Source: an uncultured bacterium (GTDB taxonomy: Bacteria; Patescibacteriota; Minisyncoccia; Phycocordibacterales; PALSA-1337). From it: a DNA stretch of 35,487 bases. Shown here one piece after another: positions 1-35,487 of the stretch (positions within the stretch are counted from its first letter, which is position 1; each line of letters opens with the position of its first letter). Position numbers and translations under genes: made by a program. The stretch spans positions 1 through 35,487 of the forward strand of contig CAIQIZ010000014.1 of the NCBI GenBank assembly GCA_903872035.1, read 5' to 3'. The notes beneath the pieces are model-generated. The model did no database searches, was not told where the DNA came from, and was given only the letters and a program-made list of their open reading frames with translations.

Positions 1-1
1 A

Positions 2-133
2 GGAATGTTCTTTGCTACTGTTACACAATACCAGATCAACAAAGCCGTCCAGCTTTTGAACGATCGGCCGAGAAAACGGCTAAACTATTCAACGCCCAGG
101 GAAGTGTTTAAAGGATGTAGTGATTCAGACTAG
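2..133 (+). CDS. IS30-family transposase, C-terminal fragment (5' end outside window)
   Basis: An open frame enters from the window edge and ends at TAG 131-133. Its 43 residues include LLNDRPRKRLNYSTPREVF, the typical C-terminal signature of IS30-family DDE transposases (LNxRPRKxLxxxTPxEVF). Those enzymes cut and join insertion-sequence ends. Only the last part of the RNase H-like domain is here, so completeness upstream cannot be judged. The stop overlaps the 3' end of the convergent gene at 125-487 by 9 bases, leaving little room for a normal right inverted repeat, so the IS end may be eroded. Confidence 0.75.
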   Translation, partial: GMFFATVTQYQINKAVQLLNDRPRKRLNYSTPREVFKGCSDSD

Positions 134-487
134 AACTTGCGCGGCCGCCGGAATGATCTTCATGGGATACGCTATCTCAGCATTGTGATGGAGCGCTGCG
201 AACCACTCTTCGGTCTCATTTGAAAAAGCAGTCTTGACCTCCACGTAAGTTTGGCAATCGTCGCACCACTTGGCATACTCGCTCACGACGACACGGCGTT
301 CATGTTTGCAGCTCTTGGCGGTCAAGTCCTCCTCGAGAGCTGTGAGCGCCGCAGCGCGATTGTGGATATGGAAAAGCTTCTCCAGGATTTGCATACGAGA
401 TCGAAACTGTTCTCGGCTCATCTGGGCAATTTCTCGCTCTATCCTTCGTTTTCCTTCTTCCGAAAGATTAATTATCTGTTCATGCAT
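125..487 (-). CDS. Hypothetical small protein with CxH...CxxC site
   Basis: This 120-residue protein matches no family I recognise. Residues 1-55 look helical and charged (SEEGKRRIEREIAQMSREQF). After that come CKH and then CDDC about 18 residues later, which could form a small zinc site. The C-terminus is hydrophobic. There is no signal peptide or membrane segment. It lies downstream of khpA, separated by a strong terminator, so it is probably transcribed on its own. Its 3' end overlaps the IS30 fragment. The reading frame is clean but the function is unknown. Confidence 0.5.
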   Translation of the reverse strand: MHEQIINLSEEGKRRIEREIAQMSREQFRSRMQILEKLFHIHNRAAALTALEEDLTAKSCKHERRVVVSEYAKWCDDCQTYVEVKTAFSNETEEWFAALHHNAEIAYPMKIIPAAAQVLV

Positions 488-535
488 TCTAATCGAACTC
501 TACACCACGCTCGCACCTTGTCAATGAAGTACAGA

Positions 536-570
536 CAAAAAAGCCGAGCATCTCTGCCCGGCTTTTTTGT
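536..570 (-). terminator. Rho-independent terminator after khpA
   Basis: A GC-rich stem (AAGCCGGGC / GCTCGGCTT on the minus strand) with loop AGAGAT is followed by a T run. It lies about 15 bases past the khpA stop. Its A and T flanks are symmetrical, so it could work in both directions. Confidence 0.85.
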
Positions 571-585
571 TAAAATCTTTAATTT

Positions 586-945
586 TTACCCCAACTTGAG
601 ATCCGCCATTGCCTCATCCACGGTCTTGGAATTTGGCGTGGAAAGCGGAACGGTCTGCGCAAGCTCTGCCTCGGCCATACGCTCCGGAGACTTCAAACCA
701 CCGACCGGTTCATTGATCTTCAGATTAACGCGAGAATTGTTCTTCATACCGACGACACGGAGAAGTGTGCGGATAGCCTTGGCGGTATTGCCTTGGCGAC
801 CGATGATCTTGCCCATATCGGCTGCACCGACTTCAAGGGTAAGGAGAACGCCCATCTCATCGACGGTTCGCGAGGTCTTGACCTGGTCCGGATTGTCAAC
901 TAAAGCTTTGATAACATAATCGAGAAACTCCTGATCTTTCTGCAT
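586..945 (-). CDS. khpA: KH-domain RNA-binding protein KhpA
   Basis: A 119-residue protein with one type II KH domain. The nucleic-acid-binding GxxG loop is in GKIIGRQGNTAKAIRTLL, about residues 45-62. KhpA-type proteins bind RNA and in Firmicutes act with KhpB in cell elongation and sRNA biology. The gene usually lies next to rpsP, as here (rpsP upstream on the same strand). It is longer than the usual 75-80 residues because of a C-terminal tail of about 40 residues (PERMAEAELAQTVPLSTP...). There is no clear Shine-Dalgarno before the ATG. Confidence in the domain is high; the cellular role is inferred from the family. Confidence 0.9.
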   Translation of the reverse strand: MQKDQEFLDYVIKALVDNPDQVKTSRTVDEMGVLLTLEVGAADMGKIIGRQGNTAKAIRTLLRVVGMKNNSRVNLKINEPVGGLKSPERMAEAELAQTVPLSTPNSKTVDEAMADLKLG

Positions 946-1032
946 ATTCGTTAGAGATTAATTCGTAATTCTGTACAGTCGGAGCTGTACTATTAGGTAG
1001 TGTATCAAATCAGCTATTGACTGGCAATTGCA

Positions 1033-1058
1033 AAAATCACCGGCTGCCCGGTGATTTT
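1033..1058 (-). terminator. Hairpin terminator between rpsP and khpA
   Basis: A perfect 11-bp stem (AAAATCACCGG / CCGGTGATTTT) with a 4-base loop, followed on the minus strand by a short T run. It lies 22 bases past the rpsP stop and may attenuate read-through into khpA rather than end it fully, because the T tract is short. Confidence 0.7.
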
Positions 1059-1080
1059 CCAATATTTGATTTGAGAAAAC

Positions 1081-1458
1081 TTAAGCCTTCGGAGCCTCGG
1101 CTGGGGCAGGTGTTTCAACTGCGGCTGCAGGCGCTTCCTTTTTCACCTCTTCTTTCTTGGCTTCCTCCTTCTTGATCGGTGTCTTTCTAGGCAAAGCGTT
1201 GAGTTTCTTACCTTCGATTACCTTCTGAGAAATAAGGAAATTGTGGAGCGTCAAAGAAAGCTTGGCGCCATCCTTCATGTATTTCTTTATCGAAACCAAG
1301 TCTAACTGCTTGGCGGCATCGTTCTTAAGGCGCGTATCATACCAACCCAAGTTCTTGAGATATTTGCCGCTCTTTGGACCATTCTTGGAATCAGTCAAAA
1401 CCACACGAAAAGTGGGTTCATGCTTGCGGCCAGTGCGTTGTAAGCGGATCATTAACAT
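1081..1458 (-). CDS. rpsP: 30S ribosomal protein S16
   Basis: The start MLMIRLQRTGRKHEPTFRVV and the motif GKYLKNLGWYD are diagnostic of bS16, a small-subunit protein needed for 30S assembly. The core domain spans about residues 1-85. The last 35 residues are a low-complexity Lys/Glu/Ala/Pro tail (KKEEAKKEEVKKEAP...), probably disordered and common in CPR bS16. Translation could start at the first or third codon (MLM). It is followed by khpA, a conserved pairing. Confidence 0.96.
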   Translation of the reverse strand: MLMIRLQRTGRKHEPTFRVVLTDSKNGPKSGKYLKNLGWYDTRLKNDAAKQLDLVSIKKYMKDGAKLSLTLHNFLISQKVIEGKKLNALPRKTPIKKEEAKKEEVKKEAPAAAVETPAPAEAPKA

Positions 1459-1507
1459 GTGGGACTACATTAACAGAACAGTTGATAAAACGCAAATGCC
1501 CCTATTT

Positions 1508-2719
1508 TCATCTATTTATGAGACTCTGGATGGCTTTCAGTGTCTGGCGAATATCACTCTTCTTTGTGAAGCGACCAAATGAGAAGCGAATCGAGGTTTT
1601 ATTGTCGGCTACAATGGCTTTCAATACATAGGACTCATCTTCATCGCGTAGGCACGAGCTTTTGGTTGAAACAGCGATCCCTTTTGCGTCTAATTGGAAT
1701 AAGAAAAACTCGTTATCTATTCCAGGAATAGAGACATTCAAAATGTGCGGAATTGATTCTGCCAAGGAACCATTAATAGAAATATCCTCCCTGATCTTTT
1801 TCAGTCCCTGAATGAATGCCGACTTTAATTCTTCTATTCTCTTCGATTCCTTGTCGCGGCCGATGTCTGCCAATTCTAAAGCTTTGGCGAACCCGGCAAT
1901 GGCTGGAACATTCTCCGTACCAGATCTCATTCCCCTTTCCTGGCCGCCGCCGTAAATTATCGGTTCGATCGGCGTTCCACGCTTAGCATACAAAGCTCCG
2001 ATCCCACGCGGCCCGTATACCTTACTTCCATCAAGAGTAAGTAAATCAACACCGAGTTTCTCTACATTCAAATCGGTATAAAGAGCGGCTTGAGCGGCGT
2101 CAGTGTGAAAGATGGGGTAATGGCTCAGTAAGTCATGTCCGCTCTGTCGCTGGCCCACAGCGCTCAGACCGGACACGACTTCCTTCGCCTTTTCTGACTT
2201 TGCATGCCTAATCACCTTGGCAATTTCCCTGATCGGCTGAGTAGCGCCGATCTCATTATTCACAGTCATAATGGAGACCAAGACGGTATTCGGTTTGATC
2301 GCCTTCTTCAATTCATCAAGAGAAATCAACCCGTGTGAATCAACGCTGAGTCGCGTGACTTCAACTCCGTTCTTCTCCATCATATTAGCGCACTCAATAA
2401 TAGAAGAATGCTCGATAGCGGAAATTATGAAATGAGGTTTTTCAATGCCGCTTCCGTGAGCCATTCTCGCGACGCCTTCAAGTGCCAATCCATTCGCTTC
2501 AGTTCCACCACTGGTAAAAACTATTTCGTCAGAATGGCCGCGAATAAAGTCAGCGACTTTCTTTCGGCTTTCTTCCAAGGCTTTCCTAGCATTCACACCT
2601 TCTTTGTAAAGCGAAGATGGATTGGCAAATTCGGGTGCAGAAAATCTGCCCATTTCGCGCAAGACGCGGCGGTCGATAGGGGTCATCGAAGCATAATCCA
2701 AATATATCCTTTTACTCAT
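1508..2719 (-). CDS. iscS: Cysteine desulfurase (NifS/IscS-like, class V aminotransferase fold)
   Basis: A PLP enzyme of 403 residues that takes sulfur from cysteine for Fe-S clusters and thio-modified tRNA. Visible: LDYASMTP at the N-terminus, FTSGGTEAN (about 68-76), cofactor-stacking H104 (IEHSS), D207 (HTDAAQ), the PLP lysine K233 in DGSKVYGPRGIGALY, and the persulfide cysteine C356 in STKSSC. Odd points: the usual His before the PLP lysine (HK) is Ser (SK), and residues about 178-199 (KEVVSGLSAVGQRQSGHDLL) are an extra segment encoded by a palindromic element. No iscU lies beside it, so the exact partner is unknown. No Shine-Dalgarno is seen. Confidence 0.93.
   Translation of the reverse strand: MSKRIYLDYASMTPIDRRVLREMGRFSAPEFANPSSLYKEGVNARKALEESRKKVADFIRGHSDEIVFTSGGTEANGLALEGVARMAHGSGIEKPHFIISAIEHSSIIECANMMEKNGVEVTRLSVDSHGLISLDELKKAIKPNTVLVSIMTVNNEIGATQPIREIAKVIRHAKSEKAKEVVSGLSAVGQRQSGHDLLSHYPIFHTDAAQAALYTDLNVEKLGVDLLTLDGSKVYGPRGIGALYAKRGTPIEPIIYGGGQERGMRSGTENVPAIAGFAKALELADIGRDKESKRIEELKSAFIQGLKKIREDISINGSLAESIPHILNVSIPGIDNEFFLFQLDAKGIAVSTKSSCLRDEDESYVLKAIVADNKTSIRFSFGRFTKKSDIRQTLKAIQSLINR
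2130..2181. repeat. In-frame palindromic element, copy 1 (inside cysteine desulfurase)
   Basis: Outer arms AAGTCATGTCCG (2130-2141) and CGGACACGACTT (2170-2181) pair with one mismatch. An inner stem CGCTG/CAGCG closes the loop GCCCA. The core 25 bases starting CGCTGGCCCACAGCG match the dnaE copy (about 19634-19659) at roughly 21 of 25 positions. The element keeps the reading frame open and adds about 18-20 residues absent from ordinary IscS/NifS. Confidence 0.75.
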
Positions 2720-2768
2720 TATTGTAATCTAACATGTAAAAATACTAGCCGCTAGATTTGATTTAGTT

Positions 2769-2774
2769 TATAAT
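2769..2774 (+). promoter_or_regulatory. Putative -10 box (TATAAT) for DUF4446 gene, leaderless start
   Basis: A perfect TATAAT lies 6 bases before the ATG at 2781. Transcription would begin at or next to the start codon, giving a leaderless mRNA. No convincing -35 box is visible. Confidence 0.5.
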
Positions 2775-2780
2775 TCCAAA

Positions 2781-3266
2781 ATGATATCTACACTTATCTC
2801 AAACCCGATCTTTCCTATTGTCATAGTTCTAGCCGTGATCACGGTCGTCTTATTGATCATGGTGATAATGATGCAATTGAAGCTCCGCCGATTCCTCATC
2901 GGAATCGATTCAAAGAACATCCAGGACTCTCTGACATCCGTTGGTTCAGACTTGAAAGAACTCGAGCAGTTTCGTACCGAAATGGAAGCTTATTTGAATT
3001 CGGTAGAATCGCGATTAAAGAAAAGTGTGCAGTCTGTTCACACGGTCCGTTTCAATCCCTTTCAAGGCCAAGGCGCCGGCGGCAATCAAAGCTTCGCCAC
3101 AGCCTTTTTGAATGAACACGGTGACGGCGTCATCGTTTCCAGCTTATATGGTCGCGATCACGTCAGCGTCTATGCTAAGCCAATAAAGAATCATTTGAGT
3201 GAGCATGAATTGTCGGGTGAGGAAAAGGAGGCGTTGGCAGAGGCAAAAAAGAAGCTCACTTTTTGA
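2781..3266 (+). CDS. DUF4446 family membrane-anchored protein
   Basis: 161 residues. An N-terminal transmembrane helix (about 10-32, PIFPIVIVLAVITVVLLIMV) is followed by a predicted coiled coil (about 45-85) and the conserved DUF4446 domain: VRFNPFQGQGAGGNQSFATA, then GDGVIVSSLYGRDHVSVYAKP and HELSGEEKEAL. The family is common in Firmicutes and CPR; its function is unknown. The cytoplasmic domain probably follows the anchor. It is divergent from the cysteine desulfurase and apparently leaderless. The next gene is an inserted cassette. Confidence 0.88.
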   Translation: MISTLISNPIFPIVIVLAVITVVLLIMVIMMQLKLRRFLIGIDSKNIQDSLTSVGSDLKELEQFRTEMEAYLNSVESRLKKSVQSVHTVRFNPFQGQGAGGNQSFATAFLNEHGDGVIVSSLYGRDHVSVYAKPIKNHLSEHELSGEEKEALAEAKKKLTF

Positions 3267-3280
3267 GATTACAGATTCCA

Positions 3281-3299
3281 GATAACAGGTTCCAAATAG
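3281..3299. repeat. Left arm of inverted repeat flanking the four-helix-bundle gene
   Basis: GATAACAGGTTCCAAATAG is the reverse complement of 3725-3743 at 18 of 19 positions. It is embedded in degenerate GATTCCAG-type repeats (3265-3312). Confidence 0.85.
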
Positions 3300-3312
3300 G
3301 CTCCAGAATCCA

Positions 3313-3714
3313 ATGAATATATCAGATGGCACAACTTTAAAGCCCGTAAAAAGTCCCTATCAAGATCTGGAGGAACGGGCTTTTCAATTTGCTAGAGAAA
3401 CTCGGTCATTTCTCAAATCGATACCGAAAACTATTATCAATATCGACGACATCAAGCAATTGTTAAGATCAAGCGGTTCAATCGGTGCGAATTATATTGA
3501 AGCAAATGAAAGTTTAGGTGAGAAAGATTTCTTAATGAAGATCCGAACGGCGAGACGCGAAGCAAAGGAAAGCAGCTATTGGCTGCGTCTAATTGAGACT
3601 AGTGATACTCAACTGGAAGAAAGACGTCGTGAACTTATTCGTGAAGCCCATGAATTCTTGCTGATATTGAGCACCATCATAAAAAATCGTGAGTCTAATG
3701 CATCTGGAATCTGA
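3313..3714 (+). CDS. Four-helix bundle protein (23S rRNA intervening-sequence / bAvd-like family)
   Basis: 133 residues, all helical. It has the family signature: YQDLEERAFQFARETRSFLKS (helix 1), then LLRSSGSIGANYIEANES, FLMKIRTARREAKESSYWLRL, and a C-terminal helix ending in LSTIIKN. Members are encoded in intervening sequences of bacterial 23S rRNA, occur widely in CPR, and resemble the Avd accessory protein of diversity-generating retroelements. No reverse transcriptase or template repeat is present, so a DGR is not supported. The gene sits in a near-perfect 19-bp inverted repeat between DUF4446 and infB, which looks like a self-contained cassette. The biochemical role is unknown. Confidence 0.88.
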   Translation: MNISDGTTLKPVKSPYQDLEERAFQFARETRSFLKSIPKTIINIDDIKQLLRSSGSIGANYIEANESLGEKDFLMKIRTARREAKESSYWLRLIETSDTQLEERRRELIREAHEFLLILSTIIKNRESNASGI

Positions 3715-3724
3715 GAATTGGAAT

Positions 3725-3743
3725 CTATTTGGAATCTGTTATC
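3725..3743. repeat. Right arm of inverted repeat flanking the four-helix-bundle gene
   Basis: CTATTTGGAATCTGTTATC pairs with 3281-3299. It starts ten bases after the gene stop. Surrounding GGAATCTG repeats (3701-3760) extend the imperfect pairing. Confidence 0.85.
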
Positions 3744-3812
3744 TGTGATCTGGAGCCTTCATGATATTTTGTTATTTCCGATTTTTATGGTACTGTATAT
3801 ATCCTTACTAAT

Positions 3813-5402
3813 ATGCCAAACAAACCCGGTAACAACCTGGTCAGCTCGACTATTGGCGTCACAAATCGTCCGCCGGTTATTGTCGTCATGGGCCATATCG
3901 ACCACGGCAAATCTTCCCTGCTGGACTTCATCCGCAAATCTAACGTGGTTGCCGGAGAAGCTGGAGGCATCACTCAGCATGTTGGCGCGTACCAAGTTGT
4001 TCACACCTCAAGCGACGGCCTTAAACATCCCATAACTTTTCTCGACACCCCCGGCCATGAAGCTTTCTGCAACATCCGTGAACGAGGCGCCGAGGCAGCC
4101 GATGTGGCCATTCTCATAGTCTCAGCTGAGGACGGCGTCAAACCGCAAACGATCGAGGCCTTCAATGTCATAAAAGAAAGCAAGATCCCTTACGTCGTGG
4201 CCATCACCAAGATAGACAAACCAAATGCCAATATTGAAAAAACCAAGCAAACTCTCGGAGAGAACGAGGTTTATGTCGAGGGTTGGGGCGGTGATGTTCC
4301 TTGCGTGGCGATTTCCAATCTGACCGGAGAGAACATCCCGGAACTGCTGGACCTCGTCATTCTAGTAGCTGAATTGGCCGACCTCAAAACTGATCCGACG
4401 AAACCGGCTGAGGGTGTAGTCATTGAATCAGAACTTGATACACGTAAAGGAATCTCCGCCACACTTCTTTTGAAGACAGGCACTCTGGAGACTGGCTCAT
4501 TCGTGGTAGCTGGAAATGCTTATTCGCCAGTCCGCTTCATCGAAGACTTCAAGGGCGAGAAGATCGAAATAGCGACCGCCTCTATGCCTATCGTCATCAT
4601 AGGGTGGAGCGCCATCCCTGCCTGTGGAGCCCTATTTAAGACCGTAATAAGCAAGAAGGAGGCTGAACGAGCAGCTGGAGCATTTGAGGCCGAAAGACGC
4701 CGTAATGCCCCAAAAATCGCCTCTATACCGCTGGCTACCAAAGCAGCAGACAAACTGAAACGCAGCGAGATCGAGGCAGATGCCTTTGTGACGCTTCCAG
4801 TTGTCCTCAAAGCCGACGTAATCGGATCTTTGGAAGGCGCCAAGTTCGAATTGAACAAGATCAAGAATGCAAAAGTAGAGATCAAGATCGTCTCCGAAGG
4901 CATCGGGGAGATAAATGAGAATGACGTCAAATTGGCCCAGAGCGATCCTTCGGTTGTTGTCGTCGGCTTCAACGCCCCGCCAGAGAAGAAAGCTGCCACG
5001 CTCATCGAACGTTCGCCTGTTCCGCTCAACATAGGCAATTTCTCCATCATCTATGACTTAGCCGCCTTCGTACGCGAAACCATGGAGGCGCGTATTCCAA
5101 AAGAATATATCGAAGAGATGACTGGCCGAGCCAAGATCCTGGCGATCTTCAACCGCGAAAAAGATCGCCAAGTGGTCGGCGGCAAAGTCGAGACTGGAAC
5201 GATTGAAAGCGGTAATGACGTCCGCATCATGAGACGTGAAGCCGAGATCGGCCGTGGCAAGATCAAGGAATTACAGGAAAAGAAAGTCAAGACTCGCGAA
5301 GTCGCTGAAGGTCACGAATTTGGTGTGATGATCGAGGCAAAGATAGAAATAGCGGCTGGAGATAGAGTTGAGGCGGTAAGAACAGTTGAGAAGAAATTAT
5401 AA
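3813..5402 (+). CDS. infB: Translation initiation factor IF-2 (short form)
   Basis: 529 residues. This GTPase places initiator tRNA on the 30S subunit and promotes subunit joining. G motifs: GHIDHGKS (27-34), the switch I region [20 protein letters not shown], and TKID in place of the usual NKxD. Domain II (about 190-290), the IF2-specific domain III and C-terminal domain IV ([15 protein letters not shown]) follow. The long N-terminal IF2N region of E. coli IF-2 is absent, so the protein starts almost at the G domain, as in other CPR. rbfA follows, the conserved infB-rbfA order. No Shine-Dalgarno is seen. Confidence 0.96.
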
Positions 5403-5455
5403 ATTAAAAATAAGAAATTAATTTATAATTTGAAATTTCTAATTTCTAATTTAAT
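5403..5455. repeat. AT-rich self-complementary spacer with AATTTCT repeats
   Basis: The infB-rbfA gap contains AATTTCTAATTTCTAATTT and an upstream A-rich strand that can pair with it. This is simple-sequence DNA with no gene and could form a weak hairpin between the two genes. Confidence 0.5.
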
Positions 5456-5458
5456 CCT

Positions 5459-5782
5459 ATGGCTCAAAAAGACGATAAAATCAAAGAAATAATCCGCGAG
5501 TTAGCTGCTCAGTTCTTTTCCCGTGAATCAAATCGCACTTCCATGATCACGGTCACTGGCGTGGATCTTTACAGCCGCGGCGGCAAAGCGGTCATCCTCA
5601 TCACCGTATTACCTGAAAACCAAGAAGAGACTGCCCTAGCTTTCGCCCATCGACAATTGACTGATTTCAAAGCATTCGTCCAGGATCATTCTCGCATAGC
5701 TCGAATCCCCTTCTTTGAAGTGGAAATAGACAAGGGCGAGAAGAATCGCCAGAAGTTAGACGAAATAGCGAAAAGTATGTAA
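5459..5782 (+). CDS. rbfA: Ribosome-binding factor A
   Basis: A 107-residue single KH-like domain protein. The C-terminal IPFFEVEIDKGEKNRQKLDEIAK matches the RbfA pattern (P-x-hydrophobic-x-F-x-hydrophobic-D...). RbfA binds the 30S subunit near helix 1 of 16S rRNA during late, cold-sensitive maturation. It is shorter than the E. coli protein (about 133 residues), lacking the tail. Position after infB supports the call. Confidence 0.85.
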   Translation: MAQKDDKIKEIIRELAAQFFSRESNRTSMITVTGVDLYSRGGKAVILITVLPENQEETALAFAHRQLTDFKAFVQDHSRIARIPFFEVEIDKGEKNRQKLDEIAKSM

Positions 5783-5793
5783 TATTAGGTCGT

Positions 5794-5865
5794 GGCCACG
5801 TAGAAAAGTGGAAATTCGTCTCTCTGCAAAAGAGATATGCGCGGGTTCGATTCCCGCCGTGGCCT
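5794..5865 (+). tRNA. tRNA-Cys (GCA)
   Basis: The acceptor stem GGCCACG/CGTGGCC is followed by discriminator T73, an identity element of tRNA-Cys. The anticodon stem TCTCT/AGAGA closes loop CTGCAAA with anticodon GCA (5826-5828). The T arm is GCGGG-TTCGATT-CCCGC. The D stem is short (GAA/TTC). CCA is not encoded. It starts 11 bases after the rbfA stop. Confidence 0.93.
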
Positions 5866-5896
5866 CACGATAGTTACGATTGTACTTTTTTACTTT

Positions 5897-5980
5897 GCCC
5901 GGGTGGCGAAATTGGTATACGCGCAAGACTTAAAATTTTGTAGCCGCAAGGCTTTGTGGGTTCGAGTCCCACCCCGGGCA
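5897..5980 (+). tRNA. tRNA-Leu (TAA)
   Basis: An 84-nt class II tRNA with acceptor GCCCGGG/CCCGGGC and A73. The anticodon loop CTTAAAA has anticodon TAA (5931-5933). The long variable arm GTAGCCGCAAGGCTTT and T arm GTGGG-TTCGAGT-CCCAC agree. CCA is not encoded. Confidence 0.95.
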
Positions 5981-5983
5981 CTG

Positions 5984-6010
5984 TGATCTGTACCCCATAA
6001 AGTGGACACC
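5984..6010. repeat. IS-end-like sequence, left copy of a pair flanking the TA module
   Basis: TGATCTGTACCCCATAA plus AGTGGACACC resembles terminal inverted repeats of IS3/IS481-type elements (TGTxCCC...AAAGTGGACA). A similar TTGATCTGTATTCCATAA lies at 6692-6709 in the same orientation beyond the toxin-antitoxin pair. No transposase lies between them, so it may be a remnant or chance. Confidence 0.4.
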
Positions 6011-6062
6011 GTCATTCAGTTCCATTTTTTGCATTTTCTGATGTGTGATGTATCATGCGGGC

Positions 6063-6380
6063 ATGGAAATTATTTTTTGGAATAAGAAAGTAGATAACTT
6101 CATCGATGATCTTGATGATCTGACTATTTCTCGTGTACGACATTGTTTACGTCTTCTGGCAGAATATGGCCACCTGTTAGATATGCCAGATTCCAAAAGT
6201 TTAGGTAAGGGTTTATTAGAACTCAGGACTCAAGGAAAAATAAGAGTCAGAGTTTTATACATATTTCATAAAAATAGGGCGTATGTGATCCATGGTTTTG
6301 TAAAGAAAGCCTGGAAGATAAGCTTAAAGGACATTAGTTACGCTCGTCGGATACAGAAAGAAGTCATGGACCTTGCTTAG
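6063..6380 (+). CDS. HigB/RelE-type toxin (phage Gp49-like family)
   Basis: About 105 residues from the ATG of MEIIFWNKKVDNFIDDL; an upstream in-frame ATG at 6045 would add six unlikely residues. The segments LLELRTQGKIRVRVLYIFH and HGFVKKAWKISLKDISYAR are the family core (E-R...R-x-x-Y, then GF-K-K). Such toxins are ribosome-dependent mRNA interferases. The toxin comes first and an XRE antitoxin follows, the HigBA order. The stop codon is part of a 24-bp palindrome that is a likely operator. Confidence 0.87.
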   Translation: MEIIFWNKKVDNFIDDLDDLTISRVRHCLRLLAEYGHLLDMPDSKSLGKGLLELRTQGKIRVRVLYIFHKNRAYVIHGFVKKAWKISLKDISYARRIQKEVMDLA

Positions 6381-6401
6381 TATATCATATATGATATACT
6401 A
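6378..6401. promoter_or_regulatory. Perfect 24-bp palindrome, likely HigA operator
   Basis: The half-site TAGTATATCATA is followed directly by its exact reverse complement. It includes the toxin stop codon and ends 8 bases before the antitoxin ATG. HTH antitoxins bind such palindromes. Its position between the genes, rather than upstream of the toxin, could give the antitoxin its own regulated promoter. Confidence 0.7.
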
Positions 6402-6409
6402 GTCATACT

Positions 6410-6676
6410 ATGAAAACATTCAAACAATTTGAAGACGAATTTCTAAAGAATCCAGCCAGGAAAAAAGCGTATGACAGCCTTGAGGTTGAATTTGCGATTC
6501 ACAATGCACTTGTCAGAGCTCGCATCGAAAAGAAGCTTACGCAAAAGGAGTTGGCAAAAAAGTTAGGCATTACCCAGTCGAACCTAGCGCGCTTTGAATC
6601 TGGTAGAACAAATCCCACTCTTTCCTTCCTCCAAAAAATTACTTCTGGATTGGGTTTGAAACTGACCGTAATATAG
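6410..6676 (+). CDS. HigA-type antitoxin, XRE helix-turn-helix
   Basis: 88 residues. The Cro/C1 HTH spans about residues 34-85: ARIEKKLTQKELAKKLGITQSNLARFESGRTNPTLSFLQKI. The N-terminal part (KTFKQFEDEFLKNPARKKAYD) matches antitoxins of this toxin family and probably contacts the toxin. It would neutralise the toxin and repress through the adjacent palindrome. Confidence 0.9.
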   Translation: MKTFKQFEDEFLKNPARKKAYDSLEVEFAIHNALVRARIEKKLTQKELAKKLGITQSNLARFESGRTNPTLSFLQKITSGLGLKLTVI

Positions 6677-6691
6677 TTTCGAGGAGAAGCA

Positions 6692-6709
6692 TTGATCTGT
6701 ATTCCATAA
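6692..6709. repeat. Right copy of the direct repeat flanking the TA module
   Basis: TTGATCTGTATTCCATAA matches GTGATCTGTACCCCATAA at 5983-6000 at 15 of 18 positions, in the same orientation. Confidence 0.4.
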
Positions 6710-6733
6710 TTATTATTGCGAGATTTTTAACAA

Positions 6734-6776
6734 TAAAAAAACGCGGGAAGCTCACCTATGTGAACTCGCCGCGCGT
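6734..6776 (-). terminator. Terminator after the 369-residue orphan gene
   Basis: On the minus strand a stem built from CGCGCGG...CCGCG and an inner TTCAC-ATAG-GTGA hairpin is followed by TTTTTTT. It lies 12 bases past the gene stop. Confidence 0.85.
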
Positions 6777-6788
6777 GACTAACCTCAA

Positions 6789-7898
6789 CTATTCAAATGT
6801 TCGTTTGATAACTCTCCGTGGATCATTGACATTGAACCATTGCTCCCAATACTGTTTGGCTGTGCCGACTATCTCCGGTAACTTGTCTTTCAAAACGTAC
6901 CAGGTTCCCGGCGCATCTTTCAAGGACGATTCAACTTCCACCACTTCATATTTCCCCGGCGGGAGATTGTGTGTTGCCCACTTTCCGTCCACGACATACT
7001 TAACCGGTCTTTCACAGAACGTTTCCAGGAACATCCTTTTGCCGGTATTTTCCGCTGAGCATTGAACGATGGCAGGCTGTGCGACAGGTGCTTTAGCAAT
7101 GACGCATGGCCGGGGAGATTTTTTGACGATCTTCGCGGGCTTTCCATCTACTGGTTGCTCGGTCAGCCTTCTCACTGAATCAGCATCTAGCGGTATCTGT
7201 CGCTTCGGTACCGACGGAGATTTGCCCAAACTCATCAACAGTTCATGAAGGGATTTTTGCTCACGCCTATTTTTCGCAGCCATTACATTCATATCTCTCG
7301 GTAATGGTTCAGGCTTGATCTCCGCGACTTCAGATATTCCTATCGAAAGCAATGCTGACGGAACAACTGGAGAGGCTGATCGCTTTAGGCCGATCTCCGG
7401 GTGATAATATGACGGAAAAGCATCCGCCCCGTCGCGCGAAATGACGAACACTGGATGATTGGGACCTATTGCCCGTAGGACATCTTTGGTACATTGTTCG
7501 TACCCCAAGCGCTCCACCTCATCATCCCTGCCACGAAGTGCCCGCAAAGCCGCTTTGCCGGAGAGGAAGAGTGCGCTGACATTGCCGATGATCGAACCGA
7601 ACTCTTTCGGATCAACTTCTTCAGGTAATGCTAATGTGACATATTTTTCAACAATGCTCGACTTCGGCTGATGATGGTACAGACCAAGAGAACCGTTCAT
7701 CACGGCCACAAATGTTCCTCCAGACATCGTAGTGCCGACTTCGAACTGACTGCCTGGGATCGTCGCGATGACTTTGACCGTGGGAACGTGCCCATGATTC
7801 CTGTCAACTGAAACCAACAAGGCTAGCTTGTCAGCCAAGGCAAAGAAACGCCGCAATGGTGGTTGTGATGGTGGAGTTATTTCAAGTTTCTGTTTCAT
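6789..7898 (-). CDS. Hypothetical protein, 369 residues
   Basis: I do not recognise this protein. Residues 1-165 look like a compact globular domain (LADKLALLVSVDRNHG, GTTMSGGTFVAVMNGSLGLY, VTLALPEEVDPKEFGSIIGN). A charged Pro-rich middle follows (about 190-270). A second small domain (about 285-360) contains RPVKYVVDGKWATHNLPPGK and GTWYVLKDKLPEIVG. There is no signal peptide or membrane helix, so it is probably cytoplasmic. A good Shine-Dalgarno (AGAAAGG) precedes the ATG, unlike most neighbours, and strong terminators bracket it, so it is a single-gene unit and possibly a later arrival. Confidence 0.7.
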   Translation of the reverse strand: MKQKLEITPPSQPPLRRFFALADKLALLVSVDRNHGHVPTVKVIATIPGSQFEVGTTMSGGTFVAVMNGSLGLYHHQPKSSIVEKYVTLALPEEVDPKEFGSIIGNVSALFLSGKAALRALRGRDDEVERLGYEQCTKDVLRAIGPNHPVFVISRDGADAFPSYYHPEIGLKRSASPVVPSALLSIGISEVAEIKPEPLPRDMNVMAAKNRREQKSLHELLMSLGKSPSVPKRQIPLDADSVRRLTEQPVDGKPAKIVKKSPRPCVIAKAPVAQPAIVQCSAENTGKRMFLETFCERPVKYVVDGKWATHNLPPGKYEVVEVESSLKDAPGTWYVLKDKLPEIVGTAKQYWEQWFNVNDPRRVIKRTFE

Positions 7899-7958
7899 TA
7901 AGTTTTCCTTTCTAAAAGAACACTATCAGCCGAGACTACGCTGGTCAAATGCACAAAG

Positions 7959-7988
7959 AAAAATCCGCCCGAGTAAGGGCGGATTTTT
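7959..7988 (-). terminator. Terminator closing exported-protein operon B
   Basis: A perfect 12-bp stem AAAAATCCGCCC/GGGCGGATTTTT with loop GAGTAA, 35 bases past the stop of the last gene (8023). Confidence 0.92.
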
Positions 7989-8022
7989 CGAGCAGTGATG
8001 TGAATTAATCCTATTTGCTTTA

Positions 8023-9750
8023 TTACTGCGCCAATCCAGCGGTCTTGGCTCTTTGCACCGCTTGGGTGAAAAACTGCGAGAATGCCGGGAAATTTGACTT
8101 GTAACCGGCGTCGAGACAGCGACCTAAATATGCGAAGCCTCCTCCGTTCAAGTGCGTGAAACCGGGGACTATACTATTTCCGTCGATCTGGATGTTCTTG
8201 CTGGCCAATAATGACTGAAATGTGGAATTGAACCAATCATTAGCATTTACCCACTTCGAAAATGCTCCATCTCCTGCCTCATAGCAAGGAGTATTTGTAC
8301 AAGCTTGAGCTGTGTTTGCATCCTGTTCCGCTATGACCGCATTTTGATCGCGGACATTAACATTCGAACTGAAGCTAAAGTTTCCAGCGGCCTCCTCAAA
8401 GTTTGCCAGGCTGATGCCATGCACATAGAGCGTGGAATTTCCCATTAATTGGCTCAAGCGTTGAGGATCATTGGCATACAACGATTTTAGAGTCGTCGCG
8501 GCCATCTGGAGCGAGACTGGATTCTGACAGAGATTCGATTCTAGCAAAGTGTTAGCCGAACCGTATTCTTTGACTCCCAGGATATTTTGACCATCTATCC
8601 ACGGATTGATGTATGGATTGTTCCTGCCTGCTTCGCCAATAATGCAATCTGAAGTCGGCACGTTGGCACTGCCGCTACCCGGACAATACGGGTCCAAAAG
8701 TTCATAAGACGGCGGTATGGGATCTCCGCCATGCAAACATAACCACATCGGTTCCCCACCGCTCGGAGTTGGGTACGAGCCATTGTATAGCTTGGCGACA
8801 GCGGTGCCTTTGGGGCAATATCCGCCATTACCTGAAGCGAGCGTGTTCGGAGTGGGATACAGAGCATTGGCTACGAGTACGGCGCAGTCGCCGCGGGCTG
8901 TGCAACCTGTATAAGCAAGATATGGTGAAGTCGCTGTACCATCCCAACCGCCACCGGATCCACGGGTATGAGTAGTGAGCGGAACTGCTGGAGTGGCAAC
9001 ATGAATTACCGTAGTGCTCGCACCCGTATCGCAATTACCTTGATCGGCACAGCCTAGCTTACCCAAACCATATGTCGTGGTAGTACTGGCCGTGGCAGGT
9101 ATCGTCACTACATTACTGTTGGAGGCATAATAATCTGAATAAGCTGAATTACCACCAGAAGTCAGCTGGTTTATCTGTTGGCTGAGCAAATCGGAATTGT
9201 CCGGAGTGGGAGCAGGGGTCGGACTCGAGCCTCCAGACGCTATCGGCGTACATGTCCATCCTGACGGGCATACTGGAACGTTCGTTTGAACGATCGGTTT
9301 ACAAGTGTAACCTGAGGGACAAGCAGACGGAGTTGAACCGGGAGCCGGAGTCGATGAAGGAGATATGTTAGGAGTCGATACAGACGCTGTCGCCGCGCAT
9401 CCGTAGAGACTATTCATCTTAGCTCTGGTGTAATCGCCAAAATATCCATTACCTGAAGTCAAACCATTCGGTTCCAGAATGGTTGACGAGTATTTCTCTT
9501 GGAAAGTTGTAATGGCTTTGGCAACCGTGGAATTGTAGGAAGTAAGAGCCACTCCTGTGCTCCAGAGGCCTTCCGTGATGAGATCGTTCTTCAAGGCCGT
9601 GGCTTCAGCAGAAGCCAGGGTGGAGCCGACTTTGTGATTGGTATTGAATGTGTAGCAAGAGATAGAAGCTTGAGCTTGAGGTATACCGATAATTATGGCG
9701 GCAGTGATGAGGAGGAGAGCCAAAGCCGGGTAGCTGATAGAGTATTTCAT
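8023..9750 (-). CDS. Exported protein with N-terminal peptidoglycan-binding-like domain (paralog 1)
   Basis: 575 residues. A signal peptide (1-29, cut near AQASIS) is followed by a conserved domain of about 85 residues (CYTFNTNHKVGS... to MNSLYGC). Its FQEKY...NGLTSGNGYFG...TRAKMN pattern matches PG_binding_1-like domains, suggesting cell-wall attachment. Then come two CPSGxTC/PI repeats, a Pro/Ser/Thr linker, a long Cys-containing unknown region, and CLDAGYKSNFP near the C-terminus. That last motif is shared with the two paralogs. It is the last gene of operon B. DNA 9548-9678 is identical to 14605-14735. No catalytic motif is seen; an adhesin or wall role is inferred. Confidence 0.75.
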   Translation of the reverse strand: MKYSISYPALALLLITAAIIIGIPQAQASISCYTFNTNHKVGSTLASAEATALKNDLITEGLWSTGVALTSYNSTVAKAITTFQEKYSSTILEPNGLTSGNGYFGDYTRAKMNSLYGCAATASVSTPNISPSSTPAPGSTPSACPSGYTCKPIVQTNVPVCPSGWTCTPIASGGSSPTPAPTPDNSDLLSQQINQLTSGGNSAYSDYYASNSNVVTIPATASTTTTYGLGKLGCADQGNCDTGASTTVIHVATPAVPLTTHTRGSGGGWDGTATSPYLAYTGCTARGDCAVLVANALYPTPNTLASGNGGYCPKGTAVAKLYNGSYPTPSGGEPMWLCLHGGDPIPPSYELLDPYCPGSGSANVPTSDCIIGEAGRNNPYINPWIDGQNILGVKEYGSANTLLESNLCQNPVSLQMAATTLKSLYANDPQRLSQLMGNSTLYVHGISLANFEEAAGNFSFSSNVNVRDQNAVIAEQDANTAQACTNTPCYEAGDGAFSKWVNANDWFNSTFQSLLASKNIQIDGNSIVPGFTHLNGGGFAYLGRCLDAGYKSNFPAFSQFFTQAVQRAKTAGLAQ

Positions 9751-9776
9751 TCTGAAGTAATGTTAATAATAACAAA

Positions 9777-11462
9777 CTATAGCTTCACCGCCGCGATCTT
9801 GTCTCCCGGGAAGATAAACATGCTAGAAGTGTTGGAACACGGGACACCTGGGCATTTCGAACTGGTGACAGTCAGACCGGCATAACCATCAAGATCATAC
9901 GCCGGACCTAGAGTTGAGTCTCCCAAATAAGGAATCCCGTCACCGGCTTGCGACTGGATAGCGGTGATCTCGTCTACGACAGCCGGACGATAACCGAGGG
10001 AGAGAAGTCTGAAAATTGCTTCTCCGGCCGTTATGCCGGACGTGCTGATATTATTAAATTTTATGATACTAACAGTGACTGGTTGAGGACCTACAGATTT
10101 ATTAACAACATGGTTGTTGCCACAGTAGTAAACGCATTTGCCATAAGGAGCGGTCACATTATAGGTTGCAGAGATAGTGTAATCCGACGCTGACATGGTT
10201 GGACCGATCGGTATTATGATAGCCTGCGTTTTTGGAGTGTTCAATGCAATGATCTTTGTCTTATCGAATCCTGCCGGAACGTTGGAAACATAGCCAGCGT
10301 CAAGACACAAATCGTAAACTTCCGGATTGAATGGCGCACTCAAACTGGCGGTTTGAGGCCAAAATGGTCCAACTCCGTAAAAATCCGAATACTCCACGTT
10401 TGCTTCGGCCGCTTTGAGGTGTAATGTAGAAGGGTTAACTACCGATGACAATCCTCCTTGATACATACCGGCTTGAGCCTGGGCGGTCTCGAAGCTGATC
10501 TCATTATTACAAGAATTGCCTACTATGGTCGCGACTAATTTTGCGACAGTCGTCTGATTTTGCGCGCTAGGCTTTATGCACCCGACATTCTTGCACGGGA
10601 ATCCATAATACTGTCCAGCCGGATTCAACACCCATGTATCCGGATTGAACGTCGTGTTAGCTCCTGGAGCGTTCCGATTCAATGTTGTACTGGCGACGAT
10701 ATTGCCGGAAGCATCGGTACCGGCCCCATATAGAGAAGAAGGTGAGGCCGATTCATTGGGATTCTGATAAACAATGGGTCCCGTATTCACATCCGGTATT
10801 GCCACGGACGTACTGGCGGCGTTGTTGCATATGCCGGAACTGCAAAGATAATCGGAATAGGCCGAGCTTCCGCCCGATGAAAGTTGACCTATCTGCTGGT
10901 TAAGCTGGCTCGAATTATCAGAAGTTGGCGTTGGAGTCGGAGTCGGATTAGCAGTCGCCAAGGTACATGTATAGCCTGTCGGACAGACAAAAGCGTTCGT
11001 TTGAGCGATCGGAGTACAAATCATTCCTGTTGGGCATTGAACGGCACTGGCAGTCGCGCCCGTACCACTTCCACTTGCTGAACCCGAGCTAGCAGTCGTT
11101 GCCGCACATCCATAGAGACTATTCATCTTGGCCCTGGTAGAAGCGCCGAAAAATCCGTTTCCTGCCGTCATTCCGTTAGGCGCCAGTATATCTGAGGAAT
11201 ACTTTTCCTGAAAAGTTGTAACCGCTTTGGCAACCGTAGCATTATAGGAAGTAAGGGCCACGCCAGTGCTCCAGAGACCTTCATTGACTAGGTCGCTCTT
11301 CAAAGCGGCGGCTTCGGCTGAAGTCAGAGATGAACCCACTTTGTGATTCGTGTTGAAAGTATAGCAAGAAGAAGTTGATGCCTGGACTGCTGGGATACCA
11401 GAAACCAAAGCGGGAGCGACTAAAAGAAGCGCCAGGGTTACGTAGGTTATGATTTGTTTCAT
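9777..11462 (-). CDS. Exported protein with N-terminal peptidoglycan-binding-like domain (paralog 2)
   Basis: 561 residues with a signal peptide (1-29) and the same 85-residue N-terminal domain (CYTFNTNHKVGSSLTSAEAA... NSLYGC). CPTGMICTPI and CPTGYTC repeats and a PTPTPTSD linker follow. The C-terminal half differs from the paralogs but retains CLDAGYVSNVP. It ends with a beta-rich region (YDLDGYAGLTVTSSKCPG). The spacing of 26 bases to the next gene fits one operon. Surface location is inferred from the signal peptide and wall-type domain. Confidence 0.75.
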   Translation of the reverse strand: MKQIITYVTLALLLVAPALVSGIPAVQASTSSCYTFNTNHKVGSSLTSAEAAALKSDLVNEGLWSTGVALTSYNATVAKAVTTFQEKYSSDILAPNGMTAGNGFFGASTRAKMNSLYGCAATTASSGSASGSGTGATASAVQCPTGMICTPIAQTNAFVCPTGYTCTLATANPTPTPTPTSDNSSQLNQQIGQLSSGGSSAYSDYLCSSGICNNAASTSVAIPDVNTGPIVYQNPNESASPSSLYGAGTDASGNIVASTTLNRNAPGANTTFNPDTWVLNPAGQYYGFPCKNVGCIKPSAQNQTTVAKLVATIVGNSCNNEISFETAQAQAGMYQGGLSSVVNPSTLHLKAAEANVEYSDFYGVGPFWPQTASLSAPFNPEVYDLCLDAGYVSNVPAGFDKTKIIALNTPKTQAIIIPIGPTMSASDYTISATYNVTAPYGKCVYYCGNNHVVNKSVGPQPVTVSIIKFNNISTSGITAGEAIFRLLSLGYRPAVVDEITAIQSQAGDGIPYLGDSTLGPAYDLDGYAGLTVTSSKCPGVPCSNTSSMFIFPGDKIAAVKL

Positions 11463-11494
11463 ATTAACAGAAATTTACTAATAATCTGGCCGAA

Positions 11495-12325
11495 TTAGTT
11501 TTTCTCACAATACGTAAGCGCGACCCACGGCGGCATGATGGAAAATGCGTTGTTTGTGCCAAGAAAAGATGAACTATACGTATGATTTGATTCGCTTGTT
11601 ACTGTATGCCCTGGATTTTGATCAGCCTCATTATCATGTTCGTTGCCGCCAATAGGAAGGGTGATGCTCGTACTAAATGATGGCAATTCATTCACATTTA
11701 ACTTATGAGAATCTGTACCCCCAGTTTTTCCTGCCGGATATGTAGTCTGATTTCCAGTAGACCCGATGATAAAACGACCTTGGGCAGGTGCATAATCACT
11801 CCAACCACCAGGAATTGAAGCACATGAAGCCACATCAAAAGCCATGACTGCCCCCGATGGAACAGAGGTTCCATTTGTACCATTTGATCCGTCTGATCCG
11901 CTTGTTCCACTTGAACCCGGCAGAGCAGCACATTCCGGCGCACCGGTTGAATCAATCCCTTGGAGATAATTACCGCTTCCGCATTCTAAGCTCTTGGTAG
12001 TCCATCCCGCCGTGCCACTATCATCAGTAGAGTAGAGAACTGAACCAATAGGAACGCTTCCATGCGTTAAGGTAGGATTGAACATCAAATTTTGCAATGT
12101 TAGAAACCCGTTGATGGTTAAAGCACCTGTCTTCGTTTGAAGATAATTATCCAACGTCCCTACAGCACCTCCTCCTCCAACATTGATCGGCGCTGGCACG
12201 TTACATCCGGTTGGACCACAACTTGGCGGTGTCCAAGAATCAGCGAGTGCCGCCAGAGCGAAGGCACCAATGGCCAAACCAGTTACAGCAGCGATACGAT
12301 ACATCATTGATGATTTGATTTTCAT
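11495..12325 (-). CDS. Exported protein with collagen-like linker and phage tail collar-like C-terminus
   Basis: 276 residues. A signal peptide (1-29, MKIKSSMMYRIAAVTGLAIGAFALAALA) is followed by the Parcubacteria-style segment W(T)PP...GCNVPAPINVGG and a beta-rich stalk. A Gly-Ser-Thr linker (GSSGTSGSDGSNGTNG) joins a C-terminal domain with SGAVMAFDVASCASIPGGW, GRFIIG and MPPWVALTYCEK. This matches the tail-collar fold of phage fibres, so an adhesin-like tip is likely. Its N-terminus is a paralog of the 16259-16597 protein, part of the operon duplication. Confidence 0.78.
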   Translation of the reverse strand: MKIKSSMMYRIAAVTGLAIGAFALAALADSWTPPSCGPTGCNVPAPINVGGGGAVGTLDNYLQTKTGALTINGFLTLQNLMFNPTLTHGSVPIGSVLYSTDDSGTAGWTTKSLECGSGNYLQGIDSTGAPECAALPGSSGTSGSDGSNGTNGTSVPSGAVMAFDVASCASIPGGWSDYAPAQGRFIIGSTGNQTTYPAGKTGGTDSHKLNVNELPSFSTSITLPIGGNEHDNEADQNPGHTVTSESNHTYSSSFLGTNNAFSIMPPWVALTYCEKN

Positions 12326-12390
12326 GTTAATGAATTGAATGATAAATGGTTATTTGTTTGATAATGATATTGTTTATGAACCTACTTGGC

Positions 12391-12738
12391 CTACTTGGCT
12401 TTCAATTGGCTGACTGCTTGGGTATAAGCTTGCTTCCTCTCCGTGGCAGTCATCGGCTTCATTTTTGATAATTGTTTAATGGCGGCTTTATACTGCGCAG
12501 GTGTCGCAGGTTGAGTCGGCTTGAGCTGTGATAATGCCAGCAAATATTGTCGCTGTTGATCGGTTTGAACGACTGGAATTGACGGTGTGACAACGGTTGG
12601 GTTCTTACAAAAGAACAGATAATAAACCAAAAATGCCGCGCACAGAATAATAACAATGACCAAAGCGATCATTTTGGGATGATGCTCTTTTGGAGGCACT
12701 TTGAAAATCTCGCCAAATTGAGAATCGGTGACATTCAT
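12391..12738 (-). CDS. Single-pass membrane protein, head gene of operon B
   Basis: 115 residues. A cytoplasmic leader (FGEIFKVPPKEHHPKM) precedes one transmembrane helix (about 23-46, IALVIVIILCAAFLVYYLFF) and a Gln/Lys/Pro-rich tail. The first 45 residues are nearly identical to the 16637-17014 protein, and the promoter is conserved too. The paired genes head two duplicated operons of exported proteins, so they may serve the same assembly or anchoring role. No known family is recognised. Confidence 0.7.
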   Translation of the reverse strand: MNVTDSQFGEIFKVPPKEHHPKMIALVIVIILCAAFLVYYLFFCKNPTVVTPSIPVVQTDQQRQYLLALSQLKPTQPATPAQYKAAIKQLSKMKPMTATERKQAYTQAVSQLKAK

Positions 12739-12744
12739 GTCCAG

Positions 12745-12753
12745 ATTATCCCA
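12745..12753 (-). promoter_or_regulatory. Extended -10 promoter of operon B
   Basis: On the minus strand TGGGATAAT (extended -10) ends 6 bases before the ATG, predicting a leaderless or near-leaderless start. The block GTGGGATAATCT recurs with the same spacing at operon A (17021-17029). Confidence 0.6.
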
Positions 12754-12807
12754 CGTCTAGGCAGGTGGCCACAATAGCAAATTGGGGACAACGAACCTTA
12801 TGGCCTA

Positions 12808-12838
12808 AGAAAACTCCGCCTACTAGACGGAGTTTTCC
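12808..12838 (-). terminator. Terminator closing exported-protein operon A
   Basis: Stem AAAACTCCG/CGGAGTTTT around a 9-base loop, 23 bases past the stop of the gene at 12861. It separates the two duplicated operons. Confidence 0.85.
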
Positions 12839-12860
12839 ACAATGAGAATCGAAATGTGCC

Positions 12861-14807
12861 CTATATCGTTGGCGCCGGGGCTATCACACCTCCTGTTCCG
12901 ATATATTCACCAAAAGTAAAGATGTGCTTCGGAGGGCTTACGTGGCTATTTACATATGCCGTGTAGTTAGTGATGTATGTTGGGTAATTTGAGACGAATC
13001 CGGCATCCAGACATCGGGCGAAAGTCGGAGGGTAATAGCTAAAGAGAGGATAGTCAGGGTTTATGTTCTGTTTGACGAAGATCCTTTTGGCTAGAGCGCC
13101 GGTGTCATAACTGTTCGGAATCGCGTATTTGGTTGAATCACTTACCAGGTAGCTTGAATTAATGCCTAATTGCTGCAATGTTCGATTTAGGACGATGGCG
13201 AATCCATTCGAGACAGGGCGATGACAATAACTATCGGGATTCGGAAACCTACTTGCTCCTTCCCCATTTGTTCTTGCTGATGCCCATTCTTGATCAGAAT
13301 TTGACTGATAATTGATCGTCGTGCTTGGAGGATAGAACAGGGCGTTAAGATCATTTCCAACATTTTGATATTGGACGCCTGATGTATTCACGTCACTCGC
13401 ATCGATCTTGGCAATAACTGCGGCAGTAGAAGCGGCAGTCGGAGTCGGAATAGTCGGTAATGTATATGTCATCGACGAATATGGGGTGATGGTCGGCGCC
13501 GGGGCTACTACCCCGCCAACACCAATAGTTTCACCGAAAGTGAAGATATGCTTCGGAGGACTGACATGGCTATTTACATAAGCCGTGTAGTTAGCGATGT
13601 AGGTCGGGTAATTGGAGACGAATCCCGCATCAAGACAACGGGCAAAGGTCGGGGGGTAATAGCTAAAGACAGGATAGTCCGGATTGATATTCTGTTTGAC
13701 GAAGATCCTCTTGGCAAGCGCGCCTGTATCAGGGCCGGGAATGACGTATCTGGTCGAATCGTTTACTAGGTAGCTAGCGTCGATTCCTAGCTTACTAAAT
13801 GAATTATACAAGGCTATGGCAAAATCATTTGGAATGGCCCGATGACAATAAGTGCTCGGTACAGGGAATCCTTCTCCTTTCGTCACATTCACCCAGTCTG
13901 GATCAGAATATGATGACGCAAAGTTTGCCATTGAATTTGAATTTTGGATTGCCCCGCTTGGAGGATAAAACAACAAATTTAGGTCCTTCGCTATATTTTG
14001 ATACTGAACAGCTGGCGTATTAACATCGCTAGCATCGATCTGGGCGATGATAGCAGCAGTTTGAGCAGCTGTTGGGACAGGAGCGGCCGACGGAGTCGTT
14101 GGGGTGGTCGCCACAGTCGTGTTAACCGTCGCTGGAGGCGTCGGTGTAGGTGTAGAAATTGGGCTAGGGCTAGCACCGCTCGTCGTACAATCGGCTGTTC
14201 CGAGGTAATCCGAATAAGCCGAGCTGCCACAATTGAGTTGACTGGCTGTCTGACTTAACAAAGCGGAATTGTCAGGTGTAGCGGTTGGGGTTGGACTCGG
14301 AGTAGGAGTGGCGGTCGCTAAAGTACATGTATACCCTGTCGGGCAGACAAAAGTAGTCACTTGGGATTTTGGAGTACAGGTATATCCTGTTGGACATTGG
14401 GTAGATCCGGTAGTAGCTCCGGACGCAGTTGTGCCAGTCGAAGCGGTCGCCGTACATCCATAGAGACTGTTCATTTTAGTTCTGGTAGAAACGCCGAAAT
14501 AGCCGTTGCCTGAAGTCATACCGTTCGGCTCTAGGATAGTTGAAGCATACTTCTCTTGGAATGTTGTGATCGCTTTAGCAACCGTTGCGTTGTAAGACGT
14601 AAGCGCCACTCCTGTGCTCCAGAGGCCTTCCGTGATGAGATCGTTCTTCAAGGCCGTGGCTTCAGCAGAAGCCAGGGTGGAGCCGACTTTGTGATTGGTA
14701 TTGAATGTGTAGCAAGAGATAGAAGCTTGAGCTTGTGATATGCCAGTAACCATGGCAGGTGTGATGACTAGAAGAGTTAGAGCTACATAGGTTATGGCAT
14801 TTTTCAT
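12861..14807 (-). CDS. Exported protein with peptidoglycan-binding-like domain and duplicated C-terminal module (paralog 3)
   Basis: 648 residues. The signal peptide and wall-type domain (CYTFNTNHKVGS... NSLYGC) are nearly identical to paralog 1. CPTGYTC repeats and a Pro/Thr linker follow. Then come two copies of a module of about 200 residues, each running from IDASDVNT through YCHRxxxNxFAI, TGALAKRIFVKQNINPDYP and RCLDAGFVSNYPTY to APAPTI. The DNA period is 624 bases (GGCGCC at 12871 and 13495). The duplication is in frame and still similar, hence fairly recent. It is the last gene of operon A. The module's function is unknown; its CLDAG motif appears once in each paralog. Confidence 0.78.
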   Translation of the reverse strand: MKNAITYVALTLLVITPAMVTGISQAQASISCYTFNTNHKVGSTLASAEATALKNDLITEGLWSTGVALTSYNATVAKAITTFQEKYASTILEPNGMTSGNGYFGVSTRTKMNSLYGCTATASTGTTASGATTGSTQCPTGYTCTPKSQVTTFVCPTGYTCTLATATPTPSPTPTATPDNSALLSQTASQLNCGSSAYSDYLGTADCTTSGASPSPISTPTPTPPATVNTTVATTPTTPSAAPVPTAAQTAAIIAQIDASDVNTPAVQYQNIAKDLNLLFYPPSGAIQNSNSMANFASSYSDPDWVNVTKGEGFPVPSTYCHRAIPNDFAIALYNSFSKLGIDASYLVNDSTRYVIPGPDTGALAKRIFVKQNINPDYPVFSYYPPTFARCLDAGFVSNYPTYIANYTAYVNSHVSPPKHIFTFGETIGVGGVVAPAPTITPYSSMTYTLPTIPTPTAASTAAVIAKIDASDVNTSGVQYQNVGNDLNALFYPPSTTINYQSNSDQEWASARTNGEGASRFPNPDSYCHRPVSNGFAIVLNRTLQQLGINSSYLVSDSTKYAIPNSYDTGALAKRIFVKQNINPDYPLFSYYPPTFARCLDAGFVSNYPTYITNYTAYVNSHVSPPKHIFTFGEYIGTGGVIAPAPTI

Positions 14808-14859
14808 AATGATTGATGAGTAAATTAATAATGATTAATTGAATTACTTTTTTAAAAGC

Positions 14860-16209
14860 TTATGGCACATATTGACACCCATTAGCCAGTGTACACGACC
14901 TAAGCGCTTTAACCGACCCGTCCGCTAATTTGATGCGTACTTTTGTGGCATTGGCATCTCCAGGATCAACTAAAGCAACGTGGAATATATTGGTACCATA
15001 TGCAGTGCCATTCTTGGCGATGCGTAATTTGGAAGGTGTCGCTGGTGGAGTGACTACGCTTTCTATAGCGATGTGTTGAATATTGGGACTAGTTGGTGTT
15101 CCTTGGTTAACTCGTAAACCAATGTCGATAAAATTATTTGAGGTTGGTGGAGCCAAGCTGAGGTCGGCTATTACAGTTTTGTCGCTACTCATCGTTATTG
15201 TGCAACTTGTACCGGATGTGCCGGATGTGGTATCGCATCCTGACCATGAATTAAAGACTGATCCAGAATCAGGAGAAGCTGACAATGTTATATTTGTATT
15301 TGCGTTTATTCCAGATTGAGAACACGTCGACCCACAACTAATGGTAGTATTCGAACCAGTAACGGTCCCGCTACCGCTTCCTGTTTTGTTGACTGTAAGT
15401 CTATAGCTTGAAGATTGAACGGAGTTCAAAGTAAATGTGGCCGTAACCGGTCTATTCGAATTCATGGTTACATTACAGGTGTCATTTTGAATGACCGGTA
15501 CGCCTGGAGGAAAATCTCCGGTCGAGACAGAATCACATCCCTGCCAACCGGTACTTAACAGGCCGGTTGATAAAAAAGACGAGCCGCTTGCGGGAGATGC
15601 TCTTAATTGAATAGTTGTGCCTTCTGGTATATTTGTTTGCGAAGTTACAGGACAAGTCGGGTCACAGCTAAGGGTAGAATTCTGGGTTCCCGTGATCGTA
15701 CCTGAACCGGTGCCAGCTTTGGAAGCAGTCAGAGAGTAGTATTTTGGCGAGACAACGGTGTAAGGTAAACTCATATTCGAACAATAGCCACCAGGGTAGA
15801 TATTCCCTGTATGCGCAGTAATGCCGACATTATGCCCTCCCTCATCTGACGCAGCTGTGAAGTATTTCGAACCGCCACTGGAACCAGAGCCATTGCCAGA
15901 AACAAAACCAGTGTTAAAAACATCAATCAATGTTGGGTTTACTACTGTGCCAGCTGCCACGCCAAAAGCAAAAGAATATTTAAAAGGCGTACCATCCCAG
16001 GTCACGGTTCCAGTAACCAGTATCTGCTCTCCAGGGGAGAAAGTGGTTTTGTTTATGGTTGCCGTCCAAGTTGCACCTCCCGAGATACCATAGTAACCCA
16101 TTTGGTTGTATGTGCAGTGTGCAGAAGCAGAAGTCTGAGCAAACGCGAATTTTGTGCCAACGACAAATAAGCAAATGGCGATCGTTACAATCGTTGCACC
16201 GAATTTCAT
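14860..16209 (-). CDS. Exported protein with two divergent InlB B-repeat-type domains
   Basis: About 449 residues from the ATG of MKFGATIVTIAICLF, chosen because it places the signal peptide at the N-terminus (cut after KFAFA); an in-frame ATG at 16248 adds 13 polar residues. The N-terminal region is beta-rich with HCTYNQMGYYG. Two B-repeat domains follow: LTASKAGTGSGTITG...CDPTCP...FSTGW-like, and LTVNKTGSGSGTVTG...CGSTCS...FNSWSGCDT...SCTITMSSDK. The C-terminus is another small beta domain. Such repeats occur in surface adhesins. It lies in operon A and has no equivalent in operon B. Confidence 0.78.
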   Translation of the reverse strand: MKFGATIVTIAICLFVVGTKFAFAQTSASAHCTYNQMGYYGISGGATWTATINKTTFSPGEQILVTGTVTWDGTPFKYSFAFGVAAGTVVNPTLIDVFNTGFVSGNGSGSSGGSKYFTAASDEGGHNVGITAHTGNIYPGGYCSNMSLPYTVVSPKYYSLTASKAGTGSGTITGTQNSTLSCDPTCPVTSQTNIPEGTTIQLRASPASGSSFLSTGLLSTGWQGCDSVSTGDFPPGVPVIQNDTCNVTMNSNRPVTATFTLNSVQSSSYRLTVNKTGSGSGTVTGSNTTISCGSTCSQSGINANTNITLSASPDSGSVFNSWSGCDTTSGTSGTSCTITMSSDKTVIADLSLAPPTSNNFIDIGLRVNQGTPTSPNIQHIAIESVVTPPATPSKLRIAKNGTAYGTNIFHVALVDPGDANATKVRIKLADGSVKALRSCTLANGCQYVP

Positions 16210-16258
16210 GCTTGCTGATGAGTTATTTATTTCACGACGAAATAACATATGTTTCTGA

Positions 16259-16597
16259 TTATTGAATTAACCACATTCTACCTGTATCAGGATTTGATGG
16301 ATCACCTTGTTGAGTCGTTCGAGTCTCGATATCAATCCCCCCATTGAATCGCGCAATGCCCCAAACATCCAATCCGTATGTGAGCGAACCGTCGGTGTTA
16401 ATTAGAAGAGGTCCTTGTTTGGATTGTGATATTGAGCCAACGTTAAGTGGTGCATCACAGCCCGATTCACCAGATGGACATGTTGGAGGCGTATGTTGAG
16501 GAGCTGACCAGTCGGCCAAAGCCGCCAATGCAAATGCCCCCAGAAACAGTCCAGTTACTACCGCGATACGATTGATTATTGGTGATTTGATTTTCAT
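16259..16597 (-). CDS. Small exported protein, paralog of the operon B collar protein N-terminus
   Basis: 112 residues with signal peptide MKIKSPIINRIAVVTGLFLG...ALA, then WSAPQHTPPTCPSGESGCDAP-type sequence, LNVGSISQSKQGPLLINTDG and a short beta region ending GRMWLIQ. This W-PP...APLNVG-Q-K-G-L layout is common in Parcubacteria surface proteins. It lacks the linker and collar of the 276-residue paralog. It may be a stalk subunit, or the duplicate may have lost its tip. Confidence 0.7.
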   Translation of the reverse strand: MKIKSPIINRIAVVTGLFLGAFALAALADWSAPQHTPPTCPSGESGCDAPLNVGSISQSKQGPLLINTDGSLTYGLDVWGIARFNGGIDIETRTTQQGDPSNPDTGRMWLIQ

Positions 16598-16636
16598 GAT
16601 GTTTCTAATTAATAATTTGTAACAAATAATAATGAG

Positions 16637-17014
16637 TTATATATTTTCGAGCGAGGAATGCTTGGCGGGAGGATTGGGACGTTTCAGTTGTGCTTGCTTA
16701 ATCGCAATCTCTTGAGCAGTCAGATTCGCGGGAGGATTGGGACGTTTCAGTTGTGCTTGCTTAATCGCAATCTCTTGATCAGTCAGATTCGCGGGAGGAT
16801 TATGAGATGAAATAGGTAAGAGAGGAACATGATTATTTTGCTGACTACTGACTAGTGAGATGTTACCTGTACTTGAACCATTATAAAACCACAAATAGTA
16901 AACAAGAAACGCCGCGCACAGAACAATAACAACGATCAAAGCGATCATTTTGGGATGATGCTTTTTGGGTGGCATCTTAAAAATCTCGCTCAATTGAGAA
17001 TTGGAAACGTCCAT
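16637..17014 (-). CDS. Single-pass membrane protein with tandem repeats, head gene of operon A
   Basis: 125 residues from MDVSNSQLSEIF. This start is chosen because the paralog starts at the same place and the -10 box lies 6 bases upstream; an in-frame ATG at 17032 would lie inside the promoter. Leader FKMPPKKHHPKM, one membrane helix (IALIVVIVLCAAFLVYYLWF), then two near-identical repeats of about 22 residues (NPPANLT-QEIAIKQAQLKR) and a partial third. The repeats are also nearly identical in DNA, so recent slippage or duplication is likely. Confidence 0.7.
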   Translation of the reverse strand: MDVSNSQLSEIFKMPPKKHHPKMIALIVVIVLCAAFLVYYLWFYNGSSTGNISLVSSQQNNHVPLLPISSHNPPANLTDQEIAIKQAQLKRPNPPANLTAQEIAIKQAQLKRPNPPAKHSSLENI

Positions 17015-17020
17015 ATGTAG

Positions 17021-17029
17021 ATTATCCCA
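17021..17029 (-). promoter_or_regulatory. Extended -10 promoter of operon A
   Basis: TGGGATAAT on the minus strand, 6 bases before the ATG at 17014, identical to the box of operon B. Confidence 0.6.
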
Positions 17030-17072
17030 CACCTAACCATTAATATATACCGATGGGTGTGGATAAGAGTAA

Positions 17073-17675
17073 TTATTTCGTTAGAAAACTCCTCCTGTGC
17101 ACGGACAGCATCCCAAGCCGATTTATAGCCTCATAATGTGCTTTGGTCCCATATCCCTTATGCTTTTCAAACCCGTACTCAAGATGTTTAACCGCCAACT
17201 TATTCATCTTTCTGTCCCGCAGGACTTTGGCGCAAATGGAAGCTAATGCGATCACTTTCTCCTTTTCATCGCCTTTTATGATCGTGCATTGATTCACATA
17301 CTCCGCCGGCGCCTTGAGGCCGCCGTCTAATAGGACCTGGCAGGAATTTGGGTCAATTTCAAGTCCATTCAAAGATGATTCAAGCGCGCTTCTTATCGCC
17401 CAGGTCAGACCTAGTCGATCGATAATCCTCTCACTCTTAAAAGCGACGCGAAAATCTATGTCACCGGATTTTTGAGCATCTAGGATCCTACTGAACCATT
17501 CTTCCCTTTGCTTTTCATTCAATTGCTTGGATTCTTTGACGCCACGGAACAATTTCGCCGCGGCAGTATTCAAGAACACGAAAGCGCCGACAGCTACCGG
17601 CCCAGCAATGGGTCCTCGGCCAACTTCGTCGATGCCGATAAGATAGCGGTACTTGGTAAGTTTCAATCTATTCAT
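17073..17675 (-). CDS. rnhB: Ribonuclease HII
   Basis: About 200 residues from MNRLKLTKYRYLIGIDEVGRG. The catalytic pattern is clear: IDEVGRGPIAGPV (Asp, Glu), LDGGLKAP (Asp), and ALASICAKVLRDRKM with the last Asp. The enzyme removes RNA from RNA-DNA hybrids and misincorporated ribonucleotides. This start overlaps the stop of the upstream ATPase gene by 8 bases, implying translational coupling. Longer upstream in-frame starts run into the ATPase gene and are rejected. Confidence 0.95.
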   Translation of the reverse strand: MNRLKLTKYRYLIGIDEVGRGPIAGPVAVGAFVFLNTAAAKLFRGVKESKQLNEKQREEWFSRILDAQKSGDIDFRVAFKSERIIDRLGLTWAIRSALESSLNGLEIDPNSCQVLLDGGLKAPAEYVNQCTIIKGDEKEKVIALASICAKVLRDRKMNKLAVKHLEYGFEKHKGYGTKAHYEAINRLGMLSVHRRSFLTK

Positions 17676-18957
17676 TATTTGAACCCACCCCGATGAACCA
17701 TTCGTGGGCCGGCACAACCTCAACTTTCAGGCCCTCGTGCATGATAGTTTCTTTTTGATCTACGGTCACGACTGTGGCTTTGTCTAATTTTAGATCAATC
17801 GCCGCTTTCTTCAGAGCTTTCAGTTCCCTAGCCTTAGTCGCGGAATCACTCAAATCCCAACAGACCTGAACAAGTTCCTTGTCACGGCCACCTTCACGAA
17901 TGACAAAATCTACTTCGCAAAGCGGAGTTTTGTAATAGAACAATTGCTTTCCTCGCCTTTTCAGTTCAAGAAAGACGGCGTTCTCCAGAAGCCTACCTCT
18001 GTCCTCGGAAAAACTCATGGAAACGACATTGGCCAGACCAGTATCTACCGAGTAAATCTTCTTTAAGCTTCTCTGCCTTGATTTCAGGGATGAAGAATAT
18101 TGCTCCAATTCATAGCAAAGCATGGCTTCTTTGAAGTAATCAGCATATCGCACAGCTTTGGCAAAGGAAATGGAGTACATCTTCTTCAGAGACGTTGGTG
18201 AAAGAGTCTTGGAAACATTACTCATAATGAACAAGCCTATTTTTTCAAGAGTATTCTTGTCTCTGACATCGTATCTGCCGATAATATCTCTTTCCACGAT
18301 ATCTCCATAATAAGATTTCAAAAGCTCGCGTTGACCGGTCAACACCACCTGCGGAAAACCGCCATAAGACAGATACTCCGGAAAAGCTCGATTGATTTCA
18401 TTGTTTTTCATGAAAAGATCCTTCGCGCTTTCCGCGGCAATCCCTTTGAAGGAGAGATACTCCTTGAACGAAAGCGGCATAAGACTGAATGATACGTGCC
18501 TACCGGTAAGCAAAGTTGAGAGCTCTCCGCTCATCAGCTTGGAAGATGAGCCGGTGATGAAGATTTTGTAACTAGTGCCATCCCGATATTTCCTTATGAC
18601 CCGTTCCCAAGAATCTATATTTTGAATCTCATCAAAAAAAAGATATTTTAGTTTGTCGCTGAAATATCGAGTATAGACTTCCACGACATCTTCCAATACG
18701 GAAGCCTTATTGTTCTCGGAAAAATAAGGGTCCTCAAAATTAATGTAGAGCCATGAATCTTTATCAGGCAAACTTTTTGCCAACAGCATCAATACCGACG
18801 ATTTTCCGCTTCTCCTCACTCCAGTTATATCAACAACCTCCGAGTTATTTATATCCGACGATGAAGTTAGAACCCTAGGAAAAAGCCTGTCATTCAAAAC
18901 TTCCCTTTTCCAGAAATTCAGTATGTCTCTAATTTTTTCGGTGTCTTTTGTTTGCAT
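17668..18957 (-). CDS. AAA_14 ATPase with DUF4143 domain
   Basis: 429 residues. The N-terminal AAA domain has Walker A GVRRSGKSS (46-54), Walker B YLFFDEIQ and sensor-like FITGSSSKLMSGELSTLLTGR. LMPLSFKEYLSF follows. The C-terminal half is DUF4143, with the nuclease-like PLCEVDFVIREGG near the end. These ATPases are abundant in CPR and archaea; their substrate is generally unknown. It has its own sigma70-like promoter divergent from dnaE and overlaps rnhB. Confidence 0.9.
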   Translation of the reverse strand: MQTKDTEKIRDILNFWKREVLNDRLFPRVLTSSSDINNSEVVDITGVRRSGKSSVLMLLAKSLPDKDSWLYINFEDPYFSENNKASVLEDVVEVYTRYFSDKLKYLFFDEIQNIDSWERVIRKYRDGTSYKIFITGSSSKLMSGELSTLLTGRHVSFSLMPLSFKEYLSFKGIAAESAKDLFMKNNEINRAFPEYLSYGGFPQVVLTGQRELLKSYYGDIVERDIIGRYDVRDKNTLEKIGLFIMSNVSKTLSPTSLKKMYSISFAKAVRYADYFKEAMLCYELEQYSSSLKSRQRSLKKIYSVDTGLANVVSMSFSEDRGRLLENAVFLELKRRGKQLFYYKTPLCEVDFVIREGGRDKELVQVCWDLSDSATKARELKALKKAAIDLKLDKATVVTVDQKETIMHEGLKVEVVPAHEWFIGVGSNNE

Positions 18958-18972
18958 GATTAAGTCAATTAT

Positions 18973-19001
18973 ATGATACTAAAATCACAGATTTAAGTCA
19001 A
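18973..19001 (-). promoter_or_regulatory. Sigma70-like promoter of the ATPase gene
   Basis: On the minus strand -35 TTGACT (18996-19001), a 17-base spacer, and -10 TATCAT (18973-18978). The -35 box lies inside the inverted repeat at 18994-19015. Confidence 0.65.
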
Positions 19002-19015
19002 GTATACATGACTTA
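18994..19015. promoter_or_regulatory. Inverted repeat in the ATPase-dnaE divergent region
   Basis: TAAGTCA and TGACTTA flank an almost symmetrical GTATAC centre. A related TTAAGTCAATTATATGA occurs at 18960-18976. It may be an operator, because it overlaps the ATPase -35 box and lies just upstream of the dnaE -35 box. Confidence 0.45.
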
Positions 19016-19016
19016 T

Positions 19017-19045
19017 TTGAGAGTTTTGCATAATATGGCTATATT
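19017..19045 (+). promoter_or_regulatory. Candidate dnaE promoter
   Basis: -35 TTGAGA (19017-19022), 17-base spacer, -10 TATATT (19040-19045). A second TATAAT at 19062 lacks a good -35 box. No Shine-Dalgarno precedes the ATG. Confidence 0.5.
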
Positions 19046-19111
19046 AAGCCAAACTGTGGTCTATAATTATCTCGATTTGCGCTTTGCACTTACCGCTTGT
19101 AGACTAACTCC

Positions 19112-22100
19112 ATGTCCCGCTTCGTTCACCTGCATACGCATTCCCATTATTCCCTCCTGACCGCATTGCCGAAGATCGATGAATTGGTCGGCGAAGCCAA
19201 AAAGTGCGGCATGACCTCGTTAGCTTTGACCGACAGCGGCAATCTTTACGGCGCCATCGAATTCTACAAGGCTTGCAAAAAAGCTGAGATCAAACCGATT
19301 ATCGGCGTGGATTTCTATGTGGCGGCGCGAAGCCGCAAAGATATGCAGGCTGGAATAGATAATCGCCGAACTCGCCTGGTTCTTTTGGCCATGAATGAGA
19401 TCGGGTACAAGAATCTGATCCAATTGGTGACGAAATCGCATTTGGAAGGTTTCTATTACAAGCCGCGCCTCGATAGAGAATTGATAAAAGAATTCAATGA
19501 AGGTCTGATCGCCATTATGCCATCATTCAATGGAGAAATTGCACAATCATTGAAGAGCCGGAATCAGGATAAAGCGAGAGAGGTGGCGGAATTCTACAAG
19601 TCAGTATTCGGTGTCGTAACTCATGCCAGTTCGCCGCCGGCCCACGGCGCTCTCACCGGCATGAGTCACTCCACCGAAAAGACCGACGACAATCAAGCCG
19701 GTAATGTCCGCTCTTCTCACTCGGCCAGGCACGATTCTGCTGAATCGCCTTCGCTCGCTCCGAAAGTCGTTTCTGGAGAACTCCCTCCTTCCCTCGCCTC
19801 ACGTCTCTTCATAGAGATCACCCATCACCCGGAAATAGATGGCCACGAACAATCCATGGAAGCATTGGCGAAATTCGCCAAGTCGGAAAACATACCGATC
19901 ATGGCGGCCCATGATGTGTATTACATAAAACCTGAAGATAGACTAGCTAGAGAGACTCTTATCAGGGTAAATTCTCATACAGATTCTTCGGAGAAAATGT
20001 CTGATAGCGATGAAGACGACTTCTCATTCATTTCCGACGAGAAAGCTGAGCAACTATTCAAGGAAATGCCGGAGGCATTGGAGAATACCGCCAAGATTTC
20101 TGATGCATGCAATTTGGAATTGACTCTCGGCAAGTGGGTATTCCCTGCTCTCACCGTCGAAAGCGGTCGCACTCCTGATGACGAACTAAAACATTTGGTC
20201 TATGAAGGATTCGCTCTGCGAGGAATTGAAAAAACAGAAAAGATCATAGAACGTGCCGAGTACGAACTGAAGATCATTCGTGACAAAGGATATTCTCCAT
20301 ATTTCCTAGTGGTGGCTGACATGCTCCGCTTCGCCAGGACCAACGGCATCCTTTCAAACATCAGGGGTTCGGTTTCTGGTTCTATGGTCACTTTCCTTTC
20401 CGGTATCACTAATATCAATCCGCTGGTATATGAAATCCCCTTCGAAAGATTCCTCAATCCGGACCGTCCTTCGGCGCCGGATATCGACATGGACTATGCC
20501 GACGACCGGCGCGATGAAGTCATCGACTATGTGCGCAGAAAATACGGTGCCGACAAAGTGGCGCAGATCGGTACTTTCGGTACGATGATGGCTCGCGGAT
20601 CTGTCCGCGACGTTGCTCGAGCTATGGGATTCCCGTACGAGACTGGGGATAGGATCGCCAAACTCATTCCCATGGGTTCACAAGGATTCCCTATGACCAT
20701 CGACCATGCCCTGGAATCGGTTCCGGAACTCAAGAGTTTGCTCATCAATGACGAGGAAGCCAAACAGATCGTCGGCATGGCCAAGAAGATAGAGGGTTGC
20801 GCTCGTCACATCGGTGTGCACGCAGCCGGTGTAGTCGTGGCTCCGACACCTCTCACTGATTACACGCCGCTCCAATTCGATCCGAAGGGCGAAGGTAAAG
20901 TCATCACCCAATACGACATGTATTCGATCGAGGAGGCTGGGCTTCTCAAGTTTGACTTCTTGGGCTTGAAGAACTTAACGATCATTGCCGACGCTATTAC
21001 CCGTGTCGAAAAAATTGACGGCATAAAGATTGACTCTGATACGATCCCGGTCGATGACAAAGAAACTTTTGAAATGCTGGCTCGTGGAGAAACAGCCGAT
21101 CTGTTCCAATTGAATGGCGATGGGATGACCAGGTTCTTGAAAGAATTGAAACCGACGACTATTCACGATATCAACGCTATGGTGGCCCTATACCGTCCAG
21201 GTCCGATGCAATTCATTCCGGAATATATCCAACGCAAGCATGATGCGACGCTCATCAAATACCTGGACCCGGCTTTGGAACAGATCTTGAAGAAGACATA
21301 CGGGGTCCTTGTCTATCAGGACGACCTCCTCATCATGGCGCATGATTTGGCTGGATATTCCTGGATCGAAGTGGACAAGTTCCGCAAAGCAGTTGGAAAA
21401 AAGATTCCAGAAGAAATGGCCAAGCAAAAAGAAAAATTCATCAAAGGTTGCATGAGTCATAGTAAATGGTCAGAGAAGAAAGCATCGCAAGTCTGGAAAT
21501 GGATCGAGCCTTTCGCGGCTTACGGCTTCAATAAGGCGCACTCGGTTTCTTATGGACGTATCGCCTACATTACGGCGTATCTCAAAGCGCATTTCCAGGA
21601 AATTTATCTCTCGGCGGTTCTCACATCAGAGCAAGGTGAGACGGACAAAGTGGCGGAGACTATTGCAGAATGTAAGCGGTTGAATATTCCAGTGCTTCCA
21701 CCTGATGTGAATGAGAGTTTTAGTCAGTTTACCGTGATCAAGGAGCGAGACGGAAGGGGCAAGGAGCAAGAAAAAACAAGCTCTGAGCTTCCTCCTTCCT
21801 CCTCCCTCCTTTCTCCTTTCTCTTACCGCATCCGTTTCGGACTGGTAACGATCAAAAACTTCGGGCAAGGTATCTCCACGGCCATCATCGACGAGCGGAA
21901 GAAGAATGGTAAATACAAATCATTGGCTGATTTCCTGGACCGCGTCAAAGATCGGAATTTGAATAAGAAATCGCTGGAATCGCTGATAAAGGCTGGAGCC
22001 ATGGATTGCTTTGGTGAAGATCGTGGAGTCATGCTAGCCAACATAGAACTTATGCTGGAGTACAACAAGGAAAGCGAGAAAAACCACGCCGATCAAAATT

Positions 22101-22549
22101 CACTTTTTGGAATGATGGCTGACCATTCTAGCGTGCCAGTCTTGCATTTGAGTCCAGCTCCTGTTGCCGACATGCGCGACAAACTGGCTTGGGAAAAAGA
22201 CTTGCTCGGCTTGTATGTATCGGGGCATCCACTGGAAAGATACCGCGACATGATCATGAAGAAAGATATCGATATCAAACGTGCCATGGAGAAAGGTAAA
22301 GACGGTGCCTCTGTGATCTTCGCTGCTATTATAAATGAGGTTCGCATAGTACAAACAAAGAAGAATGAGACTATGGCTTTCATTAGCATTTCTGATTTTT
22401 CTGGTTCAGCTGATGCGGTAGTTTTTCCTCGAACTTACACGGAATTCAAACCTCTCATTCAAGCTGATAAATGTCTAGCTATCAAAGCGACGATTAATAC
22501 GAGGAATGGTGAAAGGGGGTTCAATATTGAGAGGGTGAAGGGGTTGTGA
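19112..22549 (+). CDS. dnaE: DNA polymerase III subunit alpha
   Basis: 1145 residues, the main replicative polymerase. Order: PHP domain (HTHSHYSLLTALPKI, ALTDSGNLYGA, IIGVDFYV), palm and fingers with the catalytic triplet PDIDMDYADDRRDEV (D457, D459, D461) and RHIGVHAAGVVV, tandem HhH region (SLESLIKAGAMDCFG), and C-terminal OB domain (AFISISDFSGSADAVVFPRTY). Two insertions depart from the family. About 62 residues after YKSVFG (19613-19803) carry palindromic elements. About 30 residues after SQFTVI (21739-21830) are low complexity. Both keep the frame. No intein. It stands alone, followed by a terminator. Confidence 0.97.
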   Translation: MSRFVHLHTHSHYSLLTALPKIDELVGEAKKCGMTSLALTDSGNLYGAIEFYKACKKAEIKPIIGVDFYVAARSRKDMQAGIDNRRTRLVLLAMNEIGYKNLIQLVTKSHLEGFYYKPRLDRELIKEFNEGLIAIMPSFNGEIAQSLKSRNQDKAREVAEFYKSVFGVVTHASSPPAHGALTGMSHSTEKTDDNQAGNVRSSHSARHDSAESPSLAPKVVSGELPPSLASRLFIEITHHPEIDGHEQSMEALAKFAKSENIPIMAAHDVYYIKPEDRLARETLIRVNSHTDSSEKMSDSDEDDFSFISDEKAEQLFKEMPEALENTAKISDACNLELTLGKWVFPALTVESGRTPDDELKHLVYEGFALRGIEKTEKIIERAEYELKIIRDKGYSPYFLVVADMLRFARTNGILSNIRGSVSGSMVTFLSGITNINPLVYEIPFERFLNPDRPSAPDIDMDYADDRRDEVIDYVRRKYGADKVAQIGTFGTMMARGSVRDVARAMGFPYETGDRIAKLIPMGSQGFPMTIDHALESVPELKSLLINDEEAKQIVGMAKKIEGCARHIGVHAAGVVVAPTPLTDYTPLQFDPKGEGKVITQYDMYSIEEAGLLKFDFLGLKNLTIIADAITRVEKIDGIKIDSDTIPVDDKETFEMLARGETADLFQLNGDGMTRFLKELKPTTIHDINAMVALYRPGPMQFIPEYIQRKHDATLIKYLDPALEQILKKTYGVLVYQDDLLIMAHDLAGYSWIEVDKFRKAVGKKIPEEMAKQKEKFIKGCMSHSKWSEKKASQVWKWIEPFAAYGFNKAHSVSYGRIAYITAYLKAHFQEIYLSAVLTSEQGETDKVAETIAECKRLNIPVLPPDVNESFSQFTVIKERDGRGKEQEKTSSELPPSSSLLSPFSYRIRFGLVTIKNFGQGISTAIIDERKKNGKYKSLADFLDRVKDRNLNKKSLESLIKAGAMDCFGEDRGVMLANIELMLEYNKESEKNHADQNSLFGMMADHSSVPVLHLSPAPVADMRDKLAWEKDLLGLYVSGHPLERYRDMIMKKDIDIKRAMEKGKDGASVIFAAIINEVRIVQTKKNETMAFISISDFSGSADAVVFPRTYTEFKPLIQADKCLAIKATINTRNGERGFNIERVKGL
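19616..19669. repeat. In-frame palindromic element, copy 2 (inside dnaE)
   Basis: Arms GTAACTCATGCC (19616-19627) and GGCATGAGTCAC (19658-19669) pair with one mismatch. The inner stem CGCCG/CGGCG replaces CGCTG/CAGCG of copy 1, a compensatory change. The shared core reads CGCCGGCCCACGGCG. It is inserted in the opposite orientation relative to the host gene's reading direction. Confidence 0.78.
19701..19737. repeat. Decayed third copy of the palindromic element (inside dnaE)
   Basis: GTAATGTCCGCTCT matches GTCATGTCCGCTCT of copy 1 at 13 of 14 positions. After a gap, GGCC and ACGATTC correspond to its later part. The central stem is lost. Confidence 0.45.
21739..21830. repeat. Low-complexity purine then pyrimidine insertion in dnaE
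   Basis: A purine-rich run (AAGGAGCGAGACGGAAGGGG) is followed by a pyrimidine-rich run (CTTCCTCCTTCCTCC) that can pair back on it. It encodes KERDGRGKEQEKTSSELPPS-type sequence not usual in DnaE. SELPPS echoes SGELPPS at the end of the first dnaE insertion. Confidence 0.5.
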
Positions 22550-22587
22550 ACGCAGGCAAATGATATCATTTACCTGCGTTAATTATT
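22549..22587 (+). terminator. Terminator after dnaE
   Basis: A long stem AACGCAGG...CCTGCGTT with an inner AAATGATATCATTT, followed by AATTATT. It begins at the last base of the dnaE stop codon. The T tract is weak. Confidence 0.6.
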
Positions 22588-22596
22588 AAAAAGAAA

Positions 22597-22624
22597 AGCC
22601 ACGCCCCTTTTAGAGAGCGCGGCT
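22597..22624 (-). terminator. Terminator at the end of the IS110-like RNA unit
   Basis: Minus-strand stem AGCCGCGC/GCGTGGCT with a 12-base loop is followed by TTTTCTTTTT. It lies just past the last structured unit, so it would end transcription coming from the IS110-like gene. Confidence 0.75.
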
Positions 22625-22917
22625 ATGTTTTGGAAGTGAGGCATTCCATCAATCGCTGGGACTAGGAAGCATCCCGCTCGTCGCCTCTTCCCCAAATTTT
22701 GTGGCGCAAGCCATCAAGCGCAATAATTGCACTGGTCCGTTCGCGCCACTGGTCGCTTTCGCAACCAAAAATTCAAAGAACAAAATTACAGAGGGGAATC
22801 CTTATCCACGCCATTGACGTAATCAATGTGCACAGGTCTCATCTCCCCTCTTTCCGATTTTGAAATAATTAAACTTCAATTCCGGAAATAGGGGGCGAGA
22901 GAATTGCTTCTCTCGCC
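22625..22917 (-). ncRNA. Structured RNA array, 3' part (after the IS110-like gene)
   Basis: No protein gene is credible here. Read on the minus strand: a 10-bp hairpin with a GCAA tetraloop (22894-22917), stem TTTCCG/CGGAAA (22851-22888), long-loop stem AGAGGGGA/TCCCCTCT (22790-22851, loop about 46), linker, hairpin GGTTGC-GAAA-GCGACC (22751-22766), long-loop stem GTGGCGC/GCGCCAC (22701-22749, loop 35), an AAAATTT linker, and long-loop stem GGAAG..AGGC/GCCTCTTCC (22632-22691, loop 40). The terminator follows. The GAAA and GCAA loops are GNRA only on this strand, which indicates that RNA is made from the same strand as the IS110-like gene. Confidence 0.65.
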
Positions 22918-22987
22918 TGTGTGATAATAGCATTTACGCCTCTTTGCAGAAGCATGACAACCCTCATCACACCTTTCGCCGCCTCGC

Positions 22988-24448
22988 TCACTCTTTCGAG
23001 CTCGCTTCAGCGGCAGATCTTTCCAACTTCCACCACTCGCGGTAGAGCCACTCGGCGAAACGAGTCAATGTGCGCCAACTACCCATTCGGTGGATGTGCT
23101 GCTTGGTATACTGCAGGAATCTTTTCTCCTTACCTTCAACCATGATCTTCACCATGACAGGTTCAGGATGTTTAGCTCTGGCCCGCTTTTTGGCCTCGAT
23201 GAGATAAGCACCCCAGCGGGTCTTATCTCCCTGACGGTTGAATTGCTCCGCGAGGTTCCAAAAGGCCTGGCGACCATTCTCCTCATCCCAATTCGCTGTT
23301 TCACCGCTACGCCGTTTGGGAAATTGCTTATCTGGCGGTAACGGATTGCCTTTCTTGTCTTTCAACTTGACATGGAGTCCGTTGTAAGCGACGAACTTCG
23401 AGGCCTTGGGGAATCGCCGAATATCGACGACTGCGTAAATGAGACGAGCGGCAATACGAGGTCCCAGACCGGGAATGCCCTCGAACAGATTCTTGTAGAC
23501 ATCGAGTGATTCCACGAGCTTGGTGAGATCCTTCAACCGTTTAGCTTGTTCGGTCTCCAAAGCTACAAGGACCACATCCGTAGCCTTGCGCTTCAGAAAC
23601 TCCTTTTCGATCGAGCCTTCGGGGAAGCCACCGGTTTCACTGCAGAAGGTATCGCCGATATGGTGCTGGAAGAGGCGCTGATTGCAAGCGATCCTTGCTT
23701 TCATGGCATCTTTCCATTCACGATATAGGTTACGCAAGCGAATGATTCTGCGATCGCGAACATGCGTAGCATAGAAGTCTCCACGACATTCCTCCGCCAA
23801 ACGAATGAGGAGCACCGGGTCGTCGTCCTTCGACGCCGCTCCACGATAATCCTTGAGCTTGAATGGTGGGATACGAATGACAGAACCATTCATTTCCGAA
23901 AGCTTTCGGCTCAAGGCATAGGCGAAGTAATCGCCGGAACCGCCCAGAGTCATAACCACCATGTCGTATAGTTGTAGACCGATCCAGTCCGTTGGGACCT
24001 TTTCGGCCACTTCGACGAGCGTTACGATAGGGGACGCACCCTTCTTGCCTTTCTTGGTTTCATGACGGCTCTGCGATGGATGGCGCTCCACAAGAACGTC
24101 CTCGTCCTTGGCAGCGCGGAAGATGACCTGGTGCGCGATCATACCGGAAATATCTTCTCCCGGTTTGACAACCCTCCACTTCACCGCGCACTGACCCTTG
24201 AGGAAGTCCAGCTCATCTTGTTCACTTTCGAGCTTGAAGCGCTGAATAGCGTTACTACCGGCTTCTTTGATAGCTATCAATGTCGGCCGAGCCTCCTGAT
24301 CTTTCTTCTGCTTGATGCGGTGCGAGATGCCGATGATGCGACCCTGACCCGGACTCCACTCATTGATCGCTTTAACCGTCTTCAACTCTCGGCCACCAAA
24401 CATTTCTGCAATAATGGCCCCGACTTCATCTGTTTTTTCCGTCTTCAT
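22988..24448 (-). CDS. Divergent IS110-like transposase/recombinase (Transposase_20 domain)
   Basis: 486 residues from MKTEKTDEVG, chosen because AGAAAGG lies 6 bases upstream of this ATG and longer frames run into structured RNA. The C-terminal half fits Transposase_20: LFEGIPGLGPRIAARLI (321-337), VDIRRFPKASKFVAYNGLHV, RRSGETANWDEENGRQAFWN with the likely nucleophile S381. The N-terminal half resembles the RuvC-like DEDD domain but appears degenerate: TLIAIK where IS110 has GxD, VVMTLGGSG where VVxE is expected, SKDDDP near the KTDxxDA position. It is longer than typical IS110 proteins (300-400), with an insertion around 110-145. IS110 proteins are guided by bridge RNAs, and structured RNA lies on both sides here. 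Confidence 0.75.
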   Translation of the reverse strand: MKTEKTDEVGAIIAEMFGGRELKTVKAINEWSPGQGRIIGISHRIKQKKDQEARPTLIAIKEAGSNAIQRFKLESEQDELDFLKGQCAVKWRVVKPGEDISGMIAHQVIFRAAKDEDVLVERHPSQSRHETKKGKKGASPIVTLVEVAEKVPTDWIGLQLYDMVVMTLGGSGDYFAYALSRKLSEMNGSVIRIPPFKLKDYRGAASKDDDPVLLIRLAEECRGDFYATHVRDRRIIRLRNLYREWKDAMKARIACNQRLFQHHIGDTFCSETGGFPEGSIEKEFLKRKATDVVLVALETEQAKRLKDLTKLVESLDVYKNLFEGIPGLGPRIAARLIYAVVDIRRFPKASKFVAYNGLHVKLKDKKGNPLPPDKQFPKRRSGETANWDEENGRQAFWNLAEQFNRQGDKTRWGAYLIEAKKRARAKHPEPVMVKIMVEGKEKRFLQYTKQHIHRMGSWRTLTRFAEWLYREWWKLERSAAEASSKE

Positions 24449-24578
24449 CACTAACCTTTCTATTTTAGGACTAGGCGTCCTGTTTTTTGTTGCTTCGCTC
24501 CGACGAATTTCGGAACAAAGTTTGGGAATGTAGGAATTCAGACTCTCATTGAAGAGAATCAGCGTCATCACATTCCCT
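24449..24578 (-). other. Leader between the RNA array and the IS110-like start codon
   Basis: Contains a small hairpin AGGAC-GCCTA-GTCCT (24467-24481) and the Shine-Dalgarno AGAAAGG (24455-24461). In-frame GTG at 24571 would extend the protein by 41 residues, but they do not resemble the family. Confidence 0.4.
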
Positions 24579-25368
24579 CCTCTTTTCAGAGGAAATTTTC
24601 GGGGCAGGCTCGCATTCTCCCTGTTTCCAGGAAAGTTTGTTTTTCGCCCCGATCCTCTTTTCAGAGGAAAACTTGGTATGGATAACGGCTTCCCCGCTCA
24701 AATTGAGCATCAAGCGCAACACCCATACCATCCGCTTTCGCGGAAATTCTGCGAGCATGTTGATCTACTCTATAAAGAATGATCCCGCTCGCTCGCAACG
24801 GCTTTCGCCGAAATTTTATTGTAAAGAGCACTGTGGCAACGCTCTACTCTTCCTTTCGGAAACGTGGTGTAACGCCACAGAGAGAATCATTTCTGACCCT
24901 CTTCACGAAATACTTTCCGAGGTCTACCCTCGGAAAACATATCATGAAGAGGGGGTGAGTATTGGTAGTTTCGTCAAGATAACACGCGTTTACACACTCA
25001 CCCTTCCGCCGATAACAGGCAACGATGAGATCGCGCTTCGCACGTGACTCTACGCCTATGTATCGACGAGATTTTGGAGAAGAAATGGGAGTCTCGCATT
25101 TTAAGCAGTCCGTCATACTCTTCTCCAAGGCTTTCGCCTAAATTTCGCGGCAAAGGAGCGGGGTCGCCATAATCGGGCACCTAATTCTTCTTGCCGCGGT
25201 CCCTACTTTCGTTCGGGACGAAATTTCGTGGTGCATCAACTTTGACGCCTAAATAGCATTCCTTGTTTCACACCACGTGTCCTTATGGACAAAATTCAAA
25301 GAACGGTGCAGAGCAGGGCACCAGTCTCTAGCAAAATATTGCCGAAATGCTCCTTTCGCTCTGCACCG
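24579..25368 (-). ncRNA. Structured RNA array, 5' part (before the IS110-like gene)
   Basis: About 790 bases without a credible gene. Minus-strand order of long-loop stems: 25304-25368 (11 bp, loop 43), 25227-25277 (7 bp, loop 37), 25146-25198 (8 bp, loop 37), 25074-25128 (9 bp, loop 37), 24953-25003 (8 bp, loop 35), a pseudoknot-capable unit 24825-24880, 24750-24797 (7 bp, loop 34), 24674-24730 (8 bp, loop 41), 24599-24652 (7 bp, loop 40). Between them are linkers such as AAATTT and short hairpins. Hairpins at 25199, 25128, 24850, 24799, 24732, 24654, 24620 and 24579 carry GAAA tetraloops. Stem sequences differ from unit to unit while the layout persists, which suggests selection on RNA structure. 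Confidence 0.7.
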
Positions 25369-25380
25369 AAATCTAAAATT

Positions 25381-25409
25381 ACGCTAGCATTTCTTTTCCA
25401 TCGTGTCAA
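25381..25409 (-). promoter_or_regulatory. Promoter of the RNA array / IS110-like unit
   Basis: Minus strand: -35 TTGACA (25404-25409, perfect), 17-base spacer ending TGC, -10 TAGCGT (25381-25386), i.e. an extended -10. Transcription would start at about 25374, a few bases before the first array stem. Confidence 0.65.
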
Positions 25410-25434
25410 CCCACTCCCGCCTCCATAGAAAAGT

Positions 25435-25443
25435 TGCTATAGT
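25435..25443 (+). promoter_or_regulatory. Extended -10 promoter of thrS
   Basis: TGCTATAGT ends 7 bases before the thrS ATG (25451), so the mRNA would be leaderless. No Shine-Dalgarno exists. Confidence 0.5.
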
Positions 25444-25450
25444 TACACCC

Positions 25451-27214
25451 ATGAACAATCAAACTAACCCCGATTCTATTCTTTCATCAAAGCGCCATAC
25501 TCTGGCTCACCTCTTAGCCGCCGCGGTTCTCGAACTCTACCCCGAAGCCAAGCCGACCATTGGTCCTGCAGTAGACAATGGCTTTTATTACGACTTTGAA
25601 TTCCCTGCTGACAAGCGCCCGACCGACAGCGACCTCAAGGATATCGAGAAAAAGATGCGCAAGCTGCTTCCCTCTTGGAAAGAAATGTCTGGCAAAGAAG
25701 TCACCGAAAAAGAGGCTCGCGATCTATTCGCTGGCAATCCTTACAAGCTAGAACTCATCAACGAGATCATTTCCAAGAAAGAGCCGGTGACTCTCTACAC
25801 CGCTGGAAAATTCGCTGACCTCTGCCGAGGTGGACATATGGAGTCACCAGCCAAAGAGATCGCCGCTGATTCATTCAAGCTTTCTAGGCTTGCCGGCGCT
25901 TATTGGAGAGGCGAAGAGAAGAACATCATGCTGACACGCATTTACGGTCTAGCCTTCAACGACAAAACTGAATTAGACGCATACCTTACTCAACTCGAGG
26001 AAGCTGCCAAGAGGGATCACAAGAAGCTTGGCAAAGAATTGGACTTGTTCACTTTCTCCGAATTGGTCGGCTCTGGCCTGCCTCTCTGGACGCCGAACGG
26101 TATGATCATGAGAGAAATTCTCGATGGTTTCGTCTGGGAATTGCGCGCGAAATATGGTTACCAGAAAGTCGAGATCCCTCACATCACCAAGAAAGATCTC
26201 TATGAGAAGAGCGGCCACTGGGACAAATTCAAAGACGAGCTATTCAAGATAACTACTCGTGAAGGCCACGTTTTTGCCATGAAGCCCATGAATTGCCCTC
26301 ACCATACCCAGATCTACGACCGCAAGCAGCATAGCTATAAGGAGCTTCCGCAGAGATACGCCAATACCACCATGGTCTACCGCGATGAACAGTCGGGGGA
26401 ATTGGCTGGCCTTTCACGCGTTCGCTGCATCACCCAAGACGATGCCCATGTTTTTTGCCGTCATGGTCAAGTCAAAGAAGAGATGCTCAAGGTTTGGGAC
26501 ATCATAACCTCTTTCTATAATGCCGTCGGATTTACTTTGACTCCTAGACTGTCATTACATGATCCGGAACACATGGAGAAATATCTAGGCACAGAAAAAG
26601 TCTGGCTGGAAGCAGAGCAATCTTTGAGAGAAATGACTGTTGAAAAAGGTGTCACTGCTATCGAGGCCAAAGGCGAGGCTGCTTTCTACGGACCGAAGGT
26701 AGACTTCATGGCCAAAGATTCACTCGGCCGCGAATGGCAAGTCGCCACCATTCAGCTCGACATGAATTTGCCAGAGAGATTCGACCTTTCATGCATAAAT
26801 GAGAAGAGCGAGAAAGAGCGCATAGTGATGATCCATGCCGCTATCATGGGATCTATTGAACGTTATATGTCTATTTTGATCGAACATTACGGTGGCAACT
26901 TCCCTCTGTGGCTAGCACCTGTTCAGGTCAAAGTCATCCCCGTTGGAGAAGCACACATAGAAGCAGCCAAGAAAGTCCATGAATCATTGCGTGGCGCTTT
27001 TGTCCGCTCAGAACTAGACGATTCCGATCATGGCTTTGGTAAGAAGATCCGCAATGCCAAGACCGCACGCATTCCCTACACCATCATCATTGGAGACAAA
27101 GATTTAGCTGCCGGCAAAGTCACTCTGGAAAGCCGCGACAAGGGACAGATTGGTCAACTAACGACAGAAGAGATTCTGCGGAAGTTCGTAGAAGAAATAA
27201 AGGAACGAAAATAG
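25451..27214 (+). CDS. thrS: Threonyl-tRNA synthetase (no TGS domain)
   Basis: 587 residues from MNNQTNPDSILSSKRHTLAH; an in-frame ATG at 25403 overlaps the opposing RNA promoter and adds 16 non-family residues. The editing domain has HTLAHLL (HxxxH) and CRGGH. The class II core has MNCPHHTQIY (zinc Cys), motif 2 MVYRDEQSGELAGLSRVR with DDAHVFCR, and motif 3 AAIMGSIERYMSILIEHYGG. The anticodon domain begins about APVQVKVIPVG. The usual N-terminal TGS domain is missing, as often in CPR. It is transcribed divergently from the RNA array and ends in a terminator. Confidence 0.97.
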   Translation: MNNQTNPDSILSSKRHTLAHLLAAAVLELYPEAKPTIGPAVDNGFYYDFEFPADKRPTDSDLKDIEKKMRKLLPSWKEMSGKEVTEKEARDLFAGNPYKLELINEIISKKEPVTLYTAGKFADLCRGGHMESPAKEIAADSFKLSRLAGAYWRGEEKNIMLTRIYGLAFNDKTELDAYLTQLEEAAKRDHKKLGKELDLFTFSELVGSGLPLWTPNGMIMREILDGFVWELRAKYGYQKVEIPHITKKDLYEKSGHWDKFKDELFKITTREGHVFAMKPMNCPHHTQIYDRKQHSYKELPQRYANTTMVYRDEQSGELAGLSRVRCITQDDAHVFCRHGQVKEEMLKVWDIITSFYNAVGFTLTPRLSLHDPEHMEKYLGTEKVWLEAEQSLREMTVEKGVTAIEAKGEAAFYGPKVDFMAKDSLGREWQVATIQLDMNLPERFDLSCINEKSEKERIVMIHAAIMGSIERYMSILIEHYGGNFPLWLAPVQVKVIPVGEAHIEAAKKVHESLRGAFVRSELDDSDHGFGKKIRNAKTARIPYTIIIGDKDLAAGKVTLESRDKGQIGQLTTEEILRKFVEEIKERK

Positions 27215-27232
27215 TAGGTTCCACCTCCAAAC

Positions 27233-27257
27233 AAAAAGCCCTCAATGAGGGCTTTTT
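27233..27257 (+). terminator. Terminator after thrS
   Basis: Perfect stem AAAAAGCCCTC/GAGGGCTTTTT with loop AAT, 18 bases past the stop. It is symmetrical, so it could also act on minus-strand transcripts from 27327. Confidence 0.93.
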
Positions 27258-27326
27258 GTCATTTTATTTGGATCAGCCTTTCGGCCGAACACTCACACCC
27301 GTCTGTCGAGGCTTGGCCTCTCCCTG

Positions 27327-28412
27327 TTATATCTTCTGTTTATTGAACAAAAGATACATGACCGTGAAGAAGAGAACGAGGATGATGAGGATGGCGATCC
27401 AACCCCAAGGAACATTAGACAAGGAGAGCAGTGAAGCTGCAGCTTGTCCGTTGTTTGACGCTTGCGGAGCGACTGCAGAATTGGACTGAGTTGTAGCCTT
27501 TACAGCTGGAGCACTCTTCGTAGCGACATAAGACTTGGTCTTGCCGACCGTGAGAGCATTGCTGCAAGCACGAGAAGCGGTCCTACCGTCAGCAGAAGTG
27601 ACCGTTACGATAGCGCTTTTGGTACCAGTTTTTGAGTAATATTTAATGATCGAAGATTGTGAGCCGGTGATACCATCAGAACCCGTCCAAGAATAGATGT
27701 AAGGGCCCGCACCACCAGTGACTTCAACATTCCAAGTGACAGGCTGATTGATCGCGGCATTCATCGGATCGGAATAACATCCGATATCGAGACCGCTATT
27801 CGGAGCCGCGAGGACGATAGGCTGATTGACGACCGGATAGGTCACAGGATAGTTATTGTTCGAATAACCGGTTGAGTAACCTCCATAACCATAGTAGACG
27901 TTGACTGTATTGGAACAATACTGCCTAACGCTCTGGCCATTTGAATAGACAGTTACTGAGGCGGTCTTGTCTCCAGCCGTGCTATAAGTGAAGTTGGCTG
28001 TTTGATTGCTGCTATAAAGACCATCCGTTCCCGTCCAGCTATATGTGTAATAACCGGTACCACCAGAAGGATAAGCTGTCCAAGTAACATTGCTACCAGT
28101 TCCTACGCTTTGGGCATTCGCGCTACAAGTCACACCAAGCGGCGTGTAGTAGTTCGGCTGAGTGTAATACTGGTTGTTATAGTTAGGTTGACCATAATAG
28201 TTAGACTGAGCATAAGTCGCAGGTGCGTATGTCGCAGGCGCATTGTAATACGTCCTGTTGTAGCTATTGTTATTCGTGTACGGATTGGCATAGCTAGGCG
28301 TACCGGCATAATACTGGGCATGAGCGGGCAGTCCAAAAGCGCCGACCGCCATAATTACGGTGACTGCAACGAGCATGTATTTGTTGACTATATAATTCAT
28401 TGGATAATTCAT
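27327..28412 (-). CDS. Exported PKD-like repeat protein with C-terminal membrane anchor
   Basis: 361 residues. A signal peptide (about 1-32, VAVTVIMAVGAFGLPAHA) precedes a Tyr/Asn/Gln/Pro-rich low-complexity region (33-92). Two immunoglobulin-like PKD-type domains follow (CSANAQSVGTGSNVTWTA...YSWTGTDG; CYSDPMNAAINQPVTWNV...YSWTGSDG), each with a pair of Cys. A linker leads to a C-terminal helix (WGWIAILIILVLFFTVMYLLF) and a short basic tail. This is a surface-displayed, membrane-held protein. Its role is unknown; adhesion is plausible. Confidence 0.82.
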   Translation of the reverse strand: MNYPMNYIVNKYMLVAVTVIMAVGAFGLPAHAQYYAGTPSYANPYTNNNSYNRTYYNAPATYAPATYAQSNYYGQPNYNNQYYTQPNYYTPLGVTCSANAQSVGTGSNVTWTAYPSGGTGYYTYSWTGTDGLYSSNQTANFTYSTAGDKTASVTVYSNGQSVRQYCSNTVNVYYGYGGYSTGYSNNNYPVTYPVVNQPIVLAAPNSGLDIGCYSDPMNAAINQPVTWNVEVTGGAGPYIYSWTGSDGITGSQSSIIKYYSKTGTKSAIVTVTSADGRTASRACSNALTVGKTKSYVATKSAPAVKATTQSNSAVAPQASNNGQAAASLLSLSNVPWGWIAILIILVLFFTVMYLLFNKQKI

Positions 28413-28537
28413 GGTATTCGATGCTTTTGGCTTATTTCTTTGATAAATGGCTTATTTAAGCCATAGAATAAGTTAATGCACGTTTAATTTCTAATACACA
28501 TAATTGTATACCATAATGAGCCAAAAGTCAAGGGCTC

Positions 28538-29299
28538 TTAGGAAACAGTTTGCACGTCCCTAGCTGATTTCCTATACGAGCAATAATCACATTTGGCGTC
28601 TGGTTTTGGAGGCTTTTCCAACATAAGGCATTTTTTTAGATCCTCCAGAGTTTTCGGTATCCACGAATCGTCGCCGGTATATGGAATGAGATCTATGTCG
28701 AATTCGAGTTTGGCGTCGAATGCTGATCGGTCAGTTTTGCCATTGCAGTAGACAAAGAATCCTGTCGGGGACACTTCAAATCCATTCATTCGGAATAACC
28801 ATTGATATATTTCCATCTGGCGCTTGTAGCCGATCTGCCATTCCTTATCCAGCGATACCTTTTCTTCTTTACTTGTTGATTTGTAATCAACAATGATCAA
28901 CTCCCCTTTTGAATCGGTCCAGACATCATCAATGGCGCCTGTCACATTCAGGTTAGTAGGCTCATGGATATATCTGATGCCTTTGAAATTGCTGCGCCAA
29001 ATATCGAGGTCTTCGTGTTGGAATGGCACAACATCTTTGAGGCCATAAGCGTGCATGAGTGGATGAGGCCTCTTCTTAGCACGATGTATATCGAATTCCT
29101 TCTTGAGTAAGGTGTCAACGGCGGAGTTCAAAGCGAACGGAAAACCCGGTGGCCTCCCTACTCCTAATCGACAATCGAGATAAAAGCAAAGCGGGCAATT
29201 CAAAAAAAGATCTATCTTCGACCGGCTCGTCCTGAATGGCTCATCGCTTTTCGGATCAAAAAGATTGCGGTTTCGGCGAGAATTGTAGTAGTCAGACAT
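28538..29299 (-). CDS. PD-(D/E)XK nuclease, Cas4/RecB-like, with cysteine cluster
   Basis: 253 residues. The N-terminal SRSKIDLFLNCPLCFYL matches the RecB/Cas4-type start. The catalytic motif is GAIDDVW...ELIIVDYKSTS (about 123-143), then QMEIYQW as the QxxxY motif. Cysteines at NCPLC / LDC and CDYC near the C-terminus could hold an Fe-S cluster, as in Cas4/AddB. No cas genes or CRISPR are present, so a repair role is more likely. It stands alone. Confidence 0.85.
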   Translation of the reverse strand: MSDYYNSRRNRNLFDPKSDEPFRTSRSKIDLFLNCPLCFYLDCRLGVGRPPGFPFALNSAVDTLLKKEFDIHRAKKRPHPLMHAYGLKDVVPFQHEDLDIWRSNFKGIRYIHEPTNLNVTGAIDDVWTDSKGELIIVDYKSTSKEEKVSLDKEWQIGYKRQMEIYQWLFRMNGFEVSPTGFFVYCNGKTDRSAFDAKLEFDIDLIPYTGDDSWIPKTLEDLKKCLMLEKPPKPDAKCDYCSYRKSARDVQTVS

Positions 29300-29357
29300 G
29301 GGTGAATCCTAACATTTTTTGCATAATTTAAAAATCAGCTCATGAAGTATGATGACT

Positions 29358-29645
29358 TCAAGAAATTGCTCCCTCTTTTTTAAGTATAGCCAGCTTCCGG
29401 CCGATCCCTCTATTATACCCTCGCATCTTCCCATCAGAACCTATGACCCTGTGGCATGGAATGTTTGGATCATAATTGGTACCTAAAGCATTACCTACTG
29501 CTCTGAACGCCAATGGCCGCCCAGCCTTCATGGCAACTTCCTTATATGTCATGGTCTTGCTTTTGGGGATCTTGCGCACGATCGTAAAGACTCTTTCTTT
29601 GAAAGATAGGTTCGCTATTTTGGCCTCAATGGAATCATTCATCAT
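29358..29645 (-). CDS. Alkyltransferase-like protein (MGMT C-terminal domain)
   Basis: About 95 residues from MMNDSIEAKI; an in-frame start at 29705 overlaps the cyclophilin terminator and is rejected. FTIVRKIPKSKTMTYKEVA, RAVGNALGTN and IPCHRVIGSDGKMRGYNRG are the MGMT DNA-binding/active-site domain. The alkyl-acceptor Cys in PCHR is retained, so it could transfer alkyl groups from O6-guanine. The N-terminal MGMT domain is absent, as in ATL and other short forms. Confidence 0.88.
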   Translation of the reverse strand: MMNDSIEAKIANLSFKERVFTIVRKIPKSKTMTYKEVAMKAGRPLAFRAVGNALGTNYDPNIPCHRVIGSDGKMRGYNRGIGRKLAILKKEGAIS

Positions 29646-29687
29646 TCTTGTACGTACTGTAATCAAAATATGGTGCGTCCCACAAAA

Positions 29688-29725
29688 GAAAAACCGCCCC
29701 ACCATTTGTAATGGCAGAGCGGTTC
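29688..29725 (-). terminator. Terminator after the cyclophilin gene
   Basis: Minus-strand stem AACCGC...GCGGTT with inner TGCCATT/ATGGTGG, followed by TTTTTCTTTT, 25 bases past the stop. Confidence 0.88.
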
Positions 29726-29749
29726 ATTCTTGATAAAATATTCGGGTGA

Positions 29750-30457
29750 TTATTTGGCGGCCGTAATGGTAACGCTCTTCATGACCACATCCTGAAGCGG
29801 CTTATCTGAACCGTCCCTTTGCACTGCGGCGATAGCATCGACGACATCAAGACCAGAAATGACTTTTCCAAAGATGGTGTAGCTATGAGGCAAAGCCGTA
29901 TCTTTCTGCATGATGAAGAATTGGCTACCATTGGTATCTGGTCCGGAATTGGCCATAGCTACTGTTCCGCGGACATAACCAGCCTTAAAGGAAGGAGTAT
30001 TCTGATTCAATTCATCGGCGAACGAATAACCTGGACCACCTCTACCGGTACCTGTAGGATCGCCTCCTTGGATCATGAATCCCGGGATGATGCGATGAAA
30101 GATGAGGTTGTTATAGAAGCCTTTTTCAGCCAAAGTTATGAAATTCTTGGCTGTATTGGGCGCGTCGGCATCATAGGTCTCAAAGACGATGGTGCCTTTG
30201 TTCGTAACAACGGTGACTGTATGCATAAAGTTTTTTACATTAGTCGGGCTTGGTAATGGTGACGCTTGTACGGCAACGGCAGCAGGCGATTGGCTGGTGG
30301 TCGAAGCGGTCGAATCAGTCGAGGCTGGCGTTGTGCTAGCTGGCGGATTGCCATACTGATTGAAATAAGAGGTCGACGACGAGTTCATAGCCCATTGGAC
30401 TCCAGCAAGAACCAAGACGACGATAACGACAATGATCAGGATACGTGAAGTAGACAT
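29750..30457 (-). CDS. Membrane-anchored cyclophilin-type peptidyl-prolyl isomerase
   Basis: 235 residues. An N-terminal membrane helix (6-23, ILIIVVIVVLVLAGVQWA) and a Ser/Thr/Pro linker place the enzyme outside the membrane. The cyclophilin domain (about 78-235) has FHRIIPGFMIQGGDPTGTGRGG, ELNQNTPSF, VAMANSGPDTNGSQFFIM and YTIFGKVISGLDVVD. The catalytic Arg is in FHRIIPGF. It probably helps fold the exported proteins encoded here. No Shine-Dalgarno. Confidence 0.95.
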   Translation of the reverse strand: MSTSRILIIVVIVVLVLAGVQWAMNSSSTSYFNQYGNPPASTTPASTDSTASTTSQSPAAVAVQASPLPSPTNVKNFMHTVTVVTNKGTIVFETYDADAPNTAKNFITLAEKGFYNNLIFHRIIPGFMIQGGDPTGTGRGGPGYSFADELNQNTPSFKAGYVRGTVAMANSGPDTNGSQFFIMQKDTALPHSYTIFGKVISGLDVVDAIAAVQRDGSDKPLQDVVMKSVTITAAK

Positions 30458-30551
30458 AGATTAGTTAAAAGTTAGAAAGTCTATAAAGTTTGAAACTTTG
30501 TTAATAAATAATCGACTAATAAGATTAGTGGCACCAATGATATAGACAAAA

Positions 30552-31592
30552 CTATAATTTGTACAGTTCCTCGGCTTTTTGGACCACGAGCTTCTTTGCT
30601 TCGTCGAACGGCATTCGAAGGATCAGTCCGGCCGCTGCACGATGACCGCCGCCCCCGAGAGATTCGGTCAATTTGGCTACATCATATTTTTCTATATCTT
30701 TTGAACGGAAGCTGAATTTGATGACATTCGAGTCGATTTCCGCCGCAGCCGCCACAAAATCCCATTCAGCTACGGTCAACATGAATGAGGACACTTCGCT
30801 TGTCCGCACATCGGCCGTGGGTATATTCTTACTCTTGATGACTGTTGAAGGAACAGCCGCCAAGGCGAACCTTCCTCCACAGAAGACTTCAATTGAATCC
30901 AAAGCTGCAGCTTCGAAGGCAATAAGTTGCGGGGAGTTAGAATTCTCCATCCGCGTAATGAGATCCGATACATCTGGAATATGCTTCACTAGCTCGCCTA
31001 TGATCTCGTACGTATGTTGAGTGACCCCCCTATACTTGAACGCACCAGTGTCCGTATATATCCCAATGAATAGATTGGCACTAATCTCGGGAGTAAGCTT
31101 CACCTCCCACAACTTGAAGAGGTCGAATAATATCTGACAGCTAGCTGGATACGCGCTCTCGAGCAGATTGATCTCCGCGAACTGCCTATTCGTCGCATGA
31201 TGGTCTATGGCTATAGTCTTCAGATTTGGAGCGAATTTGATCTCACCGCGACGCGAAACCATTTGCGGTTGGGCGCTGTCGATGATGATGAATAGGTCAA
31301 ACTGGCTCTGATCGATCTCCAAAAAATTCTTCTCTACTATCTCGCCCGCGCCTGGAAAATGTTTGAATCCTCGCGGGAACTCTGAGTCGCCTTTTATGAC
31401 CGTCACCTTCTTCCCTATTTGCTCTAGAGCAAACTTCATAGCCAAGGCCGAACCAACAGAATCTGGATCTGGTGACGGGTGGAAATGCAGGAGTATAGAT
31501 TTGGCTTTTTGAATCTCAACCAAAATCAATGGGGCCTTTTCCTTGATGATAGGCGAGATCTCGCCGCTAGTTGATTGGACTTCTCTTGACAT
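30552..31592 (-). CDS. DHH/DHHA1 phosphoesterase (NrnA/RecJ-like)
   Basis: 346 residues. DHH domain motifs: FHPSPDPDSVGSALAM (motif I), IIIDSAQP (II), IAIDHHATN (III, DHH), and ESAYPASCQILFDL. The C-terminal DHHA1 domain ends with SLGGGGHRAAAGLIL. These Mn-dependent enzymes degrade short oligonucleotides (nanoRNA), pAp or cyclic dinucleotides. Which substrate applies cannot be decided from sequence. It is upstream of the cyclophilin on the same strand. Confidence 0.92.
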   Translation of the reverse strand: MSREVQSTSGEISPIIKEKAPLILVEIQKAKSILLHFHPSPDPDSVGSALAMKFALEQIGKKVTVIKGDSEFPRGFKHFPGAGEIVEKNFLEIDQSQFDLFIIIDSAQPQMVSRRGEIKFAPNLKTIAIDHHATNRQFAEINLLESAYPASCQILFDLFKLWEVKLTPEISANLFIGIYTDTGAFKYRGVTQHTYEIIGELVKHIPDVSDLITRMENSNSPQLIAFEAAALDSIEVFCGGRFALAAVPSTVIKSKNIPTADVRTSEVSSFMLTVAEWDFVAAAAEIDSNVIKFSFRSKDIEKYDVAKLTESLGGGGHRAAAGLILRMPFDEAKKLVVQKAEELYKL

Positions 31593-31616
31593 AGAGATAT
31601 CCTAGCATGGCTTCGC

Positions 31617-31652
31617 GGAGGTGGCACCTATGTAGAGGTCAGGCCTCTACAT
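31617..31652. repeat. Palindromic intergenic repeat, copy 1 (3' end of folC)
   Basis: GGAGGTGGCACCT followed by ATGTAGAGG-TCAGG-CCTCTACAT. It shares layout and words with 32976-33020, same orientation. The folC stop codon lies in the second hairpin. Confidence 0.7.
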
Positions 31653-32948
31653 GATCTCGCAATTTCTATTCTTCAAGATTTGCTCCTCTGGACAATAGAG
31701 GGCTCTGATAAAACCAGCTAAATAGAACGAACCAACCACTAACAAGGTGTCTCCTTTCAATAAACATTTTCGCGCTTCTCTGAAAGCTTTGACTGGGTCT
31801 GGATTGCAATTGATCTCGGATTGTTTATGCGCGACTTTCCGCGCTTCATCAGCGAGAATTCCGGCTTCTACAGAAGGTCGTCCGAAGACATTGAATTGGC
31901 AAGTATGTATTCGATCAGCCAGTGGCGCGATCATCCGCACCATCTTCTTCCAATCCTTATCAGCTGAAATGGCGATAACCACAGAAAGTTTTTTGAACTT
32001 CAATTTCTTCAAGTTGAATATAGTACTTTCGATCTTTGAAGGATTATGCGCGCCATCGATTATTACCAGCGGCTTCCTCTCCACAATCTCAAACCTAGCA
32101 GGAAGACTTGGCATAGTTTTGATCTTCTTTGGCGACTCGATTATTCCGAGACTGGTGCAAATATACCCAGCAAGCAATATATTCCGCGCATCGTAGCCGA
32201 GACGAGCGACTTTAATGGCTTCAAATTTGGCGCCAGCCTTATCGCACTCACCTTTGAGTATCTTCAAAATCTTTAGATCTGCTTCGGTCGTAAAGAATCG
32301 ACTACCCTCTTTAATTATCCCAGCCTTGTCTTTGGCGATATCCGTCTTTGTTGATCCCAATATTTGCGTATGATCCAGACCGATGTTAGTAATTGCTGTA
32401 ATCAAAGGATTTATGATCACATTTGTAGCATCGTAACGGCCGCCTAGACCGACTTCCAATACTACATATTCACATTTTTCTTTTTTGAAATAGGTCAAGG
32501 CGATAGCGAAGATCATCTCGAAATATGACGGCGGACCATTCCTGCCGGACTTGGCCATCAGTGCAATCTTTGGTTTCAATGACTCCGTGATATCTGCGAA
32601 TATCAAAGGATCGACATACTTATCGCCAACCTGTATCTTCTCGATAGTACTCACTGTAAATGGTGACGTGAATAAGCCGGTGCACTTACCAGCTTTTACC
32701 AATTCAGTATGAACGGCAGTTGCCACGCTTCCTTTTCCCGAAGTTCCTGTGATGTGAACGTATTTGAATCCCTTTTCTGGATTACCGATAAGATCAAGAA
32801 GTTCTTGCATTCGTTCCAGGAAGATCTGTGGCCGTGGATGAGACTTTAGATCGGTTTTCCGGTAGCCGCTATTCATTTTTCCGAAGTCTTCCAAGAATCG
32901 GACTGCCGCGTAATATCGGGTGAATCGACCTTGATTCTGCGCTTTCAT
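31647..32948 (-). CDS. folC: Folylpolyglutamate/dihydrofolate synthase-like Mur ligase
   Basis: 433 residues from MKAQNQGRFTRYYAAVRFL; an in-frame start at 33353 would run through the aspS leader and is rejected. P-loop ITGTSGKGSVATA, then ITNIGLDHTQILGSTKTDIA, and the C-terminal Mur ligase signature VIDGAHNPSKI. FolC adds glutamate to folate. No other folate gene is present, so a folate role is inferred from family only. It is bracketed by two copies of a palindromic repeat. Confidence 0.9.
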   Translation of the reverse strand: MKAQNQGRFTRYYAAVRFLEDFGKMNSGYRKTDLKSHPRPQIFLERMQELLDLIGNPEKGFKYVHITGTSGKGSVATAVHTELVKAGKCTGLFTSPFTVSTIEKIQVGDKYVDPLIFADITESLKPKIALMAKSGRNGPPSYFEMIFAIALTYFKKEKCEYVVLEVGLGGRYDATNVIINPLITAITNIGLDHTQILGSTKTDIAKDKAGIIKEGSRFFTTEADLKILKILKGECDKAGAKFEAIKVARLGYDARNILLAGYICTSLGIIESPKKIKTMPSLPARFEIVERKPLVIIDGAHNPSKIESTIFNLKKLKFKKLSVVIAISADKDWKKMVRMIAPLADRIHTCQFNVFGRPSVEAGILADEARKVAHKQSEINCNPDPVKAFREARKCLLKGDTLLVVGSFYLAGFIRALYCPEEQILKNRNCEIM

Positions 32949-32975
32949 AATGGTGGCACTATAGCGTAAATTTGT

Positions 32976-33020
32976 GGAGGTGGCACCTCTGCATATGTAG
33001 GAGGTCAGACCTCCTACATA
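32976..33020. repeat. Palindromic intergenic repeat, copy 2 (between folC and aspS)
   Basis: GGAGGTGGCACCTCTGCAT followed by the perfect hairpin TATGTAGGAGGT-CAG-ACCTCCTACATA. Same orientation as copy 1. Confidence 0.75.
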
Positions 33021-33021
33021 C

Positions 33022-33049
33022 TTGCATTTATGTACTAGAGCGCTATAGT
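33022..33049 (+). promoter_or_regulatory. Promoter of the aspS T-box transcript
   Basis: -35 TTGCAT (33022-33027), 16-base spacer, -10 TATAGT (33044-33049). Predicted start near 33056. Confidence 0.6.
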
Positions 33050-33055
33050 TATGCC

Positions 33056-33240
33056 ATACCGTCGATCCGGCTGACACCGGTGAGGTGAAGAAAGAAAGCC
33101 GATCTTTAGGCAAGTAGACTCTTCCGGACCTGCTCCGAAATGCAGATAATGAAGTTACAAACAGGGTGGCACCGCGACCAAGTCGCCCCTGCGGATTTAT
33201 TAGACATAATAAATTCGGAGGGGCTATTTTGTTCCTCCGA
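33056..33240 (+). promoter_or_regulatory. T-box riboswitch controlling aspS
   Basis: The hallmark T-box sequence GGGTGGCACCGCG is at 33164-33176, followed by the expected GTCGCCCCTG. Upstream is a structured region (stem I candidates TCCGG/CCGGA, GGTGAAG, hairpin CTGC..GCAG). CAGGG (33163-33167) and CCCTG can form the antiterminator, while GCCCCT (33185-33190) pairs instead with AGGGGC (33219-33224) to form the terminator. Uncharged tRNA would favour read-through. GAC triplets (e.g. 33117-33119) would suit Asp, but the specifier loop is not assigned with certainty. Confidence 0.88.
33185..33230 (+). terminator. T-box attenuator hairpin
   Basis: Long, almost perfect stem from GCCCCT...GGATTTATT to AATAAATTC...AGGGGC with loop AGACAT, followed by TATTTT. 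It is the off state of the riboswitch. Confidence 0.85.
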
Positions 33241-33249
33241 AACAAATCA

Positions 33250-34686
33250 ATGAACCGAACATACATAAAAGACCTCAAAAATAACGTCGGAAAGACCGTT
33301 TCTATATCAGCTTGGGTTGATGTGCGCCGCGACCACGGTAAGCTCATCTTCATCGACCTCCGTGATATGTCTGGACGCGTTCAAACAGTTGCCCTGCCTT
33401 CCAATAAAGAAGCTCACGAGATCGCCTCCAAAGTTAGATCAGAATGGGTTGTTCGTGCTGAAGGAATCGTTAACAAGAGACCGGAAAAGATGATCTCCAA
33501 GAACAAGGAGACCGGTGAGATCGAAGAAAACGGCGACATCGAATTGGAACTGAAAAAGTTGGAGGTCTTGAATGAGGCACAGACGCCGCCAATAGATGTC
33601 CGAAGCGATGGGACTGAAATCGGCGAAGAGGCCCGCTTGAAGCATCGCTACCTAGACCTCCGTCGTCCGCGCGTTCAGAAAAATATCCGAACCCGACACA
33701 AGATAATCAAATATGTTCGTGATTTCCTGGATAACGAAGGATTCACTGAAATTGAAACACCGATACTTACCAAATCGACACCTGAAGGTGCTCGGGATTA
33801 CGTCGTGCCATCAAGGCTTGAGAATGGCCGCTTCTATGCCCTACCCCAATCTCCTCAACAGTACAAGCAATTGCTCATGGTGGCCGGTTTTGAGAAATAC
33901 TTCCAGATCGCTCGATGCTTCCGCGACGAAGATACTCGTTCCGATCGTCAGCCGGAATTCACTCAAATGGACTTGGAAATGAGCTTCGTCGAACGTGAAG
34001 AAGTCATGGCCTTGAACGAGAAGCTTTTGGTCGAGATCGTTACCAAGCTTTATCCGAACAAGAAAATCCAGACCGTTCCATTTCCTCGGATCTCATACAA
34101 GGAGGCCATGGAGAAATACAAGAGCGATCGGCCAGATATCCGCACAGACAAAAATGATCCAAACTTGCTAGCTTTCTGCTGGGTTATCGATTTCCCATTC
34201 TTCGAAAAAACAGACGAGGATCCATTAACAGGTAGAAGCGGCTGGACATTCACCCACAATCCTTTCTCTGCACCAAAGCCAGAGCATATGCCTATGCTCA
34301 TGAATAAGGAAAAGATCGGCGATATCCTGACGACTCAATACGACGTAGTGCTAAACGGATTTGAAATCGGCGGTGGCAGCATTCGTAACCACGCACCAGA
34401 GGCACTGAAGAAAGTCTTTGAGATCATGGGCTATCCTGATGAGCAGATCGAAAGTAATTTCGGTCATATGCTACGCGCCTTGGCATCTGGTGCTCCTCCT
34501 CATGGCGGCATCGCTTGGGGACTGGATCGTTTCGTAACTCTTCTTCAAAATGAATCGTCCATCCGTGAAGTCATCGCTTTCGCCAAAACTGGCGAGGGTA
34601 AGGACTTGATGATGGAAGCACCTAGCGAAATCTCTGAAAAACAGATGCGAGAATTGGGAATTGAATTACGAAAGAAGAAGAAATAG
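33250..34686 (+). CDS. aspS: Aspartyl-tRNA synthetase (no GAD insertion)
   Basis: 478 residues from MNRTYIKDLKNNVGKTVSIS; upstream in-frame codons belong to the T-box. N-terminal OB anticodon domain (WVDVRRDHGKLIFIDLRDMSG), class II motif 1 region (FTEIETPILTKSTPEGARDY), motif 2 (QIARCFRDEDTRSDRQPEFTQMDLE) and motif 3 (GIAWGLDRFVTLL). The GAD domain of usual bacterial AspRS (about 590 residues) is missing: DRPDIR is followed directly by the catalytic core. No Shine-Dalgarno just before the ATG; an AGGGG lies in the attenuator stem. Confidence 0.97.
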   Translation: MNRTYIKDLKNNVGKTVSISAWVDVRRDHGKLIFIDLRDMSGRVQTVALPSNKEAHEIASKVRSEWVVRAEGIVNKRPEKMISKNKETGEIEENGDIELELKKLEVLNEAQTPPIDVRSDGTEIGEEARLKHRYLDLRRPRVQKNIRTRHKIIKYVRDFLDNEGFTEIETPILTKSTPEGARDYVVPSRLENGRFYALPQSPQQYKQLLMVAGFEKYFQIARCFRDEDTRSDRQPEFTQMDLEMSFVEREEVMALNEKLLVEIVTKLYPNKKIQTVPFPRISYKEAMEKYKSDRPDIRTDKNDPNLLAFCWVIDFPFFEKTDEDPLTGRSGWTFTHNPFSAPKPEHMPMLMNKEKIGDILTTQYDVVLNGFEIGGGSIRNHAPEALKKVFEIMGYPDEQIESNFGHMLRALASGAPPHGGIAWGLDRFVTLLQNESSIREVIAFAKTGEGKDLMMEAPSEISEKQMRELGIELRKKKK

Positions 34687-34796
34687 GCTTCGTCGCGACG
34701 CTTTCTAGAATATCTTCATTCCATATTGAGACCTATTTTAATGTTTTTTGAACATTTTTTCATTGTTTCTTCATCTCAGTTTGATAGAGTTTTGGA

Positions 34797-35240
34797 ATGC
34801 TTCCCCAAGAACCTTTTGATTATTGGAACATAATCAAAAAGAGATTGCATTTTCTGCCACAAGAACCTTTCTTTCAAGAAGGTGAGATTTGGTGGTGCTC
34901 GCTAGGAATGAATATCGGGTACGAATATAACGGGAAGAATATTAATTACGAAAGACCCGTTCTGATTATCTGTAAAATAAGCAATGACATGGCGTGGGTA
35001 TTGCCCATCTCATCGCAGACCAAGGAACATGAGTTCAGGTTTCTTATTGAAGAATTTCACTCTCAAGTCATCATGTCACAACCTAGGACTGTCAGTTCAC
35101 GTCGTCTACTAAGAAAGATCGGCCCATTATCATGTGACGATTTCTGCAGCATTTGTGACCAAATCATTAAAATACTCCATAACACGAAACTCCGCCATAA
35201 GGCGGAGAATCTCGGAGGCCAAAGGCCTGCTGTGGGGTGA
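34797..35240 (+). CDS. PemK/MazF-like toxin-family protein
   Basis: 147 residues. GEIWWCSLGMNIGYEYNGK and RPVLIICKIS form the MazF-type beta-barrel start, WVLPISSQTKEH and SQPRTVSSRRLLRKIG the later core. MazF proteins are sequence-specific RNases. No antitoxin gene is seen next to it in the window. The last 16 residues (about KLRHKAENLGGQRPAVG) are encoded by two small hairpins (35190-35226) and may be a recent 3' addition. Activity is unproven. Confidence 0.82.
   Translation: MLPQEPFDYWNIIKKRLHFLPQEPFFQEGEIWWCSLGMNIGYEYNGKNINYERPVLIICKISNDMAWVLPISSQTKEHEFRFLIEEFHSQVIMSQPRTVSSRRLLRKIGPLSCDDFCSICDQIIKILHNTKLRHKAENLGGQRPAVG
35190..35226. repeat. Two small hairpins at the 3' end of the PemK-like gene
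   Basis: CTCCGCC-ATAA-GGCGGAG (35190-35207) and AGGCC-A-AAGGCCT (35216-35226) lie in the coding end. They look like repeat or terminator DNA that entered the gene. Confidence 0.5.
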
Positions 35241-35358
35241 ATTGTATACCAAGAGAATTATTCGTCAAGCGATTGTATTCCAATTTTCTGACTATTTCTG
35301 TAATTCAGCCATATTGACCGACCATTTACCTGTCTCTTCTGGAAATAAATGACCTCCT

Positions 35359-35377
35359 CCCCGCATTTCATGCGGGG
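35359..35377 (+). terminator. GC-rich hairpin, possible terminator
   Basis: Stem CCCCGCAT/ATGCGGGG with loop TTC, followed by TTTCC. The T tract is short, so termination is uncertain. Confidence 0.4.
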
Positions 35378-35389
35378 TTTCCTCCAGGT

Positions 35390-35485
35390 TCATGAAGACC
35401 CGAAGCTCATGCGGAGCGTGTGGCCGAGATCCTTCTTGCCTTGATATTGGATGTAATTATGTATTTGAGTTTCGTTTAAGCCGAT
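35390..35485 (-). CDS. Possible C-terminal gene fragment (5' end outside window)
   Basis: An open minus-strand frame from the window edge ends at TGA (35390-35392) after about 31 residues, including GLNETQIHNYIQYQGKKDLG. The composition is protein-like, but the length is too short to be sure. No family recognised. Confidence 0.25.
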   Translation of the reverse strand: MGLNETQIHNYIQYQGKKDLGHTLRMSFGSS

Positions 35486-35487
35486 TG

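What the first reader, a model, noticed from the sequence alone, without database searches (positions are those of the whole stretch)
22590..25410. Tandem array of GNRA-capped structured RNA units on both sides of an IS110-like gene
Seen: about eleven long-loop stems (6-11 bp, loops mostly 34-46 nt) joined by AAATTT-like linkers and short hairpins. At least eight of the upstream hairpins and one of the downstream ones carry GAAA loops, and another downstream hairpin carries GCAA. These loops are GNRA only on the strand of the IS110-like gene. Stem sequences vary while geometry is conserved. Known: IS110 proteins use a bridge RNA with two programmable loops in a non-coding end. Inference: this could be a multi-loop relative, in which an array of guide-like loops serves one protein. 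That would be a new RNA-protein system.
Basis: partly seen in the sequence, partly recalled or inferred. Interest (0 to 1): 0.95.

Follow-up and report, generated by a model that had tools for sequence, protein, structure and literature searches.

The report
Stem-loop TIGR-Tas guide-RNA array
A tiny parasitic-type bacterium carries a known kind of RNA-guided system (TIGR-Tas): 15 small RNA hairpins, each holding two 9-letter guides, surround the gene for one guide-binding protein whose DNA-cutting site looks dead; what the guides aim at is still unknown.

Summary
The minus strand carries 15 long-loop stems (11 upstream, 4 downstream) around one gene, about ten times more perfect stems than shuffled DNA upstream. 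Every unit parses as stem, G(A/T), 9 nt, inner hairpin, 9 nt, T, stem: the dual-spacer, box C/D-like unit of a TIGR stem-loop array. The protein scores over NCBI's cut-off for TIGR-Tas (125.2 vs 100 bits), far under the IS110 cut-off (47.9 vs 140), and its predicted fold is closest to solved TasR. Its RuvC-like domain lacks most catalytic acids in all relatives. Faure et al. 2025 (PMC12045711) describe this clade: CPR TasR with inactive RuvC and stem arrays. I add details not found in that paper's main text: a shared promoter; boxA-like antitermination sites (35 on the array strand, 2 antisense); a fixed dnaE-thrS location with empty sites in relatives; stems conserved between species while the 9-nt spacers are near random. 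No convincing targets were found in the own genome, 23S rRNA or (four patterns) viral contigs.

The parts
25381..25409 (-). Promoter: TTGACA, 17 nt, TAGCGT with TG(C) before it (extended -10), just upstream of unit 1
   Evidence: TTGAC[AT] ahead of the array in 10 of 12 loci, mostly followed 17 nt on by a -10-like hexamer; the consensus scan alone did not list it
25304..25368 (-). Unit 1, spacers AAGGAGCAT / CTGGTGCCC
25227..25277 (-). Unit 2, spacers AACAAGGAA / CAAAGTTGA
25146..25198 (-). Unit 3, spacers AGAATTAGG / CCCCGCTCC
25074..25128 (-). Unit 4, spacers ATGACGGAC / GACTCCCAT
25015..25059 (-). Unit 5, spacers AGAGTCACG / TCTCATCGT; outer helix extends to 25069-25006; the only unit whose spacers are kept in L016 (17 of 18 bases)
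24953..25003 (-). Unit 6, spacers GTAAACGCG / AACTACCAA
   Evidence: parsed by eye
24831..24880 (-). Unit 7, spacers TACACCACG / GTAGAGCGT
24750..24797 (-). Unit 8, spacers GCGGGATCA / AGATCAACA
24674..24730 (-). Unit 9, spacers TGCGCTTGA / GGAAGCCGT
24599..24652 (-). Unit 10, spacers AAAACAAAC / ATGCGAGCC
24524..24577 (-). Unit 11, spacers TGACGCTGA / CTGAATTCC
22991..24448 (-). tas gene, 486 aa, TasR-like with degenerate RuvC fold (residues about 35-228), coiled coil and Nop-like domain (about 229-481)
   Evidence: NF052498 TIGR_Tas_endo 125.2 bits over cut-off 100; fold closest to TasR 9mty, Z 18.9
22919..22972 (-). Unit 12, spacers GGGTTGTCA / AAATGCTAT
22790..22851 (-). Unit 13, spacers TGAGACCTG / GGATAAGGA
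22701..22749 (-). Unit 14, spacers ACGGACCAG / TTGATGGCT
22637..22688 (-). Unit 15, spacers CGAGCGGGA / TTGATGGAA
   Evidence: parsed by eye
22597..22624 (-). Rho-independent terminator-like hairpin plus T tail after the last unit
   Evidence: 11 pairs, TTTCTTTTTA; 6 such sites found in the region against 3.5 in shuffles
25287..25304 (-). boxA-like site GTTCTTTGAATTTTG
24811..24830 (-). boxA-like site TGCTCTTTACAATAAAATTT
22765..22781 (-). boxA-like site GTTCTTTGAATTTTT
24897..24953 (-). Long hairpin between units 6 and 7, ends conserved in four congeners; possible processing site, not a spacer unit
   Evidence: role is inference

Best explanation
A stem-loop TIGR-Tas system in the chromosome of a CPR (probably Taylorbacteria) bacterium. 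One transcript, started at a promoter near 25409 and ended near 22600, carries 11 guide units, the tas message and 4 more units. boxA-like sites probably let RNA polymerase read through this long, structured RNA. The transcript is cut between units by a host RNase into single stem-loops. A dimer of the Tas protein binds each through box C/D-like motifs at both ends of the two 9-nt spacers. Spacers A and B then pair with opposite strands of one 18-bp DNA site. Because the RuvC-like domain has lost most of its catalytic acids, the complex most likely binds and blocks, marks or bends DNA rather than cutting it; likely targets are changing sequences such as mobile elements. Shown here by computation: anatomy, family, fold, missing residues, conservation pattern. 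Known from studied relatives: processing, dimer, two-strand pairing. Inferred: boxA role, binding without cutting, target kind.
For: NCBIfam NF052498 TIGR_Tas_endo 125.2 bits, cut-off 100; all 10 aligned sequences match it. Profile search of solved structures: TasR 9mty E 5.4e-21, IS621 E 2.8e-5, TasH E 7e-4. Model (mean pLDDT 82.4): best match TasR Z 18.9 over residues 37-479; IS621 17.3; TasH about 16 over the C-terminal part; RuvC about 10 over 35-228; box C/D Nop56/58 7.7 over 229-481. All 15 units fit the two-9-nt-spacer grammar; in relatives the motif at the outer and inner stem changes together (GA/GT at both in most loci, TA at both in L020), as reported for TIGR box motifs. Stem arrays with an inactive-RuvC CPR TasR clade are published. 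Catalytic positions: no acid at the first strand end, none at GGSG, K207 where IS110 has its third acid, only D210 kept.
Against: No expression or binding data. Tas residues were not mapped residue by residue onto the TasR active site; the 'dead' call rests on alignment to IS110 and on conservation. No target found: no exact 18-bp self match, best near-match 2 mismatches in a glycosyltransferase-like gene; 23S negative; viral matches at chance level. 16S is not in the assembly. [quoted passage not shown]
Confidence: 0.82

Rival explanations
1. IS110-type mobile element with a multi-loop bridge RNA: a recombinase that uses the array of loops to choose targets and donors, or a DNA invertase.
For: Transposase_20 Pfam match, IS110 fold match Z 17.3; each unit resembles one loop of a bridge RNA.
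Against: Below the IS110 curated cut-off (47.9 vs 140); IS110 acids mostly absent; no hit to PF01548 in the own genome; single copy; same dnaE-thrS locus in congeners and in another family, not scattered copies.
Confidence: 0.04
2. A snoRNA-like system guiding an RNA-modifying or RNA-binding complex on ribosomal or other host RNA, as the published authors speculate for the ancestry of this clade.
For: Nop-like domain, dead RuvC fold and box C/D-like motifs match the box C/D architecture.
Against: 23S rRNA: 0 exact antisense 9-mers, and 9 with up to one mismatch against 9 on the control strand. Spacers differ between congeners, whereas rRNA guides should be kept. 16S and mRNAs not tested.
Confidence: 0.08
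3. The stems and linkers are the functional part and the loops are unconstrained filler (for example a sponge or structured leader).
For: Stems and linkers are conserved between species, loops are not.
Against: Spacer length fixed at 9 nt on both sides in nearly all parsed units of most loci, with motifs at fixed positions; homology to systems shown to use these spacers.
Confidence: 0.05

Closest known systems
TIGR-TasR with stem-loop array, CPR clade with inactive RuvC (Faure et al. 2025, PMC12045711)
   Same: Tas family protein, RuvC-like fold without most catalytic acids, tandem stem-loops with two 9-nt spacers (reported range 8-12), covarying box motifs, CPR host, terminator at the end
   Different: No difference established; promoter, boxA-like sites, fixed genomic site and stem/spacer evolution are added here; large Nop insertions not checked
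TIGR-TasA stem-loop array of the Peromyscus gut contig (same paper)
   Same: 13 stem-loop units in subarrays, dual spacers
   Different: TasA there lacks a nuclease domain; here a RuvC-like domain is present
IS110/IS621 recombinase and bridge RNA (PMC11208160)
   Same: Related fold and RNA-binding domain; internal loops with two guides pairing opposite strands
   Different: IS110 has one two-loop RNA, catalytic acids and mobility; here 15 one-loop units, acids mostly lost, fixed locus
Box C/D snoRNP (Nop56/58)
   Same: Nop-like domain and box C/D-like guide layout
   Different: No rRNA complementarity found in 23S

Membership tests
TIGR-Tas, stem-loop array type | Tas protein with Nop-type RNA-binding domain | tested here: met
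   NF052498 over cut-off; fold match to TasR and TasH, weaker to Nop56/58
TIGR-Tas, stem-loop array type | Tandem stem-loops, each with two 8-12 nt spacers | tested here: met
   15 of 15 units with 9 + 9 nt; parse made partly by eye
[quoted passage not shown]
CPR TasR clade with inactive RuvC | RuvC fold lacking catalytic residues | tested here: met
   Fold Z about 10 to RuvC; three of four IS110-type acid positions not acidic; not mapped directly on TasR
[quoted passage not shown]
   Not measured against a reference Nop domain
TIGR-Tas | Array transcribed and processed to single units bound by Tas | not testable with these tools
   Needs RNA sequencing of a pull-down
TIGR-Tas | Spacers pair with opposite strands of one DNA target | not testable with these tools
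   No natural target found
IS110 transposon with bridge RNA | Catalytic DEDD residues and IS110 family score | tested here: not met
   47.9 bits vs cut-off 140; acids mostly missing
IS110 transposon with bridge RNA | Mobile copies with element ends | tested here: inconclusive
   One copy in the genome at a site shared with relatives; ends not searched systematically

The most novel reading that the evidence does not exclude
The array is a set of fixed addresses whose 9-nt guides are replaced in place: scaffold (stems, linkers) stays while single spacers are swapped whole, possibly by recombination between units, giving guide turnover without CRISPR-type adaptation genes. In L022 two units have an identical scaffold (0 of 29 changes) and identical spacer A but all nine bases of spacer B different.
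Probability: 0.3. Interest if true: 0.75.

Novelty: new member of a known kind. Interest (0 to 1): 0.5.

Why it matters
The origin and turnover of TIGR spacers and their natural targets are stated open questions. A set of congeners with the same locus, collinear stems and changed spacers, plus empty sites, gives a concrete setting to test them. The boxA-like sites suggest a simple answer to how such long structured guide RNAs are transcribed, as proposed for some CRISPR arrays (PMC7862264).

Tried and rejected
Rfam: only two tRNAs. PADLOC: no hit. rRNA-guide idea: 23S negative, 16S not found in the assembly. Viral targets: U5 in both orders 0 and 1 hit, U13 1, U14 3; about one expected by chance by my own rough estimate. 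Relatives in viral contigs: none. G-U-tolerant stem count: near chance, not used. The U5 near match in the own genome (2 mismatches) lies in a glycosyltransferase-like gene and was judged chance.

Full report
WHAT IS THERE. The minus strand of 22597-25409 is one ordered unit: a promoter-like site (TTGACA, 17 nt, TAGCGT preceded by TGC), 11 stem-loops, the 486-codon gene at 22991-24448, 4 more stem-loops and a terminator-like hairpin. Counting only perfect Watson-Crick stems of 7 bp or more with loops of 30-50 nt, the upstream part has 10 against 1.06 expected and the downstream part 3 against 0.45. GNRA-capped hairpins lie on the array strand (12 vs 2).

UNIT GRAMMAR. Each unit reads stem, G then A or T, nine variable bases, a short inner hairpin, nine variable bases, T, stem. 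All 15 fit; units 5, 6 and 15 were placed by eye, the others also by script. In 11 relatives fetched by protein similarity the same grammar recurs in most; L024 parsed poorly and L023 has shorter inner parts. The two bases at the outer stem and at the inner hairpin agree within a locus: GA/GT in most, TA in L020. The script favoured G(A/T) at the outer position but not at the inner one, and did not favour TA.

PROTEIN. NCBIfam gives TIGR_Tas_endo over its cut-off and IS110 well under it. A profile of ten sequences finds TasR 9mty first; the AlphaFold2 model matches TasR best, with IS621 close behind, a RuvC-like N-terminal domain and a Nop-like C-terminal half. Against IS110 proteins of the same order, the K-x-D-x-x-D-A motif aligns so that only the last acid (D210) remains and K207 takes the place of the third; the first strand end (GIxHR) and the GGSG motif hold no conserved acid. 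I read this as catalytically dead.

KNOWN KIND. Faure et al. (PMC12045711) describe Tas proteins with stem-loop arrays and a CPR clade of TasR with an inactive RuvC and stem arrays. This is a member of that kind, not a new system.

WHAT IS ADDED. (a) boxA-like GYTCTTT sites: 35 on the array strand, 2 on the other, 3.0 expected in 12 loci; in the 11 loci re-examined 30 lie outside unit loops. The paper's main text does not mention boxA or antitermination; its supplements were not read. boxA upstream of CRISPR arrays is reported. (b) Site: thrS, dnaE or both flank the locus in the congeners and in L019 of another family; four congeners without tas have dnaE and thrS only 35-121 bp apart. Only 5 of 34 genomes of the genus carry tas. 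(c) Evolution: between window and L016, units are collinear with stems 82% identical over 11 pairs, while spacers outside unit 5 are 22% (A) and 39% (B) identical against 26% expected at random; four-fold degenerate sites of tas, dnaE and thrS are 39-48% identical. Pooled, 55 of 180 spacer bases against about 177 of 398 sites agree; a normal approximation by hand gives z about 3.2. The sites are near saturation and most pairs were found through their stems, so this shows lack of constraint more surely than faster-than-neutral change. Stem changes keep pairing: 17 double, 11 single, 0 broken of 178. (d) In L022 repeated blocks keep scaffold and linkers but differ in spacers, once in all nine bases of B with A unchanged; one such case only.

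TARGETS. No exact 18-bp self target, best near match 2 mismatches; 23S negative; viral hits at chance level. The target kind therefore stays inference: spacers that are not kept between species suggest changing targets, and unit 5, kept at 17 of 18 bases, would be the first to follow.

Noticed in passing
window 24897-24953 (-): Long hairpin between units 6 and 7 whose ends (CCTCTTCA...GAAGAGG) are conserved in four congeners while its middle varies; could be a processing site.
   Followed up: partly
window 25015-25059 (-) and L016 8648-8696: Unit 5 is the only unit with both spacers kept between the two closest species, although its stem differs.
   Followed up: partly
L022 (G120), arrays on both sides of its tas gene: About five stem types recur in cyclic order over some 20 units with near-identical linkers, as if blocks had been duplicated.
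   Followed up: partly
G000 assembly, C21: 23S rRNA matches come in several pieces and no 16S was found, although completeness is given as 100.
   Followed up: no
window 12861-14807 and 14860-16248 (-): Two long ORFs (648 and 462 aa) without a Pfam match at E 1e-8.
   Followed up: no
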